A stretch of DNA of 64,000 nucleotides, taken from positions 186,001 through 250,000 of the forward strand of contig JASJOS010000014.1 of the NCBI GenBank assembly GCA_030068525.1, given 5' to 3'. The notes beneath the pieces are model-generated. The model saw only the letters and a list, made by a program, of their open reading frames with translations. It did not search any database and had not been told where the DNA came from. The translations under genes and the position numbers were made by a program. The DNA comes from Xanthocytophaga flava. GTDB taxonomy: Bacteria > Bacteroidota > Bacteroidia > Cytophagales > 172606-1. This document shows positions 1 through 64,000 of the stretch, one piece after another; positions within the stretch are counted from its first letter, which is position 1, and each line of letters starts with the position of its first letter.

Positions 1-1
1 T

Positions 2-409
2 GACCTGAAGCCAAATCTGGAAGCTGAGAGAGGAAACTTTCCTTCTCAACTTTTTTCAAAATGCTCAAAAGAGAGTATCAGTAGTTTTGTTATCAAACTA
101 CGAAATCCTACTAATGAAGTTGTAGAATTGGTATCTCAGTTGAAAGGTTTAGATACTACCCAAGTTTATAGAGAAAGCCCATTTGTCGAATCAAACCTCG
201 TTTGGTATAATTTTAAAGATCTATCTGATTTTGTAAATAAGTTTAATATGTGTCATTCTGATGTGAGATATAGCTTTTTGCAACAGAACGGACTGATATT
301 AAGCGGATATGTGCCTACTCGTGATATAGGAGATTATGTATGTGTATCCGAAGTTAAATTTTCAGACAACCGAGTAATAAGAGAAGAATTTATTATCAAT
401 GTGAGATAA
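2..409 (+). CDS. 3' end of an unrecognised protein (partial)
   Basis: The reading frame is open from base 2, the first complete codon in this frame, through to a TAA stop, so this is the C-terminal ~135 residues of a gene that begins left of the window. A TTG at 128 could be mistaken for a start, but the open frame upstream of it is continuous and has normal amino-acid composition. The visible part is mixed alpha/beta without transmembrane segments, repeats or a motif I can assign. It is the only rightward gene left of 4 kb and is convergent with the leftward amidase/GyrB-like group. A hairpin follows its stop. I do not recognise the family. Confidence 0.6.
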   Translation, partial: DLKPNLEAERGNFPSQLFSKCSKESISSFVIKLRNPTNEVVELVSQLKGLDTTQVYRESPFVESNLVWYNFKDLSDFVNKFNMCHSDVRYSFLQQNGLILSGYVPTRDIGDYVCVSEVKFSDNRVIREEFIINVR

Positions 410-426
410 GATCTTGAATTTCTATA

Positions 427-465
427 ACTACAGATAAGCATACAGAGAGAATGTTTATCTGTAGT
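427..465. terminator. Hairpin between convergent genes
   Basis: ACTACAGATAA (427-437) and TTATCTGTAGT (455-465) are perfect inverted arms of 11 bp with a 17-nt loop, 18 nt after the stop of the partial gene. There is no T-run, so this is a terminator or 3'-end stabiliser only by position. Confidence 0.5.
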
Positions 466-523
466 ACAACTGATTACTAGAAATAGATCTTCCAAAGAAT
501 CAGGCTTGATTGGCATAAAAACA

Positions 524-552
524 AAACAGCCGGTTTGTAGAGTCGGCTGTTT
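524..552 (-). terminator. Rho-independent terminator of the leftward operon
   Basis: AAACAGCCG and CGGCTGTTT form a 9-bp stem around an 11-nt loop. Read leftward, the stem is followed by a T-rich run (TTTTGTTTTT), as expected for termination of the GyrB-like/amidase transcript. Confidence 0.75.
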
Positions 553-558
553 GTGTTC

Positions 559-606
559 CTACCTTTTCCATGCTTGCTTAAAATACCGCTCATAACCAAA
601 CAAGTC
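559..606 (-). pseudogene. Duplicated 3' end of the amidase gene
   Basis: Immediately after the TAG stop of the GyrB-like gene, in the same frame, the leftward strand reads DLFGYERYFKQAWKR and then TAG. The intact amidase at 1825-2346 ends DPFGYEKYFKQVWKR and then a stop. About 36 of 46 aligned bases agree. This is a short remnant of a second amidase copy, consisting only of the 3' end. It could have been left by insertion of the GyrB-like gene at the amidase 3' end or by deletion in a tandem duplication. Confidence 0.8.
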
Positions 607-1707
607 CTATTTACTAAACAGTTTGTGTGTTATGCTGGTTTGATCGAACCGATAAAGAAAGTCCTGTGTTTTCTCCGGGTTAGCTATGAAGTATGAAGAA
701 ATCAGTGGATACATTATACTGTGCACCTGCTGATAAATAAGTCTGGATTCGAGTTGTTTAGAATATTCTGCCAGACTACTTATATGGTTTTGCATGTTGC
801 AGATCAGAATAAGTCCATTGTCAAGTTTCTTTTTTTGAACCTTATGGTTGCTAAGCTTATTCTTTTTTACATACCGCTTGCAGACAGCGACTAATGCATC
901 CTCAATAGCTTCCTTTACCTGACTACCATCTGAGTTGTCTCTATCATTGTAAAAATGTAAGAAATAAGGTGATGGGTCCCAATCAGTACGATAGACCAGA
1001 ATAATCTGGTAGTATGTATCCTGAATCTTACCTTCATAATGGATTTCAATTTCTACTTTGCCAGGGATAAGCTTTAATACTCTTTCATATAAGTATGCTA
1101 TTCCTTGTGGAAAGTGATAGTAATTCTGATTCACATATTTCTGTCGGGTATCGGTGAGCAGAATCTGGAGACCTTTGGAGAGAATAGCCTGTTGGCAAAG
1201 TTTTTCGCTTAAAATCTGGTAATCGATTTCTGCAATAGGTAGGATAGTCGGGTCAATATGAAATTGAATCACCACTCGTTCTAACACGGGCTCATGCGAT
1301 GATGATTCATATAGGGCCGGCATAGATTCTCCTTTACTTAGAATGATTTGCTGACCTGAAATAACCTGCAACTGATCTGCGATTACAGTTAACACTTTCG
1401 GAATATACTTGTCTGGTGTTGTAGCATGAAAATCCATCTGAAACAGCTCAAGGAAAACATTCATGTTTTCATGGCCTTCGATAATCAGGCAAAACAGATT
1501 ATCCTGAGTTACTTTCACAGAAAAGAAAAGTTGGCTGCTCTGACAAGCTTCGATACAATCCTGGAGTAAGCTGCAAATGAGATTGATGATTCCATCTCCA
1601 TCACTAGCCCGACCACCAATGTACATGTGAGGTCTTTTTCGAATGGCTTCTTCTCCAATAATAATCTGTGGCTCTGGAGTAGTCTGAGGATCTGTCATAA
1701 GTGACAT
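607..1707 (-). CDS. Degenerate GyrB/ParE-like GHKL ATPase, no TOPRIM
   Basis: A protein of 366 residues. Residues 22-31 read IRKRPHMYIG, nearly the type IIA topoisomerase signature RKRPGMYIG. Residues ~205-310 follow the GyrB transducer domain: a FPQGIAYLYERV segment, a beta-rich stretch, YNDRDNSDGSQVKEA in the place of the usual INTxEGGTHVxG, and YVKKNKL. The ATP-binding boxes are eroded: the DNSxDEA box reads QDCIEAC, and DNGRGIP is replaced by IEGHENMNV. The protein stops before any TOPRIM or DNA-cleavage domain; real GyrB is over 630 residues. It is therefore unlikely to be a working topoisomerase. It could be a gyrase-binding decoy or inhibitor, or a protein of other function on a GHKL scaffold. 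It lies downstream of the amidase and may start at Met1 or Met4. Homology is fairly sure, function unknown. Confidence 0.65.
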   Translation of the reverse strand: MSLMTDPQTTPEPQIIIGEEAIRKRPHMYIGGRASDGDGIINLICSLLQDCIEACQSSQLFFSVKVTQDNLFCLIIEGHENMNVFLELFQMDFHATTPDKYIPKVLTVIADQLQVISGQQIILSKGESMPALYESSSHEPVLERVVIQFHIDPTILPIAEIDYQILSEKLCQQAILSKGLQILLTDTRQKYVNQNYYHFPQGIAYLYERVLKLIPGKVEIEIHYEGKIQDTYYQIILVYRTDWDPSPYFLHFYNDRDNSDGSQVKEAIEDALVAVCKRYVKKNKLSNHKVQKKKLDNGLILICNMQNHISSLAEYSKQLESRLIYQQVHSIMYPLISSYFIANPEKTQDFLYRFDQTSITHKLFSK

Positions 1708-1757
1708 ATTTAAGAAATATGGTTAAAGTATAAGGCCTGAAAAGTACTACGGATTTG

Positions 1758-1820
1758 TATAAGTACAATGACAAGATATATAGATCAGGCCAGGCTATAT
1801 GTCTTGTCATTGTACTTATA
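1758..1820. terminator. Long 26-bp inverted repeat after the amidase gene
   Basis: Arms 1758-1783 and 1795-1820 match at 25 of 26 positions around an 11-nt loop, just beyond the amidase stop. The stem is much longer than a usual terminator and has no T-run. It may be a terminator, an RNA-processing signal limiting expression of the GyrB-like gene, or a small mobile palindrome. Confidence 0.6.
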
Positions 1821-1824
1821 AGGG

Positions 1825-2346
1825 TTACCGTTTCCAAACTTGCTTAAAGTACTTCTCATAGCCAAACGGATCGCGCCACTCGATGTTGTGCTCTGGAATA
1901 CCTAGTTGTTTGAGCCAGGTGGGGACAAAGAAGCTCGGACAACCTTTGTTGTCAAACTGGTTATGTCCGGCAATCTTGACATTGGGAGCATAGCCTAATA
2001 CTTCACCGATAATGTCTAGCATGGTCGAGATCTGCTGAGGGGTACGGCTGTCTAATGGGGCTTTGTGGGAAGAGTCCAGTCCGCCTACATAGCACAGGTG
2101 TCTGGAAATGGAATTGATGCCTGCTACCCCGTTTGTAATCTCAAAAGAATCAATAATCTGGTCGTTGTTGTGTTTGACGAACTGGTGACGCGAGCCGTCC
2201 AACAGGATCAGATCCGAATAGCCGACTTGCTTCCAGCCGTTGCCATAGGGTTTAGGTTTGGTGTGCCAGCGTTTCACATCGTCAGGGGAGATCCAGCGTC
2301 CGGCGGGTGTGGCGGTGCAGTGTATAATCAGGTATTGGAATTTCAT
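1825..2346 (-). CDS. N-acetylmuramoyl-L-alanine amidase (T7 lysozyme/PGRP-like)
   Basis: A zinc amidase of 173 residues that should cut the bond between N-acetylmuramic acid and L-alanine in peptidoglycan. The fold's zinc ligands are visible: His9 in LIIHCTAT, and His128 and Cys136 in AGHNQFDNKGCPSF. The segment SRHLCYVGGLD is typical of Amidase_2 proteins. There is no signal peptide, as in phage endolysins that depend on a holin. The start at 2346 begins right at the conserved first beta strand; a longer frame exists but adds unlike sequence. Upstream in the same direction are two small membrane proteins and a coiled-coil protein, which gives the group the look of a phage or tailocin lysis cassette. 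The 3' end of this gene is duplicated at 559-606. Confidence 0.85.
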   Translation of the reverse strand: MKFQYLIIHCTATPAGRWISPDDVKRWHTKPKPYGNGWKQVGYSDLILLDGSRHQFVKHNNDQIIDSFEITNGVAGINSISRHLCYVGGLDSSHKAPLDSRTPQQISTMLDIIGEVLGYAPNVKIAGHNQFDNKGCPSFFVPTWLKQLGIPEHNIEWRDPFGYEKYFKQVWKR

Positions 2347-2449
2347 AGTCATAGAGATAAATGTATGGGTTAAGGAAAGAAAGGATGGGGTTGGTGCAAT
2401 CCTCGCCAAGGCAGCCTGTCCCGCTACAGCGGGATGGCATGCTTCTGTG

Positions 2450-2635
2450 TTATTTAGGGTCTTTCATGGAGAAGAACCCGACTGTTGAAATAAAGGCCAG
2501 CAGCGAAACGAACGACTGTGTATCGATTCTGTTAGCCAGCCAGAGAATATATCCTGAGAAGGTGAATAAACCCAGGGTTGAGGTTTTCCAGTTGTTGAGC
2601 ACAAACTGGATGTAATCGTATATTGATTTTGCCAT
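2450..2635 (-). CDS. Small membrane protein, holin-like
   Basis: A protein of 61 residues with two hydrophobic segments (about residues 18-34 and 41-58) joined by a short polar turn (NRIDTQ). The N-terminus is charged (MAKSIYDYIQ). Size and topology fit a two-helix class II holin, which would let the downstream amidase reach the cell wall. No family motif can be read, so the call rests on topology and on its place 103 bp upstream of the amidase. Confidence 0.55.
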   Translation of the reverse strand: MAKSIYDYIQFVLNNWKTSTLGLFTFSGYILWLANRIDTQSFVSLLAFISTVGFFSMKDPK

Positions 2636-2737
2636 AGGGGTTTAAGGGTTGGATGATTGAAAAATGTAGGGGTGATCACGTCAATGCGTAATAGGTTGAA
2701 TGACAGTCCTGCCAATCGAAGTTTTAACTCTCTTCCT

Positions 2738-2849
2738 GTCCTCCTGAAAGGATCTCTTGACAAATAGAGCTTTCTTTGGTTTGTGAGAGAAAGAATAATC
2801 TCCAGTCGGAAAGGCCTCCGGTCTTGCCACGAGTTCCTTTCAGGAAGAC
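2738..2849. mobile_element. MITE-like repeat, copy A
   Basis: A 112-bp non-coding unit bounded by inverted ends: GTCCTCCTGAAAGGA at 2738 and the complement of GTCTTCCTGAAAGGAA at 2849. The left part includes TTGACAAATAGAGC, the right part GCCTCCGGTCTTGCCAC. Copies with the same ends and internal blocks lie at 25454-25583 (inverted) and 31246-31358. It fills most of the gap between the two small membrane-protein genes and encodes nothing. Confidence 0.7.
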
Positions 2850-2929
2850 AAAAAAGAGAATGTCTTTACAGGGAACAGGAAAATAGACAATCTCTTATAG
2901 TGACATCTTCTGCACCAATTTCGGGTGAT

Positions 2930-3184
2930 TCACGGACCTTTACACGTATCCACAACCTGAAACACAGGCGCATAGGTAAAGCTCCTGACATGCTTGATCT
3001 TCTCTACATCCAGCGGTTGCACCGGATGGGCTGCGACCTGTTTGGCTACGATTTGCTCGATGTGGGTATAATCTATCACCTCACAGGCGTAGACCTCATC
3101 AGGATTGAGCCTGTGCTCTGTAAAGATGCCTACAGCCAAACCCAGCACAAAGCATAGAGCTGCCAATAGAATACGTATAGTCAT
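2930..3184 (-). CDS. Small membrane-anchored protein of the lysis-like group
   Basis: A protein of 84 residues if started at MTIRILL; a Met four codons upstream is possible. One N-terminal hydrophobic helix (about residues 3-21) is followed by a polar domain of ~60 residues with three cysteines (YACEVIDY, and DTC near the C-terminus). The layout, a single anchor followed by a short soluble domain between a coiled-coil gene and a holin-like gene, recalls phage spanin or Rz-like subunits, but no sequence signature supports that. Function unknown. Confidence 0.5.
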   Translation of the reverse strand: MTIRILLAALCFVLGLAVGIFTEHRLNPDEVYACEVIDYTHIEQIVAKQVAAHPVQPLDVEKIKHVRSFTYAPVFQVVDTCKGP

Positions 3185-3243
3185 GAGTGGATTCAATGGG
3201 TTAGTGAAACGAATAGGTAAACTACGCTGAGGCCTGAAAGAAA

Positions 3244-3272
3244 GAAGCAGTAGCCAGGTGGTCTACTGCTTC
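3244..3272 (-). terminator. Hairpin after the coiled-coil gene
   Basis: GAAGCAGTAG (3244-3253) and CTACTGCTTC (3263-3272) form a perfect 10-bp stem. On the leftward strand it is followed by TTTCTTTC, so partial termination about 30 nt after the coiled-coil gene stop is plausible. Confidence 0.6.
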
Positions 3273-3302
3273 CAGGTGGCTGCCTCTCTGCTAGTGGGTA
3301 GA

Positions 3303-3719
3303 CTAAGCGGGTAGAGTAGCCTTGTGTGTGGTGATAGAAGACATCGAGCCATCAATCACAGACAGGCGTTGCTCGATCTCGTCCAGCTGCGATTCGTAGA
3401 GAATGACCGCTGTGGTACCGTATTGCAACTTGCGTTGCTCAGCTGTGAACAGCTTGTACTCTGCCTTCACTTTGCGCGTCTCCATCTCGGTCTTGGTAGA
3501 ACCTTCGGGCAATACAGCGATGATGGCTGTCAGTGAGTCTACTTCGGCTGTGGCAGAGGCTAGCGTTGCTTCGATGTCAGAAGCCCGGTCGGAGGCATTG
3601 TCTCGGCTACGGGTTAGCGAGATTTGTTTGTACTCCAGTTCCCCTTTCAGGTCGCTCAGATCGTCGAGTACTTTGTCACAATCTGCTTTGGATGTCAATA
3701 AGGTTAGCGTTAATGCCAT
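3303..3719 (-). CDS. Coiled-coil protein of the lysis-like group
   Basis: A protein of 138 residues from MALTLTLLTS. Nearly all of it is predicted helix with heptad-like spacing of leucine and isoleucine (for example LDDLSDLKGELEYKQ, SDIEATLASATAEVDSL and LDEIEQRLSVIDGSM), so a long coiled coil is likely. There is no signal peptide. It is the first gene of the leftward lysis-like group, and the palindromic operator-like element at 3817-3855 lies about 100 bp upstream. It might be a tail or tape-like fragment or a structural helper; I cannot name a family. The start is the Met nearest the conserved-looking composition; an upstream in-frame Met adds 12 residues. Confidence 0.55.
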   Translation of the reverse strand: MALTLTLLTSKADCDKVLDDLSDLKGELEYKQISLTRSRDNASDRASDIEATLASATAEVDSLTAIIAVLPEGSTKTEMETRKVKAEYKLFTAEQRKLQYGTTAVILYESQLDEIEQRLSVIDGSMSSITTHKATLPA

Positions 3720-3816
3720 AAATGTATAAGTAGTTGAATAGTGAAACCTAATCACCAGTCAGTGTCCGGACTACTTGCTGATTGACACTACAAATATCGG
3801 CATTAAACACACACGT

Positions 3817-3855
3817 TTTTGAGCGTAGTTTTGATTATCAGAACTACGCTCAAAA
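3817..3855. promoter_or_regulatory. Palindromic operator-like element upstream of the lysis-like operon
   Basis: TTTTGAGCGTAGTT (3817-3830) and AACTACGCTCAAAA (3842-3855) are perfect 14-bp inverted arms separated by 11 nt. The half-site TGAGCGTAGTT differs by one base from TGAGCATAGTT (complement of 15705-15715) in the operator cluster beside the XRE gene. The rest of 3720-4191 is AT-rich, holds the divergent promoters and contains no believable gene. Confidence 0.6.
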
Positions 3856-4191
3856 TAGGGGTTTGACTTACTTTTGGTTGGTTTTGGTTACTATATGTGT
3901 TTTGAAGATTGAAAGGTATGAACTTTTGCTTTGAAGATGGTTTATTGATTTTATAGGTATTATCAATACAAAAATACTCAAAAAATACGGGGAAAATACC
4001 CTCTTTATAATATTGTTTGTTTAATGTTTTTAATAAACATTGCATTATGTAAATTGAAAATATGATTATTTCTTTGTGTTTGATTGGTTTTTTTACAAAA
4101 TTAGTAGGAGGTAATATAGAATTTATACTGTTTTATTTATAAAGTTCTCTTAATTCTTATTTGAGAACTCTATCTTATTTGATCAATATTC

Positions 4192-5031
4192 ATGAATTTT
4201 AAATTTTTGAATCTCATAGTTTATCAAAAACAACAATTAAATAGTTTAGTTGGCTTATGTGGTGGCTATGAATTAAATGAATGGAGATATAAACAATTCG
4301 CTGAGTGGTTGTTTGACTATCATCTTTTAGATTTTGCTTTAAAATATTCAGAATATAAAGACATTGATTTTACAACAGCCGCGAAAAAGCTTAGAACGGC
4401 GGCAAGGATTATCTTTCAAACTGAGAATCCACGAAGAGGAGAGTTTGGGGAGCTGCTTTTACATGGAGTAATAAAGGAAGCATTCAATACTACACCAGCG
4501 ATAACTAAGATTTATTTTAAAGATGGACCTAATGAAACAGTAAAAGGCTTTGATGCAGTTCATGTTGTAGCAAACGATAACAACTTGGAATTATGGCTTG
4601 GAGAGGTGAAATTTTATAATGACTTCCATACTGCTGTTTCTCATGTTGTAACAGAAATACAGGATCATTTGCAAAAAGATTATTTACGAAATGAGTTTTT
4701 AGCTATTAATAACAAATTAGATAATACATTTCCTCATTATGAAAAATTAAGAAAACTTTTAGACACTAATACTTCTTTAGACCAGATTTTTGACGCGATT
4801 TGTATTCCTGTATTATTAACTTATGATTCAACTATTGTTAAAAAACACAATAAACTATCAGAACAATATACAACTGAGTTGAGAGAGGAATTAATAGCAT
4901 ATGATCTGCATTTTTGGAAAAAGCTTGGTTCATGTCAAGTTAAAGTTCATTTATTCTTGGTACCATTAGAAGATAAAGCGAAACTTTTTGAAACATTATT
5001 GGAGAAATTAAAATTATGGCAGAACATCTAA
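4192..5031 (+). CDS. hamA: Hachiman defence nuclease subunit HamA (DUF1837)
   Basis: A protein of 279 residues of the DUF1837/HamA family, the nuclease half of Hachiman anti-phage defence. A PD-(D/E)XK-like core is readable: acidic residues in RRGEFGELLLH (Glu84, Glu87), Asp121 in VKGFDAVHV, and Glu138/Lys140 in LWLGEVKFY. In characterised Hachiman systems HamA is held inactive by HamB and degrades DNA once released by damaged or phage DNA. It is soluble, without membrane segments. Its last 16 bases overlap the start of hamB, so translation is probably coupled. The gene is clearly more AT-rich than the flanking phage-like genes, a sign of separate acquisition. Identification is based on motif pattern and the partner gene. 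Confidence 0.88.
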   Translation: MNFKFLNLIVYQKQQLNSLVGLCGGYELNEWRYKQFAEWLFDYHLLDFALKYSEYKDIDFTTAAKKLRTAARIIFQTENPRRGEFGELLLHGVIKEAFNTTPAITKIYFKDGPNETVKGFDAVHVVANDNNLELWLGEVKFYNDFHTAVSHVVTEIQDHLQKDYLRNEFLAINNKLDNTFPHYEKLRKLLDTNTSLDQIFDAICIPVLLTYDSTIVKKHNKLSEQYTTELREELIAYDLHFWKKLGSCQVKVHLFLVPLEDKAKLFETLLEKLKLWQNI

Positions 5032-7160
5032 GTTTGAATCAAGTCAATGACCTATTAACAAGTGAGCAAACTGATATAACAGATCCCTTCCTAATTTTAA
5101 AAACTATAGCTTCCAACTTAAATCAACAGAACTCGGCTCTCCTTCAGGAAGTAATATTAAGAATACTTGAGAAAAGAAGCTTCTTTAGCAATTATGAACA
5201 CCTTGTTAATGATTTTGCAAGACACATAGGGCTATTTCCATATCTAAAGAGGGAGGATCTAAATATTGCCGATCAAATTGCATATGAATATCATAGACCA
5301 GATGGCATAAGAGAAAATAATATCGTTTTTCATCGAGTACAAGCCCAGGTTTATTTTAAACTTTTGGAAGGAAAAAATGTAATCTTAAGTGCACCCACAA
5401 GTTTTGGAAAAAGTCTAATTATTGATACATTAATTGCTTCTGAAAAATATAAAAACATCGTTATTGTCCTACCAACAATTGCTTTAATCGATGAGACAAG
5501 ACGCCGCTTGATAAGGTTTAAAGATAGCTATAAAGTAATTACCCATACCTCTCAGCGCATAGAAGACAAAAATATATTTATCTTAACTCAAGAGCGAGTT
5601 ATTGAAATAATAAATAACATTCATATAGACTTCTTTGTAATTGATGAATTTTATAAAATTCAACCGTCATCAAACGACAAAGAAAGAAGTTTGATTCTTA
5701 ATCATGCATTTTATAAACTTTTAAAAGATAGGGGACAATTTTACTTATTAGGCCCTGACATAAGGGCTGTAGATACAAATATCTTTCCTGGAAATAGCGA
5801 AGTTATTTTCATTAAATCGGATTACAAGACTGTTGTAACTGAGAAAGAATTAGTAAAAAAAGGGGGCCTTGATCCGTTAGAAAGGCTATTAGAGTTATGT
5901 AAAAGTTTGCAAGGCGAACCTACTCTTATCTATTGTGCTTCTCCTAAAAGTGCTAATAAAGTATCTAAGTTCTTATTAGATTCTGGTCATTTTCAGAAAG
6001 ATAATAAGAATGACGAAGCTGTTAGGTGGCTAAAAAAAGAATATCATCCCAAATGGTATCTTCCCAAAGCACTTGAACATGGTATTGGAATTCATCATGG
6101 TAGGATTCCTAGATCAATAGCACAATATGCTGTTAGGTCTTTCAATGATGAAAAAATTAACTTTTTGCTTTGTACAAGCACATTAATTGAAGGTGTTAAT
6201 ACTAAAGCAAAAAATGTAATAATATTCGATAACAAGGTTGCAAGAGAAAAATTTGATTATTTTACATTTAATAATATATGTGGAAGATCCGGTAGAATGT
6301 TTCAACATTTTATTGGCAAAGTATTCTTATTTCATGAGCCTCCACAAGAAGAATTACCTATGGTTGATTTTCCGATTTTTAGCCAGTTGGATGACGTATC
6401 AGAAAAGCTATTAATACAACTAGAGGAAGAAGATCTTACTGATAACTCTAAAGATAGATTAAAATCTATTAGAAATAATAACAGTCTGAGTTTAAAAACA
6501 ATTCGGTTAAATTCAAATATTGACCCATTTAATCAAATTAAATTAGCAGAAGAGATTAATAATAAGTTACAATACTATGCCACAATGCTTAACTGGAATG
6601 GCTTTCCTCCAAAATATGAGCATTTAGAATTAATTTGTAACTTGATATGGAACTACTTAGTTGATCATGGAAAAGGAGTTGGAGGAGTAAAATCTGCAAG
6701 TCAACTTACGTTTAAAATACATCTTCTTACTAAACATAAAGAATTGATACCTATAATAAATTCTGAGTTAAAAAATAAGACAGATGCAGAAGAAATAAAT
6801 GAAAGTATTGAAACAGTACTTGAGTTTACGAGGTATTGGGCACAATATAATTTTCCAAAATATTTACTAGCATTAGATAGAATACAAAGAGAAGTGTTAT
6901 CAAAAAATGGGTTTGCGACAGGTGATTATTCTTACTTCGCTTCTCAGTTAGAATGCTTGTTTACTAATCCCCTTTTTATCGCTTTAGATGAGTATGGTAT
7001 TCCAATTCAAACAAGTAAAAGATTGAGTCCCTACTTAAATTTAACAAATAGCTCTAATTTAGATGACTTACTTAAACAACTAAAGGCTCTAAACCTATCA
7101 GCTTTAAAAATTTCAATTTTTGAGAAAGATCTTATAAGCGACTCTAGAAGGTTCTTCTAA
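5016..7160 (+). CDS. hamB: Hachiman defence helicase HamB
   Basis: A superfamily 2 helicase of 714 residues. The Walker A motif is APTSFGKS (residues 126-133), the DExx box reads DEFYK (210-214), and the motif VI region is CGRSGRM (about 422-428), which resembles Ski2-like helicases. An all-helical C-terminal part of about 250 residues follows. In Hachiman, HamB surveys DNA and restrains the HamA nuclease. It overlaps hamA by 16 nt. No frameshift or missing core motif is seen, so the pair looks intact. A channel-like gene follows after 103 bp on the same strand. Confidence 0.88.
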   Translation: MAEHLSLNQVNDLLTSEQTDITDPFLILKTIASNLNQQNSALLQEVILRILEKRSFFSNYEHLVNDFARHIGLFPYLKREDLNIADQIAYEYHRPDGIRENNIVFHRVQAQVYFKLLEGKNVILSAPTSFGKSLIIDTLIASEKYKNIVIVLPTIALIDETRRRLIRFKDSYKVITHTSQRIEDKNIFILTQERVIEIINNIHIDFFVIDEFYKIQPSSNDKERSLILNHAFYKLLKDRGQFYLLGPDIRAVDTNIFPGNSEVIFIKSDYKTVVTEKELVKKGGLDPLERLLELCKSLQGEPTLIYCASPKSANKVSKFLLDSGHFQKDNKNDEAVRWLKKEYHPKWYLPKALEHGIGIHHGRIPRSIAQYAVRSFNDEKINFLLCTSTLIEGVNTKAKNVIIFDNKVAREKFDYFTFNNICGRSGRMFQHFIGKVFLFHEPPQEELPMVDFPIFSQLDDVSEKLLIQLEEEDLTDNSKDRLKSIRNNNSLSLKTIRLNSNIDPFNQIKLAEEINNKLQYYATMLNWNGFPPKYEHLELICNLIWNYLVDHGKGVGGVKSASQLTFKIHLLTKHKELIPIINSELKNKTDAEEINESIETVLEFTRYWAQYNFPKYLLALDRIQREVLSKNGFATGDYSYFASQLECLFTNPLFIALDEYGIPIQTSKRLSPYLNLTNSSNLDDLLKQLKALNLSALKISIFEKDLISDSRRFF

Positions 7161-7263
7161 GTTATGTAATGTGAGTATCTAAAACGCTTATAGTAAAAAA
7201 TATACAACAATTTAGATGCAACACCTCTTAGCTATTGCTAAATAATTATGCTAATATAGGTCT

Positions 7264-8451
7264 ATGACAAATAATAGAGATTTAAGTGAAAGAACCTTTT
7301 TGAGTATTGCATGGAGATTGAGGTTGTTTTCTTTGATCTGGATAATAGGCATTCTTATTATTATTTTTAGAATAGATGTAATATTGCTTGAGTCTCATAA
7401 CTCTCTTTTAGATCTGATTAAAGGGAGCCTTCCAATAGCAATTATTTTATTAGCCATTGTATTGATAACTACTCAGAAATGGTATTTTACTTTACTCCTT
7501 CTTTTTTATCCAATTGCGTTTTTCTGTTGGTTCCTACCTAAGACAATTTTGAAAAATGGGAAAATTTATTTGTTAGGTCACTACTTAAACTTGATCTTTA
7601 AATGCTTTCGAAATTTTAAAAAGACTTTAATACATTTTTCACTGTTTGTCTTTTCCATATTGATATTAGTGATAATTGGTGAAACATGGACCAGATGGGT
7701 TATTATTGGGGTCATGTCTTATTTCTATTTTAGGTATAGTTTTACCTATACTCTAAAAGCTTTTAAGCCTGCACAATTATTCGGTAGTGATTTAGAGAGC
7801 TTTTTAGAAAAGAATTCAGGGATTAAATCTGGACTTATAAATGCTCTTGTTAATGTAAAACAAGAAGAAAGCCTTCCTGAAATAGAAAGAAAAGAAAAAC
7901 AACTTACACGTTTAGTTCTAACAAACTATTTGTTTTTATTGATTAGTCAAAATCTCAATGGATTTAGAGGGAAAAGAGCATTTATTATATCAGTCGTTTT
8001 TGAGATAGCTTATTTCGTCTTTGTATCTATTTGCTTCTTTTGGTTGGTAAATTATCAGCTTTATAAAATTGAAAGCTCCAATTTTATAATTGATGGTCTG
8101 AGTAATCCTTTTGAATTTCTTTACTACACTTTTAAAACGACATTATCTTTTGGCGATATTGAAGCGATAAAACCTTATTCTAAGTTGGCTAAATCAGTTG
8201 AAATGATATCTTATATGGTTTTAGGTATAGTAGTTCTCGTATTTTTTGCATCCATGATATTTTCGTTACGCCAGGAAAAAATATTTGAGAATGTGAAGTT
8301 AGTTACAGAGATATGTTCATATCAGAATGCCAAAATTGATGAGGTAATCAAAAAGGAATTTGGTATTGATATTGAGAAGGCATTAAAGGAATTTGCAACA
8401 ATCAACGAGTCGGTAGAGAACTTGAAGAATATTTTTAGAAATGTTTTCTGA
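7264..8451 (+). CDS. Membrane protein with a K+-channel-like pore
   Basis: A protein of 395 residues. Hydrophobic stretches fall at about 17-38, 50-70, 72-90, 122-150 and 235-265, then a pore-type unit at 285-340. Residues 292-299 read TTLSFGDI, close to the potassium-channel filter TTVGYGDI, followed by a second inner helix (EMISYMVLGIVVLVFFASMIF) and a soluble helical tail of ~60 residues. This fits the Ion_trans_2 (two-helix pore) group, although the first glycine of the filter is serine. It lies between hamB and a glycosylase-like gene, all rightward and all AT-rich, so it may be a defence effector that depolarises the membrane. That role is inference; Hachiman itself is not known to need it. 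Confidence 0.6.
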   Translation: MTNNRDLSERTFLSIAWRLRLFSLIWIIGILIIIFRIDVILLESHNSLLDLIKGSLPIAIILLAIVLITTQKWYFTLLLLFYPIAFFCWFLPKTILKNGKIYLLGHYLNLIFKCFRNFKKTLIHFSLFVFSILILVIIGETWTRWVIIGVMSYFYFRYSFTYTLKAFKPAQLFGSDLESFLEKNSGIKSGLINALVNVKQEESLPEIERKEKQLTRLVLTNYLFLLISQNLNGFRGKRAFIISVVFEIAYFVFVSICFFWLVNYQLYKIESSNFIIDGLSNPFEFLYYTFKTTLSFGDIEAIKPYSKLAKSVEMISYMVLGIVVLVFFASMIFSLRQEKIFENVKLVTEICSYQNAKIDEVIKKEFGIDIEKALKEFATINESVENLKNIFRNVF

Positions 8452-8479
8452 CTCGCTAAATATTCTCATTTACACTACT

Positions 8480-9109
8480 ATGTCCACACTGTTAATTGAT
8501 CTGCCATCCTCAGTTTATGAGTATATAGTCAAGTTGATGAACACTCAATGTCTGGTAGCAGGAAAGCAGAAGTACCGGATTGTGGAGTGTGAGGCATATT
8601 ATCGTGCCGATTGTCACCCAGATCCTTATGTGCACGGAAGCCCTGAACAGAAGCAATATGAGACTTGGTATTTTAATGGCTACGGGTTGGATATAACCTT
8701 AGGAAAGGAACATGAAGATGAGGATAAATGTGTATACGCAGGTATTTTGATAAGAGGTGTTTGTACACTGGAAGAGATACCACGATATGTAAGTGGTCCG
8801 GCTAATGTATTGAGGGAATTAATTAAACAGTTTGGGTCTGTAACAGATTCTGGAAGTACATTTTATTTAAAGGATTTACCTCCTGAATTGCAGATAGAAA
8901 GAGTAATATATAGAAGTACTCGTATTGGGTTGTTTCAGAAAAAAGGGGATACTGATTTCCATATTCGACCTTACCGTTTTCTTACAGATTTGGTAGTTGA
9001 GCATAAATTTAAAAGTAAAGAAAAAGCTCTTCGACAATGGGTATTAGATAGAAGATTAGATGCCGATGCTGCCCATAAAATTATGGGGTATATCATTTCA
9101 GGTTTATGA
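8480..9109 (+). CDS. AAG/MPG-fold DNA glycosylase homologue
   Basis: A protein of 209 residues. YRIVECEAYYRAD matches the active-site segment IVETEAY of alkyladenine DNA glycosylases, with Glu38 at the catalytic position. His52 (DPYVHGS) and Arg92 (GILIRGV) fall where the family has its next two active-site residues. Later segments YFNGYGLDITLG, SGPANVL and STRIGLF follow the family blocks YVYxxYGMH, GPGKL and SPRIG. It is divergent, so the base it recognises cannot be predicted. The start was set at the Met 29 nt after the channel gene stop; a frame overlapping that gene adds 13 unlike residues. It ends a rightward run hamA-hamB-channel-glycosylase. A defence role against modified phage DNA is possible; ordinary base repair is the alternative. 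Confidence 0.6.
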   Translation: MSTLLIDLPSSVYEYIVKLMNTQCLVAGKQKYRIVECEAYYRADCHPDPYVHGSPEQKQYETWYFNGYGLDITLGKEHEDEDKCVYAGILIRGVCTLEEIPRYVSGPANVLRELIKQFGSVTDSGSTFYLKDLPPELQIERVIYRSTRIGLFQKKGDTDFHIRPYRFLTDLVVEHKFKSKEKALRQWVLDRRLDADAAHKIMGYIISGL

Positions 9110-9167
9110 GATTGAATGAGATAGTTTCCTTTGAGATACAAGCGTCACTAACCTTAGTGAGTTTTTT

Positions 9168-9239
9168 CCCCACCTCCAGCATCAGCCAATTCAATTTTAC
9201 ATCATAAGTCACATGCAGGCTGTAGAGGAAGAAGCAGTT
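9168..9239 (-). pseudogene. XRE-gene 3'-end fragment (a)
   Basis: The leftward strand reads CFFLYSLHVTYDVKLNWLM, matching CFFLYSLHVTYDVNLNWIM near the end of the intact XRE gene at 15299-15532. The helix-turn-helix part is missing and no start is present. Confidence 0.75.
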
Positions 9240-9240
9240 G

Positions 9241-9282
9241 AAAATACAAAGGCGGGATAAATCTATCCCGCCTTTGTATTTT
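9241..9282. terminator. Strong bidirectional terminator
   Basis: Perfect 19-bp arms 9241-9259 and 9264-9282 around the loop AATC, with A-runs on one side and T-runs on the other. It lies 25 bp past the stop of the leftward lipoprotein gene and also closes the rightward defence operon. Confidence 0.85.
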
Positions 9283-9306
9283 ATGCCATTTAGTTAAAAG
9301 TATATA

Positions 9307-10284
9307 CTACTGGCAGTCAAACGTATAAGTGGTTATAAAGGTAGTAGGTTCTCCATTCCAACTTCTTTTGTTAACCACTTTAGTAGGATAGCCATGCGTA
9401 CCATATTCATACTCAAATGTATTTGTATAAAACACGCTATCGGGCTGATTCGGAATAACATTATAAGAGACAAATTTTGTCATGTTATGCACAAGTATAC
9501 CTTCTTGATACATTGAAGTCTGCGCTTTAAATAGAGGGTTAATAATGTCGTCGATCCTTTTTTTATCATCATATTCATATATTTGATATGAGTATAACTG
9601 CTCGCCATTATACATATCAAGCCTGACGATTTCTCCATATGAATTGTACTGATACAGTTGTTTGTTGCTTCCTTCTGTTCTAGAAGTTATAAAGCCCTTT
9701 TCATTTGTTGTTATAGTATACAAATGATTGGTTGTGTTACCGTTCCTATCAGATCGTTCCCTGATAGAAGTTAACTTCCCATTTGTGTACCCATATAAAA
9801 CAGAGTCAATAGAGTTGATGTCTTGAGAGGTACCGTTAAAAGCCCGATAAGAAAGCCGGCCATCCGGATTGAAATAGAAATCATATACGTAGTTGCTTGT
9901 ATTTGATGTGTATTTAATAATTTCTCTAGAAAGTTTCCCTCCTGTATACGTGTAAGTATTTACCTGGCGATAGGAGTCGCTGCTACTTCCACCTGTATTT
10001 ACTTCTTCGGTTAGGAGGCCTTCTGAGTTATAAGTGAGTGTGCTTGTGATGGGAGCATAGGATGAAGAGATACTAGTTTGGCGAGTAGGATACCCCTGGC
10101 TATTGTATTCATAGGTTGTTGTTGTAGTATCTATTATCCCATTTCCATTCGGAGGTATGGTAATAGTCTTGCTCTGAGTAACTTTGCAGGTTTTTTCAGG
10201 AGTTGGGGTTTCATCGCTGTCTGATTTGCAGGATGTAATGAGCAGTGCTCCGATAAATACCAGAGCGAGTAGTCGTTTTATCAT
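9307..10284 (-). CDS. Lipoprotein with YD/RHS-like repeats
   Basis: A protein of 325 residues. The signal peptide ends in lipobox LITSC, with the lipidated Cys at position 19. A short acidic linker follows, then repeated beta strands with Y-N-S-x-G patterns (YEYNSQGYPTRQT, LTYNSEGLLTEE, YFNPDGRLSYRA, YQYNSYGEIVRLD), which are YD/RHS-like repeats as seen in many surface lipoproteins of Bacteroidota. It should sit on the outer membrane. The repeats do not form a full toxin cage and no toxin domain follows. It is flanked by XRE 3'-end fragments (a) and (b). Function unknown. Confidence 0.75.
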   Translation of the reverse strand: MIKRLLALVFIGALLITSCKSDSDETPTPEKTCKVTQSKTITIPPNGNGIIDTTTTTYEYNSQGYPTRQTSISSSYAPITSTLTYNSEGLLTEEVNTGGSSSDSYRQVNTYTYTGGKLSREIIKYTSNTSNYVYDFYFNPDGRLSYRAFNGTSQDINSIDSVLYGYTNGKLTSIRERSDRNGNTTNHLYTITTNEKGFITSRTEGSNKQLYQYNSYGEIVRLDMYNGEQLYSYQIYEYDDKKRIDDIINPLFKAQTSMYQEGILVHNMTKFVSYNVIPNQPDSVFYTNTFEYEYGTHGYPTKVVNKRSWNGEPTTFITTYTFDCQ

Positions 10285-10579
10285 TGTTGAGTGTATGTAT
10301 GGTTATTATACAGATGTATAATTAAAAGCAAATATACGGGTAGTTTATAGATAAAGAATTTGATAAGGAAGGTTTGTTGTAGGTCTTTCGTTTTGGGTAT
10401 ATGTATGATTGAATGGATAAAACGAAGTATTTAGGGAGTATCTATTATGGGAATGCCTGCCAGGAAAGGCTATACGAACCGCTCTACAGGTGCTGTTGTC
10501 TTTCTGGCACCTGTAGGATTTGGGATCATTCTTACTCAACTTTCCATATTGTCATCGGTCTTGGTTTTATCATATACTT

Positions 10580-10634
10580 GTCCACGGCCAGTCTTGAGCC
10601 AGTTCAGGTTTACATCATAGGTTACATGCATGCT
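10580..10634 (-). pseudogene. XRE-gene 3'-end fragment (b)
   Basis: The leftward strand reads MHVTYDVNLNWLKTGRG, matching the C-terminal block of the XRE gene. It lies in the ~415-bp gap between two lipoprotein genes, which otherwise shows no believable gene. Confidence 0.7.
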
Positions 10635-10700
10635 ATGGGTTGGTATTTGGTTTCAGAACTGATTGTATTAATCTCTGAAAAGCGAAACAAATGTGTTACA

Positions 10701-11063
10701 TCATCTTTTGGAAATGGAAAGAATTGTGATTGTATAATAGGTGTAAACAGCTGGGGACATTTGTGGCTCGGAGGCTTTCAACTGCCCATCAAAAAGGACA
10801 GGAATGCTATCCTGCGTTTTGTAATTTAATTGTTCAAACTGCTCATATTCAGGATTACACACCTGATAAAAACCAAAAATGGATCCCGCTTGCGTAACAA
10901 GGCTTATGTTATTGTTAGCTTTGTTATAGTAAAGTACACCTGGAACGTCTCTAACCGTTGATAATACAGGGCTATCACAACCATATTCAGGCTGTTTTTC
11001 TTCCTTTTTACAACCGCATAGGTACAAGGCTAATGCTACAATAGTAACTATTTTTATTTTCAT
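10701..11063 (-). CDS. Small lipoprotein
   Basis: A protein of 120 residues. A short signal peptide (MKIKIVTIVALALYLCGC) is followed by a KKEEK linker, typical of lipoproteins in Bacteroidota. The mature part of about 100 residues has two cysteines (YGCDSP and QVCNPEYEQ) and no motif I recognise. It stands alone between XRE 3'-end fragments (b) and (c). Confidence 0.65.
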   Translation of the reverse strand: MKIKIVTIVALALYLCGCKKEEKQPEYGCDSPVLSTVRDVPGVLYYNKANNNISLVTQAGSIFGFYQVCNPEYEQFEQLNYKTQDSIPVLFDGQLKASEPQMSPAVYTYYTITILSISKR

Positions 11064-11174
11064 AGGGAATAAAGCTGTTGTTTATGTCTTGACACAAGAT
11101 AAAGGTAGATAGTTGCATCTGTATTTGTTGATTGTATGACATAACGTATAAAGAATACGATTTCTTCCAGATGA

Positions 11175-11287
11175 TCTCCACATCCGGTCATCAACCAATT
11201 CAAGTTCACATCATAGGTCACATGCAGGCTGTAGAGAAAGAAGCAGCTCGGGAGGCTCTGGCCTTTTTCCAGCTGGGAGATGTTGCT
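11175..11287 (-). pseudogene. XRE-gene 3'-end fragment (c), best preserved
   Basis: The leftward strand reads SNISQLEKGQSLPSC, then FFLYSLHVTYDVNLNWLMTG. It covers the second half of the XRE gene at roughly 92% base identity by eye. Similarity stops abruptly at 11287, inside the recognition-helix region. The flanking 11288-11463 stretch holds only the start region of the NHL gene. Confidence 0.85.
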
Positions 11288-11484
11288 TATTGTTGGAGAA
11301 TTAAAAGCTAAAATTGGTTCCGTATGTTAATAGGTGCTGGATTTGATAGTAATCGCTGTGATCTTAAGGTAAATCTGGTTTAATCCAATGTAATGTTTGC
11401 ACACTATTTTCAGAAAGAATCATTCTTTTTCTTGCCAACTTTACAGCCTTATTATCTACTTTCTTGCTATTATCTGCGAAAACT

Positions 11485-13665
11485 ATGATGTATTTCTACT
11501 CAGGCAACGTATTAACTTATTTTCAGACACTGTGGGGACATGTTTCTACTTTGCGAAAAATTGTACTAAGTTTTTTTCTGTTACTTACATGTTTCTGTTA
11601 TTCTTCCTTTGGTCAGGTAAAGTACCAGTTTAAAGGCTATCTGGGACCAGGTCTTCCTTTGTTAAGTGTTGGATCTACTGATATTGATAGTAAGAATAAT
11701 ATCTATGCGGTTCGTACCCTTCCATATGCCCATGTCCTGAAGTTCGATCCTCAGGGGCGTCTTTTATCGATAATTGATTCAACGAACATACCTGACCATA
11801 CATTTATTCACCCCAAACAGATACGAATAGGAAAAAAAGGTAATTTGTATGTATTGGATTACAAGCTGCAATGTATTTTTAAATTTGACTCTACACAGAA
11901 GTTTTTACAGAAAATTATGCTGTTAGAGCAGGGTGATTCCCACTTAAGATATTTGAACATGGCGCTTGATCAACAAGAAAATATCTATCTGGTTAGCTAT
12001 AACTTACCCGCCTATGTTGCCAAATTTGATTCTCAGGGCAATCTTTTAATGAAGTTTGGATCTACTGGTAAAGAAGCTGGACAATTTAATGTTCCGGGAG
12101 GCTTAACTGTGGACTTAGCCGGAAACATATATGTGGCAGATGATATGAATCATCGGATTCAGAAATTTGACTCAAAAGGGAATTTTCTGATACAATTTGG
12201 TTCATCAGGAGTTGGAAATGATCAATTTAATAAGCCTCATTATATAGATGTAGATGCTGACGGTAACTTATATATTGTTGATTATCCAAGTGTTCCAAGG
12301 GTTAGAGTCAGGAAATTTGATTCGCAGGGACATTTTATTAAACAAATCGGATCAGCAGGTGACTCAATAGGACAGTATCAACAGATTGCTGATATACGAT
12401 TAGATAATAGGGGGCATATTTATGTAGCTACAATAGGAGGGGCAATATCTCCCTATAATCCAGTATGGGGAGGAGTTCAAAAATATGATGTAGAAGGTAA
12501 TTTTATTACTAAATACGGACTGGACATGTATACTCAGTTTGAAGGGCCGGAAGATCTGGCAACAGATGCTGACAACAATATTTATATGGTAGATAGATTT
12601 AATTATCAAATTGATAAGTTCAATACTCAAGGTAAGATTTTACAATCTATTGAAGCGCCTATTCGTGGAAGAAACGGGTATGGAACCGGAGGAATTGCCT
12701 TAGATAAAGAAAAGAATATCTATATAATCAGTCTGTATGATATAACAAATTATAGGGAAAACCAGATTCAAAAATTTAGTCCCGAAGGTGAACTGCTGAC
12801 CCGAATAGGCGTCGCTCAGAATGATGCAGATATGTTAAGATATCCAACCAATATGGCTATTGATAAAGCTGGAAATATTTTTGTGGTAGATCAAGGCAAA
12901 GATCGTATTGCAAAGTTCAATTCCGACGGACAGATTTTATCTTATTTTGGTAGTACTGGTTCTGGTGATGGGCAGTTCAGGTATCCACATGGTATTACGT
13001 TAGATGCGAAAGAAAACATATATATATTAGAAAATGGCGAATATGGGGGAAATGTCAGGATTCAGAAATTTGATCCCAATGGTAACTTTCTTCTAAAATT
13101 TGGGTCAAAAGGAACCGGAGACGGACAGTTTAGCTTCCCTAGTGATCTTATTGTAGATAAATCAGGAACTATTCTTGTGGTGGATCGGGACAAACATTGT
13201 GTGCAAGCTTTTGACTCAACAGGTAAATTTGTTACCAGGTTTGGTTCATATGGTGTACAAGATGGGAGGTTATATAGTCCCATTCGTCTAGCGTTGGATA
13301 GTACAGGCAATGTTTACATATCGGAAAGCGGAAATAGGAGAATATCCATTTTCTACAGAGACACAACTGGGCCAGATGTAGACACTACTGTTACAGGCAT
13401 AGATCCTTCGCAGATATATGCAGACATTGTGCTTTATCCTAATCCATCCAATGGACAATTTACGATTGATTACTCCAAAGCTACTATACGGGTTGATCGG
13501 ATAGATGTAATTAATAATCTGGGACAAAAAGTATTCACTAAAAGTCTACCTCCCTATGCTGGAAAACAGACTAGTATAGATATCCCTAACCTCACACCCG
13601 GATTATACACAGTACTGCTTACTACTTCGCAGAGTAGTTTTATAAAAAAGCTTATCATAAAATAG
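11485..13665 (+). CDS. Secreted NHL-repeat beta-propeller protein with T9SS tail
   Basis: About 726 residues. A signal sequence (KIVLSFFLLLTCFCYSSFG, then QVKYQ) leads into a long series of NHL-type repeats with the pattern 'D-x-x-G-N-I-Y-V-x-D ... I-Q-K-F-D-x-x-G-x-F-L-x-x-F-G-S'. There are enough for at least two six-bladed propellers. The last ~80 residues (from IVLYPNPSNGQFTI to GLYTVLLTTSQSSFIKKLIIK) are a type A type IX secretion sorting domain, so it is exported and probably surface-attached. The first ATG is at 11485; the TTG at 11551 would place the signal peptide right at the N-terminus and may be the true start. NHL propellers bind ligands, so the role is unknown. It is flanked by XRE fragments (c) and (d). 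Confidence 0.85.
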   Translation: MMYFYSGNVLTYFQTLWGHVSTLRKIVLSFFLLLTCFCYSSFGQVKYQFKGYLGPGLPLLSVGSTDIDSKNNIYAVRTLPYAHVLKFDPQGRLLSIIDSTNIPDHTFIHPKQIRIGKKGNLYVLDYKLQCIFKFDSTQKFLQKIMLLEQGDSHLRYLNMALDQQENIYLVSYNLPAYVAKFDSQGNLLMKFGSTGKEAGQFNVPGGLTVDLAGNIYVADDMNHRIQKFDSKGNFLIQFGSSGVGNDQFNKPHYIDVDADGNLYIVDYPSVPRVRVRKFDSQGHFIKQIGSAGDSIGQYQQIADIRLDNRGHIYVATIGGAISPYNPVWGGVQKYDVEGNFITKYGLDMYTQFEGPEDLATDADNNIYMVDRFNYQIDKFNTQGKILQSIEAPIRGRNGYGTGGIALDKEKNIYIISLYDITNYRENQIQKFSPEGELLTRIGVAQNDADMLRYPTNMAIDKAGNIFVVDQGKDRIAKFNSDGQILSYFGSTGSGDGQFRYPHGITLDAKENIYILENGEYGGNVRIQKFDPNGNFLLKFGSKGTGDGQFSFPSDLIVDKSGTILVVDRDKHCVQAFDSTGKFVTRFGSYGVQDGRLYSPIRLALDSTGNVYISESGNRRISIFYRDTTGPDVDTTVTGIDPSQIYADIVLYPNPSNGQFTIDYSKATIRVDRIDVINNLGQKVFTKSLPPYAGKQTSIDIPNLTPGLYTVLLTTSQSSFIKKLIIK

Positions 13666-13714
13666 GTTTGTATACTACATAGTTAGAAGGGGAATTTAGC
13701 GTTTAATGTTATAC

Positions 13715-13756
13715 TAGAACCCAAGGTGTCTGTAACCAGAGAAGCCTTGGGTTCTA
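13715..13756. terminator. Hairpin after the NHL gene
   Basis: TAGAACCCAAGG (13715-13726) and CCTTGGGTTCTA (13745-13756) form a perfect 12-bp stem with an 18-nt loop, 50 bp after the stop of the NHL gene. Confidence 0.7.
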
Positions 13757-13763
13757 TTGCTTA

Positions 13764-13833
13764 CTACTCTATGTTGTACTTCTGTTGCGCCTCTCCACTC
13801 CCGGTCATAAGCCAATTCAAGTTCACATCATAG
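13764..13833 (-). pseudogene. XRE-gene 3'-end fragment (d)
   Basis: The leftward strand reads YDVNLNWLMTGSGEAQQKYN and ends in its own stop at 13764. The TGSGE motif and about 39 of 43 bases match the intact XRE gene. It is truncated just before the VTYD block. Confidence 0.75.
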
Positions 13834-13851
13834 CATCTACAAAGTAGATGC
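13833..13851. repeat. Short perfect palindrome at a fragment junction
   Basis: GCATCTAC-AAA-GTAGATGC starts at the exact base where similarity of fragment (d) to the XRE gene stops. A second imperfect palindrome (CCTACATAG ... CTGTGTAGG) follows at about 13870-13893, before the LRR gene. It could be an insertion end, an operator or a leader hairpin of the LRR gene. Confidence 0.4.
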
Positions 13852-13916
13852 TGCAAAAGTATAGGGAATCCTACATAGCCGCGTCTGTGTAGGTAAATTT
13901 TGTACCTTGCTTTTCT

Positions 13917-14594
13917 ATGGATATTACACTGGAAAAAGAAAACTGTATGCGATTGTTGCAGTCCGGGCAATTGGAATCTATACAGGTCGGCCTGGAAACG
14001 GCTCAATCGTTATCTATTGATATTGGTGAGTTTCTGGCTGATATGGAGATACTCTATCATTGGATGACTACCGGTCAGGAGCGAAAGGAGTCGACGCTGG
14101 CAGAAAAGATTTTGCGGATCTATTCCGGGTGGGAGCACGTTCATTCAAGAGAGGTACTGGATATGACCCATACCAGTCCTTATGAGATTGATACAGTTCC
14201 GGGGCAGATTCGCTATCTGACACACCTGAGAGAGTTTATTATTGTTGGACAACCGATAACAGATCTGCCTGACGAACTAGCACAGCTAACCGGATTGCAG
14301 AAAGTAGATTTGTATAACAATTCGCTTGGACATGTTCCAAAGGTACTTGGCTCGCTGACACAGTTAAAAGAACTGAAGTTGGGGAGTAATGCGTTAAAAG
14401 AGCTGCCAGATGAAATCTGGAATCTAACCCAACTGGAAATACTGAATCTGTATTTGAACCAGCTTACAGAAGTATCACCACAGATTGCCCGGTTGGTACA
14501 TTTGAAAAAGCTGGATCTGACCGGCAATCCCATGTCTGCGCAAATGGTAGCCCAGATCCGGGAATGGCTACCTGGCTGTAAGGTACGTATCTAG
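13917..14594 (+). CDS. Leucine-rich repeat protein
   Basis: A protein of 225 residues without a signal peptide, so presumably cytoplasmic. The first ~85 residues are helical. Residues ~100-215 carry about five leucine-rich repeats of 23 residues with the pattern L-x-x-L-x-x-L-x-L-x-x-N-x-L-x-x-L-P (LQKVDLYNNSLGHVP, LKELKLGSNALKELP, LEILNLYLNQLTEVS, LKKLDLTGNPM). Such small intracellular LRR proteins are common in Cytophagales and are usually protein-binding. It lies alone between XRE fragments (d) and (e). Confidence 0.8.
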   Translation: MDITLEKENCMRLLQSGQLESIQVGLETAQSLSIDIGEFLADMEILYHWMTTGQERKESTLAEKILRIYSGWEHVHSREVLDMTHTSPYEIDTVPGQIRYLTHLREFIIVGQPITDLPDELAQLTGLQKVDLYNNSLGHVPKVLGSLTQLKELKLGSNALKELPDEIWNLTQLEILNLYLNQLTEVSPQIARLVHLKKLDLTGNPMSAQMVAQIREWLPGCKVRI

Positions 14595-14631
14595 TCTGGT
14601 TTTGCCAGATCTCATGTTTTTTACCCACGAC

Positions 14632-14665
14632 GCCCGACTAGTTCGGATTTATCGCATAGGTTACC
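14632..14665 (-). pseudogene. Possible XRE-gene 3'-end fragment (e), very degraded
   Basis: The leftward strand reads KVTYAINPN and then a stop codon where the XRE gene has VTYDVNLNW. About 19 of 27 bases agree. It falls in the gap where the alternating pattern predicts a fragment, but the similarity is short and could be chance. Confidence 0.35.
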
Positions 14666-14704
14666 TTAAGGTTTGTTGAGGTGATTTATCTGTAAAATAC
14701 CTGT

Positions 14705-15304
14705 ATGTCGTCTGATTCGTTCTATAATCCTGCCATTCCTCACCGTCGATCTATCCGGTTGTCAGATTATGATTATAGTCTGGCAGGTTTGTATTTTGTG
14801 ACCATCTGTGTAAAGGATAGGCAATGTTTGTTTGGACACGTTAACGGTGGGCAGATGGTGTTGAATGAGGCGGGGGAGATAGCCCGTCAAGAATGGGAAA
14901 AATCAGTCGAAATCCGGCAGGGAATTGCATTGCATGAATTCATCATCATGCCCAATCACATGCATGGCATTGTGGAAATTATAGATACAAAATGTAGGGG
15001 CGACTGGCAGGTCGCCCAGGCCACTACTATAGGCTCGGATCAAACCCATCGTTCGGCTGGGAACCAGGGCGATCTGCCAATCGCCCCTACAAGGTTAAAT
15101 CCGAAATCGTTGGGTGCTATGATCGGTGGGTATAAAGCCAGTGTAACTAAAAAGGTTAATGATATTCGGCAAGCATCAGAGTCTGTTTGGCAGCGCAATT
15201 ATTACGAACACATCATTCGCAATGCTCATTCCCATCAGCAGATTTCCGAATACATCACCACCAACCCCCAGCGATGGGAACAGGATGCCTTGTATGCGTT
15301 ATAA
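14705..15304 (+). CDS. REP-associated tyrosine transposase (RAYT)
   Basis: A protein of 199 residues of the Y1/IS200-like HUH superfamily. The metal-binding HxH is in IMPNHMHGIVE (His85, His87), and the likely catalytic Tyr is in WQRNYYEHIIR (about residues 163-168). The N-terminal SIRLSDYDYSLAGLYFVTIC is typical of RAYTs, which process REP palindromes rather than moving themselves as insertion sequences. Residues ~97-129 are encoded by a REP pair inserted without breaking the frame; without it the protein would have the usual ~165 residues. REP arrays of the same sequence lie at 16.3-16.6 and 19.6-20.0 kb. The gene is convergent with the XRE gene and overlaps its stop by 6 nt. Confidence 0.88.
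   Translation: MSSDSFYNPAIPHRRSIRLSDYDYSLAGLYFVTICVKDRQCLFGHVNGGQMVLNEAGEIARQEWEKSVEIRQGIALHEFIIMPNHMHGIVEIIDTKCRGDWQVAQATTIGSDQTHRSAGNQGDLPIAPTRLNPKSLGAMIGGYKASVTKKVNDIRQASESVWQRNYYEHIIRNAHSHQQISEYITTNPQRWEQDALYAL
14993..15091 (+). repeat. Inverted REP pair inside the RAYT gene
   Basis: It begins TGTAGGGGCGACTGGCAGG and ends with the mirrored form GATCTGCCAATCGCCCCTAC. The unit is 99 bp (33 codons) and keeps the reading frame. The two palindromes are in opposite orientation, as in a BIME. Confidence 0.85.
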
Positions 15305-15532
15305 AGTATTAATTTTCACCTCCCCACTCCCGGTCATGATCCAATTCAGGTTCACATCATAAGTCACATGCAGGCTGTAGAGAAAGAAGCAGGAGGGGAG
15401 GCTCTGGCCTTTTTCCAGCTGGGAGATGTTGCTTTGGCCGAGTCCCATGCGCTGCACAAATTCGCGTTGAGGGAGTTTGGCTATTTCGGTGCGTACATAT
15501 AAAATGCGTTGTCCTATCTTTTGTAAATCCAT
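15299..15532 (-). CDS. Small XRE-family helix-turn-helix repressor
   Basis: A protein of 77 residues. Residues ~6-45 form an XRE helix-turn-helix (IGQRILYVRTEI ... REFVQRMGLGQSNISQLEKG), and the end YDVNLNWIMTGSGE is the usual C-terminal motif of this small family. It probably represses genes of the element. Six copies of a TGCGCATAGTT-type half-site lie directly upstream (15572-15771), which suggests autoregulation, and a matching palindrome lies upstream of the lysis-like operon. Three clear and one or two weaker 3' fragments of the same gene lie to its left. It is the only copy with an intact DNA-binding domain here. Confidence 0.8.
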   Translation of the reverse strand: MDLQKIGQRILYVRTEIAKLPQREFVQRMGLGQSNISQLEKGQSLPSCFFLYSLHVTYDVNLNWIMTGSGEVKINTL

Positions 15533-15571
15533 TGGGTTTGTAAAGTTATGGGTTGTGAATAGTTGGTAATT

Positions 15572-15771
15572 CTGCGCATAGTTAGGGTCAAATTGATTGT
15601 TGAACTGAACTATGCGCAGCGTGAGTCTTGCCGTGAGTTATGCGCAGGGGTGAGACTGGGTAGTCGGTCTGCGGTTTGCTTGGGTCAGGCTCGGTTTTAT
15701 CGTGAACTATGCTCATGGTTGTCACTGCGCATAGTTCACGGCAGACAGCTTGCTGCGCATACCTATGCGCA
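15572..15771. promoter_or_regulatory. Operator cluster upstream of the XRE gene
   Basis: Six related sites: TGCGCATAGTT at 15573-15583, AACTATGCGCA at 15608-15618, GTGAGTTATGCGCA at 15633-15646, CGTGAACTATGCTCA at 15701-15715, TGCGCATAGTTCACG at 15726-15740, and the palindrome TGCGCATACCTATGCGCA at 15754-15771. The sites are arranged as inverted pairs; the pair 15701-15740 is a 40-bp palindrome. No gene is credible in 15533-15812. The likely ligand is the adjacent XRE protein. Confidence 0.7.
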
Positions 15772-15812
15772 AGGGTGTAAAGATATGGCAGGACAGCGCC
15801 TGTCAGGAGCTT

Positions 15813-16262
15813 TTACCTGAGCCGGAAGCCATAGCTTTGCTGGTCTATTATCCACTTATCAAGCACTGTAAATGCCAGCTTGAAAGCGGCCGTTTCTGCA
15901 TCATATCGGTTGAGATAGTATTCGGTACAGGCCAGCTCTTCCGGATCTGTGAGTTGGTAGTTAGCATTGGCGTCTTGCCCGATCTGGAAGGTGTAGACGG
16001 CCTGTTTGTCCTTCAGCGTGCCTGTTACATTAATCACCAATCCTTTAGACTGAAAGAAGTCATAGAGCATGTTGGTGTAGCGTTTGTTTCTTCCGGATAG
16101 TGCCAACTTAATTGAGGACTTTTGAGGGTCGGGATGTTGTATGCCCCAACTTAGAAAATCCAGATAGGCCAGGCTGTAGCTGTGCGTCACTTTGCGCCAG
16201 AAGGTGGTGGATTCTTTGTGACTTTCTTCGTATTGATCGTATGCGTTTGTGTCGAAATACAT
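15813..16262 (-). CDS. Unrecognised protein of the phage-like module
   Basis: A protein of 149 residues starting MYFDTNAYDQYEES. It appears soluble and alpha/beta, with no signal peptide or membrane segment. The segment LALSGRNKRYTNMLYDFFQSKGLVINVTG and the end TVLDKWIIDQQSYGFRL show no motif I know. An open frame continues upstream of the chosen start but there runs through REP palindromes, so it is not coding. It is the last gene of the leftward replication module before the operator cluster. Confidence 0.65.
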   Translation of the reverse strand: MYFDTNAYDQYEESHKESTTFWRKVTHSYSLAYLDFLSWGIQHPDPQKSSIKLALSGRNKRYTNMLYDFFQSKGLVINVTGTLKDKQAVYTFQIGQDANANYQLTDPEELACTEYYLNRYDAETAAFKLAFTVLDKWIIDQQSYGFRLR

Positions 16263-16338
16263 ATGGTGTTGTTGGGTTTTAGGGTGAATAATGTGTTGTT
16301 GTTGGTATTTGGATAATGGTGTTTTGTGTGATTGTATT

Positions 16339-16648
16339 TGTAGGGGCGCACCTATGTGTGCGCCCGGTTTCCTACAGGCTATGATTAGATTAATCCGAAC
16401 CAATGTAGGGGCGACTGGCGGTCGCCCTGGTTCCCGCAAACAATGCCTGTAACAATCGGCCAACGTAGGGGCGGGGCTTGCCCCCGCCCGGTTTCCGAAC
16501 GCGAACGAGCAGGTTTATCAGACGCCATCGGATTGTCACAAACATAGCCTGCGACGATCTGGGCGCACACAGGTGCGCCCCTATATTGGGTCGGAATAAT
16601 CCTAATCGTTCGGTGGGGAATCTGGGCAGGGGCGAGCCCTGCCCCTAC
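16339..16648. repeat. REP array, three forward then two inverted
   Basis: Palindromic units start with TGTAGGGGCG or TAGGGGCG at ~16340, 16404 and 16466. Mirrored units ending CGCCCCTA or GCCCCTACA follow at ~16582 and 16648. Spacing is about 62-66 bp. Spacers carry related arms such as TCGGAATAATCCTAATCGTT. This fills the gap between the nuclease gene and its downstream neighbour. Stem sequences vary while complementarity is kept (GCGCACCTATGTGTGCGC, GCGACTGGCGGTCGC, GCGGGGCTTGCCCCCGC). Confidence 0.85.
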
Positions 16649-16692
16649 AGGGTTCGGATTGTCATCATAGATTGTGTTTGATTGTATTTTTT

Positions 16693-17040
16693 TCATCGGT
16701 GGTGGCCTGTGTGAATTGTGGTGATTAATTGTTTAAACTCGTCGTAACTGCGAATAATGTGATAATAGCCACCTTGTTCTTCAATTCTTGCCTGAAACAG
16801 TTTCTGCTCCTCACTCTGGATGCCTTCTTGTGATTTTAACTCTATAAAATGGCCTGTAGAAGCAAAGAAATATTCCAGGTCTGCAACACCCCTCACAACT
16901 CCCATAGATCGGTTTAAAGCGCCTTTAATGGCGTTCTGAGAGGTATTGTTGTTCATGTGTAATAAGCCTCTGTAGTGAGGGAATGTGTTCCAGTGCCATT
17001 GGAAGCATAAGCCTTGTAAGCGGGATTCGGTGGGTTGCAT
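16693..17040 (-). CDS. VRR-NUC family nuclease
   Basis: A protein of 115 residues, the usual size of phage stand-alone VRR-NUC proteins. The PD-(D/E)XK core is visible: GVADLEYF (Asp54), HFIELKSQEG (Glu67, Lys69), then QSEEQ (Gln75, Gln79). The N-terminal ESRLQGLCFQWHWNTFPHYR and SQNAIKGALNRSMGVVRG are typical of the phage branch. Such proteins are thought to act on branched DNA during phage replication or packaging. The gene lies between a REP array and the iteron region, downstream of the primase-helicase on the same strand. Confidence 0.85.
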   Translation of the reverse strand: MQPTESRLQGLCFQWHWNTFPHYRGLLHMNNNTSQNAIKGALNRSMGVVRGVADLEYFFASTGHFIELKSQEGIQSEEQKLFQARIEEQGGYYHIIRSYDEFKQLITTIHTGHHR

Positions 17041-17082
17041 AGTATATAGTATAGTTTAAATAGTAAATGACTGATTATAAGG

Positions 17083-17358
17083 TTAGTTACACTATCTACA
17101 CTAGGTTACACTAGCGGTTACACTTCTAAGTGGCTGTAAATGAGGTCGGTTACACTGGTTACACTTGTTTCTTTTATACACGTGTATATATAATATATAT
17201 AGTAGTATAGAATAGTGGATATATAGTGTGCTATACTCTCCCAGGAATTTTACGAACCCCAAAACAAGTGTATCCAGTGTAACTTGATTCATTATCAAAG
17301 ACTTAAAGTGTAACCTGAAGTGTAACTATGTGTAACCGACAAACTGCATGTGTAACCC
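17083..17358. other. Putative replication origin: iterons flanking an AT-rich core
   Basis: GTTACACT occurs at 17086, 17105, 17117, 17149 and 17158, with a variant at 17095. The inverted form AGTGTAAC occurs at 17276, 17307 and 17319, with one-mismatch variants at 17267 (AGTGTATC), 17329 and 17349 (TGTGTAAC). The two sets face each other across a central segment of about 100 bp whose part 17171-17236 is almost pure A/T. The element abuts the VapE-type primase-helicase gene. The arrangement matches satellite-phage origins of the SaPI type; a cluster of regulator sites is the alternative. Confidence 0.65.
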
Positions 17359-17390
17359 GAACCCGGATTTTGGCTGGTTAGAAGGGGTAC

Positions 17391-19586
17391 TTATTTGAGA
17401 CTATGACGTTTGTCTTCGTCACACAACACCCAGAATCCCCGAATGGATTTGCCGGAAAGCTTGATCGGCTTGCCCTTGTTATTGTCAAAGCCCAGCGATT
17501 TCATAGCCCTGCCAATCTTATCCGGACTCAGGTTTTTATAGGTACTGTAGATTTGAAGAAAATGACCAATGGTGGTCGATGAGACAAAAGTCGATCCGGA
17601 AGCCTGTGGAGTACAAGGAGTAAAGAACTTGATAATTAGCTCTTCCTCCTTTGACCGCAGGCGGTATTCTTCGGCTACCTCATTGATGCGTTGCATTTCT
17701 TCGTCAGTCATATCCGTGTCAACACCCTGGATGTACAGGTGATAGGCTTCTTTCCAGAGTTCATATTTGTCTACCGCATTGTATATGTCCCAGTTGATGC
17801 CTTCTGTCACCTCAATCACCCCAAAGCGGCGATTTCCGGTTGTGTCTTCCAGAAAGTCTACCTCATTGGCACAGCCCGCAAAGTTGACCAGGCGCGGCTT
17901 GTTCTGGCCCCGTCTGTCGTAGTTGTAGCGCATAAACACCGTAGGCTGGGTAATCATGGATTTCATGCGTTTGTAGCCCATCTTCACAATGCTGTTAAAC
18001 TCCTCGTCAATCGCTATCCAGGACGAGCTCATCACCAGGTCATCCTGGTAGGCGCGTTCTCCGAACACATGCGGGGTTATCAGTTCGGTGCGGCAATACA
18101 GATTATCGGGCAGCAGTTGTTTGATCCATGCACTTTTTCCAGCTTTCTGCTTGCCTGCCAGCACCAGCATCACACAGCTATGCACATCAAATGCCGATCC
18201 TACACAACCTACCAGCCACTTGCGCAGCACTGTAGTGGCAAAGTCATGACCATGCTTGCAGCACAACGATTCGGCCAGACGCCGGATATGGCCTGTAGTA
18301 GCACTACCCATGCCTTCGAAAAAGTCTCTCAACGGATTAAACTCTACAATACCTGACGACTTCATATAATCAAAGACCATGTCTTTGCCAATCGGCTGCA
18401 AAATCTTGCGGGAGGCATCAATGGTGATATCAATCAGATCTCTTTCGGTCTGGCGTATATAGTTGCGGTACACTTCCTGATTGAGTACATTGCGTTTGAG
18501 ATCAGGCTGATATTCTTTGAAATACTTTTCGAGTCGTACCCAAAGCGGAATACGGTCTTCGTCTATATCCTGAGGGGTTGCATATACCTGCTCTACTATA
18601 GGCCGCGCCATCTCCGGATCAATGCCATGGACCTGTTGCAATACATTGACAGTTCCCTCCACGGTATTGCTTCCGTTCTTTCCCAGTTTGGCCGACTGTA
18701 CAATGGCCTTGGTTTGTTCGGAAATAATGCTGATGCCATACTGTTTGCAATACCACAGAAAGGTGGCAATGGTGACCTTCTTTACGCTGGTAGCATTGTG
18801 TCTGAGGCAGGCAGAGTACTGCTGATCAGCCTTTTTTGCATCATACAGTGACGAAAACTGACTCACTGCCAGAAAGCGGTCACGGCCTATTTCGCCAAAG
18901 TAATCAGCCAGAGCAAAGCCAATGGAGCACCACTGGTGGTAGTTGCCTGTAATGTCGATTTGCCGGCTTTGTATCTGATCAAATACATGGTCTATGTCAT
19001 GACTGCCAAAGAAGATATTGCGCGTATCAGGCTTTTTCTTTTCCTTTTCAGGATAGAGTTTAAACACCTTAGACTCTTCCATCACCCGTAGGTCCGGATC
19101 ATAGCTGACAAACCGCAGACGAGACACATTGCAACCGCTGGGGTCTACGATCAGTCCATAGGTCTGGAAATAATACTGCGACAAGCCATCAAAGGCCAGC
19201 TTGTGTTTTTTGCCATCCATGTGTACTATCACACACAAGCCTTTGCCCCGGCAGCTGACAAACTGGGCATAGGTATATGGATCTTGCTCAAGCAAGGCTT
19301 TGACTTTGTCCAGATCGGTTACATCGTCCAGGTCAATGGCTATAAAGTCCGAATGCTGCTGCAGGTGAGCGTCTGACTTGCCGTCTGTAAACACTCCGGA
19401 AATGGTTACGGCAGGCAATTTCTCTTTGAGCTTTTTCTGGGTGTCTTCATTATTACAGGTTCGTACTTTCTGCACCGCATCTTTCCAGGTGCCGTTTTGT
19501 ATATTTTCCAGGAAGGTTCGAAGCGGGTATTCTTGCCCGGTTTTCGCGTATGCGTGAGGAAATAAGGTTATGGTATGGTCTTTCAT
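17391..19586 (-). CDS. VirE-N / VapE-type primase-helicase
   Basis: A protein of 731 residues. Residues ~1-190 form the BT4734/VirE-N domain (AIDLDDVTDLDKV, VSRLRFVSYDPDL), a primase-like fold. A PriCT-like helical segment (~215-280) follows, then the VapE/VirE P-loop domain (~350-640) with Walker A AGKQKAGKS near residue 476, IDEEFNS as Walker B, and FAGCANEVDFLEDTTGNRR as sensor region. Proteins of this design start replication of phages and satellites in Bacteroidota. The iteron region lies just downstream. A REP array separates it from the upstream VirE-N paralogue. Confidence 0.85.
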   Translation of the reverse strand: MKDHTITLFPHAYAKTGQEYPLRTFLENIQNGTWKDAVQKVRTCNNEDTQKKLKEKLPAVTISGVFTDGKSDAHLQQHSDFIAIDLDDVTDLDKVKALLEQDPYTYAQFVSCRGKGLCVIVHMDGKKHKLAFDGLSQYYFQTYGLIVDPSGCNVSRLRFVSYDPDLRVMEESKVFKLYPEKEKKKPDTRNIFFGSHDIDHVFDQIQSRQIDITGNYHQWCSIGFALADYFGEIGRDRFLAVSQFSSLYDAKKADQQYSACLRHNATSVKKVTIATFLWYCKQYGISIISEQTKAIVQSAKLGKNGSNTVEGTVNVLQQVHGIDPEMARPIVEQVYATPQDIDEDRIPLWVRLEKYFKEYQPDLKRNVLNQEVYRNYIRQTERDLIDITIDASRKILQPIGKDMVFDYMKSSGIVEFNPLRDFFEGMGSATTGHIRRLAESLCCKHGHDFATTVLRKWLVGCVGSAFDVHSCVMLVLAGKQKAGKSAWIKQLLPDNLYCRTELITPHVFGERAYQDDLVMSSSWIAIDEEFNSIVKMGYKRMKSMITQPTVFMRYNYDRRGQNKPRLVNFAGCANEVDFLEDTTGNRRFGVIEVTEGINWDIYNAVDKYELWKEAYHLYIQGVDTDMTDEEMQRINEVAEEYRLRSKEEELIIKFFTPCTPQASGSTFVSSTTIGHFLQIYSTYKNLSPDKIGRAMKSLGFDNNKGKPIKLSGKSIRGFWVLCDEDKRHSLK

Positions 19587-19628
19587 GTGTTTTCGTAAGT
19601 TGGTTGATTTTATGAGTTGTTATTTTTC

Positions 19629-20003
19629 TGTAGGGGCGCACCCATGTGTGCGCCCGGTTTCCCGCAGACCGCGTTTGTGGTATTCCGACATTGTAGGGGC
19701 GATTGGCAGATCGCCCACGTTCCTTACCGAACGATTAGGATTATTCCGACACTTGTAGGGGCGACTGGCGGTCGCCCTGGTTCCATTCGCGAAGGATCAG
19801 GTTATCAGACAACCATTTCGGATTATACCATGCCGTGTCTGTGCCGATCTGGGCGCACACATAGGTGCGCCCCTACAGGGTCGGAATAATCCTAATCGTT
19901 CGGTAAGGAACGTGGGCGATCTGCCAATCGCCCCTACAAGTGTCGGATTTATACAGACATTCGCTGCGACGAGCCGGGCGAACACGCGGGTTCGCCCCTA
20001 CAT
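19629..20003. repeat. REP array, three forward and three inverted, mirror symmetric
   Basis: Forward units begin at ~19629, 19692 and 19754 (TGTAGGGGCG...); mirrored units end at ~19876, 19937 and 20002 (...CGCCCCTACA). The period is about 62 bp. Spacers TTACCGAACGATTAGGATTA on the left are repeated in inverted form on the right, so the whole 375-bp block is a large imperfect palindrome between the two VirE-N genes. The stems differ in sequence but stay self-complementary. Confidence 0.88.
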
Positions 20004-20021
20004 TTTCGATGATTTACAAAT

Positions 20022-20606
20022 TCAGACACAGAACACCTCTGCCTCTGGATTGCCTGTCAGACCCGGGTCATACGTCACATACCGGAATCGTGTGACAAAC
20101 TGATCCGATGGATCTGTGATAATGCCGTAGATGCCCTCGTAATACTCGCTCAGCGCCTGATACGCCTTCATATGGTCACTAGCTGGAATGCGGACTACCA
20201 CTGTCAGTGCCTTGCTGGAATAGTTCTCAAATACCGCATAGGTATATTTATCCAGAGCCAAAATCTGTTTGCCTCGCTGTAGATCCCGGAAGCCCTCTAC
20301 ATCCATTGCGATAAAGCCCGAATGTTGGATAAGTGATAATCCGTTTGTATGTATAGAGAACAAACCAGAGATAGCGACTATGGGAAGAGAATTGCACGAA
20401 TCGGCCTCTGACACTCCCTGACGGATCGGTTCTAGCATTTCGCGCCATAATCCATCCTGGATATGTGACAGGTAAAGATCTACTGAGTAGGGTTGTGTGG
20501 TTATCGCATCGATAGACGAAAAGAAACTAATGGTTGACATATAGGTAGTAAGAGAATAAGAGGTAGAGAATAGTTTTTGCACCTGTGTATCTGCATGATT
20601 ATCCAT
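20022..20606 (-). CDS. Free-standing VirE-N (BT4734-like) domain protein
   Basis: A protein of 194 residues whose part from residue 23 aligns with the first ~190 residues of the large primase-helicase: IQDGLWREML, VAISGLFSIHTNGLSLIQHS, FIAMDVEGF, TRFRYVTYDPGL. It lacks PriCT and ATPase domains. The acidic IDLDD of the paralogue reads MDVEG here, so the primase site may be inactive. The start at 20606 overlaps the helicase stop by 8 nt (ATGGATAA), favouring coupled translation; MSTISFF at 20540 is the alternative start where homology begins. It could be a replication accessory subunit or the relic of a split or duplicated primase. Confidence 0.75.
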   Translation of the reverse strand: MDNHADTQVQKLFSTSYSLTTYMSTISFFSSIDAITTQPYSVDLYLSHIQDGLWREMLEPIRQGVSEADSCNSLPIVAISGLFSIHTNGLSLIQHSGFIAMDVEGFRDLQRGKQILALDKYTYAVFENYSSKALTVVVRIPASDHMKAYQALSEYYEGIYGIITDPSDQFVTRFRYVTYDPGLTGNPEAEVFCV

Positions 20607-22218
20607 ATAAGGTCGATTTCAGCCTTGGCGTGTTAAAATCGCGTATAATGCGTTTGTCTTCCGTTTGGGTATATTCTTGCAGGCGTTTGTCCACCCAGCC
20701 AGGCCGATAGCCTTTGAGCTGAGCCAACTCTTCCAGGAGTGGGCGTGGGTTATCGCGTTCCATGATGCGGTGTATAATCCAGTTTGCCTTGTAAGGCGTG
20801 TTTGTGTAGCTGTTGCCTATCTGAGCCCGCTGGATCAGCTCGGTGACACTCATCTCTGACCAGCTTTTTTGCTTGAGATAGCTCCAGTCGATGGAGACTT
20901 CTTCTGTATGAACATGTTCAGATTCACGCTGCTCCTGAGAGAGGCGTTCAAACTCAAAACCACAATGTGGACAGGTAACACAGCTTAAGGCAATGATCGA
21001 CTCACACTCCGGACACTTTTTAGTAGGAGCAATCTCAAGGGTTTTCTGAGCCTTGCCCGTCCAGAACAGATAACTCCAGTCACGCGGCTCATGCCACAAA
21101 CCATGCTCATCCAGATTATTGCCCATATCAATGATGATAAACTCTCGCTTACTGGCCGTAACCCGTGCCCCACGCCCACACATTTGCAGGAATAGGGGCA
21201 GAGACTGAGTAGCCCTGTTGAGGATAATACACTCCACACTGGGTTCGTCAAATCCGGTAGTGAGAATGCCACAGTTGACCAGAATCGCTCCCTCTGTGCC
21301 AGAGAACCATCGTAGAATTGCCTGACGTTCGGCATCGGGAGTTTCGGAGGTAACATACCGCACCTGTGCATGCACCTGACTAAAAGCCCGAGCGGTAAAG
21401 ACCGTATGCGGGATGTTGACACAAAAGATCAGCGTCTTTTTACCCTGAGCATGCTTTTGCCAGTTGGTCACACAACCGTGATAGAGTTTGGGTGTATGGA
21501 AGTCCTGATACAGCTCATTATTCTTATATTCCCCATCATAACCAGTAGAGGCCGTGATTTCCATAGGTACCGCAAAATACCTGGGCCTGGATAAGTAGCC
21601 TGCCTCAATCAACAGGTGTATTTCTGTACCTACTACAATGTCCTCAAAGTAATGGTTGAGAGGTTCAAACTTACTGGCAGCAATAGGCGTAGCTGTAGCC
21701 CCAATCATAGGCAGATCCGGATGCTGGTCTATCACTTTGCGGAAATTGCCTTTATGCGCTTCGTCTATAATGATCAGCTTCAGATCCGGCAATGACCAGC
21801 CTTTCTTGATTCGGCGGTAATACGTCTCTACCATGGCCACCACTACTTTATTGCGGGGCATGTGCTTGGTTTCTGCATTCAGTATACCTGCCTCTAATCC
21901 TGCTTTGTGAAGCGTTACAGCCGCCTGATGCAAGAGTTCAATGCGATCCGTCAGAATCAGTACACGCCCTCGGCTAATGCCTTCTAAGGCACGTCTGGTA
22001 ATTTCGGCAAAGGTGACGGTCTTGCCCGCGCCAGTAGGTAGGCACAGAATTACCCGTTTCTTGCCTGACAGATGTTTTTCTGCCAGTTTCACCATACTAT
22101 CCTGCTGATAGCCTCTCAGGGCCAATGCAGGCGTTACAGACACTGCATGTACATTTGGTAAGGGCAAAGCTTCGCCATTCACGCAATTGGCGTGATCTAA
22201 GAACAGATCCTGTGGCAT
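20599..22218 (-). CDS. DEAD/DEAH-box superfamily 2 helicase, phage type
   Basis: A protein of 539 residues. A Q-like LRGYQQD precedes Walker A LPTGAGKT (60-67), followed by DEAH in LIIIDEAHKG, a SAT-like GATATP, and motif VI in QMCGRGARV. A C-terminal CxxC...CxxC zinc-ribbon-like pattern (CPECES ... CPHCGF) follows, then ~100 helical residues. It matches the Res/UvsW-like helicases of Bacteroidota prophages, which remodel forks and recombination intermediates. It starts 4 nt before the stop region of the HTH gene, indicating one leftward operon. Confidence 0.85.
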   Translation of the reverse strand: MPQDLFLDHANCVNGEALPLPNVHAVSVTPALALRGYQQDSMVKLAEKHLSGKKRVILCLPTGAGKTVTFAEITRRALEGISRGRVLILTDRIELLHQAAVTLHKAGLEAGILNAETKHMPRNKVVVAMVETYYRRIKKGWSLPDLKLIIIDEAHKGNFRKVIDQHPDLPMIGATATPIAASKFEPLNHYFEDIVVGTEIHLLIEAGYLSRPRYFAVPMEITASTGYDGEYKNNELYQDFHTPKLYHGCVTNWQKHAQGKKTLIFCVNIPHTVFTARAFSQVHAQVRYVTSETPDAERQAILRWFSGTEGAILVNCGILTTGFDEPSVECIILNRATQSLPLFLQMCGRGARVTASKREFIIIDMGNNLDEHGLWHEPRDWSYLFWTGKAQKTLEIAPTKKCPECESIIALSCVTCPHCGFEFERLSQEQRESEHVHTEEVSIDWSYLKQKSWSEMSVTELIQRAQIGNSYTNTPYKANWIIHRIMERDNPRPLLEELAQLKGYRPGWVDKRLQEYTQTEDKRIIRDFNTPRLKSTLYG

Positions 22219-22221
22219 GGA

Positions 22222-22578
22222 TTAGCGGGTTGAGGTGGCTGACTGAGACTCCTCTTTCTGATCTGGCTTATCAGACAGATGGCGTGCTACTTCCGTTTCC
22301 AGTTCCTGAAGTGTCTGATGTTTGCCATCCATAATCCAGGCTTCCAGTTCGGCCCGGCTGAAATACAGCTTGCGTCCCCGCTTCATATGCGGAATGCTGC
22401 CGGCACATACCAGATTGTAAATAGTTGACTGAGCCAGGCCTGTAATCTGCATGGCTAGTTCCACACCGCCAAGCTGCTTGTTTGCTGGGGCGGGAAGAAT
22501 GGTAATCGATTGTAATTCAAGTAAAAGAGCCTCCACCCGGACTAGCCGTGTCAGAATGTCTTCAAAAGGATTAAACAT
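22222..22578 (-). CDS. MerR/excisionase-like helix-turn-helix protein
   Basis: A protein of 118 residues from MFNPFEDIL. After a short helical N-terminus, residues ~40-95 form a HTH_17-type winged helix (LAMQITGLAQSTIYNLVCAG, then IPHMKRGRKLYFSRAELEAWI), followed by a charged tail. Such proteins serve as excisionases or as regulators at the head of mobile-element replication modules. It is the first gene of the leftward operon. The upstream open frame to 22662 is hydrophobic and unlikely to be translated. Confidence 0.8.
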   Translation of the reverse strand: MFNPFEDILTRLVRVEALLLELQSITILPAPANKQLGGVELAMQITGLAQSTIYNLVCAGSIPHMKRGRKLYFSRAELEAWIMDGKHQTLQELETEVARHLSDKPDQKEESQSATSTR

Positions 22579-23314
22579 GTAGGGAATAAAGGTTTGGGTA
22601 AAAAACTGATTACACCAGAACCCCATGAGGAAGAATACCCGGAAACAATGTGCAAAAGCCACTGCTACTATAAAAAAGGTTAGTACAATAGGAAAGTAGA
22701 ATATCCTTTCGTTTTTCGATGAATAGTCGTAAAAAAGTAGTTATGGATATTTACTTTTATTTACTTTTTATTACCTTTGTTTATGATTTGTTGCCTTCTG
22801 TAGCAAAAGCAAAGCCCCACTGTCACATAGTAGTTAACAGATTCAGTTTATACCTCTACAGAATCAAACAAAGCAGTTTACTTTTTGCATTGTTTCGTTT
22901 AAAAATAAAAAACAGCCTTTCTGCATCGCAGAATAGTTGTTCACTAAGTCCAGCTGTAGTTCGGCGGCCAAACTTCGCTACACTGGCGTGGGTAGGAATT
23001 CCTCTGGGAGTTCCTATTTTTATTTCTATAAAGTAAGGCTGTAAATTTAGTAAATCTCACCTTTATACCCAAGAGGCTGTCTTATATTTTATGTCTTTTT
23101 CGCATATTTTTTTATTGTAATTATATTTTTAGGAATGCTTGCTTTTTACACTTTTTTGACTGGATTATATTTCTGTGTCAAATATTATTATCCGGAAAAC
23201 TAATAAAGGGAATAATTGATATAAGGCTGTATAAGGCAAGGTTATAGTGGTGTAATAGGAGGGTACATTGGATAAAAAAAGTGGCTGTAAAAAGAGGCAG
23301 AATAGGTAACATAC
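22579..23314. other. Intergenic region without a convincing gene
   Basis: It contains the promoter region of the HTH-led operon on the left, then about 600 bp of AT-rich sequence. A possible small hairpin TAGGAA ... TTCCTA near 22992-23015 is followed by TTTTTATTT. A frame on the plus strand (22719-23036) has no homology I recognise and low-complexity composition. Nothing else is visible. Confidence 0.5.
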
Positions 23315-23941
23315 TTACTCGGTTTCATCTGTCAGATTATCTAAATCGTCATCAAATAAATGCTCTGCAAAGGAAACCTGGAGATACGCTACCTGATCAC
23401 CCCACATTAATTCTGGTGACATAGCTTTTTCATCTTTCTGAGTGAGGATTTGCTTTAGGTTCTCGTAGTCACTACGAATTTCTTCTTTATCAATCTTTAT
23501 TCCTTGCTTCCATTTATCACCAAACTTCTTTACAAAGGAGCAGAAGTGAATCAGAAAGAAATCATGCAAATATAGGTCTGAACTAAGATATTGGGGCGTT
23601 TTAAAAACTACCTTATTATCCCGATGTGATCTGTGCAGATAATAAACAGTATCCTCATTTTCTTTCACGGATATAAATTGAGAGCCTGGAACAGAAAGTG
23701 ATATATCACCCAGGATATAATGTATATCTCCCTGCACATCTACAGATTGAATAAAGGTTTGGGGTAGAAATTGCAACGGATAATCAAATCCTAGCATTGG
23801 AAGACCAACAGTGCATAAAAATTCTTTGGTCTTTTTCGAAATATTACTATTCAACCCAATATGTGGGACATATTGTACTCTTCTTCCTTCAAATAAGTCG
23901 GGTAGTTTTTCTTTCATTGCTTCAATATGTTTTTGCTGCAA
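23315..23941 (-). CDS. SUKH-4-like protein
   Basis: A soluble protein of 208 residues. The segment TKEFLCTVGLPMLGFDYPLQF is the type of start seen in SUKH-4 immunity-like proteins, where a toxin-binding alpha/beta fold begins with 'FL..VGLP'. Later parts (VQGDIHYILGDIS, SVKENEDTVYYLHRS, LHDFFLIHFCSFV) fit the expected strand-helix order. SUKH proteins usually neutralise polymorphic toxins, but no toxin gene is adjacent; the neighbour upstream (24016-24741) is unknown. Assignment is by pattern only. Confidence 0.5.
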   Translation of the reverse strand: MQQKHIEAMKEKLPDLFEGRRVQYVPHIGLNSNISKKTKEFLCTVGLPMLGFDYPLQFLPQTFIQSVDVQGDIHYILGDISLSVPGSQFISVKENEDTVYYLHRSHRDNKVVFKTPQYLSSDLYLHDFFLIHFCSFVKKFGDKWKQGIKIDKEEIRSDYENLKQILTQKDEKAMSPELMWGDQVAYLQVSFAEHLFDDDLDNLTDETE

Positions 23942-24015
23942 ATTAACATTCAGCCTTTGAGTAATGCATTAATACGTGATTTCTATATCTCTTTTCGTTT
24001 CATTCTCCCAACACT

Positions 24016-24741
24016 TCACAGAAAGGGTAATATTTCGTCATCTCCTTCAACATAATTTATCTGCGTATGTAAAGACTCAGTACAATAACTAATGAATCTT
24101 TGAACTCCTTCAAAAAGAGATAATTCATCTGAGAAAAAATTGGTTAGATAGTTATGATAACTTATAGACAAAGTTTTACAAGCCAGATAGATTCTCCAGT
24201 GTTTCTCAGGGTCTTGTTGAGGGATCTCTACTTTTACAGACCATTCACTACCCAAACTATATTGACTAGTAAGAGAGCAATAGCCTAATAAAAGCGCATA
24301 TGTATCATGTGCCAAAAAACTGTTTAGATAATATGTTTGAAAAATATCGTCCAGCAACTTTAAGCTGGTCATACTCCTATCTAACAGATCCGGATCTATT
24401 TTCAAAACACTAGCCAGACGGGGAATGATTTGATGTAAGTCTTTTTGTATGGCTAGCAGAATAGTCGGTTGATAATGAAAACAGTTTGCATCATACCGAC
24501 AAAGAACAAGGTCAGTCATTATTTCTTCTGACTTTACCCTGTATAGTTCATAGGCTGAATGAGGTATTCGGGCTGCCAATCCATCTCGGTTTATGAAATA
24601 ATACTCTCCATCCATACTGACAAAAGGGCCTTTGTCTGAAAAGGTATCTTCTTGACTTTTGATGATTTCTAGTAGCCTACCAGTCGGTTTTTCCGGATAT
24701 AGTTCGAAAATAAGGAAAGCAGCCAGATAGAGTTTTTTCAT
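24016..24741 (-). CDS. Unrecognised soluble protein
   Basis: A protein of 241 residues starting MKKLYLAAFLIFELYPEKP; the N-terminus is mildly hydrophobic but lacks a cleavage motif and probably forms a strand-helix of a soluble fold. FVSMDGEYYFINRDGLAARIPHSAYELY is followed by a long helical half. It lies 74 bp upstream of the SUKH-like gene on the same strand, so the two may be co-expressed, perhaps as a pair of immunity-type genes. I do not recognise the family. Confidence 0.55.
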   Translation of the reverse strand: MKKLYLAAFLIFELYPEKPTGRLLEIIKSQEDTFSDKGPFVSMDGEYYFINRDGLAARIPHSAYELYRVKSEEIMTDLVLCRYDANCFHYQPTILLAIQKDLHQIIPRLASVLKIDPDLLDRSMTSLKLLDDIFQTYYLNSFLAHDTYALLLGYCSLTSQYSLGSEWSVKVEIPQQDPEKHWRIYLACKTLSISYHNYLTNFFSDELSLFEGVQRFISYCTESLHTQINYVEGDDEILPFL

Positions 24742-24887
24742 ACAATTTTTCCTTTTTATTTTAGTTGCCCAAAATATGGCTTAAAGTAGAAATAAACTAC
24801 AGGCAATGACTCTTGAAGAAATAGAACTGGTCGAGAAAAGACTGACAAATTTATACACTACAAAATCATCAAAATAAACAACCCTCT

Positions 24888-25349
24888 ATGAGTCCATTGC
24901 CCACAATGAGAGTTATTGTAAAATTTATTGACTGGCTACTTATACCCGTGTGGCTTTTTGTGACTTATCGGCAAGCCCAGTCATTACTCCGCGCGAAAGC
25001 ACATATAGATATAGACTATGATTTCTGGGAACCGATCTACCTGCTTATGACATGGATAGAAGTGAGTGGCTATGTGTTGATGCTTTGTCTGATTATTTTC
25101 TGTTTACATATGGTTTTGTTAATTAAAGGTGGTATGTATTCCTGGTTAATAAGTATCATTTTCTCTTGCAGTATATGGGCAGTAGTTACTACAACCAGTG
25201 TCTATATATATTATGATTCATTTTCTTCAATTCGCTTAAAGGTATCTCTGATTCATATGCCTATGCATATTTACATACTTTGGCGAGCTATGAATAAACA
25301 ATTTCACTATACAAGCTGGAGGCTGAGCTTAAAAGTTCGAGACCTATAG
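24888..25349 (+). CDS. Small integral membrane protein
   Basis: A protein of 153 residues with four hydrophobic helices (about residues 10-28, 51-77, 82-108 and 115-135) and a short basic C-terminus (RLSLKVRDL). It is divergent from the unknown leftward gene and stands alone. No domain can be named. Confidence 0.55.
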   Translation: MSPLPTMRVIVKFIDWLLIPVWLFVTYRQAQSLLRAKAHIDIDYDFWEPIYLLMTWIEVSGYVLMLCLIIFCLHMVLLIKGGMYSWLISIIFSCSIWAVVTTTSVYIYYDSFSSIRLKVSLIHMPMHIYILWRAMNKQFHYTSWRLSLKVRDL

Positions 25350-25453
25350 TACAGTAGAGTTCTCTTTTTAGTCTTTCCCATCATCACACACAAAACCTGG
25401 AGAAGAAAAGTTGCGGTTTAAAAAGAGATTTTCTCTCTTTAGATCTTCTTTTT

Positions 25454-25583
25454 GTCCTTCTGAAAGATACTTCCCGCTATTGTCGGGACAGGTTTGACAA
25501 GAATGGTATCCTTCCCCTACTGGAATACATTCTCTCAAAAAACAAACGTAGCTCTATTTGTCACAAGGTTCTTTCAGAAGGAC
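25454..25583. mobile_element. MITE-like repeat, copy B (inverted)
   Basis: 130 bp with ends GTCCTTCTGAAAGA (25454) and TCTTTCAGAAGGAC (ending 25583), a 14-bp perfect terminal inverted repeat. The internal block GCTCTATTTGTCA is the reverse complement of TGACAAATAGAGC in copies A and C. A segment CCCGCTATTGTCGGGACAGG is an extra piece near one end. The remaining 25584-26056 contains only the AT-rich promoter region of the TonB receptor gene. Confidence 0.75.
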
Positions 25584-26002
25584 ACGGAGGGGAGAGATAT
25601 AAGGAGGACAAAAGATAGCAGACAAGATAAGGCTTCTGTACTACACCTTCACTTATTTTAACTCATACCATCGTCTCATACCCGAATGCATTCATTGTGC
25701 CTTTAATTATATAGACGTCTTCAAATTTAGTCTGTTATAACTGGCTAGAGGACAGCTATGTGTGAGATACTTATACTTTGTGGTGAGTATTTATACTTCT
25801 CTTTTGCATAGATGAAAATAACTTGTCATCACTGTTTTAAATAGGTAATCTGTTTAAATTCAAAACCTTACATAGTATTTATGTATACATATTATGTCAA
25901 AATGTTTCGAATTGGTGATTTGGTAACAAATCGGTAACATTTGGCGCTCCTCTAATAACGTTTATTTAACTTCTCAATAAACATGGGCTAATTCTGTAGA
26001 TC

Positions 26003-26010
26003 TACCTTTG
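26003..26010 (+). promoter_or_regulatory. -7 promoter element of the TonB receptor gene
   Basis: TACCTTTG matches the Bacteroidota -7 consensus TAnnTTTG and lies 47 bp before the start codon. A clear -33 TTTG is not seen. Confidence 0.5.
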
Positions 26011-26056
26011 CTGCATCAAAAATCTACCAGAGAAATATCATAAAAAGTATTCGCCA

Positions 26057-28906
26057 ATGTTACATCTCAACTCATTTCTAGCTTCGCTAGTAATCTCATT
26101 ATTTTCCATATCAGTCCTTGTGGCCCAAACAGGCAGTATAAAAGGAACTGTAAAAGACTCCAAAACAAACGAACCCCTAATTGGCGCTGCCGTAGCTATT
26201 CAAGGCACTACCAATGGTTCGGTAACCGACTCAGAAGGAAACTTCCTTATCTCCAAAGCCCCTGTCGGAACACAAGTTCTTACCATTACCTACATCTCCT
26301 ATCTTACTAAGAAAATCGAAGTTTCTGTAGAAGCAGGAAAAACAATTATACTTAATACGGCTCTGGATGAAGATGCAGGACAGACATTACAGGAAGTAGT
26401 CGTAACAGCTTCCAAAGCAACCAACACAGAGGTTGCGGTTATTTCAGAAATCAAAAGTATTCAACAAGTAGCTGTTGGTGTGTCCGCTCAGCAGATTGCA
26501 AAGTCACCTGATCGTGACGCTGCTCAAATTGCCCGTCGGGTACCAGGAGTATCTATCGTAGATAATCGATTTGTATTAGTACGTGGTTTAAGTCAACGCT
26601 ACAACTCTGTAATGGTAAATGATATTATTGCACCAAGTACAGAAGTAGATGTTCGTTCTTTCTCTTTCGATATGATCCCCAGCAGCATTATTGATCGGAT
26701 GCTGATCTTTAAATCTGGCGCAGCAGAACTTCCAGGTGAATTTGCAGGTGGTGTAGTAAAAGTATACACTCGCAGTGCTCCGGAAGAAAACTTCACAAAT
26801 ATTGGTATTGGTTTCGGGGTTAGAGGAAACACAACATTTCAAAGTGTAGATCGCTACAAAGGTGGTAAACTAGACTTCCTTGGATTTGATGATGGTAATC
26901 GGTCATTGCCAGATAACTTTCCATCTACATCCAGACGATTCAATGCATTAAGCGCAACTCAAAGAGCTGAACAAGTCAATCAATTACCAAATAGTTGGGA
27001 TGTAAAGAAACATTCAGTATTACCAGATCTTCGTTTTGGTTTTAATATAGGTAGAAGATTTGATATTGGCTCCGTACAAACAGGAAATATTACTTCTGTA
27101 AATTATAGCAGCAATAATCAATTTTCAGATGTAGACAATAATACTTATGAAAATGGTACTGCTGTTGGTGTATATCTACTAGATTATCAAGACAAGCTAT
27201 ATTCAAATAATACACGTTTAGGGGTTTTACATAATTGGTTTTTCCGCTTTAGTCCTAAGTTTACATTAGAATTTAAAAACCTCTTTAATCAGTTGGGTTT
27301 TGCTGAAACCAATGTTAGAACTGGATATAATGCTAATAGTGATAATGAGGTATTGGCATATTCTGAAAGATTCGAAAGCCGGAGTATTTATTCAGGTCAG
27401 TTAATTGGTAAGCATTCTTTTAATGAAGATAAAACAACACTCACTTGGGTTGGAGGATTAGGTTATACCAGACGTACAGAACCAGATTGGAAGAGAGCTA
27501 TGTATCAGCGTAATACAGGAACTGAAACATATGCACTTATTGTACCTATTGATCCTAACCCTATTAATGCTGGACGTTTCTTTTCCAAGCTAAACGAATC
27601 TATACTTACTCTTGCTGCAAATGCAGAACATAAGGTAGGAGCCACAGATAATCCAGACCCTATTAAAGTAAAAGCTGGATTTTATATTGAAAGAAAAGAC
27701 CGCGCATTTAATGCTCGCTTTCTGGGATTAGTAAATAATAGCCCTGGCAATGGAAATCCTAGATTACCTATTGGACAAATATTTTCACCATCTAATGTTG
27801 CGGGTACCGAAAATACATACAATTATATGGAAGGAACTCAAGATGGATATGATGCCAGCAATATGCTAATAGCAGGCTATCTAGGAGCATACATTCCCTT
27901 GGCAGAGAAATTTAATGCCACTGTAGGTATCCGAGTTGAATCTAACAACCAACAATTAACTAATACCTCCAGCAGACAGAAAGTAGAGATTCCACAAACA
28001 AAGGTTTTACCTTCTGTAAACTTAGTATATAATCTAAATGATAAGCAACTGGTACGTGCTGCATACTCTTATACTGTAAACAGACCCGAGTTCAGAGAAT
28101 TGGCTAACTTTAACTTTTATGATTTCAACCGGAATGCAGACGTATTTGGTAATCCATTGCTAAAAGTAGCTACCGTACATAATTTGGATGCTCGTTGGGA
28201 ATATTATCCTACACCAAGCGAATTGGTTTCTTTAGGTGTATTTTACAAACAGTTTAAGAACCCGATTGAAGATTTTACACAGCCAAGTTCATCTGGTAAC
28301 GTAACTTATACTTTTATAAACGCAAATCGTTCTCGTAGTTACGGTGTAGAAACAGAAATCCGCAAATCATTAGCTGGATTAGGTACAGGACCTTTCTGGG
28401 AGAATTTATCCTTGACAGCAAATGCTTCTTATATTTTTAGTCGGGTAGAAATCCAGGACTCTCTTACAGTACCTTCTACTGTATCTGCTAATAACAGATT
28501 GTATGTAGGTGATGTTCCTGATAGAAAACGTCCAATGATGAATCAATCTCCTTATCTGGTTAATGCAGGATTATACTATAATGATTCAGAGTCTGGTTGG
28601 CAGGCAAGTTTACTATACAACGTATATGGAAAACGTATTGTAGCAGTAGGTACCAACAATAATCCAACTATATATGAAATGCCTCGTAATGTACTTGATG
28701 CTACTATCACAAAAACCTTCAATAAAAAGTTAGAATTGAAAGCCTCTATTCAGGATTTATTGAATCAGCGATTCCGTTGGGAGCAAAATTATATCAGCAG
28801 AAATTCTGATGGTACACCTGATGGCAACATTATTAAGAACCAACAAACTATACGTTCTTTCCGCCGTGGAACCTATGGCGTATTAACTGTAACCTATAGT
28901 TTCTAG
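26057..28906 (+). CDS. TonB-dependent outer-membrane receptor with N-terminal carboxypeptidase-like domain
   Basis: A protein of 949 residues. A signal peptide ends near VLVAQ, then a CarboxypepD_reg-like domain (GSIKGTVKDSKTNEPLIGAAV, about 25-110), a plug (SPDRDAAQIARRVPGVSI ... VLVRGLSQRYNSVMVND) and a 22-strand barrel ending in an aromatic residue (TVTYSF). It imports a substrate using TonB energy. The downstream gene encodes a beta-helix lipoprotein that probably works with it at the surface. No SusD-type partner is present. The substrate is unknown. Confidence 0.88.
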   Translation: MLHLNSFLASLVISLFSISVLVAQTGSIKGTVKDSKTNEPLIGAAVAIQGTTNGSVTDSEGNFLISKAPVGTQVLTITYISYLTKKIEVSVEAGKTIILNTALDEDAGQTLQEVVVTASKATNTEVAVISEIKSIQQVAVGVSAQQIAKSPDRDAAQIARRVPGVSIVDNRFVLVRGLSQRYNSVMVNDIIAPSTEVDVRSFSFDMIPSSIIDRMLIFKSGAAELPGEFAGGVVKVYTRSAPEENFTNIGIGFGVRGNTTFQSVDRYKGGKLDFLGFDDGNRSLPDNFPSTSRRFNALSATQRAEQVNQLPNSWDVKKHSVLPDLRFGFNIGRRFDIGSVQTGNITSVNYSSNNQFSDVDNNTYENGTAVGVYLLDYQDKLYSNNTRLGVLHNWFFRFSPKFTLEFKNLFNQLGFAETNVRTGYNANSDNEVLAYSERFESRSIYSGQLIGKHSFNEDKTTLTWVGGLGYTRRTEPDWKRAMYQRNTGTETYALIVPIDPNPINAGRFFSKLNESILTLAANAEHKVGATDNPDPIKVKAGFYIERKDRAFNARFLGLVNNSPGNGNPRLPIGQIFSPSNVAGTENTYNYMEGTQDGYDASNMLIAGYLGAYIPLAEKFNATVGIRVESNNQQLTNTSSRQKVEIPQTKVLPSVNLVYNLNDKQLVRAAYSYTVNRPEFRELANFNFYDFNRNADVFGNPLLKVATVHNLDARWEYYPTPSELVSLGVFYKQFKNPIEDFTQPSSSGNVTYTFINANRSRSYGVETEIRKSLAGLGTGPFWENLSLTANASYIFSRVEIQDSLTVPSTVSANNRLYVGDVPDRKRPMMNQSPYLVNAGLYYNDSESGWQASLLYNVYGKRIVAVGTNNNPTIYEMPRNVLDATITKTFNKKLELKASIQDLLNQRFRWEQNYISRNSDGTPDGNIIKNQQTIRSFRRGTYGVLTVTYSF

Positions 28907-28982
28907 AACCTTAAAACTCTTCTTGAAGAATAATTTTAAGTTAATGATTACCTGTATTCTTTTCACAAACCAAAATCAAATT

Positions 28983-30440
28983 ATGAGACATCTCAGAAGC
29001 TTATTCTTTTTGTCACTATTAAGTCTAGCCGTATTTTCCTGTAAGAATGATGATCCAGATCCAGATCCAGAAGGGCCAACAGGAGCAGCAGATATTGATA
29101 AATACGCTGTAAAGAATGCATCAGATGCAGCAGCAGGCTGGGATATTACGAAAAACGTAACATTAAGTGCTGATACAATCTGGACATTAAAAGGATACAT
29201 TTATGTGAAAAATGGTGTAACATTGACAATTGAGCCTGGTACTATCATTAAAGGCGTAAAAGGACAAGCAGGTGCTCCAGCTAACGCTGATAAGCCTGGT
29301 ACTATCATTGTAGAAAAAGGTGGTAAACTGATCGCAAATGGTACTGCTGAGAAGCCAATCGTCTTTACATCTAGCAAGGCAGCAGGTCAACGTCAATATG
29401 GTGATTGGGGTGGTATTGTTCTGATCGGAAAGGCTAAAACAAACCAACCTGCCTCTAACCCATTTGAAGGAGGTATCCGTGGCCAATATGGCAGCGATGA
29501 TGTAGCAACTGATAATTCTGGAAGCTTGAAATACGTTCGTATCGAATTTGCTGGTACATCTTTATCAACTACTGCCAATAGTGAAATAAACGGTTTGACA
29601 TGTTATGGCGTAGGTTCAGGAACAACCCTGGAGCATATTCAAGTATCTTATTCAGGTGATGACTCTTATGAGTGGTTCGGTGGAACTGTAAACGCTAAAT
29701 ATTTAGTAGCTTTCCGTGGTTGGGATGATGATTTTGATACTGACAATGGATTCTCTGGAAAGATACAATTTGGTGTTTCTTTAAGAGATACTGCAGTAGC
29801 AGATCAATCTTCATCAAACGCATTTGAATCAGATAGCGACGCAAACACAACTGGTACAGAACCTTTTACATCTGCAGTATTTGCTAATATCAGCGTTTTT
29901 GCAGCAAATGGTACTCCTAATGCTGTACAATCATCTAAAGGTTCAGGTAAGTATCAGGCTGCAATGCATTTACGTCGTCAAACCTCGTTGAGCATCTTTA
30001 ACTCAGTATTGGTTGGTTATCCTCAAGGTTTACGTTTAGATGATGATCGCACTCTTGCTAATGCAACTGCTGGAAATATGCAATTAAGAGGTATCGTATT
30101 CTCTAATATGACTACGCCTGTATTAGGAGCCGGACCAAGCGGACATGCGGTTACTAACGATCAGGCTATCGCTTTCTTTGATATGACTGACAGCAAAAAC
30201 CAAAAAGCTGTAACCTTAACAGATCTATTGCTGAATACAGCTAACTTCAATTTAACTCAACCTAATTTCTTACTGCAAGCTAACTCTCCATTGTTGAAAG
30301 ATGCAGTATGGACAGGTAAAGGAGCAGATACGTTCTTTACACAAACAGCTTACAGAGGTGCATTTGATGGTACTAACAACTGGACATCTGGTTGGACTAA
30401 CTGGGATCCTCAAAATACACCTTACGAAGTAGTACAATAA
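28983..30440 (+). CDS. Surface lipoprotein with a right-handed beta-helix-like fold
   Basis: A protein of 485 residues. The signal peptide MRHLRSLFFLSLLSLAVFSC ends in a lipobox with Cys20. A linker rich in D and P follows. The mature part starts with VTLSADTIWTLKGYIYV and GVTLTIEPGTIIKG, then GTIIVEKGGKLIANGTAEK, typical of parallel beta-helix surface proteins in Bacteroidota. The start was placed at this Met because a longer frame ahead of it lacks signal-peptide features. It follows the TonB receptor by 76 bp and is likely co-transcribed. A strong terminator follows. Confidence 0.8.
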   Translation: MRHLRSLFFLSLLSLAVFSCKNDDPDPDPEGPTGAADIDKYAVKNASDAAAGWDITKNVTLSADTIWTLKGYIYVKNGVTLTIEPGTIIKGVKGQAGAPANADKPGTIIVEKGGKLIANGTAEKPIVFTSSKAAGQRQYGDWGGIVLIGKAKTNQPASNPFEGGIRGQYGSDDVATDNSGSLKYVRIEFAGTSLSTTANSEINGLTCYGVGSGTTLEHIQVSYSGDDSYEWFGGTVNAKYLVAFRGWDDDFDTDNGFSGKIQFGVSLRDTAVADQSSSNAFESDSDANTTGTEPFTSAVFANISVFAANGTPNAVQSSKGSGKYQAAMHLRRQTSLSIFNSVLVGYPQGLRLDDDRTLANATAGNMQLRGIVFSNMTTPVLGAGPSGHAVTNDQAIAFFDMTDSKNQKAVTLTDLLLNTANFNLTQPNFLLQANSPLLKDAVWTGKGADTFFTQTAYRGAFDGTNNWTSGWTNWDPQNTPYEVVQ

Positions 30441-30499
30441 AACTTGACTCATAAAAATACTTTTTGAATATCTCTTTTGATATTTCTCCACTACAAAAG

Positions 30500-30530
30500 C
30501 CGAGGCAACTTGCCTCGGTTTTTTGTTTTT
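30500..30530 (+). terminator. Rho-independent terminator
   Basis: CCGAGGCAA-C-TTGCCTCGG (9-bp stem, 30500-30518) is followed by a T-rich run, 60 bp after the lipoprotein gene. Confidence 0.9.
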
Positions 30531-30647
30531 TATAGCTATTGCTTACCATGAATTGTCAATTATAATTTAAAAGAAGCTCAATGAATAGATTTTAGGCGAG
30601 ACACCAATATTTTGCAGGTGTTAAACCATTTAAGACTCCTACAAGAA

Positions 30648-31220
30648 ATGGTAAAAGGCGATATATTACCCTTTGGTGATTATACATGGCAAGTACTTTC
30701 CGTTAAAGACGACAGAGTCCTGATTATTACTGAAAACATAGTAGCGCTGCGTTGGTATCACACTCAATTTATAGAGACCACCTGGGCTGACTGTGCGGTA
30801 AGAAACTATCTGAACAATGAGTTTTATAATACATTTAGTCAGGATGAAAAGACAAAGATCCTCACAGTTATCAACAACAATCCAGATAGTCCCTGGTTCA
30901 AATCAAAAGGAGGAGAAGATACAACTGATAGTATATTTCTGCTAAGTCTGGAAGAAGTCTGCGAGTATTTTGGTAATAGTAAAGCAAAGCTACATCATAA
31001 AGACAGTCAGACATGGTATATAGATGATGAAAATAACAGCCAGCGACAAGCAAAGTATGGCAACGACTTTCACTGGTGGAGGCTTCGGTCGCCAGACTAT
31101 TACGGTCGCACAGCTGCAAGTGTTACCAAAGACGGTTATGTCTATGTCCGTGGCAATGGAGTTTACGGAACACCCAAAGATAGCGGCGGCCTTCGCCCCG
31201 CCTTATGGCTGTCAACATAA
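30648..31220 (+). CDS. DUF6273-type protein
   Basis: A protein of 190 residues from MVKGDILPFGDYTW; a TTG 12 codons upstream is an alternative start. The opening 'GDILPFGDYTWQVLSVKDDRVLIITE' block and the ending WWRLRSPDYYGRTAA ... GGLRPALWL are the signatures of DUF6273 proteins, which are related in layout to formylglycine-generating-enzyme and C-type-lectin folds. There is no signal peptide. It stands alone between a terminator and a repeat region. Function unknown. Confidence 0.75.
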   Translation: MVKGDILPFGDYTWQVLSVKDDRVLIITENIVALRWYHTQFIETTWADCAVRNYLNNEFYNTFSQDEKTKILTVINNNPDSPWFKSKGGEDTTDSIFLLSLEEVCEYFGNSKAKLHHKDSQTWYIDDENNSQRQAKYGNDFHWWRLRSPDYYGRTAASVTKDGYVYVRGNGVYGTPKDSGGLRPALWLST

Positions 31221-31245
31221 GAGCGTTTTACTCGTATTTATTTTT

Positions 31246-31358
31246 GTTCTTCTGTAAGAAACTTTTGACAAATAGAGCCACGTTTCCTTTCTGAGAGAAA
31301 AAAATACTCTCTAATTCCAGAGGCCGCCGGTCTTGCCACAAGTTCCTTTCAGGAGGAC
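31246..31358. mobile_element. MITE-like repeat, copy C
   Basis: 113 bp, same orientation and nearly the same length as copy A. Ends are GTTCTTCTGTAAGAAAC and the complement of GTCCTCCTGAAAGGAACT. Internal blocks TTGACAAATAGAGC and GGTCTTGCCAC are shared with copy A. Confidence 0.75.
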
Positions 31359-31619
31359 AAAAAGGGGAGTATCATTCCTTTCAAAGGGAGAAGAAATGGG
31401 CGATTCTTTCAGAAGGATGGGAAGGATAGTAGCATTCTTGACAGAAGAGCAGAGGAAGGGGTATATGAGCCTTTTAGCAGGACAGAATACCTCTCTGATA
31501 AACAGAATGTGAGTGACCTTTTCGGAGGATAGAAATCTGGGAAATACACTAAAGAAATGAGCTACAAAGAGCGTTGCGATAACTTCAATCGGGAGTGGCA
31601 GTGTAGGTGTGTTGGCAGT

Positions 31620-31720
31620 CTTTTCTCCGCGAGGTTGGCCTTTGGCCTGTGGGCGGAAGGATCGGAGAAAAGTGTCTTTTTCTTTTGTCACTTTTCTTTT
31701 GGACAAGCAAAAGAAAAGTG
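31620..31720. repeat. Non-coding region with two long hairpins
   Basis: CTTTTCTCCG (31620) pairs with CGGAGAAAAG (ending 31672), and CACTTTTCTTTTG (31689) pairs with CAAAAGAAAAGTG (ending 31720). The second is a perfect 13-bp stem with a 6-nt loop. The surrounding gap 31359-32065 has no gene; purine-rich pieces with GTGA/AAAAGTGA motifs recur in it and look like a decayed dispersed repeat. Confidence 0.6.
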
Positions 31721-32065
31721 AGAAGGTCAGAAGAGTGATGTATTGAGGATAAAACCTTTTTGGTCAAGCAAAAAATGAAGAGGCCTATGAACGAATGATG
31801 ATCAGGACAACAAACCAATATAGGAATGATAAGCAAAAAAGTGACAGGGCGATAAGAAGAGATATGTTCTGGATTATAAACCAGCTTTGGATACAAGTAA
31901 ACTCAGGAAGTGAACTCTTTTAAATACTGCAAGCAAAGAAGAATTAGACAAGCAAACTTATATTCATAATCTGGTACTACTTAGCTTTATCAATAAAATA
32001 ATGCATTATTTTATTGATAAAGTATAAATAATTTCTATATTTGGCGTACATACCATCGCACTGTC

Positions 32066-32641
32066 TTGAAAAGACCTATCTCCATACTCCTTTTGGGTTT
32101 ACTTCTCTATAATACAATAGGGTATTACCTGTATTATGAGTATGCACAAGTACAGGCACGATTACACCTACGTACGATACTGGAAAGCAAAGGACAGGGA
32201 GTATATAGCAGTATAGAAAATAGCAAAGACAATGAAAATTGGATAGTTTTTCGGATTCCCATTGAACTTTATCACCAGATAGACAGAGATCTGGAGCCTG
32301 TAGAAGGAGAATTTCGCTATCAGGATAAGATTTACGAAAAAGCCCTGCGACGCATTCACAACGATACCTTATATCTGTATTGTATCAATAATCAGGCAAA
32401 GGAACAGGTACAGGACGACTTGTCAAAACATGTCAAAACACATGTGGTTGACTATACAGATACACATACTTCTAAAAATCATAAAATCGCCAAACTGGTT
32501 TTACAGGAATATTTACCTTTGGGTGAAGAGCCTTTCTCCCTTTTGCCTGTAAGTGCTATGGCTGACTACTCATATTGTCCGGATTTTTCGTATTCCTCTT
32601 TGTATCCGGAAACAACCTCACCTCCTCCCAGACATAGTTAA
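32066..32641 (+). CDS. Unrecognised membrane-anchored protein
   Basis: A protein of 191 residues starting with TTG. One N-terminal hydrophobic helix (ISILLLGLLLYNTIGYYLYY) is followed by a periplasmic-type domain (WIVFRIPIELYHQIDRD, EFRYQDKIYEKALRRI, DTLYLYCINNQAKEQ) and a proline-rich tail (TTSPPPRHS). Proteins of this layout often lie near TonB receptor operons in Cytophagales. It lies 221 bp upstream of the AhpD-like/TonB/MFS run on the same strand. Function unknown. Confidence 0.6.
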   Translation: MKRPISILLLGLLLYNTIGYYLYYEYAQVQARLHLRTILESKGQGVYSSIENSKDNENWIVFRIPIELYHQIDRDLEPVEGEFRYQDKIYEKALRRIHNDTLYLYCINNQAKEQVQDDLSKHVKTHVVDYTDTHTSKNHKIAKLVLQEYLPLGEEPFSLLPVSAMADYSYCPDFSYSSLYPETTSPPPRHS

Positions 32642-32862
32642 TCTTCTTTTACTGGAACTGGATTTTGCTTTGGATTCTATTGACTCACTGAATGGTCTTA
32701 TCACTTTGTGTATGCAAAGTTGTACAGGCTTTTGATTGGTGCCTTCTACTGTAGGTATCGATTATTCATGCCGTTTACCATATCCTCAGCCTTTCCTTCT
32801 GTGCCTGTTTCACTACAGGACCTATTTCTATCTTACATACCACCTTACAAAAGAGATTACCT

Positions 32863-33423
32863 ATGCCACATATACCTCTGGAAGAACATCTTCCTGGAAT
32901 TACCGGATTGCTTGAATATCGTCAGGATACTGCAGCACCTATTCGTGTACTCACTCAGATACTGCTTCGTGGTGATTCTACCCTTACACAAGGCGAACGA
33001 GAGCTAATCGCTACACTGGTATCATACCGCAACCAATGCCGGTTCTGTACTACGGCTCATACAGCAGCCGCTGACCTGCTGTTAAATGAAGCGGAAACCT
33101 GTGAAGCTGTAAAACAGGATTTTGAAACAGCCCCGGTTTCAGAGAAAATGAAAGCATTGCTGGCAATCGCTGCACTGGTACAGCAAAATGGCAAAAATGT
33201 GACTACAGAAGCTGTAGACAGAGCCAAGAAGGAAGGAGCTACTGATATGGAGATCCATGACACGGTACTGATTGCTTCCTTATTTTGCCTGTACAACAAG
33301 TATGTAGATGGCCTTGCCAGTGTTACTCCTACCGACCCTGCTTTTTATACACGTCTGGGAGAACGGATTGTGAATCATGGCTATACCCGCTTGCCAGGAG
33401 GATACGATCATCTGAAAAAATAA
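32863..33423 (+). CDS. AhpD-like / carboxymuconolactone decarboxylase-family protein 1
   Basis: A protein of 186 residues. The redox motif CRFCTTAH (Cys59, Cys62, His66) and GERELIATLVSYRNQ are characteristic of AhpD-like peroxidase-related enzymes. The family reduces peroxides or serves as a disulfide partner; some members have other roles. Two more copies with the cysteines at identical positions lie at 38788 and 39376, with a TonB receptor, an MFS transporter and a DUF3179 protein between them. All run rightward with short gaps, so they are likely one operon. Confidence 0.82.
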   Translation: MPHIPLEEHLPGITGLLEYRQDTAAPIRVLTQILLRGDSTLTQGERELIATLVSYRNQCRFCTTAHTAAADLLLNEAETCEAVKQDFETAPVSEKMKALLAIAALVQQNGKNVTTEAVDRAKKEGATDMEIHDTVLIASLFCLYNKYVDGLASVTPTDPAFYTRLGERIVNHGYTRLPGGYDHLKK

Positions 33424-33517
33424 TTTTCATGTAATGCCTTATTGACCAATGGTATAGTGCCATTGGATACCACTGTCTTACCCTTTCTTTATTTACCCCT
33501 AAACTCGTAATCAATTT

Positions 33518-36265
33518 ATGAAACAACTGTACGCTTGCCTTTTATTTCTCTGTAGTGTTACATTTTCTATTGCGCAAACCTTAACAGGTACTATCACCGA
33601 TGCTTCTACGCAAAAGCTATTGGGAGGTGTGTCTGTCACTGTAAAAGGCACTACAAAAGGAACGGTAACCAATGCTTCCGGAGAATTCGAAATAGCCTCT
33701 AAGGCCGATAATCCTGTTTTGGTGATCTCAATGATTGGATATGATAAACAGGAGGTTACAGCCAGCAGTGGACAACCTATCCAGGTGAGTCTGGTGGTAG
33801 CCAATGAACTGTTACAGCAAGTAGTAGTTTCTGCTTCCCGTGTGGAAGAGAACATTCTGCGTTCGCCTGTAAGTATCGAAAAAATGGATGTTCGTATGAT
33901 CCAGCAGACGCCTTCTGTGAGCTTTTATGATGCGTTGCTGAATGTGAAGTCTATAGATATGGTGACTAGTAGTCTTACCTACAAACAAATCAATACCAGA
34001 GGATTTAATGGTACAGGCAATAGCCGTTTTCTACAGCTTATCGATGGTGTAGACAACCAGACACCCGGTCTGGGATTTGCAGTAGGGAACTTGTTTGGCT
34101 CTTCTGATCTGGATGTAGAGAGTGTCGAACTAATTCCGGGTGCAGCCTCTGCCTTATATGGTCCGGTGGCGTTTAATGGACTACTGATGACCCGTACAAA
34201 AAATCCATTTCAGTATACAGGTTTGAGTGCACAAACCAAAGTAGGCGTAAACCATTTGTCTGATCCTGCTGGGGGAGGTGCAAAACTGTTTAATGAAACA
34301 GCCCTGCGTTATGCTCAGGTTATCAATGAAAAGCTGGCTTTTAAAGTAAATGCTTCCTATCTGACAGGAACAGACTGGTATGGAAGTAATTATACTGATA
34401 TTGATCCTAATACTCCTGTTAATCAACGTGGTCCTTCCAACCCAGGACGTAATGCATTAAATATTTATGGAGATGAAGTAGCACAAACACTTCAGGGGAT
34501 TGGCAGAGTGTCACGCACAGGCTATGAAGAAAAAGATTTGTCACCTTATGGTGTATATAGTGTGAAACTAAATGGTGCCGTGCATTATCGTTTTACAGAC
34601 AAGCTGGAAGCTATTTATCAGGCTAATTATAGTCAGGGAACTACCAACTACACAGGAAGTAGCCGGTTTGCACTGAACGATTTTCATTTATGGCAACATA
34701 GAGTAGAACTCCGCGGAACCAATTTCTTTGTTCGGGCATATTCTACTGCTGAAAACTCAACCAACTCTTACAATAGCCGTTCACTGGCCCAGCAGCTTAA
34801 CCGAACCTGGGTGCAGGATCTGGACGGAAATGTAGTGACTCCGGATAAGGCAGACGCCACCTGGTTTACCCGTTATGCTGCTGCCTATAATGGGAGTGTT
34901 GAGAATGTAACGGCGGGCAATCATACCGCTGCCCGAAATTTTGCTGATGAAGGACGTTTCTTACCAGGAACAACAAACTTTAATCAGCAAAAAGATCGCC
35001 TGATTCATACCGCAGGTCTGGCAGGTGCAGGCGTATTGAGTAAAAGTAAACTCTATCATATAGATGCCCAGTATGATTTAAGTTCACTGGTTAAAGTTGT
35101 TCAGTTACAGGCAGGTGGTAACTTCCGCTATTATGATATGTTTACCAATGGTACTTTATTTGACGATAAAGAAAACAAAGTACGGGTGAAGGAGTATGGG
35201 TTGTTTGTACAGGCTTCTAAAACCTTATTCAATGAGAAATTAAAACTTATTGCTTCTGGCCGCTATGACAAAAATGAGAACTTTGATGGCAACTTTACAC
35301 CACGTGCCTCCGCTGTATTCTCGCCTACTCAGAATCATAACTTCAGAGCCTCTTACCAGACCGGATTCCGAAACCCTACGGTTCCTGACCAGTTTATTAA
35401 GCTGAATGTTGGACCTATCATTATTCTGGGTGGTGCTCCTGCTAATAGTGCCGGATTAAATGCCTATGAAAACTCCTTTACTGCGGCTTCTGTAGGTGCC
35501 TTTGCCAGCGGATTCCAGGCTGATATGCAACAGGGTGTTTCTTTCTCCCAGGCTGTTGAAAATAACAAATCAAAGCTGGTTAAGTCCAATGTGCCCTACA
35601 TTCGTCCGGAACAACTCCAATCGTTTGAAATTGGGTACAAAGGATTGCTTGGCAAAAACGTAATGATAGATCTGAACTTCTATCAAAGCTGGTACACCAA
35701 CTTCCTGATTAACCAGGTGGTTATTCGTCCCGACAGCCCTGTATTAGCAGGAGATGGTAGTATTAATTCGGCAGCTGCACAGGATATTCTGAATCGGAAA
35801 ACACAAGCCTTTCAGCTGTATACCAATGCCGCAGACCGGGTAACAGCTCAGGGAACCTCACTAGGGTTAACCTATTTTCTTCCCAAAGGGTATCGGGTAA
35901 ATGCCAACTCTACCTGGTCCAAGTTTAATCTGCTGGATGCTAACCCCAATAACATTCCTGCTTTTAATACACCTGAATGGAAAACCAACCTGACTGTAAG
36001 CAATGCCAATCTGTTTGATAAGGTAGGCTTTAGCATTGCCTGGCACTGGCAATCTGCTTTTGACTGGTATAGCACCTTCACTGAGTTAGCACCAGGCCGT
36101 ATTTCATCTTATAGCTTGCTGGATGCACAGGTTAGCTATCGTATTCCTACTATACGCACCATGCTCAAATTAGGGGCCAGCAACCTTACCAATCAGTACA
36201 GAATGCAAGCCTATGGGTCACCTGCTGTGGGAGGGTTGTATTATCTGAGTCTGACATTTGAATGA
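33518..36265 (+). CDS. TonB-dependent outer-membrane receptor
   Basis: A protein of 915 residues. The signal peptide ends SIAQ, then a carboxypeptidase-like domain (TLTGTITDASTQKLLGGVSV, ~22-105), a plug (SVSFYDALLNVKSIDM ... QLIDGVDNQTPGLGF) and a barrel ending GGLYYLSLTFE. It sits between an AhpD-like gene and an MFS gene (43 bp gap), suggesting that what it brings across the outer membrane is carried over the inner membrane by that transporter. No SusD-like partner is present, so a small non-glycan substrate is more likely than a polysaccharide; this is inference. Confidence 0.88.
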   Translation: MKQLYACLLFLCSVTFSIAQTLTGTITDASTQKLLGGVSVTVKGTTKGTVTNASGEFEIASKADNPVLVISMIGYDKQEVTASSGQPIQVSLVVANELLQQVVVSASRVEENILRSPVSIEKMDVRMIQQTPSVSFYDALLNVKSIDMVTSSLTYKQINTRGFNGTGNSRFLQLIDGVDNQTPGLGFAVGNLFGSSDLDVESVELIPGAASALYGPVAFNGLLMTRTKNPFQYTGLSAQTKVGVNHLSDPAGGGAKLFNETALRYAQVINEKLAFKVNASYLTGTDWYGSNYTDIDPNTPVNQRGPSNPGRNALNIYGDEVAQTLQGIGRVSRTGYEEKDLSPYGVYSVKLNGAVHYRFTDKLEAIYQANYSQGTTNYTGSSRFALNDFHLWQHRVELRGTNFFVRAYSTAENSTNSYNSRSLAQQLNRTWVQDLDGNVVTPDKADATWFTRYAAAYNGSVENVTAGNHTAARNFADEGRFLPGTTNFNQQKDRLIHTAGLAGAGVLSKSKLYHIDAQYDLSSLVKVVQLQAGGNFRYYDMFTNGTLFDDKENKVRVKEYGLFVQASKTLFNEKLKLIASGRYDKNENFDGNFTPRASAVFSPTQNHNFRASYQTGFRNPTVPDQFIKLNVGPIIILGGAPANSAGLNAYENSFTAASVGAFASGFQADMQQGVSFSQAVENNKSKLVKSNVPYIRPEQLQSFEIGYKGLLGKNVMIDLNFYQSWYTNFLINQVVIRPDSPVLAGDGSINSAAAQDILNRKTQAFQLYTNAADRVTAQGTSLGLTYFLPKGYRVNANSTWSKFNLLDANPNNIPAFNTPEWKTNLTVSNANLFDKVGFSIAWHWQSAFDWYSTFTELAPGRISSYSLLDAQVSYRIPTIRTMLKLGASNLTNQYRMQAYGSPAVGGLYYLSLTFE

Positions 36266-36308
36266 AAAATTATGGAATTAAACTCATTGTTGCCTAATCA
36301 TTTTTCCT

Positions 36309-37544
36309 ATGCAAACGATTACTTCTTCTCAGTCAACAGTTAGCTTGCGCAATGCGCTGGCTTTTGGATTGTGTCTGGTCTGTTATCTTCTGGGAGGTAC
36401 TGTCTCTACGTTATTGTCAGTATACCTGCCTGTGGCTATTCCTGAATTGTTGCAGACAAGTGTGTCAGAAGCAGAAATGGGGCGTATCGGGGCTTACTTG
36501 AATTCTGCCTTTATCTATGGCTGGATGCTGGGTGGGTTGACCCTGGGGATTGTCAGTGATAGAGTAGGTCGGTTAAAAACACTGGCTTTTTCTACAGGCT
36601 TGTATGGCCTGTTTACACTATGCATTGTATTTATCTCAGACTGGCATATTTTACTGGCCTGTCGTTTTATAGCAGGTATAGGCGTAGGAGGGGTATTACT
36701 AATCAGCACTGTATACATAGCTGAAATATGGGACGAGAAAACTCGTCCCATTGCACTAGGCATTCTGGCCGTGGCATTTCCTGTTGGTATCATCCTGGCA
36801 GGTATTCTGAACGTCCAGATTCCTTATTGGAAACATGCATTCTGGTTGGGTGTACTACCTGTAGCATTATCTTTAGTGTTACCTGTGGTTTTGTCTGAGC
36901 CAGCTCAATGGAAAGATGCCCGCAAAACAAAAGCTGTAGATATGCAGACGATCTTTTCGCCCGAGTACCGCAGAAATTTGCTGATAGGGGGGCTGATTTT
37001 TGGCTCTGTGTTGATTGGTTTGTGGGCCGTTTTTTCCTGGGTGCCTACCTGGGTACAGAGCTTACTTTCCAATACCTCTGATGGACAAAAGGAAAGAGGT
37101 ACTGTCATGATGCTTTTTGGAATGGGAGGGATCATAGGGGGGATTGTGTCTGGCTTCCTGATTCGTGCCATGGGAACCCGCTATACATTACTCTTTACGT
37201 TTAGTGGCTGTATTGTGGCCTGTATCGCTTTATTTATGAACAAACAGTTTTCGCCTGTAATCTATATAGAAACAGCAGTACTTGCGCTATTCTTTGGAAT
37301 TAGCCAGGGAACACTATCCAGTTATATACCGGCACTGTTTCCAACATCGATCCGGGCTACTGCTACTGGATTTTGCTTCAATATCGGACGTTTTTTCACG
37401 GCTACAGCTGTGTTTTTTGTAGGTAATCTGGTATCTGTAGTAGGAGGATTCAACAATGCACTACTGCTATTTTCTTCTACCTTTATTATAGCCTGGATAG
37501 TTGCTTTTTACAATCGGGAAGCAAACGAAAAGACGCCTGAATAA
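36309..37544 (+). CDS. Major facilitator superfamily transporter
   Basis: A protein of 411 residues with twelve hydrophobic segments. The loop motif GIVSDRVGRLKTL between helices 2 and 3 is the MFS A-motif (G-x-x-x-D-R-x-G-R). RFIAGIGVGGVLLISTVYIAE fits the acid:proton symporter-type branch (AAHS or sialate-like). It should move a small, possibly acidic, compound through the inner membrane. It follows the TonB receptor by 43 bp. Confidence 0.85.
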   Translation: MQTITSSQSTVSLRNALAFGLCLVCYLLGGTVSTLLSVYLPVAIPELLQTSVSEAEMGRIGAYLNSAFIYGWMLGGLTLGIVSDRVGRLKTLAFSTGLYGLFTLCIVFISDWHILLACRFIAGIGVGGVLLISTVYIAEIWDEKTRPIALGILAVAFPVGIILAGILNVQIPYWKHAFWLGVLPVALSLVLPVVLSEPAQWKDARKTKAVDMQTIFSPEYRRNLLIGGLIFGSVLIGLWAVFSWVPTWVQSLLSNTSDGQKERGTVMMLFGMGGIIGGIVSGFLIRAMGTRYTLLFTFSGCIVACIALFMNKQFSPVIYIETAVLALFFGISQGTLSSYIPALFPTSIRATATGFCFNIGRFFTATAVFFVGNLVSVVGGFNNALLLFSSTFIIAWIVAFYNREANEKTPE

Positions 37545-37581
37545 TGTATTCTCTATAGTTAGTTACACCTTACCATCTGTT

Positions 37582-38730
37582 ATGAAACTGCTCTTTTATC
37601 TTGGATTAGCTGGATTTTTATTGTTTGAAATACTGAATGTCTATTTTATTATGCCCATGCCCGGTAGTCAACGTATGGAAAGCATTGATTTTGCCTATTT
37701 TCTCTATTCGTGGCGATGGATTTTCAGAAGTTTATTCGGTTTAGCCATACTGGTCAGCATTTGGCCAATGTATCAGAAACAACGTTGGGTTGTAGTGGGT
37801 GGTTTGGTTGTTTTGCTGGGAATAATCTACTTCTTCAATTTCCGTATGTCTGCTGATCATATGTTTTATCAGCCAGAAAAGCTACAAATGCTGAATAGCC
37901 AGGAGAATAAGGTCAAAACAGAAAAACTGATAACCGGTATTGTGCTGAATGGAGAAGCCAGAGCCTATCCCATTCAGTTGATTGCCTATCACCATCAGGT
38001 ACTGGATACGGTAGGAGGTAAGCCTATAATGGTGACGTATTGCTCGGTATGTCGTACAGGCCGAATTTTTGATCCCGCTGTGAATGGTAAACTTGAAACC
38101 TTCCGATTAGTAGGAATGGACCACTTCAATGCCATGTTTGAAGATGCTGCTACCGGCAGCTGGTGGAGGCAGGCTACCGGTGAGGCTATTACGGGTGAAC
38201 GGAAAGGAGAAGCTTTAACAGAACTGCTTTCAGAACAGATGACCTTGTCCCAATGGTTAGCTCTCCATCCGAAAAGTCTGATTATGCAACCCGATGTAGC
38301 CGCTGAAGAAAAATACAAAGGATTGCTTACCTATGAAGATGGCAAAAGCAAAGGTGATCTGACCCGGACGGACAGTCTTTCCTGGAAAGATAAGTCATGG
38401 GTGGTAGGGATTGAGATAGATGCACACAGCAAAGCCTTTGACTGGAATCGTCTGAAGAAAGAACGGATTATCAATGAAACCATAGGCAATAAGCCTATAG
38501 TGCTGGTACTGGCTAACGACAACAAAAGCTTTACAGCCTTTGCTCGCCCAACTTCAGAGGCTCTCTTTACTGTGAAGAACGATACCTTATTTTCTGGTGA
38601 TCAGTCATTTTTACTTAGTGGACAATCGGTTAGTAATGACAGTAAAATTACTGGTCTCACACCTGTAAATGCCTATCAGGAGTTTTGGCATAGCTGGCAG
38701 ACCTTTCACCCAAAGACAGAACAGTACTAA
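37582..38730 (+). CDS. DUF3179 domain membrane protein
   Basis: A protein of 382 residues starting MKLLFYLG. Three hydrophobic helices lie in the first ~95 residues (near 2-20, 40-60, 68-85). A DUF3179 domain follows, with NGEARAYPIQLIAYHHQVLD, the cysteine pair in VTYCSVCRTGRIFDP, and LRTDSLSWKDKSWVVGI-type segments. The domain is common in secreted or membrane proteins, with no agreed activity; the CxxC suggests metal or redox chemistry. It starts 37 bp after the MFS gene. The frame is open further upstream into the MFS gene, but the chosen Met starts a natural membrane helix. Confidence 0.8.
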   Translation: MKLLFYLGLAGFLLFEILNVYFIMPMPGSQRMESIDFAYFLYSWRWIFRSLFGLAILVSIWPMYQKQRWVVVGGLVVLLGIIYFFNFRMSADHMFYQPEKLQMLNSQENKVKTEKLITGIVLNGEARAYPIQLIAYHHQVLDTVGGKPIMVTYCSVCRTGRIFDPAVNGKLETFRLVGMDHFNAMFEDAATGSWWRQATGEAITGERKGEALTELLSEQMTLSQWLALHPKSLIMQPDVAAEEKYKGLLTYEDGKSKGDLTRTDSLSWKDKSWVVGIEIDAHSKAFDWNRLKKERIINETIGNKPIVLVLANDNKSFTAFARPTSEALFTVKNDTLFSGDQSFLLSGQSVSNDSKITGLTPVNAYQEFWHSWQTFHPKTEQY

Positions 38731-38787
38731 AATAATTCGTTTCCATTGACAATAGATTATTCTTACAACTTCTAAACAGATCATACC

Positions 38788-39351
38788 ATGCCACACATTT
38801 CTTTGCCAGAAGGAGTACCCGGTATTCGGAGCCTGGTTTTATTTCGTCCGGACACGGGCCAGCCTTTATATGAGTTAGCTCAGATCTTACTGAGAGGTGA
38901 GTCCCCATTAAGTCCTGCCGAGCGGGAATTGATTGCCACCTATGTATCCTTTCTGAATGCTTGCGTTTTCTGTTCCTGTAGCCATGCAGCCGCTGCACGG
39001 TACCTATACAAAGACGAACAACAGACAGTAGATCTGGTATTGGAGGATTATCAGAATGCACCTATTTCTGATAAGCTTAAATCCCTATTGACCATTGCTG
39101 GAAGAGTTCAGAAAGATGCCCGTACCGTATCAACGGACGATGTTGCACTGGCCCGGAGTTTTGGGGCGACAGATCGGGATATTCATGATACTGTATTGAT
39201 AGCCGCTACTTTTTGTATGTTCAACAGATATGTAGATGGATTGGCAACTATTGCTCCTGCAAAAGACGACATAAGCGCCTATGCTCAAATGGGGGAACGT
39301 ATGGGTACCATAGGGTATGTAATGCCTAAACCAGTTTCTGCCTCAGTCTGA
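38788..39351 (+). CDS. AhpD-like / carboxymuconolactone decarboxylase-family protein 2
   Basis: A protein of 187 residues, paralogous to the copy at 32863. The redox motif is CVFCSCSH, with Cys59, Cys62, an extra Cys64 and His66. GERELIA is replaced by AERELIATYVSFLNA. Conserved DIHDTVLIAATFCMFNRYVDG follows. It lies 57 bp after the DUF3179 gene and 24 bp before the third copy. Confidence 0.82.
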   Translation: MPHISLPEGVPGIRSLVLFRPDTGQPLYELAQILLRGESPLSPAERELIATYVSFLNACVFCSCSHAAAARYLYKDEQQTVDLVLEDYQNAPISDKLKSLLTIAGRVQKDARTVSTDDVALARSFGATDRDIHDTVLIAATFCMFNRYVDGLATIAPAKDDISAYAQMGERMGTIGYVMPKPVSASV

Positions 39352-39375
39352 TATATAGTAAACGTACTTATCCTT

Positions 39376-39921
39376 ATGGCTCATATCCAACTTCCTGAAG
39401 AATTACCTGGTATTCGGGGACTTATGGCATTTCGTCCCTATACAGCAAAACCTTTAAATGCTTTAGCAGAAGCGTTGTTACGTATTGATGAAGGTCTCTT
39501 AAAAGGAGAGCGGGAGTTGATCGCAACTTTTGTCTCATATCTCAACGATTGCTTTTTCTGTCAGAGTATTCATGGGGCTGTGGCCCAATACTACTATCCG
39601 GACTCGGAGATTGTACAACAAGTAAAAGCAGATTATTTATCTGCCCCTATATCTGATAAAATGAAAGCTTTACTGACCATTGCCAAAAGTGTACAGCAAG
39701 GAGGAAAGTATGTTGCAGAAGAACAAATCACTCAGGCAAAGGATACAGGAGCTACCGACCTGGAAATTCATGATACAGTTCTGATTGCAGCCGCCTTCTG
39801 TATGTTCAACCGATACGTAGATGGGTTGGGAACATTTGCCCCTAATTCTCCTGAATTGTATCAGCAACGTGCCAAACGGATAGCCGAAGAAACAGGATAT
39901 CAATATTCTGTGCCTCAATAA
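39376..39921 (+). CDS. AhpD-like / carboxymuconolactone decarboxylase-family protein 3
   Basis: A protein of 181 residues, the third paralogue. The redox motif is CFFCQSIH (Cys59, Cys62, His66). It shares KGERELIATFVSYLND and EIHDTVLIAAAFCMFNRYVD with the other two. Three copies in one operon suggest a hetero-oligomer or three specialised enzymes rather than simple peroxide defence. A terminator follows. Confidence 0.82.
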   Translation: MAHIQLPEELPGIRGLMAFRPYTAKPLNALAEALLRIDEGLLKGERELIATFVSYLNDCFFCQSIHGAVAQYYYPDSEIVQQVKADYLSAPISDKMKALLTIAKSVQQGGKYVAEEQITQAKDTGATDLEIHDTVLIAAAFCMFNRYVDGLGTFAPNSPELYQQRAKRIAEETGYQYSVPQ

Positions 39922-39978
39922 TATTTATCAAACAAATACATTGTGGAAGTTTTTCTACATGCTATTTATTTTCTGATT

Positions 39979-40023
39979 ATGCGCCTTCATTCCTATACCA
40001 TCGGAGTGAAGGCGCATTTTTTG
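39979..40023 (+). terminator. Rho-independent terminator of the AhpD/TonB/MFS operon
   Basis: ATGCGCCTTCA (39979-39989) pairs with TGAAGGCGCAT (40007-40017), followed by a T-run. Confidence 0.9.
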
Positions 40024-40168
40024 TAAAATCCTTTTTATTTTATATGTTGCTGAAAAAGAACTTTTTGTTGCTTTTTTACATTTCGGAATAGTATGGTTTT
40101 CTTTAGCTGATATATGTAATTAGGTTTTAAGAAACCTCACGATTTAACTAGAAACTGGTTTACACTAG

Positions 40169-40708
40169 ATGAACCTTCCCAAAGATTCTGCTATAGGCCA
40201 ATTAATGGGCCATTTTCCTAATGCTGGTATTATTACATGGATAGGCCTACGTCCGGAGAGAAGACTTCCTGTTCAGGCAGTAGACAAGGTTGAAGCGATT
40301 GCTGGAAAAGGATTATTGGGTGATCATTATCAAGGGCGGTCTACCAGCAACCGTCAGGTTACATTGATTCAGGAAGAACATTTATCAACTGTCGCTTCGT
40401 TTCTTTCTATAGAGAAACTTGATCCTGCCTTGGTTAGGCGTAATATTGTGGTGAAAGGTCTCAATTTACTTGCACTAAAAGATAAACAATTTTATATAGG
40501 AGATGTTCTTCTGGAAATGACAGGCTTATGTCAGCCATGCTCAAGAATGGAAGAGGTACTGGGGCCAGGAGGATATAATGCTATGAGAGGGCATGGTGGT
40601 ATAACAGCAAAGATACTTCAAGGTGGTATTATACAATTGGGTGATCAGATAGTTGTAACAGAGAAAGAAGAGATTAAGAATCCATATGTTTATGGAAAAG
40701 GTTTGTAA
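40169..40708 (+). CDS. MOSC domain protein
   Basis: A protein of 179 residues. EAIAGKGLLGDHYQGR, NRQVTLIQEEHL, VRRNIVVKGLNLLAL and the Cys-containing CQPCSRMEE are those of stand-alone MOSC proteins (YiiM/YuaD-like). The MOSC domain occurs in molybdenum-cofactor sulfurases and amidoxime-reducing enzymes, where the conserved Cys handles sulfur. Here it is a single-domain protein with its own promoter region and no molybdenum genes nearby. The exact substrate is unknown. Confidence 0.85.
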   Translation: MNLPKDSAIGQLMGHFPNAGIITWIGLRPERRLPVQAVDKVEAIAGKGLLGDHYQGRSTSNRQVTLIQEEHLSTVASFLSIEKLDPALVRRNIVVKGLNLLALKDKQFYIGDVLLEMTGLCQPCSRMEEVLGPGGYNAMRGHGGITAKILQGGIIQLGDQIVVTEKEEIKNPYVYGKGL

Positions 40709-40854
40709 CATATATCAGACAAAGATGATATATGCAATAAACAATACCTTCCTTGGATAAACGGGAATGTATATTTTTCTAGATAGTAAATTAGTAAAAT
40801 GCAGGTTGACACATAGAGTAGCCGATAGGGTGTAGATGCTATTTCTGAAAATAT

Positions 40855-40862
40855 TACCTTTG
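40855..40862 (+). promoter_or_regulatory. -7 promoter element upstream of asnB
   Basis: TACCTTTG (TAnnTTTG consensus) lies 121 bp before the asnB start codon, implying a leader of about 115 nt. A -33 element is not clear. The gap 40709-40983 shows no gene. Confidence 0.4.
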
Positions 40863-40983
40863 TAAGATAAGCAACTCAATTACTACTAAAATCACGGTTA
40901 CTTTTTCGGTACTTTATAAGTGTCAACCCAAGCTATAGTGCGCTAAAAAGGTACTACATCAGGATAACTATTTATTTACAGCT

Positions 40984-42834
40984 ATGTGCGGTATTACAGG
41001 GTTCTATTCGACTCAACAAGATTTTTCTGAACACGATTTGCGGGAGATGACTGCAGCCATTCGTCATCGGGGACCCAATGCTGAAGGACACTTTTTAGAC
41101 GAAATTTGTGGCTTAGGGCATCGCCGGTTAAGTATTCTCGACTTATCTGAAGGTGCAAACCAACCATTTTATAGTAATAATGATCGATTCGTTATTGTTT
41201 ACAATGGTGAAGTCTATAATTACAAAGAGGTTGCCAATCAGTATGGTATTACACCACACACAACCTCTGATACAGAGATCATTCTTGAAGCTTTTGTCAA
41301 AGATGGCATTCACTGTGTGAATTATTTCAATGGCATGTTTGCCTTTGCCGTGTATGATAAACATAAAAAAGAACTGTGGTTATGTCGGGATCGACTAGGT
41401 ATTAAGCCTTTATTTTATTATTGGGATGGGAGTAAACTGGCTTTTGCCTCTGAACTGAAATCTTTGTTAACTCTACCCATATCCAAAACTCTGAATAAGC
41501 CCGCTATTGCTGAGTTTTTGCATCGTGGCTTTATTCCTGCCCCATACACCATTTATCAGAATATCTACAAACTATCTCCTGGTAGCTGGCTAAAAATTTC
41601 TGGTACTGTATTGGAAGAACAGAAATACTGGAAGATAACTGAGAATATTGGTAAAGAAATTATTTCGGATGAGCGCCAGGCGATGGAGCGTGTAGAAGAA
41701 TTGTTACTCAGTTCGGTTAAGTATCAATTGATTAGTGATGTTCCGACAGGGGTATTTCTCAGTGGTGGAGTGGATTCCAGTACAGTGGCGGCCCTTACTG
41801 CTCGCCAGCTTTCGCATCCTATTAATACATTTTCTATTGGATTTAAAGAATCGCGTCATAATGAAGCTCCTTATGCAAGAGAGGTAGCCGAGCATTTACA
41901 TACCAATCATCATGAGTTTATTGTTTCTGTACAGGATGCAAAAGACCTGGTGGAAACAATGTTGGATATATATGATGAACCTTATGCTGATTCATCAGCT
42001 ATTCCAACTATGCTTGTTTCTCAGATGGCAAGTAAGTATGTGGGTGTAGTATTAACAGGTGAAGGCGGAGATGAGCTTTTTCATGGGTATGGTATGTACC
42101 AGTGGGCAGATCGGTTATCGCAGGGGTGGCTTAAACTTTTGCGAAAACCTCTGGCATCTTTATTAGCAGTAGGTAAAGAAGCCAGATACCAGAAAGCAGC
42201 AGAGTTACTGGAATATTTTTCTGAAGATGATATATCCAGCCATATCTTTTGTAAGGAACAAGGATATTTCTCTTATCCGGACCTGAAAAAGCTGGTGGGA
42301 GAGCCTTGGGTAAATGGGAAAGGGTTTCTTTCAAAATCGAGTTTGCCCCCTATTGTAGAGAAGCGTCTATTAACGGCATCTGAGACACAGAGTCTGTTTG
42401 ATATGGTAATGTATCTGCCTGACGATTTGCTTACAAAGGTGGATAGAGCTAGTATGCAATATGGCCTTGAAGCTCGTGTGCCGTTACTGGATCACAGATT
42501 AGTTGAGCTGGCTTTAAATATCTCACCTGAATTAAAAAATCATGGAGGTACTACAAAATATATCCTAAAGCAGATCCTCTATAAATATCTTCCTTCTGAG
42601 TTATTCAATCGACCCAAACAAGGATTCTCTATTCCATTGTACGACTGGCTGCTGACAGATCTACGTTATTTGATAGATACTTATTTAAGTGATGACGTTA
42701 TAGAACGCCATGGATATGTCAACAAAGAAATGGTAAGTACGATGAAAAAAGAGTTCTTTGCCGGAAAAAAATATGTGTATAACCGGTTGTGGACACTTAT
42801 TATTCTACACCGTTGGTTAGAGAAAAATACCTGA
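40984..42834 (+). CDS. asnB: Asparagine synthase (glutamine-hydrolysing)
   Basis: A protein of 616 residues. Cys2 (MCGITGFYS) is the glutaminase nucleophile after Met removal. RHRGPNAEG and YNGEVYN belong to the N-terminal glutaminase domain. SGGVDSST at about 260 is the ATP-pyrophosphatase loop of the synthetase domain. Two glycosyltransferase genes and a polymerase-like gene follow, so it may be the exopolysaccharide-associated branch that amidates a sugar acid, as often found in such clusters, rather than the housekeeping enzyme. A terminator separates it from the glycosyltransferases. Confidence 0.9.
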   Translation: MCGITGFYSTQQDFSEHDLREMTAAIRHRGPNAEGHFLDEICGLGHRRLSILDLSEGANQPFYSNNDRFVIVYNGEVYNYKEVANQYGITPHTTSDTEIILEAFVKDGIHCVNYFNGMFAFAVYDKHKKELWLCRDRLGIKPLFYYWDGSKLAFASELKSLLTLPISKTLNKPAIAEFLHRGFIPAPYTIYQNIYKLSPGSWLKISGTVLEEQKYWKITENIGKEIISDERQAMERVEELLLSSVKYQLISDVPTGVFLSGGVDSSTVAALTARQLSHPINTFSIGFKESRHNEAPYAREVAEHLHTNHHEFIVSVQDAKDLVETMLDIYDEPYADSSAIPTMLVSQMASKYVGVVLTGEGGDELFHGYGMYQWADRLSQGWLKLLRKPLASLLAVGKEARYQKAAELLEYFSEDDISSHIFCKEQGYFSYPDLKKLVGEPWVNGKGFLSKSSLPPIVEKRLLTASETQSLFDMVMYLPDDLLTKVDRASMQYGLEARVPLLDHRLVELALNISPELKNHGGTTKYILKQILYKYLPSELFNRPKQGFSIPLYDWLLTDLRYLIDTYLSDDVIERHGYVNKEMVSTMKKEFFAGKKYVYNRLWTLIILHRWLEKNT

Positions 42835-42851
42835 ACCTGCTAAATTTCCAG

Positions 42852-42878
42852 AGCGCCAATTGATATTGGCGCTTTTTT
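42852..42878 (+). terminator. Rho-independent terminator of asnB
   Basis: AGCGCCAAT-TGAT-ATTGGCGCT (42852-42873), then TTTTT; 9-bp stem. Confidence 0.9.
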
Positions 42879-42972
42879 ATTACCAGTACAAGGCGCTCTA
42901 ATAAGTCAGAGGCCGGTGGGATGAATTGTAAAAAGAATATCTTTGTCCCTCTAAAATGATTTCTTCTTTTGT

Positions 42973-44214
42973 ATGTCCTCAGATACTATTTATACTATAA
43001 CACCTGCTACACCTACCTCTGTTCTTTATCTTAGTTATGATGGCTTAACCGATCCTTTGGGACAGTCGCAGGTATTACCTTATATCATGGGACTTGCTAA
43101 ACGTGGCTATCAGTTTACTATTATTAGTACAGAGAAAACAGAGGCTTATGAAAAAAGAAAAGATATAATTAAGGGACTTATTGAGCCTTTTGGGAAAAAT
43201 ATTGATTGGCAACCCATTTTCTATACCAAAAAACCCCCTGTAGTATCAACGCTATGGGATGTGAGGAAAATACAAAGCAAGGCAGTTGAGTTGCATAAGA
43301 AAAAACACTTTCAGATAGTTCATTGTCGCAGCTATATCACAGCTTTGGTAGGTGCATTTCTGAAAAAGAAGTTTCAGATTCCTTTTATCTTTGATATGCG
43401 AGGTTTTTGGGCAGACGAACGAATAGAAGGTGGAATCTGGAATCTGAAGAATCCGCTTTTTAAAAGTGTTTATCAATTCTTCAAGAAAAAAGAAAAACAG
43501 TTTCTGCAACTTGCAGACCATACCATATCACTTACATTTAATGCGAAGCAGGAGATTCATTCCTGGCCAGGCTTTAGCACTGTCCCTATTCAGGTGATAC
43601 CTTGTTGTGTGGATACTCAATTATTTCAACGCAATAACGATCTGTCTGAGTCTAAAGAATTAACGATTTCCTATCTGGGTTCATTGGGAACTTGGTATAT
43701 GCTTGATGAGATGCTGCATTTCTTCAAGCGGGTTCTGGTTCATTATCCCCATGCTCGTTTTCTGTTTATTACTCCAGATGATCCCGAAATGATTCGGAGG
43801 AATGCCCAAAAGTATGGAATCTCAGGCGATACCATTCGTATTATGAAAGCAGAACGAAAAGAGGTGCCGATCCGACTGGCAGAAAGCCATATCTCGTTAT
43901 TTTTTATTAAGCCCTCTTTCTCAAAAAAAGCATCCTCTCCAACAAAAATGGGCGAGATCCTGTCTATGGGGATTCCTGTGATTTGTAATGCCAATGTAGG
44001 AGATGCTAACTATTTAATGGAGAATTATTCTTCAGGAGAGTTGGTCAGAACTTTCACAGAGGTCGAATATGATAGAGTAATCAGTCAGCTTGATGAGATT
44101 CGTATGATTTCTTCTGAATCTTTACGTCAGACAGCTCTCGATTATTTTGACCTGGAGAAAGGGATTGGTTTATATGAAGAAGTATATCAGAAACTATCTA
44201 CTACTAATGTCTGA
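42973..44214 (+). CDS. Glycosyltransferase, GT4-like
   Basis: A protein of 413 residues of the GT-B fold. The N-terminal half has VLYLSYDGLTDPLGQSQVLP, and FDMRGFWADERIEGG is typical of GT4 enzymes in Bacteroidota. The C-terminal half holds the donor-sugar site (KASSPTKMGEILSMGIPVICN with the Glu of the E-x7-E motif region). It is probably cytoplasmic and acts on a lipid-linked glycan. A possible -7 element TATCTTTG lies at 42938. It overlaps the next glycosyltransferase by 8 nt (ATGTCTGA). Confidence 0.85.
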   Translation: MSSDTIYTITPATPTSVLYLSYDGLTDPLGQSQVLPYIMGLAKRGYQFTIISTEKTEAYEKRKDIIKGLIEPFGKNIDWQPIFYTKKPPVVSTLWDVRKIQSKAVELHKKKHFQIVHCRSYITALVGAFLKKKFQIPFIFDMRGFWADERIEGGIWNLKNPLFKSVYQFFKKKEKQFLQLADHTISLTFNAKQEIHSWPGFSTVPIQVIPCCVDTQLFQRNNDLSESKELTISYLGSLGTWYMLDEMLHFFKRVLVHYPHARFLFITPDDPEMIRRNAQKYGISGDTIRIMKAERKEVPIRLAESHISLFFIKPSFSKKASSPTKMGEILSMGIPVICNANVGDANYLMENYSSGELVRTFTEVEYDRVISQLDEIRMISSESLRQTALDYFDLEKGIGLYEEVYQKLSTTNV

Positions 44215-45322
44215 AAAGAAATCTAAATCTATCCGTTCCATTCTTTTTATATTCCCTTACCCATCAGGCACTGCTGCTTCTCAACGATTCCGGTTTGAAC
44301 AGTATCTGGATTTCTTACCAGAAAATGATTTGCAGTATCAGCTAGCTCCTTTTATGGATGAAGAAACCTGGAAGATTCTCTATAAACCAGGCAATAGCTG
44401 GAAGAAGATAAAAGGAATTATCAAGGGGTTTTTACGTCGAATAGGATTATTGTTCTCTGTACATAAATATGACTTTGTTTTTATTCATAGAGAAGCTACT
44501 CCTGTTGGTCCGCCATTCATTGAGTGGATCATAGCAAAAGTATTTCGTAAACGTATTATTTTTGACTTTGACGATGCTATATGGTTACCCAATACCTCTG
44601 AGAATAATAGCATCGTAGCAGGCATAAAGTGGCACCATAAAACGAAAAGCATTTGCCAATGGGCATGGAAGATAAGTGCTGGCAATAGATACCTGGCAGA
44701 TTTTGCGAAAAGTTCTAGAAAAGCTGATAAAAGAGAGGAAAAAAGCGTCATTGTTAACCCTACAACTATCGATACAAAGAACCTGCACAATCGCGTAAAA
44801 GAACAAGATACGGATAGTTTTGTTATTGGCTGGACAGGAACTCATTCTACGATTGGATACCTGGAGTCTTTATTACCGGTTTTGAAGAAACTAGAGGAAG
44901 ATTACTCCTTTACATTCCTGGTTATATCAGATCGTAAACCTGACTTTAACCTTAAGTCATTGCAGTATATCCCTTGGACAAAAGCTACAGAAGCTAATGA
45001 CCTGCTGAGAATGAATGTAGGTGTGATGCCGTTACGTGATGATCAATGGAGCCGTGGTAAATGTGGATTTAAGGCATTACAATATATGTCTTTAGGAATA
45101 CCTGCGTTAGCTTCTCCTGTTGGAGTAAACGCAGATATTATTCAACATGGAACTAATGGTTTTCTATGCTCTGAACCTCATGAATGGATAGAATGTATAA
45201 AGTTATTAATCCATGATGTTGAATTACGTACCACAATGGGAAAATCTTCCAGAGATAGGATTGAGAAACAATATTCTGTAGCCGGAAATAAAGAAAATTT
45301 TATCAGGCTATTTACTGTTTAA
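44207..45322 (+). CDS. Glycosyltransferase, GT4-like
   Basis: A protein of 371 residues from MSEKKSKSIRS. GTAASQRFRFEQYLDFL, HREATPVGPPFIEWI and IIFDFDDAIWLPN are blocks of a GT4 subfamily common in Bacteroidota surface-glycan loci. C-terminal WSRGKCGFKALQYMSLGIPA forms the nucleotide-sugar site. The ATG overlaps the stop of the upstream gene (ATGTCTGA), showing translational coupling; a longer frame inside the upstream gene is less likely. Confidence 0.85.
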   Translation: MSEKKSKSIRSILFIFPYPSGTAASQRFRFEQYLDFLPENDLQYQLAPFMDEETWKILYKPGNSWKKIKGIIKGFLRRIGLLFSVHKYDFVFIHREATPVGPPFIEWIIAKVFRKRIIFDFDDAIWLPNTSENNSIVAGIKWHHKTKSICQWAWKISAGNRYLADFAKSSRKADKREEKSVIVNPTTIDTKNLHNRVKEQDTDSFVIGWTGTHSTIGYLESLLPVLKKLEEDYSFTFLVISDRKPDFNLKSLQYIPWTKATEANDLLRMNVGVMPLRDDQWSRGKCGFKALQYMSLGIPALASPVGVNADIIQHGTNGFLCSEPHEWIECIKLLIHDVELRTTMGKSSRDRIEKQYSVAGNKENFIRLFTV

Positions 45323-45367
45323 GCAAATAGTGCTTTTGGATTTTATCTGTTTTGTATAGCCTATGAC

Positions 45368-46735
45368 TTAGGTTGTTACAATAACGTCATTGGGCTGAGC
45401 TGCCATAAAGGGATCTCTCCGTTTTTTCTTCTTCTTTTTAATTGCTTGACTTTGAATGATATATAGTGCTGACAGGAAAAAAGGCATCATAGGGATCTTG
45501 TATCGTACCAGGGTACCAAAGTTGTAACTACTTACTCCAACTGCAAATGAGAAAGTAAGTGCAAAGATGATACAAAATAAGAGAATAGGTTGTGAAGTAA
45601 GTATATGAAATAAGCGACTTAATTTTATTTGTAGAAAGATTCGCACTGTGAGAAATAGAAAAAACGCAGCTTCCAGCGCAGATAGAATCATGACAGGGTT
45701 GCGTGCTTCCCAGAGATAAGGACGATACAAACTTACATTAATGGCAACTGGAGCTTTGGAAATCATGTTTGTCCATGTTCCATCAAATTCGCCTAATGAG
45801 TAAACGGAACCTCCCTGACTCGTTCCAACAGTACGTAACCATTCGGCAGTGGTCTTAGTTGTAGCAGTAATATTATCTAGTTGGTAACGGGTGTTTTCTT
45901 CTGTAATCTTTGTAATAGCCCGATAGCTGATGGGTATTGAGATGGCTATTACAATTGGAAGAGTTATAAAGCGTAGAAGGCCTGAACGTATACGTGCTCT
46001 ATATTCCATAAAAATCCAGAAGAATGCTGCAGGTAGAAAACAAAGCAAAATATACACCTTTATACCTTGTACAACCAGAATAGCTAGAGACATAACGACA
46101 ATGTTGGTTACTATGTGTTGCCGTTTGATAATACCAAAATAAAAGGCATGAAACATCCAACCCAATGCACCCAATGTAATGGTATCCTTCAAAAGGCCTG
46201 ATCCCCAGAAAAATACTGAAGGAATAAAGAATATAGCATAAGCAAGCTTTTTATGTAAGTGAGGATATAAGTCATAAAAGACTTTGTACAATGCCCACAT
46301 ACCAGAAAAGCACGTAATAGCAAAAAATATAGCAATCAGACTATAGGTATGAAATGTAAATAACCCAAAAAAGCCGGAAAGGCGAACAACATGAAAGGAA
46401 TTGGGGTCGACATAGAAATAAATACGTCTTACATACTCATAGATGCTGGGATCATACTGTCTATCAGTGAAAATGATACTGATAGCTTTGAATGGAGAAT
46501 CCAGAAAGGCTTCCCATATAACTTTACTATCTTTAAAATAATTATATGTATCACCTCCGTAATAATAAAACTGATAAATAAGTCCCAATGCTATTGCCCC
46601 TATAATCTTTACATTGAGTGCAGGAATAAAATAAGGGCGAATGACTTTATTGCGGATTCGGTTGTTTATCATAAATGCGACTGCATAGATAAACAGCAGA
46701 TATACTGGGGTTAAAAACAGGTCTTTTATATCCAT
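45368..46735 (-). CDS. Polytopic membrane protein, polysaccharide polymerase-like
   Basis: A protein of 455 residues with about ten to twelve hydrophobic helices and a long extracytoplasmic loop (~290-340: TKITEENTRYQLDNITATTK). FFIPSVFFWGSGLLKDTITLGALGW is a block seen in EpsG/Wzy-like proteins of Bacteroidota. It probably polymerises or modifies lipid-linked glycan repeats at the inner membrane. It is convergent with the two glycosyltransferases (45-bp gap). The exact reaction is not known. Confidence 0.65.
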   Translation of the reverse strand: MDIKDLFLTPVYLLFIYAVAFMINNRIRNKVIRPYFIPALNVKIIGAIALGLIYQFYYYGGDTYNYFKDSKVIWEAFLDSPFKAISIIFTDRQYDPSIYEYVRRIYFYVDPNSFHVVRLSGFFGLFTFHTYSLIAIFFAITCFSGMWALYKVFYDLYPHLHKKLAYAIFFIPSVFFWGSGLLKDTITLGALGWMFHAFYFGIIKRQHIVTNIVVMSLAILVVQGIKVYILLCFLPAAFFWIFMEYRARIRSGLLRFITLPIVIAISIPISYRAITKITEENTRYQLDNITATTKTTAEWLRTVGTSQGGSVYSLGEFDGTWTNMISKAPVAINVSLYRPYLWEARNPVMILSALEAAFFLFLTVRIFLQIKLSRLFHILTSQPILLFCIIFALTFSFAVGVSSYNFGTLVRYKIPMMPFFLSALYIIQSQAIKKKKKKRRDPFMAAQPNDVIVTT

Positions 46736-46839
46736 TCGGGTATGACTACTGATTGTCCTATCTGAAGAGATCTATTCTCACATATAGGCAAATACTTAAC
46801 ATTCAGATCTACTTTTATGTAAATATAGTCGTTGTTACC

Positions 46840-47427
46840 CTAATTTCCATTAGTACCTGCTGGCAAAAGAAGATATATAACCAGAATTGATGCAGGTAAA
46901 GTTGTACGATTTACGGGTACATGTGGAATCTTACCATTAAAAAACAAAGAATCACCTTCCTGCATTACAACCACTTCATCACCTAAGTGGTATTCTATTT
47001 CACCTTTAAGCAGATACTTAAATTCGTATCCATCCGTTATAACCTGATCTCTTTGCGAACCTGGCTGAAGGTCCAGAATGACAGCCTCAATAGTGGCAGA
47101 GGGAATACTGGAAGTTAAAATGGAATGATAAAGGAATCCAAAGCCTTCTTCTTTCTCAAAGGGTGTATATTCTGATTTGCGACGAAGAATATATTTTTGT
47201 TGTTCGTGTAGGTCAAGCCCTTCAAAAAAAACATCCAGGTTTATTTTTAATGACCTGACAATGGATAGAAGTACAGGTAGAGAGGGAATAGTGCGTCCAT
47301 TTTCAATACGAGATAGTAAGCCCTTACTTATTTGTGATTCTTCTGCTAGTTCGTGGAGTTTGATTTGTTGCTGGTTTCGTATCTCCCGAATTTTCTTTCC
47401 AATTCTGACAAATATCTGGCTATTCAT
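46840..47427 (-). CDS. XRE-cupin transcriptional regulator
   Basis: A protein of 195 residues. Residues ~10-65 form an XRE helix-turn-helix (REIRNQQQIKLHELAEESQI, then SKGLLSRIENGRTIPSL). Residues ~105-190 form a cupin (ILDLQPGSQRDQVITDGYE, LLKGEIEYHLGDEVVVMQEGD), the usual ligand-sensing part. It is divergent from susC, so it likely controls the phosphonate-type operon in response to its substrate or a breakdown product. The intervening 47428-47836 holds both promoters and a leader. Confidence 0.88.
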   Translation of the reverse strand: MNSQIFVRIGKKIREIRNQQQIKLHELAEESQISKGLLSRIENGRTIPSLPVLLSIVRSLKINLDVFFEGLDLHEQQKYILRRKSEYTPFEKEEGFGFLYHSILTSSIPSATIEAVILDLQPGSQRDQVITDGYEFKYLLKGEIEYHLGDEVVVMQEGDSLFFNGKIPHVPVNRTTLPASILVIYLLLPAGTNGN

Positions 47428-47591
47428 GTGATTAATTTAAGCACTGACACATTCACTCATTAACATAAGTATAATTTTAATCTTAGACAAAGATGGTGAA
47501 TAGTTTAATCTAGTTAAACATGAGGTGCCAATAGAGGCAAAATTTAACAATCATTTAAAATTAAGTTGTATATTAGTAAACTTAGAGTTTA

Positions 47592-47793
47592 TACTTTTGA
47601 ACCATACAAAACCTAACTAACCTTCTCTCTATCTAATAGACTATGATAAAATAAAAGACTCCCTATTTTCATAAGGCTATAAAAAAACCGGGATTGCGGC
47701 AACAACCCCGGTTAATGCAAAAGCCTTTGTTTGTCCATCTTCCCATGAACACCAGGTCACTTTTTAGTTAAAAAGTGATCCAGGGCTTTTTTT
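47592..47793 (+). promoter_or_regulatory. Promoter and structured leader of the susC operon, with terminator-like hairpin
   Basis: A -7 type element TACTTTTG lies at 47592-47599. The ~230-nt leader has a first hairpin with AACCGGG (47686-47692) and CCCGGTT (47707-47713), enclosed by GGCT/AGCC. A second hairpin CACTTTTT/AAAAAGTG (47758-47777) is followed by TTTTTTT at 47787-47793. An intrinsic-terminator form ahead of the first gene, with no rightward gene upstream of it, points to attenuation. Confidence 0.6.
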
Positions 47794-47836
47794 GTTTCTA
47801 ACAAATACCACTATTCATTAAAAAACGACCAAATGT

Positions 47837-50800
47837 ATGAAAAATTATTTACACAACCCATCTGATTTTCAAAAGAGGTGTGTGAGATTTACACTTTTTT
47901 GTGTATTTTCTTTGGCTGTCATATATAATTCCTATGCACAGACACGGACAATTACAGGAAAAGTAAGTTCTGCTGAAGAGGCTTCTGGTTTGCCGGGGGT
48001 CTCAGTTGTTGTAAAAGGAACTACTAAAGGAACAACAACTGGAGCAGATGGAAAATATTCTATAGATGTTCCCGAAGGAAAAGATGCATTGATATTTTCT
48101 TTTATTGGTTTTCTGCCACAAGAGGTGGCTGTAGGGAATAGAACTGTTATAGATGTTCCTATGGAAGTTGATACCAAAGCACTACAGGAAGTAGTTGTGA
48201 CAGCCTTGGGTATTAAAAAAGATGCGAAAACTATTGGGTATGCTACACAGGAAGTAAAAGGAGAAGATTTGATTAAAGCACGGGAGCCTAATCCTATTAA
48301 TTCATTGGTAGGTAAAGTAGCAGGTTTGACTGTTGGGGCCTCTGCAGAGCTTCTTGGTCGACCACAGTTAGTACTTAGAGGAAATGAAGATTTGCTTTTT
48401 GTTGTAGATGGTGTACCTGTTAACTCAGATACATGGAATGTAAGTCCTGATGATATTGAAACATATACTGTATTAAAAGGCCCTAATGCTTCTGCTCTTT
48501 ACGGCTCCAGAGGTAAGAATGGTGCTATTCTGATTACTACTAAAAGAGGATCTTCAGATAAAAGAGGATTCTCTATAGAGTTTAATTCAAGTACTATGTT
48601 TGATCGGGGATTTAATGCTATTCCTAAGACTCAGGATCTTTATGGACCTGGAGACCATGGAGTATATGCATTTGGTGATGGCAAAGGTGCTGGAAAAAAT
48701 GATGGTGACTATGATATCTGGGGTCCTGCACTAAACGGACAATTAATACCGCAATATGATAGCCCTGTTACTCCTGGAGAAACCTATACCACTACTTTTC
48801 CAAACGGAACTGTTTTTAAAAGTGATAGGCAACCTACTCCATTTGTAGCTCGGGGTAAAGATAATTTAAATAGATTTATCCAAACTGGAATTTTATCTAC
48901 CAATAATATCTCAATATCTTCCAGTAACGAGAAGTACGATCTGCGGTTTTCAGTCTCTAATTCTTATCAGAGAGGTATTGTTCCCAATACACAGTTGAAT
49001 ATTACCAACTTCAACATGGCAAATGGAATAAATTTCTCTCCTAAGCTTCGTCTGGAATCCAGTATTAACTACAACAGACAGAGTACTCCCAATATTCCGG
49101 ATGTAAATTATGGACCTAATAGCTTGATCTATAACATTACTATATGGGGAGGTGCAGACTGGAACATTGATGATTTTAATCCAGAGAAAGGTGGATCATA
49201 CTGGCAACCTGGAAAGGAAGGTACAGCACAGATTTATGCAGAATATCAACGTTATAATAACCCATGGTTTGTCGTAAAAGAATGGCTTCGAGGACATTAT
49301 AAAAATGATGTATATGGCTATACTTCATTACGTTATAAACTGAGTGATTATCTGGAAGCTACTCTGCGTACTCAGGTAACTACCTGGAATGTATTTAGGA
49401 CAGAAAAGATGCCTTTCTCTGCTATCTCTTATGACAAAACTCAAGGATTTGGTGATTATAGGGAAGATCGTAGAAACCTGTTTGAAAACAATACAGATAT
49501 ATTAGTAAAGTTTGCTAAAGATGTACTGCCTGGTTTGAATGTTACAGCTTTTGCAGGTGGTAGTCTTCGAACATTTAATTATACATCTACCTATGCTACA
49601 ACAGATTATCTCAATACACCTGGTGTATATAACTTTAGTAACTCACGCAATGCTGTTCAGGTGTATAATTTTAACTCAAAGATGCAAGTTGGTAGTGGCT
49701 ATTATTCACTAGATCTTTCATACAAAGGATTTATTAATCTTTCTACAACAGGTCGTGTAGACAAACTTTCTACATTACCTACTAAAAATAATACCTACTT
49801 TTATCCATCTGTTACCGCAAGTACAGTCATTTCTGATTATGTTCATTTACCTACAGGAATGTCTTTCCTAAAAGTAAGAGGTTCTTATGCAAATGTGAAG
49901 GATGGAGGTACGTCCTCTACTATTGGACCTGCTGGTTATCCTCTTAGTTATGGAGCTGCTTACTATTCTTCTTATGACGGTCCAAGTTATGTTAACTCTG
50001 CATCGTATACATTGGATAAATTCTATAAGAACCAGCCTTATGCTGTTTATACAAATACATTGAATAATCCAGATTTGAAACCTAGTTCAACCTCTTCTTA
50101 TGAGGTAGGCTTAGATATGCGATTCTTAGAAAATCGGTTAGGATTTGATTTAACCTATTATACAAATAATAATGGCCCTCGTATATTTAGTTTGCCTATT
50201 TCTCAAACAACCGGATCTGATTATGCTTTAGTAAATGGAATTAAAACCCAAAAGACTGGTTGGGAAATTGCTGTGACAGGAACTCCAATAAAGACAAATA
50301 CTGGTTTTACCTGGAATGTTTTAGCTAACTGGTCAACATATAAAGAAGTTTATAAGGAATTCTATCCTGGTGTAGATTTCTTAAATACTTATCTGAAGGT
50401 AGGAGACCGGGTAGATAAGTATTATGATCAGGCATTTGTAAAAACTCCAGATGGACAGATTATCAATGATGGAGGAGGACGACCTATCCAAACAACCAGA
50501 AATCAATTTTTAGGATATTCAAATCCTGATTGGGTTTGGGCTATCAATAACAAATTTAACTACAAAGGAATTACGTTAAGCTTGCAGTTTGATGGCCGTG
50601 TAGGAGGTATTATGGTTGATTATGTAAAGCGTCAGACTTTCCGTGGAGGACGCAATATAGCTACTGTACAAGGTGACATGGGTATTGCACGTGCTAATGA
50701 TGTTCAAAATGTGAAATCATATGTAGGACAAGGAGTAGTGGTTTCTAATGGAGCTGTTATTAACTACGATTCAGATGGAAAGGTGACTAATTATAATGAG

Positions 50801-51118
50801 TTAGCCTATGCACCTAATACTACCAAGACATTTTTACAGGATTATATAAGCCGTTACTACTCTACGGCGGAAGGAAACCTGATTAGCAAAACATTTGGTA
50901 AACTTAGGGAAGTTGTAATTGGTTATACAATCCCTTCGTCATGGTTATCAAAAACTTTTATCAGACAGGCCAATGTATCTTTTGTAGGACGTAACCTTAT
51001 CTATTTCGCAAAAGAAAAAGATGTGGATATTGATCAATATGCTGGTAGCCAAAGTTCTTCTAATCTTCAGACACCTACTACACGTCGTTACGGGTTTAAC
51101 TTGAACGTGGTTTTCTAA
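47837..51118 (+). CDS. SusC-family TonB-linked outer-membrane transporter
   Basis: A protein of 1093 residues. After the signal peptide (ending SYAQ), a carboxypeptidase-like domain starts TITGKVSSAEEASGLPGVSV, then the SusC plug signatures EVVVTALGIKKDAKTIGYA, VAGLTVGA and LFVVDGVPVNSDTW, and a long barrel ending GFNLNVVF. With the adjacent SusD it forms a lid-type importer in the outer membrane. The genes downstream (GDPD, phosphonatase-like, PhnZ) suggest the cargo is a phosphodiester or phosphonate rather than a glycan. Confidence 0.93.
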   Translation: MKNYLHNPSDFQKRCVRFTLFCVFSLAVIYNSYAQTRTITGKVSSAEEASGLPGVSVVVKGTTKGTTTGADGKYSIDVPEGKDALIFSFIGFLPQEVAVGNRTVIDVPMEVDTKALQEVVVTALGIKKDAKTIGYATQEVKGEDLIKAREPNPINSLVGKVAGLTVGASAELLGRPQLVLRGNEDLLFVVDGVPVNSDTWNVSPDDIETYTVLKGPNASALYGSRGKNGAILITTKRGSSDKRGFSIEFNSSTMFDRGFNAIPKTQDLYGPGDHGVYAFGDGKGAGKNDGDYDIWGPALNGQLIPQYDSPVTPGETYTTTFPNGTVFKSDRQPTPFVARGKDNLNRFIQTGILSTNNISISSSNEKYDLRFSVSNSYQRGIVPNTQLNITNFNMANGINFSPKLRLESSINYNRQSTPNIPDVNYGPNSLIYNITIWGGADWNIDDFNPEKGGSYWQPGKEGTAQIYAEYQRYNNPWFVVKEWLRGHYKNDVYGYTSLRYKLSDYLEATLRTQVTTWNVFRTEKMPFSAISYDKTQGFGDYREDRRNLFENNTDILVKFAKDVLPGLNVTAFAGGSLRTFNYTSTYATTDYLNTPGVYNFSNSRNAVQVYNFNSKMQVGSGYYSLDLSYKGFINLSTTGRVDKLSTLPTKNNTYFYPSVTASTVISDYVHLPTGMSFLKVRGSYANVKDGGTSSTIGPAGYPLSYGAAYYSSYDGPSYVNSASYTLDKFYKNQPYAVYTNTLNNPDLKPSSTSSYEVGLDMRFLENRLGFDLTYYTNNNGPRIFSLPISQTTGSDYALVNGIKTQKTGWEIAVTGTPIKTNTGFTWNVLANWSTYKEVYKEFYPGVDFLNTYLKVGDRVDKYYDQAFVKTPDGQIINDGGGRPIQTTRNQFLGYSNPDWVWAINNKFNYKGITLSLQFDGRVGGIMVDYVKRQTFRGGRNIATVQGDMGIARANDVQNVKSYVGQGVVVSNGAVINYDSDGKVTNYNELAYAPNTTKTFLQDYISRYYSTAEGNLISKTFGKLREVVIGYTIPSSWLSKTFIRQANVSFVGRNLIYFAKEKDVDIDQYAGSQSSSNLQTPTTRRYGFNLNVVF

Positions 51119-51130
51119 ACACTATTTCAT

Positions 51131-51159
51131 ACAGAAGGCTATATACTACTGCCTTCTGT
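51131..51159 (+). terminator. Intercistronic hairpin between susC and susD
   Basis: ACAGAAGGC (51131-51139) and GCCTTCTGT (51151-51159), 9-bp stem, 11-nt loop, no clear T-run. It may stabilise the upstream message or set the SusC to SusD ratio. Confidence 0.6.
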
Positions 51160-51194
51160 ACTTTATTCTGTTATTTATTTAAAGATACAAATCC

Positions 51195-52775
51195 ATGAAG
51201 ACATATATATATATATTCATTCTTCTTTCCGGAATGTTTTTTCTGGGAGGATGCCAGAATTTCAAAGAATTAGAAAAAAACCCCAATAATCCAACTTCTG
51301 TACCTGCCTCTCTGGTTTTCCAAGGTGTCCTTAAAGATTTATACTCTCCAACAGGTTCAGAAGAACCATGGGGAGATGTACACCGTTGGAATCAGTTCTA
51401 TTGTATCAATTATAATTATTATGGTAATAACCAGTATAGTTGGACTTCTACTACCTGGAATTATGCAACGTTAAAAAATGTATTGAAGATGGAAGCTGAA
51501 GCATTAGCATCAGGTGCTGGTGAGGTAAATCCTTATTCTGCATTAGCTAAATTTTTTAAGGCTTACTTTTTTATTTATATGACACAACGGGTAGGTGATA
51601 TACCCATGACAGATGCACTAAAAGGACTTGAACTTACACATCCTACATATGATACGCAAAAGTCTGTATTTGTTGAGTCATTAAAGTTATTGGATGAGGC
51701 AAATTCAGATTTAGCTGAATTAATTACTGCTAATAATACTACTTTGAGTGGCGATTTTTATTATGATGCAGAAGGCAGTGCGGACAAAATTACTGTTTTG
51801 AAACATTGGCAAAAATTGGTGAATACATATACTCTTCGGGTGTTAATAAGTCTGAGCAAGAAGGAGGCTGACGCCGATTTGAATATCAAACAGAAATTTG
51901 CTAACATTATCAATAACCCTACACAATATCCGATAATGACTGGTTTAGGTGATAATCTTCAGTTTACTTATGATGCTACTTACAATAAATATCCGACAAA
52001 CCCTGGAAATTTTGGGAATGATGCTACTCGTCAAAATATGTCTAAACTTCATATAGACTTGTTAAAGTCACTAAAAGATCCTCGTATTTTTATTGCTGCA
52101 GCTCCGGCTCAAGCTAAACTAGATGCTGGTGTTAAGTTTGATGATTTTGAGGCCTATGTTGGTGCTAGTTCAGGTGAAGATCTTGGCGACATGTCTGCTA
52201 AAGCAAATCAGGGAGAATACTCGTTTATCAATCGTTTGAGATATTATAGTAACTACACGGGAGAGCCAGGCATCATTGTCGGGTATTCAGAAATGTGTTT
52301 TAACATTGCAGAAGCTATCAATAGAGGATGGATAAGTGGGAGTGCTGAGGACTTTTATGTAAAAGGAATTAAAGCTTCTATGGAGTTTTATGATATTACC
52401 GATAAAGGAACAATTACAATAGCTGATCAGGACAGGAAACAATTAGGAACTGTAACAACTTCAGTAACTGATTACTTAGGTCAGTCAACTGTAAAGTATA
52501 AAGGCAATAACGCTGACGGATTAACTCAGATTCTGACACAGAAGTATCTGTCCTTTTTTCAAAACTCGGGTTTTGAGGCATTTTACAATCAGAGAAGAAC
52601 AGGTGTACCTGCTTTCTTAACAGGGGTTGGTACAGGAAACAGTGCCCGTATTCCTAAAAGATGGCTATATCCACAATCAGAAGAATCTACAAATGCAGAA
52701 AATCTAAGTACTGCTTTACAATCTCAATTTGGAGGAACAGATGATATAAACACTGCTATGTGGTTATTAAAATAA
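51195..52775 (+). CDS. SusD/RagB-family substrate-binding lipoprotein
   Basis: A protein of 526 residues. The signal peptide ends FLGGC with lipid Cys20, then the N-terminal helix region NFKELEKNPNNPT and ~500 residues of TPR-like helices (SALAKFFKAYFFIYMTQRVGDIPM is diagnostic of SusD-like proteins). GTGNSARIPKRWLYPQSE is near the C-terminus. It forms the surface lid over SusC. Confidence 0.92.
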   Translation: MKTYIYIFILLSGMFFLGGCQNFKELEKNPNNPTSVPASLVFQGVLKDLYSPTGSEEPWGDVHRWNQFYCINYNYYGNNQYSWTSTTWNYATLKNVLKMEAEALASGAGEVNPYSALAKFFKAYFFIYMTQRVGDIPMTDALKGLELTHPTYDTQKSVFVESLKLLDEANSDLAELITANNTTLSGDFYYDAEGSADKITVLKHWQKLVNTYTLRVLISLSKKEADADLNIKQKFANIINNPTQYPIMTGLGDNLQFTYDATYNKYPTNPGNFGNDATRQNMSKLHIDLLKSLKDPRIFIAAAPAQAKLDAGVKFDDFEAYVGASSGEDLGDMSAKANQGEYSFINRLRYYSNYTGEPGIIVGYSEMCFNIAEAINRGWISGSAEDFYVKGIKASMEFYDITDKGTITIADQDRKQLGTVTTSVTDYLGQSTVKYKGNNADGLTQILTQKYLSFFQNSGFEAFYNQRRTGVPAFLTGVGTGNSARIPKRWLYPQSEESTNAENLSTALQSQFGGTDDINTAMWLLK

Positions 52776-52797
52776 TTTCCTCTTCTTAACTTTCCTG

Positions 52798-52832
52798 ATG
52801 AGCGTTTCTATATCACATATAGAAACGCTCAT
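52798..52832 (+). terminator. Long intercistronic hairpin between susD and the GDPD gene
   Basis: Perfect 16-bp arms (52798-52813, 52817-52832) around CAC, beginning with ATGAGCGTTTC. No T-run follows, so partial termination, RNA processing or a 3'-end shield are all possible. Confidence 0.65.
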
Positions 52833-52860
52833 ATACTATTCTCTTCAATTCTTTTTAAGA

Positions 52861-53715
52861 ATGAAATATTATCATCGAACCTGTTCTTTTATTACTATTT
52901 GTAATGTGTTAATTGCATGTCTGGTAACTATTTCCGTCTTTGGCTGGAATGGTTTTCCTGGCAAAAATGGATCTGTGGTATTTCCTTCTACCCGTTATCC
53001 CTTTATTGTTATTGCACATCGTGGAAATCATGTGAATGCACCTGAAAACTCTATTCAGAGTTTACAGGACGCAATACGGGTTGGAGCTGATTATGTTGAA
53101 GTAGATATCCGAACTACCAAAGATGGGTATCTGGTAATTATGCATGATGGATCTGTAAACCGAACTACCAATGGAGAGGGAAAAATAGCAGAAATGACTT
53201 TGTCCCAGTTTAAAGCATTAAAGCTGAAAGATGGCCCTACCAATCAAACTCCTCCTACATTTGAGGAGATTCTGAAAGAAGCTCGGGGAAAAGTAAATCT
53301 TTATCTGGATTGCAAAGATGTCAAGCCGGAACAGGTTAAAAGTCTACTAAACAAATACAAAATGCTTGGTTCCGTTATCGTATATACCGAGCCTGAAGAA
53401 GTCCAGGACTGGAAGAAAACAATGCCTTCTGTACCTGTAATGGTCAGTATGCCAGATTCTATAACTAGCTATGATGAACTAAAACAATGGATTGTAAAAA
53501 ATCCGGTAGATATTCTGGACGGATCTGTATTGTCTTACACCAGAGAGAATGTGGCTTTTCTTACAAAACAGGGTATCAAAGTCTGGCCTGATATTCAAAA
53601 CCCTGATGAAAATCCTACACAATGGCAGAAAGCAATAGATATGGGTATTACAAGCTTGCAGACCGACCATCCTCAAGAATTAATTCAGTATTTGAAAACA
53701 TTAGGTAAACACTAA
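52861..53715 (+). CDS. Glycerophosphodiester phosphodiesterase family protein
   Basis: A protein of 284 residues starting MKYYHRTC, with one N-terminal hydrophobic helix (signal or anchor). The GDPD catalytic blocks are visible: IAHRGNHVNAPENS (His and Arg), YVEVDIRTTKDG (Glu and Asp), and IMHDGSVNRTTNG (the second catalytic His). It should cleave glycerophosphodiesters outside the cytoplasm into glycerol phosphate and an alcohol; in this locus it may release a phosphonate head group from phosphonolipid fragments. The start Met after the hairpin is preferred to an upstream one inside the hairpin. Confidence 0.88.
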   Translation: MKYYHRTCSFITICNVLIACLVTISVFGWNGFPGKNGSVVFPSTRYPFIVIAHRGNHVNAPENSIQSLQDAIRVGADYVEVDIRTTKDGYLVIMHDGSVNRTTNGEGKIAEMTLSQFKALKLKDGPTNQTPPTFEEILKEARGKVNLYLDCKDVKPEQVKSLLNKYKMLGSVIVYTEPEEVQDWKKTMPSVPVMVSMPDSITSYDELKQWIVKNPVDILDGSVLSYTRENVAFLTKQGIKVWPDIQNPDENPTQWQKAIDMGITSLQTDHPQELIQYLKTLGKH

Positions 53716-53729
53716 TTTATTATTATCCT

Positions 53730-54416
53730 ATGTTACCACAATTGATTGTATTTGATCTGGCAGGAACGACTGTCGATGGTGCAGACAAAGTGCCTCATTT
53801 CCTGCAAAAAGCATTGGCAGATTATAATGTAGCTATTCCGTTTGCAGATGCCAATGAATTGATGGGATTACCTAAGCCTGTTGCTATCCGGCAATTACTG
53901 GAACGCCATACAAGCCCTGCACTCATCACAGAAGAACTGATAGATCAGATTCACCAACGTTTTGTAGAGGATATGACAGACTATTATCAGAATAGTCCGG
54001 ATGTAAAAGAAAAAGAAGGTGCAAGTGAAACGTTTGCTTTATTAAAGAAGCACAATGTCAAAGTAGTGGTAGATACAGGTTTTGACCGTCAGATCACTGA
54101 TGCTATTCTTGAAAGATTGTTATGGAGAGTAAAGAACCTGATAGATAATAGTGTGACTAGTGATGAAGTTGAAAATGGCAGACCTTTTCCTGACATGATA
54201 TTTAGAGCTATGGAATTAACCAGTGTACATGATAGTAAACAAGTGGCAAAAGTAGGAGATACCGCATCCGACATGCAACAGGGAGATTCTGCTGGTTGTG
54301 GATGGGTAATCGGTGTAACTACTGGAGCTTATACTGCTGAAGAATTGGAGCAAGAGCCTCATACACATCTGATTCATACTCTTGCTGACTTACAGCATAT
54401 TTTTTCCTTATCCTAA
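53730..54416 (+). CDS. Phosphonatase-like HAD hydrolase
   Basis: A protein of 228 residues. The HAD nucleophile is in IVFDLAGTTVDG (Asp9; DLAGTT is the phosphonatase-type motif I). Cap-domain MGLPKP puts Lys49 near the Schiff-base lysine position of phosphonoacetaldehyde hydrolase. Motif IV is KVGDTASDM. It fits the phosphonatase-like branch beside PhnX; whether it cleaves a C-P bond or a phosphate ester is open. It starts 14 bp after the GDPD gene. Confidence 0.8.
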   Translation: MLPQLIVFDLAGTTVDGADKVPHFLQKALADYNVAIPFADANELMGLPKPVAIRQLLERHTSPALITEELIDQIHQRFVEDMTDYYQNSPDVKEKEGASETFALLKKHNVKVVVDTGFDRQITDAILERLLWRVKNLIDNSVTSDEVENGRPFPDMIFRAMELTSVHDSKQVAKVGDTASDMQQGDSAGCGWVIGVTTGAYTAEELEQEPHTHLIHTLADLQHIFSLS

Positions 54417-54454
54417 ATAAACTATCTGAAGAACTAAAAATAAAAAAATAGAGT

Positions 54455-55630
54455 ATGACTCATTCACCCACAAACGGTACGCAAAACAGATATGATATTG
54501 CCATAGTTGGAGCAGGGATTGTGGGACTAGCTATGGCTTATACCGCTGCCAGACGAGGTCTTAAGGTTGGTGTTTTCGAACGGAATGGCAAAGCCATTGG
54601 TGCATCTATTCGTAATTTTGGCATGATATGGCCTATAGGGCAACCTTCAGGAGTGTTATTGGAACGTGCGTTAAGAAGTCGTGAAATCTATCTGGACCTG
54701 GCTAAACAGGCTGGTTTCTGGTATAATCCCAATGGCTCATTACATGTCGCATATCACAAAGATGAATGGGCTGTTCTGGAAGAATTTGTGGAACAGAATC
54801 GTGGTAATGGATATACCTGCGAACTTCTGACTGATACAAAAAAGATTCAGGAAAAGAGTCCCGCTGTAAAAGCGGAGGGTTTGATAGGTGCCTTATGGAG
54901 CGAGACTGAAATGATTGTAGACCCACGTGAAGTTATTGCTACATTACCTGACTTTCTACACCAAAAATATGAGGTTGATTTTCATTTTGGAACTGCAGTG
55001 ACCGGAGTAAATGCTCCTTATCTGGAGGCTGGTGGACAAAAATGGCAAGCAGACAGAATAATGATATGCAGTGGTGCTGATTTTGAAACATTATATCCTG
55101 AATTATTTGCTTCTTCGTCTATCACAAAGTGCAAACTGCAGATGATGAGAACCAGTGTTCAAGGCAATGGATGGCGAATGGGGGCTTCTCTCTGTGCTGG
55201 TTTGACACTCACTCATTATGCCGCTTTTAAAGATTGTCCCTCTTTAGCTGATTTAAATGACCGTTTTACACAGACAATGCCTGCATACAAGAAGTATGGC
55301 ATACATGTATTGGTTTCTCAAAATGCTGCAGGTGAACTGACTTTAGGTGATTCACATGAATATGGGCTTACACCAGAACCATTTGACAAATCTGAAATTG
55401 ATCAGTGGGTGTTAGACTATCTGGCTACCTTTGCACACTTTCCTGATTTACATATCAAAGAACGCTGGCATGGTATCTACCCTAAACTCACAAATGGAGG
55501 AACTGAGCTGGTATTAGAAGCAGAATCTAATGTTTGGATTGTTAATGGGTTGGGTGGTGCCGGAATGACTCTATCATTGGGGCTGGCAGAATACGTGTTT
55601 GAGTCAAAGCTACATGAATCTGTAAGTTAG
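54455..55630 (+). CDS. FAD-dependent oxidoreductase, phosphonate-locus type
   Basis: A protein of 391 residues of the DadA/glycine-oxidase fold. The FAD loop is AIVGAGIVGLAMAYTAARRG (GAGIVG at 19-24). IRNFGMIWPIGQPSGVL and RWHGIYPKLTNGGTELVLEA fit the subgroup found in phosphonate-degradation loci (the TIGR03364 type, as I recall), whose members oxidise amino-phosphonates. Its neighbours, a phosphonatase-like HAD and PhnZ, support this. Its precise substrate, for example 2-aminoethylphosphonate or an N-methyl form, is inference. Confidence 0.82.
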   Translation: MTHSPTNGTQNRYDIAIVGAGIVGLAMAYTAARRGLKVGVFERNGKAIGASIRNFGMIWPIGQPSGVLLERALRSREIYLDLAKQAGFWYNPNGSLHVAYHKDEWAVLEEFVEQNRGNGYTCELLTDTKKIQEKSPAVKAEGLIGALWSETEMIVDPREVIATLPDFLHQKYEVDFHFGTAVTGVNAPYLEAGGQKWQADRIMICSGADFETLYPELFASSSITKCKLQMMRTSVQGNGWRMGASLCAGLTLTHYAAFKDCPSLADLNDRFTQTMPAYKKYGIHVLVSQNAAGELTLGDSHEYGLTPEPFDKSEIDQWVLDYLATFAHFPDLHIKERWHGIYPKLTNGGTELVLEAESNVWIVNGLGGAGMTLSLGLAEYVFESKLHESVS

Positions 55631-55677
55631 CAGGCCATACATTAGTTATTTATCTAAATTATTCTAACTGCATATAT

Positions 55678-56241
55678 ATGGAAACCACTAGTAAGCAAAA
55701 AGTTGAAGAGATTTTTCGATTATATGAGATACATGGCACTGACGATTACATAGGTGAGCCTGTATCACAGATTGAGCATATGACTCAGGCCGCTTTGCTA
55801 GCCGAACAACAGGGTTACGATGAAGAAGTTATTCTGGCAGCTTTCTTTCATGATTTTGGACATCTGTGTGCTGATGAAACTGTAGGACATATGGATGGCT
55901 ATGGTGTTACTGATCATGAGAAGCTAGGAGCTGACTATTTGAGAGCGGTTGGTTTTTCAGAAAAGATAGCCCGGCTCGTTGAATCCCATGTTCATGCAAA
56001 ACGATATCTCACATTCAAGAATCCGGATTATTACAATAATCTCTCAGAAGCCAGTAAGAAAACACTGGAATTTCAGGGAGGACGTATGAGTGTCAGTGAA
56101 GCAGCCGCATTTGAGGCTGAAGAATGGTTTCAGCTATATCTTCAAATGCGTTATTGGGATGAACAAGCTAAAGAAATGAATATGCCAGTACCAGATTTGT
56201 CCATTTATAAAGCTATGGCATTGCGCCATCTGGAAAAATAA
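55678..56241 (+). CDS. phnZ: PhnZ-type HD-domain mixed-valence diiron oxygenase
   Basis: A protein of 187 residues. Residues that match the PhnZ active site, as I recall it, fall at the same numbers: Tyr24 and Glu27 (DDYIGEP), His34, His58-Asp59 (FFHDFGH), His62, His80, His104 and Lys108 (HVHAKRY), and Asp161 (RYWDEQAK). PhnZ cleaves 2-amino-1-hydroxyethylphosphonate to glycine and phosphate with O2. The partner hydroxylase PhnY is not next to it here, so the hydroxylated substrate may come from elsewhere or be imported. It is the last gene of the operon. Confidence 0.88.
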   Translation: METTSKQKVEEIFRLYEIHGTDDYIGEPVSQIEHMTQAALLAEQQGYDEEVILAAFFHDFGHLCADETVGHMDGYGVTDHEKLGADYLRAVGFSEKIARLVESHVHAKRYLTFKNPDYYNNLSEASKKTLEFQGGRMSVSEAAAFEAEEWFQLYLQMRYWDEQAKEMNMPVPDLSIYKAMALRHLEK

Positions 56242-56243
56242 AA

Positions 56244-56284
56244 CCTTCTGTTAATGAGGTGATTTTTATCTCATTAACAGAAGG
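56244..56284. terminator. Bidirectional terminator between phnZ and a glycosyltransferase
   Basis: Perfect 15-bp arms CCTTCTGTTAATGAG (56244-56258) and CTCATTAACAGAAGG (56270-56284), loop 11 nt. It serves the convergent ends of both genes. Confidence 0.8.
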
Positions 56285-56295
56285 CTGTTTTCGTT

Positions 56296-57216
56296 TTATA
56301 GTTTATCAACCGGAATAAAGCTATTCTTAGGTTTATCAAAAATCTGATGCATTAGTTCTGACGGATCTAGTATAACGTGACTATTCTTACGTACATAATC
56401 ACTAATAAACTCAACATATCGTTGACGATCCTGGTTTAATTTGGCTATGGTTTTTTCGCGAATATAATTTGGATCAATTTGACGGGCTATCATTTCTTCT
56501 ACTCCTTTGCGGATAGCAGTAGGATTATCATTTACAATAAGACAGTATTCCTTATCGTAATACTCTTCTCGTCCGCCTTCACTTTCTGTACTTACTACTG
56601 GAAGTCCTGAGAGCATATATTCCAGACTTGCCAGCATAGGCCCTTCCTCTTTTGACAAGCACAAGCCAACCTGTGACTGATTAAACAATCGGTTTTTCCC
56701 AATATGATCTACCCAGGTTTTATTATAATCCGCATGCTTCATTGCTGGGCAGAAGCTAGGCAGATCATTTTCCCCACTTTTCCCTGCTCCTGGAGTATAA
56801 GTAAGAACAAATACCTTATTTAGCTCCTTTGCCAATTCAATACGTTTAAAAGGCATAAGTTGAGCTGCATAGACAGCATCATATTTTTTATCAACACTCA
56901 ATATACCATAGTCTTTTTCATCTGTATAGATGTATGCAGAACATTGTAGACCAGGTATTCGGAATAATTTTCGATAGGACTCTTCCTTTTTGGAATTAGT
57001 AAACATAACAGGCATAAGGCCTTTCCCACTCAGTTGAGAAAAAAATAATTTTTTTCTCAACATCTTTTGGAAATTCCCATGATTCCATGGTAAATGCAAT
57101 AAACAGTATGTGTCATGTTTTTTTGGTTGAGAGGCGATTTTCTGAAGAGCTACATCATCCCAGAGACTAACAATGCGAGGATTTTCGTGTAAAATATAGG
57201 CGCCGTGAAATAACAT
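56296..57216 (-). CDS. Glycosyltransferase family 1/4-like protein
   Basis: A protein of 306 residues. YDAVYAAQLMPFKRIELAKEL, VGLCLSKEEGPMLASLEYML and SGLPVVSTESEGGREEYYD are the C-terminal GT-B blocks, with the Glu of the donor site. The N-terminal half is shorter than usual (full enzymes are ~370 residues). It stands alone, convergent with the phosphonate operon, so its acceptor cannot be inferred. Confidence 0.8.
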   Translation of the reverse strand: MLFHGAYILHENPRIVSLWDDVALQKIASQPKKHDTYCLLHLPWNHGNFQKMLRKKLFFSQLSGKGLMPVMFTNSKKEESYRKLFRIPGLQCSAYIYTDEKDYGILSVDKKYDAVYAAQLMPFKRIELAKELNKVFVLTYTPGAGKSGENDLPSFCPAMKHADYNKTWVDHIGKNRLFNQSQVGLCLSKEEGPMLASLEYMLSGLPVVSTESEGGREEYYDKEYCLIVNDNPTAIRKGVEEMIARQIDPNYIREKTIAKLNQDRQRYVEFISDYVRKNSHVILDPSELMHQIFDKPKNSFIPVDKL

Positions 57217-57352
57217 AATATAAGTTTATTCTCTGAAGTATGTTGGATTGGATGTAACAAAGGATAATAACTAGACAACTGCTTGAATAGCTTTTGTTAT
57301 TAATACTAAAAATCGTAAAAAGAAAACTTCTGGATGTAAAAACATTTTTTAT

Positions 57353-57799
57353 CTATGGTACTAATTGCAGAACAATGGTAGGAGTTATACCTGATACAGT
57401 GTAACGTGTACTAAGATTTAACTGTTTTTCTGATAATACATCAATTGTGAAATCTAATGTATCAGATTTTGCTTTTAATCTGATTTTGGATTCATTTTCA
57501 ATAAAATACCAGGTGTCAGTAAATGTAGAATCTGTTTGTTGATCTGTTCCTGTATAGGTATTATCCGTTTTGAATATAATAGAGGATCTAGTCAATTGAG
57601 CTAGGGATGATTCACTACCAAGTATTAATTGAATAGCATCATCTGTCACAGGTGTTCCATTGGCTAAAACCTGATTTATTTTCCAGGAATGATTAGTCAG
57701 GAGTTCGGTTCGGGTAGTTTTGGGTGCTTCTTCTTTCTTACAGGATAATAAAAAAATAAATGCACCTATTATCATTATAAATTTCTGAAACTTCATCAA
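57353..57799 (-). CDS. Lipocalin-like lipoprotein
   Basis: A protein of 148 residues. The signal peptide ends with lipobox FLLSC and a KKEE linker. Then LLTNHSWKINQVLANGTPV and TWYFIENESKIRLKAKSDTL follow the beta-barrel pattern of small lipocalin-like lipoproteins in Bacteroidota. The ligand is unknown. It stands alone between a glycosyltransferase and ahcY. Confidence 0.75.
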   Translation of the reverse strand: MMKFQKFIMIIGAFIFLLSCKKEEAPKTTRTELLTNHSWKINQVLANGTPVTDDAIQLILGSESSLAQLTRSSIIFKTDNTYTGTDQQTDSTFTDTWYFIENESKIRLKAKSDTLDFTIDVLSEKQLNLSTRYTVSGITPTIVLQLVP

Positions 57800-57979
57800 A
57801 ATAACTGTTAATAAGTATGGTGTTTATTCTGTTTGCTATACAAATATATTAATTTATTTGTAGCAGAGTGCTTCAATCTTACAAAGTAAGCCTAGGTGCT
57901 TGTTTGTGTGTAAAAATGTGGTAAATCTACGATACTTTCTTATACGTAGATTTATAAAAATCAGTTTCTTTATAAAGAA

Positions 57980-58014
57980 AAGAGTCATTGGCGACTCTAT
58001 CTCCAATGACTCTT
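57980..58014 (-). terminator. Terminator of ahcY
   Basis: AAGAGTCATTGG (57980-57991) and CCAATGACTCTT (58003-58014), 12-bp perfect stem; read leftward it is followed by TTCTTT. It lies just past the ahcY stop. Confidence 0.8.
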
Positions 58015-58040
58015 AATTTCTAATTATGATACATTATTTA

Positions 58041-59351
58041 TTAATAACGATAATGATCTTTTTTGAATGGACCTTGAACATCGACTCCAATGTAGTCAGC
58101 TTGATCTGTAGTCAGCTCTTCCAGTTCTGCACCTACTTTAGCTAAATGCAAACGTGCTACTTTTTCATCAAGATGTTTAGGCAGTACATATACTTGATTT
58201 TCGTAGTTTTTGCCATTTTGCCATAGCTCTAACTGAGCCAGTGTTTGGTTTGTAAATGACATAGACATTACAAACGATGGATGACCCATTGCAACGCCAA
58301 GGTTTACAAGACGACCCTCCGCCAGAACAATGATTTCTTTTCCATCAATGGTATATTTATCTACCTGAGGCTTAATAACCTCTTTGGTATTACCATAATT
58401 CGCATTAAGCCATGCCATATCAATTTCTGTATCAAAGTGGCCGATATTACAAACTACAGCCTTATCTTTCATTTTTTTGAAATGCTGACCTGTAATAATA
58501 GAGTGGTTACCTGTAGCTGTAACAAAGATATCTGCAATTTCAGCCGCTTTATCCATTTTCATTACCTGGTAACCTTCCATTGCTGCCTGAAGAGCACAGA
58601 TTGGATCAATTTCTGTTACAATTACACGACAACCTGCTCCTGCAAGAGAACGAGCTGATCCTTTACCTACATCACCATAACCTGCTACAACTGCAATTTT
58701 ACCTGCCAGCATTAAATCTGTACCTCTGCGGATAGCGTCTACACACGATTCTTTACATCCGTATAAGTTATCAAATTTGGATTTTGTCACAGAGTCGTTT
58801 ACGTTAATTGCAGGTACAGGAAGCGTTCCTTTTTTCATGCGTTCATACAAACGTAAAACACCTGTTGTAGTTTCTTCTGAAATACCTCCAATGTTACTGA
58901 TTAGTTCAGGGTATTTATCTAAAACCATATTAGTAAGATCTCCACCATCATCCAGAATCATGTTTAATGGTTTACGATCTTCTCCAAAGAATAATGTCTG
59001 TTCTATACACCAGTCAAATTCTTCAGCATTTTGTCCTTTCCAGGCATACACCTGGATTCCCGCAGCTGCAATAGCAGCAGCAGCATGATCTTGTGTTGAG
59101 AAGATATTACAAGACGACCAGGTTACTTCAGCACCTAGTTCAACCAGAGTTTCAATCAGTACTGCAGTTTGGATGGTCATGTGCAGACAGCCTGCTATAC
59201 GAGCACCTTTAAGAGGTTTAGATGGACCAAACTCAGCACGGATGGACATTAAACCAGGCATTTCAGCTTCTGCTAACTTAATTTCTTTGCGGCCCCATTC
59301 TGCCAATGCAATATCTTTAACTTTGTATGGAACGTAAGCTGTTTCAACCAT
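58041..59351 (-). CDS. ahcY: Adenosylhomocysteinase
   Basis: A protein of 436 residues, the normal length. It hydrolyses S-adenosylhomocysteine to adenosine and homocysteine, removing the product inhibitor of methyltransferases. [40 protein letters not shown] and the NAD loop [14 protein letters not shown] (about residue 220), then [10 protein letters not shown] and a C-terminal KDHYRY that reaches into the active site of the neighbouring subunit, are all present. A -7 element lies at 59422-59429. Confidence 0.97.
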
Positions 59352-59421
59352 TGTTCAAAAGTTTTTTTAGTGTATAATGAAAATGTAGAGATGATTTTGT
59401 CTATAAGTACCTTTTGAGGCG

Positions 59422-59429
59422 CAAAGGTA
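59422..59429 (-). promoter_or_regulatory. -7 promoter element of ahcY
   Basis: On the leftward strand TACCTTTG (TAnnTTTG consensus) lies about 70 bp before the ahcY start. No SAH riboswitch fold was seen in the leader. Confidence 0.55.
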
Positions 59430-59588
59430 AATATTCTTACGCCAAAAGGAAACTTTTATATGTGTTTTTAACAATACGATAGCTTGGAATAGATTTTTTG
59501 TTTTATAGTATGGTATTGTTTTACAGAGTATTGTATTGCAGCGTCGTTTTAGAAAACAGATAGAGTTCTTTGAAATATTTCATATGTA

Positions 59589-60365
59589 TCAGAATACAAA
59601 TTCGATTTCTTTAAATAAGAAATAACAAAGTTTATTATCCTTTTCAAGGACCAAACGACCTTGCGAATCTACTCCTGTAATGGTGCCTTCAAAACGATTT
59701 CCATCTGATACAAAAAAGCGTTTCTCTCCATATCCATATAAATTTCGGAGATAATAAGCCCTTAAACTGTCCGTTTTACCATTTCGTAGCAGGAGATAAA
59801 ATTTTTCAAACACAATGAGTAATTCGGATAACAATATTTCCAGATCATATTCGTCTTCTTTAATGAAGGGCTGGCTGGCCAGTTTCAGTGAGATTGCTCG
59901 TGGTTGTTCTGGAAATGATTTTTGGTTGATATTGAGACCTATACCAACAATTGAATGGGTTAGAGAAAGACCTTGAATAGTATTTTCGATTAAAATGCCT
60001 CCCATTTTCTGAGACTTCCAGTAAATATCATTTGGCCATTTAATGCTGAGATTCTGAGGAAGGTATTTTGAAAGAAATTCATGTATAGCCAGCGAAACTG
60101 CAATATTTAATAAAAACTGTTGATTGGCGGTTAGAAAAGTTGGCTTAAGAGTAATGGAAAGTGTCAGGTTTTTGCCTGGTTCTGTATGCCAGCTGTTTCC
60201 TCGCTGACCTCGTCCGCGGGTTTGTTGAGAGGTAATCACAACAGTTCCTTCCGGAGTGCTGGCTGTATTGATCAAGTCTGCGGCAATGTCATTGGTAGAG
60301 TGACATTCTGGCAGAAACAGGAGCTTTTGACCAACGAATAATGTTTTGGGTGGATTATTGTACAA
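59589..60365 (-). CDS. birA: Biotin--[acetyl-CoA-carboxylase] ligase
   Basis: A protein of 258 residues that attaches biotin to the carboxylase carrier protein through biotinyl-AMP. The biotinyl-5'-AMP loop GRGQRGNSW lies at residues 51-59, SIKWPNDIYW near 110, and GILIENTIQG and VGIGLNIN follow. There is no N-terminal DNA-binding domain, so it is not a repressor. A -7 element TAACTTTG lies on this strand at 60407-60414; the gene is divergent from rsfS. Confidence 0.93.
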   Translation of the reverse strand: MYNNPPKTLFVGQKLLFLPECHSTNDIAADLINTASTPEGTVVITSQQTRGRGQRGNSWHTEPGKNLTLSITLKPTFLTANQQFLLNIAVSLAIHEFLSKYLPQNLSIKWPNDIYWKSQKMGGILIENTIQGLSLTHSIVGIGLNINQKSFPEQPRAISLKLASQPFIKEDEYDLEILLSELLIVFEKFYLLLRNGKTDSLRAYYLRNLYGYGEKRFFVSDGNRFEGTITGVDSQGRLVLEKDNKLCYFLFKEIEFVF

Positions 60366-60480
60366 TATTGTTTACTTTTGTTTTAATAAAGACACTTAAA
60401 AAGTTGCAAAGTTAAAAGATGGGATGTTTATTACCTGTTTACTTTTCAATTTTTTAATCTATTAACTTTAAAAAATTCGA

Positions 60481-60864
60481 ATGCAATTAATCAAAAAACG
60501 AAAAAATAAAGGTGTGAGCTCTGAACAATTAAGCCATTTGATTGTTCAGGGAATGCAGGAAAAGAAGGCCGAGGATATTGTTGTGCTGGATCTGCGACAG
60601 GTAAAGAATGCTGTAACTGACTATTTTGTGATCTGTTCAGGAAATTCAGATACTCAGGTAGATTCTATCACCAACTCTATTGAAGAGCAAATATATAAGA
60701 ATCTGGGTGAAGATCCCTGGCATAAAGAAGGGAAAGCTAACCGCGAATGGATTCTCCTTGATTATGTAGATGTGGTAGCGCATGTTTTTAAAAAGGATCG
60801 CCGGGCATTTTATGCATTGGAAGATCTTTGGGGCGACGCACAGTCAACAAGGATTGAGTCCTGA
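60481..60864 (+). CDS. rsfS: Ribosome silencing factor RsfS
   Basis: A protein of 127 residues that binds L14 of the 50S subunit and blocks subunit joining under nutrient limitation. VTDYFVICSGNSDTQVDSI, PWHKEGKANREWILLDY and VVAHVFKKDRRAFYALEDLW are signature blocks. It is followed by ftsH after 103 bp, a pairing common in Bacteroidota. Confidence 0.94.
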   Translation: MQLIKKRKNKGVSSEQLSHLIVQGMQEKKAEDIVVLDLRQVKNAVTDYFVICSGNSDTQVDSITNSIEEQIYKNLGEDPWHKEGKANREWILLDYVDVVAHVFKKDRRAFYALEDLWGDAQSTRIES

Positions 60865-60967
60865 CCTGTGTTAGTAGATCAGACACGAAACTCTCTGCTA
60901 TAAAGATTATTCTGAGAGTGAATTTACACAACATAGTATTTTTCAATTAATCTTTTTTATACGGAAA

Positions 60968-63019
60968 ATGAACGAAAATCAAGACAGAAATAGCCGGAAG
61001 CCACTTCTTCCCAAACCTCCTCAACGGCCAGGTTATCAGATTTGGGTAGTAGTGGGTCTGGTGATGCTCGCACTCTTCACGTTTTTTAATCGTGGGAGTG
61101 ATCCTCGGACAATTACAAAAAAAGAGTTCAAATCTATGGCTCAGGAAGGTGATGTAAATGCTGTTACCATTCTTCCTACGCAGAACTCTGTAGAGATTAC
61201 ACTTAAAGATGAAGCCTTAAAAAATATCAAATATCGTGACAGAATACCAAAACCTAGTTTATTAACCCCTTATACTACCGGGCCTCACTTTCAATTTGAT
61301 GTAGTTGATGCGAAGGTATTTGAAGAGGAATTACAAAAAGAGTTCCCTGGGATCAAATACAAGGTAGAGCGTCGTGCGGATATTACAGGAGGATTGTTAT
61401 ACTGGGGATTGTTTATTTTGATGATGGTAGGGCTTTGGATGATTATGCGCCGGGTTGCTACTGGAGGCCCTGGTGGACAGATCTTTAACATCGGACGTTC
61501 CAGAGCAACATTATTTGATGCTGAGAACAAAGTTAAAATTACTTTCAATGATGTGGCTGGTCTGGATGAAGCGAAAGAAGAGATTAAAGAAATTGTTGAG
61601 TTTTTAAAGAATCCCAAGAAGTTTACAGATCTGGGTGGTAAAATCCCTAAAGGGGCTCTTTTGGTAGGATCTCCCGGAACAGGTAAAACCTTGCTTGCGA
61701 AAGCTGTTGCCGGAGAAGCTAATGTTCCCTTCTTCTCATTATCTGGTTCTGACTTTGTTGAAATGTTTGTAGGGGTAGGTGCAGCACGAGTGAGAGATTT
61801 ATTCAAACAAGCAAAAGAAAAGGCTCCTTGTATTATATTCATAGATGAGATTGATGCAATTGGGCGCTCTCGTGGTCGGGGTTCTATGCCTGGTGCCAAT
61901 GATGAGCGTGAGAACACGCTGAACTCTTTGCTGGTAGAAATGGATGGATTTGCGACAGATTCAGGTGTTATTATCTTAGCTGCAACAAACCGTCCAGATG
62001 TATTGGACTCTGCTTTAATGCGTCCAGGTCGTTTTGATAGAATGATTAGTATTGATAAACCTGATCTGAATGGACGAGAATCTATCTTTAAGGTTCACTT
62101 GAAACCATTAAAGCTTGCAAGTGATGTAGACCCTAAGAAACTGGCTGCTCAGACTCCTGGTTTTGCTGGTGCAGAGATTGCCAACGTATGTAACGAAGCT
62201 GCCCTAATTGCTGCACGTCGTAATAAGTCTTCTGTAGATATGCAGGATTTTCAGGATGCCGTAGATCGTGTAATTGGTGGTCTTGAAAAGAAAAATAAAT
62301 TAATTTCTCCTGAAGAGAAAAAGATTGTTGCCTATCATGAAGCTGGGCATGCTGTTGCTGCATGGTTCCTGGAGCATGCCAACCCACTGGTAAAAGTAAG
62401 TATCGTACCAAGAGGAGTCGCTGCATTAGGGTATGCGCAGTATTTACCAAGGGAACAGTTCCTTTATACATATGAGCAGTTGTTTGATGAAATGTGTATG
62501 ACTTTGGGAGGCCGTGCTGCAGAAGAGATTATATTCGGAAAGGTTTCGACAGGAGCGCTAAGTGATCTGGAACATATTACCAAAATGTCTTATGCTATGG
62601 TCACGGTGTACGGAATGAATGAAAAGATTGGAAATGTATCTTTTTATGATTCTAAACAGTCTGAGTATAATTTTAACAAACCTTACTCTGAAGAAACCGG
62701 AAAAACTATTGACGAGGAGGTTCGTAAAATTATTGATACAGCTTATCAACATACCAAAAATCTCCTGCTGGAAAAACGTGAGCAATTAGAGATTCTTGCA
62801 AAGGAATTGCTTAAGAGAGAAATTATTTTTCAGTCAGACCTTGAGAATCTGATAGGTAAACGCCCATTTGATGAGCCCACTACTTATCAGGCATATCTGA
62901 ATGGAAATAAAAAGAAGGATGAAGCAGGTGATGAAGAAGAAACAACCAATGTCCCTGTACATAAGGGACCTGGTACTGTTCCTGACATGGAAGGTAATAC
63001 TGCACCTCTTGAAAAATAA
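60968..63019 (+). CDS. ftsH: ATP-dependent zinc metalloprotease FtsH
   Basis: A protein of 683 residues. An N-terminal helix (VVVGLVMLALFTFF, ~27-41), a periplasmic part, and a second helix (GLLYWGLFILMMVGLWMIM, ~142-160) anchor it in the inner membrane. The AAA domain has Walker A GSPGTGKT (near 234; most homologues have GPPGTGKT), Walker B IIFIDEIDA, and arginine fingers in RPGRFDR. The protease zinc motif HEAGH is near 457-461. It degrades misassembled membrane proteins and some regulators. The acidic, glycine-rich tail after ~645 is typical of this phylum. Confidence 0.97.
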   Translation: MNENQDRNSRKPLLPKPPQRPGYQIWVVVGLVMLALFTFFNRGSDPRTITKKEFKSMAQEGDVNAVTILPTQNSVEITLKDEALKNIKYRDRIPKPSLLTPYTTGPHFQFDVVDAKVFEEELQKEFPGIKYKVERRADITGGLLYWGLFILMMVGLWMIMRRVATGGPGGQIFNIGRSRATLFDAENKVKITFNDVAGLDEAKEEIKEIVEFLKNPKKFTDLGGKIPKGALLVGSPGTGKTLLAKAVAGEANVPFFSLSGSDFVEMFVGVGAARVRDLFKQAKEKAPCIIFIDEIDAIGRSRGRGSMPGANDERENTLNSLLVEMDGFATDSGVIILAATNRPDVLDSALMRPGRFDRMISIDKPDLNGRESIFKVHLKPLKLASDVDPKKLAAQTPGFAGAEIANVCNEAALIAARRNKSSVDMQDFQDAVDRVIGGLEKKNKLISPEEKKIVAYHEAGHAVAAWFLEHANPLVKVSIVPRGVAALGYAQYLPREQFLYTYEQLFDEMCMTLGGRAAEEIIFGKVSTGALSDLEHITKMSYAMVTVYGMNEKIGNVSFYDSKQSEYNFNKPYSEETGKTIDEEVRKIIDTAYQHTKNLLLEKREQLEILAKELLKREIIFQSDLENLIGKRPFDEPTTYQAYLNGNKKKDEAGDEEETTNVPVHKGPGTVPDMEGNTAPLEK

Positions 63020-63036
63020 TTATTTATAAGGTTGAC

Positions 63037-63084
63037 ACCAAAAAGAAAGACGCACAATGTACATTGTGCGTCTTTCTTTTTGGT
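63037..63084. terminator. Perfect 48-bp palindrome, convergent terminator
   Basis: Arms 63037-63060 and 63061-63084 are perfectly complementary over 24 bp with no spacer; AAAAAGAAAGACGCACAATG is the core of the left arm and it ends in TTTTT. It closes ftsH and the leftward gene at 63147. Confidence 0.85.
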
Positions 63085-63146
63085 ATTTATTCTTCTCTAG
63101 ATTAAATGTGAATTGCTAATGTTTTTATTGGAGGTATATGACAGAA

Positions 63147-63974
63147 TTATTTTTTTACAAATTTATTACTCTGTGTTCCTGTTTTCAATATATATGCGCC
63201 AGCTTTTAATGTTTTGATGTTTATCTTTTGTCCTTTTCCTTTTAAGATTACCTTTTTCTGTGAATCTACTATTTCATAGTCAGTTTCTTTGGATAAGGTA
63301 AGCAGATCCGTAGGATTGGCGGGTGCAAATGTAATCACTTCTTCTACTGGAGGAGGTGGAGGAGCTGTCTCTGGATTGAAAGTAATAGTTCTGCTATAAA
63401 ATGTTTGGTGTGTATCTGTATTTTGAGCTTTTACACGATATTTATTATCTCCATTTGAGTGCATAACAGGTACTGAATAAACCGCCTGTCCTTGCCCATT
63501 AGCGTTATGCTTTTCTAACACAAGCCAGTTGCCATTGCGAAGACTTTCTATGTAGTAAACAAATTTGGGAGTTTCGTCTGTGATTTTCCAGCGAATAGAA
63601 GTATGCAATACTTCTACACTATCAATCTGAAATCCTGCACTTGGACGTATAACCTGTGGGTTAATTAACCGGGGAGCACAACCATCTTTGTGTGTGATAC
63701 GAATAGTGACAGGTGTGTTCATTTCCAGAAAGGAGAGATCTATCTCAAATGCAGCTAGCTTTATGTTTGAAATAGTTTTCTGGTCGTTTACATATACCTC
63801 GTCTGCACAGTAACTTTTCTTATCCGGAGAAAACGGATTTTGTACAAAAATGTTTTTACCCTGATAAATACCAGATATAATAATTTCTCCTGCATATGAT
63901 GCATAAAAGGATAGAAACAGCCCTGCCAGCAAGCAAAGCTTTCGTAGATTTTTCTTAGAATAAAGATGGGTCAC
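63147..63974 (-). CDS. Secreted protein with Ig-like part and T9SS-type tail
   Basis: A protein of 275 residues. The signal peptide (LCLLAGLFLSFYASYAG) is followed by beta-rich parts (IIISGIYQGKNIFVQNP; a fibronectin III-like stretch from SIRWKITDETPKFVYYIES), a proline linker (PPPPPVEEV), and a C-terminal domain (YEIVDSQKKVILKGKG ... LKAGAYILKTGTQSNKFVKK) that matches the type IX secretion sorting pattern. It should be exported across the outer membrane. Function unknown. Confidence 0.75.
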   Translation of the reverse strand: MTHLYSKKNLRKLCLLAGLFLSFYASYAGEIIISGIYQGKNIFVQNPFSPDKKSYCADEVYVNDQKTISNIKLAAFEIDLSFLEMNTPVTIRITHKDGCAPRLINPQVIRPSAGFQIDSVEVLHTSIRWKITDETPKFVYYIESLRNGNWLVLEKHNANGQGQAVYSVPVMHSNGDNKYRVKAQNTDTHQTFYSRTITFNPETAPPPPPVEEVITFAPANPTDLLTLSKETDYEIVDSQKKVILKGKGQKINIKTLKAGAYILKTGTQSNKFVKK

Positions 63975-64000
63975 AGTTGAAAAATGTATAGTATGTGCAA

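Follow-up and report, generated by a model that had tools for sequence, protein, structure and literature searches.

The facing iteron array beside vapE in Xanthocytophaga flava is very probably the replication origin of an integrated module resembling a phage satellite, judging by sequence. Within the window, the whole stretch of 64,000 nucleotides analysed here, the element and its surroundings comprise the following features.

1825..4045, minus strand: second conserved block of the module family, with a phage-type amidase (1825-2409) and small ORFs
4192..7160, plus strand: probable cargo, Hachiman-like HamA and HamB
15299..15532, minus strand: small HTH regulator (HTH_19 / phage repressor type)
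15570..15795 (limits approximate), no strand assigned: operator-like repeat array of GTGAACTATGCGCA-type units upstream of the small HTH gene
15813..16463, minus strand: module protein without family match, core of ~149 aa
16693..17040, minus strand: VRR-NUC-like / Holliday-junction-resolvase-like protein, best match phrog_824
17051..17362, minus strand (the VapE-to-VRR direction): whole origin-like element, class 1 (GTTACACT), from profile match R1, alignment A1
17072, 17135 and 17288 (span 17072..17297), no strand assigned: spacer motifs of TGATNATGA type
17086, 17105, 17117, 17149 and 17158 (span 17086..17165), plus strand: left iterons, exact GTTACACT
17166..17240: AT-rich core, GC 0.25
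17276, 17307 and 17319 (span 17267..17356), minus strand: right iterons, exact AGTGTAAC
17391..19586, minus strand: VapE primase-helicase (family matches BT4734_N, PriCT_2 and VapE)
20022..20606, minus strand: small BT4734_N protein, a second primase-like N-domain
20599..22218, minus strand: ResIII/DEAD helicase of phage type (phrog_16)
22222..22662, minus strand: HTH_17 / AlpA-excisionase-like regulator

The element measures ~312 bp (G000:C5:203051-203362, G000 being the own genome), as delimited by a 244-bit match to profile R1, whose eight sequences include the window copy itself. The sequence-only reading had placed it at 17083-17358, which stands except that the profile match is somewhat longer. 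Its iterons were found as described, with five exact GTTACACT copies and one weaker variant (CTACACT, 17096-17102) on the left, and three exact AGTGTAAC copies and three near-matches (17267, 17329 and 17349, one mismatch each) on the right. The stretch between them is indeed AT-rich, but not almost pure A/T as had been claimed, since GC is 0.25 in the core, the presumed melting region, and 0.31 over the wider 17166-17275. From the outside inward, outer iterons 10-20 bp apart give way to a ~31-bp spacer containing a motif of TGATNATGA type; two iterons at a distance of 9 bp come next, then the AT-rich core, and beyond it the mirror image, with small differences from this order between element copies. 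Exact GTTACACT/AGTGTAAC copies number 10 in the whole window on both strands, eight of them facing each other across the core, whereas 100 dinucleotide shuffles of the window gave 1.9 on average and never more than 5. In 17083-17358, the commonest 8-mer occurs 8 times, and at most 4 times in 1000 dinucleotide shuffles.

The primase-helicase reported to adjoin the element was identified by family matches to VapE (E 1.2e-30), BT4734_N (1.5e-19) and PriCT_2 (4.4e-10), and its last ~70 residues have, by eye only, the look of a winged helix-turn-helix. On the minus strand, the module reads AlpA-like HTH, ResIII helicase, BT4734_N protein, VapE, element, VRR-NUC-like protein, family-less protein and small HTH regulator, so that the element sits between VapE and the VRR-NUC-like gene. 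The product of the latter gave no match to Pfam VRR_NUC; the annotated VRR-NUC protein of phage mumin6-1 likewise has phrog_824 as its best match. Comparison of VapE with its counterpart in G002, a genome of the same genus, gave a dN of 0.0067 and a dS of 0.0956 (dN/dS 0.07), and VapE is therefore under purifying selection that keeps it intact. Palindromic intergenic repeats of the form GTAGGGGCG...CGCCC, REP-like by eye, lie at ~16330-16660 and 19620-20010, and a Y1-transposase-like gene is found beside the module at 14705-15304 (Pfam E 1.2e-4, just under the cut-off).

Among the ORFs scanned in module and cargo, none was recognised as a capsid or tail gene; one encodes a lysis-type amidase. 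The ends of the integrated element are not fixed. The HamA/HamB spot looks like a cargo site for defence genes because, in the related module L078, McrBC-type genes (3006-6088) occupy the matching place. This relative also has, next to its AlpA-like gene, a tyrosine integrase. No integrase was recognised in the scan of window ORFs, and the window module shares its right flank with the G002 counterpart module, next to which the matching sequence lies (G002:C8 119149-129347); the current mobility of the window module is therefore doubtful. Two further ORFs near the module, at 10701-11063 and 607-1707, gave weak family matches (Cor superinfection-exclusion family, E 5.9e-5; phage topoisomerase II large subunit, E 3.2e-11). 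A partial module with AlpA-like, helicase and BT4734_N genes, and neither VapE nor array, is present at L024 8178-10653.

Full-length VapE copies of the window family number three in G000 and four in G002. A search of relatives for the same layout after VapE, as the sequence-only reading had proposed, found a facing iteron array around an AT-rich core in the gap 3′ of VapE in all seven of these modules. Three are of the GTTACACT type, here class 1: the window, its G002 counterpart and G000:C62 (L021), whose array has 2 exact class 1 iterons and several one-base variants. The other four are of the GGGTAAG type, here class 2 (G000:C61, G002:C29 or L077, C8b and C6). In the G002 counterpart of the window origin (L075 10940-11161), we observed a 32-bp tandem duplication that includes one iteron.

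The two iteron types are associated with different helicase halves of VapE. In 60-base steps along L021 and L077, identity is 75-100% for the first ~335 VapE codons, falls to 38-68% for the remainder of VapE and through the array, and returns to 92-100% in the VRR gene; at the protein level, VapE identity drops from 85-100% to 25-60% at ~codon 335. This block of low identity, which coincides with the change of iteron class, shows that VapE codons ~336-731 and the origin were exchanged as one block. That helicase half, origin and iteron class changed together is the strongest indication that the iterons are read by the C-terminal half of VapE, and such recognition is how these comparisons are probably best read. 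Together with the layout found in all seven modules, it supports the SaPI/PICI-type origin that had been proposed for the window.

We also considered that specificity might reside in the C-terminal winged-helix-like segment alone, which identity comparison did not support. In that segment, distant VapEs with similar iterons are 26% (L177) and 23% (L184) identical to the window VapE, compared with 25-28% for class 2 VapEs and 25% for phages that have no array there. Since VapEs with similar iterons are no closer in this segment, the determinant could be narrowed to the C-terminal half and no further. A distant VapE in G000 (C60, L023 8201-8600) has its own AGGTTGA array at and after the stop codon; the AGGTTGA pair pattern has three matches at one G000 place and none in G002, so it is not dispersed.

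The C-terminal half of VapE, comprising an AAA+ helicase and the terminal winged-helix-like segment, would bind the facing iterons, the AT-rich core would melt, and VapE would load as helicase. Synthesis would then be started by the N-terminal primase half of VapE and the small BT4734_N protein, and the ResIII helicase and VRR-NUC-like protein may act in fork and branch processing. This one type of origin exists in several iteron specificities, and origin and VapE C-terminal half are exchanged as a single cassette.

Outside the genus, the association of VapE and array is found in part of the relatives. Among 59 genomes, 16 contain VapE relatives at E <= 0.001, the own genome included. Nine VapE loci from other genera of the order, in which the match covers the helicase half, were scanned, and four have an array directly 3′ of VapE with a count that none of 200 shuffles reaches: GTTACAGT-like iterons in L049 (6 copies), CTTACCC in L054 (11) and TACTACA in L056 (9) and L060 (12). 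No array follows VapE in L051, L053, L057, L059 and L066. Thirteen annotated phage and satellite records, hand-picked from the VapE match lists, were scanned over 450 bp after VapE (900 bp in mumin6-1). Arrays were found in four, namely mumin6-1, FPSV-S27, pippi8-1 and the satellite Javan429; the other nine gave none, BM127P2 among them being borderline (6/200 shuffles). The layout thus extends to wider relatives in these cases and is absent from the rest, and with five of nine loci and nine of thirteen records lacking it, the link between VapE and array is not universal.

Scans of contig collections added few relatives. The protein-pattern scan (A3) of genome contigs confirmed none, and the iteron-pattern scan of genome contigs returned four (L217-L220), none with five iterons in 320 bp and none matching any of four module proteins. 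In viral contigs, the VapE scan gave one short, weak relative (L171) and the class 2 iteron pattern no match. The class 1 and class 3 patterns were found in 42 viral contigs (3 and 39, respectively), a biased sample as it was picked by iteron pattern. Within this sample, three encode a VapE relative, and in 21 a stretch of 320 bp contains five or more iterons with up to one mismatch, in some of them all in the same orientation. In the viral contigs L177, L184 and L216, likewise picked by iteron pattern, the arrays lie at the VapE end.

According to PMC6092414, PICI origins lie 3′ of rep, always contain two iteron sets flanking an AT-rich region, and share this organisation with no other known bacterial replicon. 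By that definition the window element has two iteron sets around an AT-rich region, and it ends at 17362, directly 3′ of VapE, whose stop side is at 17391. Iterons varying between elements is a further likeness to PICI/SaPI elements as described in PMC6092414, and the helicase region of the window VapE is related to the solved chain 7pds_A ('Similar to D. nodosus vapE', E 2e-19). On the other hand, in the window, primase and helicase are fused with a BT4734_N domain, a VRR-NUC-like gene comes next, the copy has no recognised integrase, and gene-less copies are scattered over the genome.

In gene order, the Flavobacterium phages mumin6-1, FPSV-S27 and pippi8-1 resemble the window: VapE comes first, then an iteron array, then VRR-NUC. 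In mumin6-1, VapE and the array are separated by a nuclease gene, and FPSV-S27 has GTTACAC iterons. The arrays of these phages, too, appear to look like PICI origins in organisation. However, they are full tailed phages with terminase genes next door, and their VapE is only 25.5-28.9% identical to that of the window. In satellite P4, the alpha protein is a fused primase-helicase that acts on the satellite ori. The window module can be likened to it in having a fused primase-helicase on what is probably a satellite origin, a likeness at the level of general description.

Origin-like elements were also found in number away from any VapE. Sequence-only profiles R1 (class 1), R2 (class 2) and R3 (class 3, with GTTACAGT iterons, alignment A4) were run on eight genomes of the family, and each place was assigned to its best-scoring model; all copy counts are lower bounds. 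G000 contains at least 21 places (at least 6 class 1, 12 class 2 and 3 class 3) and G002 at least 26 (at least 9, 16 and 1, respectively), including the weak G000:C60:235983 and G002:C1:741671 (43 and 52 bits). Among these 47 or more places, seven adjoin a full-length VapE and one (G002:C28, L167) a decayed module, leaving at least 39 solo copies, at least 18 in G000 and 21 in G002. Searched by tblastn with 12 module proteins (~1.5 kb on each side, E <= 1e-3), none of 39 solo places gave a match, whereas all eight other places did. Since 39 of the 47 copies found are without VapE alongside, a different role for the array is also conceivable.

The ~20 gene-less sites per genome would probably still be targets of VapE in trans. 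It is a plausible, if tentative, reading that these origins, of at least three specificities and partly accompanied by repressor-operator arrays, are active targets of satellite or phage VapE proteins, serving either as miniature hyper-parasites replicated in trans or as chromosomal decoys by which the cell is protected. Among explanations for the solo copies, we favour non-autonomous elements served in trans, followed by decoys and then relics.

According to the first, which we hold to be a reasonable possibility short of a firm conclusion, the solo copies are non-autonomous miniature satellites with cis sites only, kept and spread by replication proteins that satellites or phages supply in trans. 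Such an origin would fit the finding, in two genomes, of at least 39 copies of a single ~300-bp unit that have none of the 12 module proteins within 1.5 kb, and the six other family genomes, in which no strong match was found among those listed (one weak class 2 match, G005, E 0.006). Presence and absence at corresponding sites also point in this direction: L123 (G000) has 537 bp where L165 in the other genome has none, and L093 (G002) has 374 bp where L161 has 14. In addition, class differs at two orthologous sites (L094, class 3, and L134, class 2; L104, class 3, and L081, class 1). L136 is partly occupied relative to L163, and for L085 and L095 only one of the two flanks could be matched. 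The right flank of L123 contains a different dispersed intergenic sequence, ~180 bp long, which recurs with 85-91% identity at about ten G002 places, in C23, C6, C16, C13 and C1 of that genome.

MITE-like elements are short, gene-less, dispersed, non-autonomous and carry inverted repeats. The solo copies resemble them in being short and gene-less with inverted repeats, and in having many intergenic copies, some in one genome only. They differ in that no clear target-site duplication was seen by eye at the two junctions read (L093/L161 and L123/L165), in that no transposase was assigned to them, and in that their repeats look like initiator iterons. The missing duplication also weighs against miniature satellites, as do the lack of an identified moving enzyme and the counterparts at the same G002 site of 17 of the 18 own-genome solo sites found, from which the spread of solo copies would be mostly old.

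Some solo copies lie close to a second kind of repeat. The array at 15570..15795 may act as an operator; upstream of the HTH gene in L021, L077 and L078, the corresponding units are of the GAATWMACCGCA type, ~28 bp apart, and those of the window and elsewhere are different. A pair pattern of ACCGCA type has 53 matches in G000, 50 in G002 and none in G001, G003 and G004. Matches lie within 1.5 kb of six of the 18 G000 solo origins found (five places), where ~0.2 would be expected by chance from 35 G000 clusters; a looser scan gave seven of 18. At the non-orthologous sites L092 and L104, class 3 origin, linker and ACCGCA array are 78% alike over 393 bp, a likeness from which it appears that some gene-less units carry two cis sites of a satellite, and which favours miniature satellites. 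The dispersed GAATWMACCGCA-unit repeat of G000 and G002 (35 G000 clusters; examples of the repeat are L092 1888-2110, L093 868-1088 and L161 1459-1679) matches the array upstream of the satellite HTH gene, and its clusters are mostly away from origin copies.

A rather less likely explanation is that the solo copies act as decoys: iteron arrays on the chromosome by which the initiator of an incoming satellite or phage is titrated. A decoy role would account for several specificities, for the change of class at fixed sites and for paired class 1 and class 2 copies. One genome does contain three classes, and copies of class 1 and class 2 are adjacent at C10:134705/134991 and not far apart at C10:4721/4172. 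Constraint on the iterons themselves points the same way: when iterons were defined in either member of a pair, the 14 orthologous solo pairs of like class differ at 24/548 iteron positions and at 333/3464 positions in the rest of the element (Fisher p 2e-5), or 14/439 and 212/2991 (p 0.0013) without two pairs that look replaced (L084/L083 and L131/L138). However, iterons differ no less than the flanking non-coding DNA, which is 89.6-98.8% identical in 13 of the 14 pairs, so that constraint is suggested and selection is not proven. The remaining flank, of L084/L083, is 52.6% identical, and L073 there has an insertion of nearly 1 kb. Also against decoys, seven class 1 solo copies have two exact iterons or fewer (L087, L088, L090, L091, L093, L095 and L108), and a limited search found no phage or satellite of the host with these iterons.

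Such degenerate copies would be more readily understood if the solo copies were relics of satellites stripped of all their genes, which we consider unlikely. Decayed modules do exist: at both L080 and L167, fragments of VapE are accompanied by an array that is truncated. Nevertheless, L167 and the seven intact modules all retain module-protein matches and none of the 39 solo copies does, while others among these keep many exact iterons (9 in L084 and L092, 8 in L127 and L122, 7 in L081; the window copy has 8). Least of all do we expect the array to be an operator or bidirectional promoter region and not an origin: iteron arrays can be operators, and a different repeat array precedes the HTH gene, but the 45 places examined as loci lie between genes in every orientation, convergent pairs included, which makes a regulatory role unlikely, the module array lies between two genes of the same direction, and its class switches with the helicase half of VapE.

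An origin of the satellite/phage type is in itself of a known kind. The present case stands out because initiator half and origin were exchanged together and, even more, because gene-less origins in three specificities are scattered over the genomes; no description of such scattered origins was found among titles and abstract openings in the open-licence literature. A probable PICI-type origin is hereby added from Cytophagales and tied to the replication module with VapE and VRR-NUC that Flavobacterium phages carry. The exchange that has occurred naturally between VapE C-terminal halves and origins may provide ready protein/origin pairs in which to study iteron recognition by initiators. Active solo origins, if that is what they are, would represent either satellites of a minimal kind or a form of chromosomal immunity in which origins serve as decoys.
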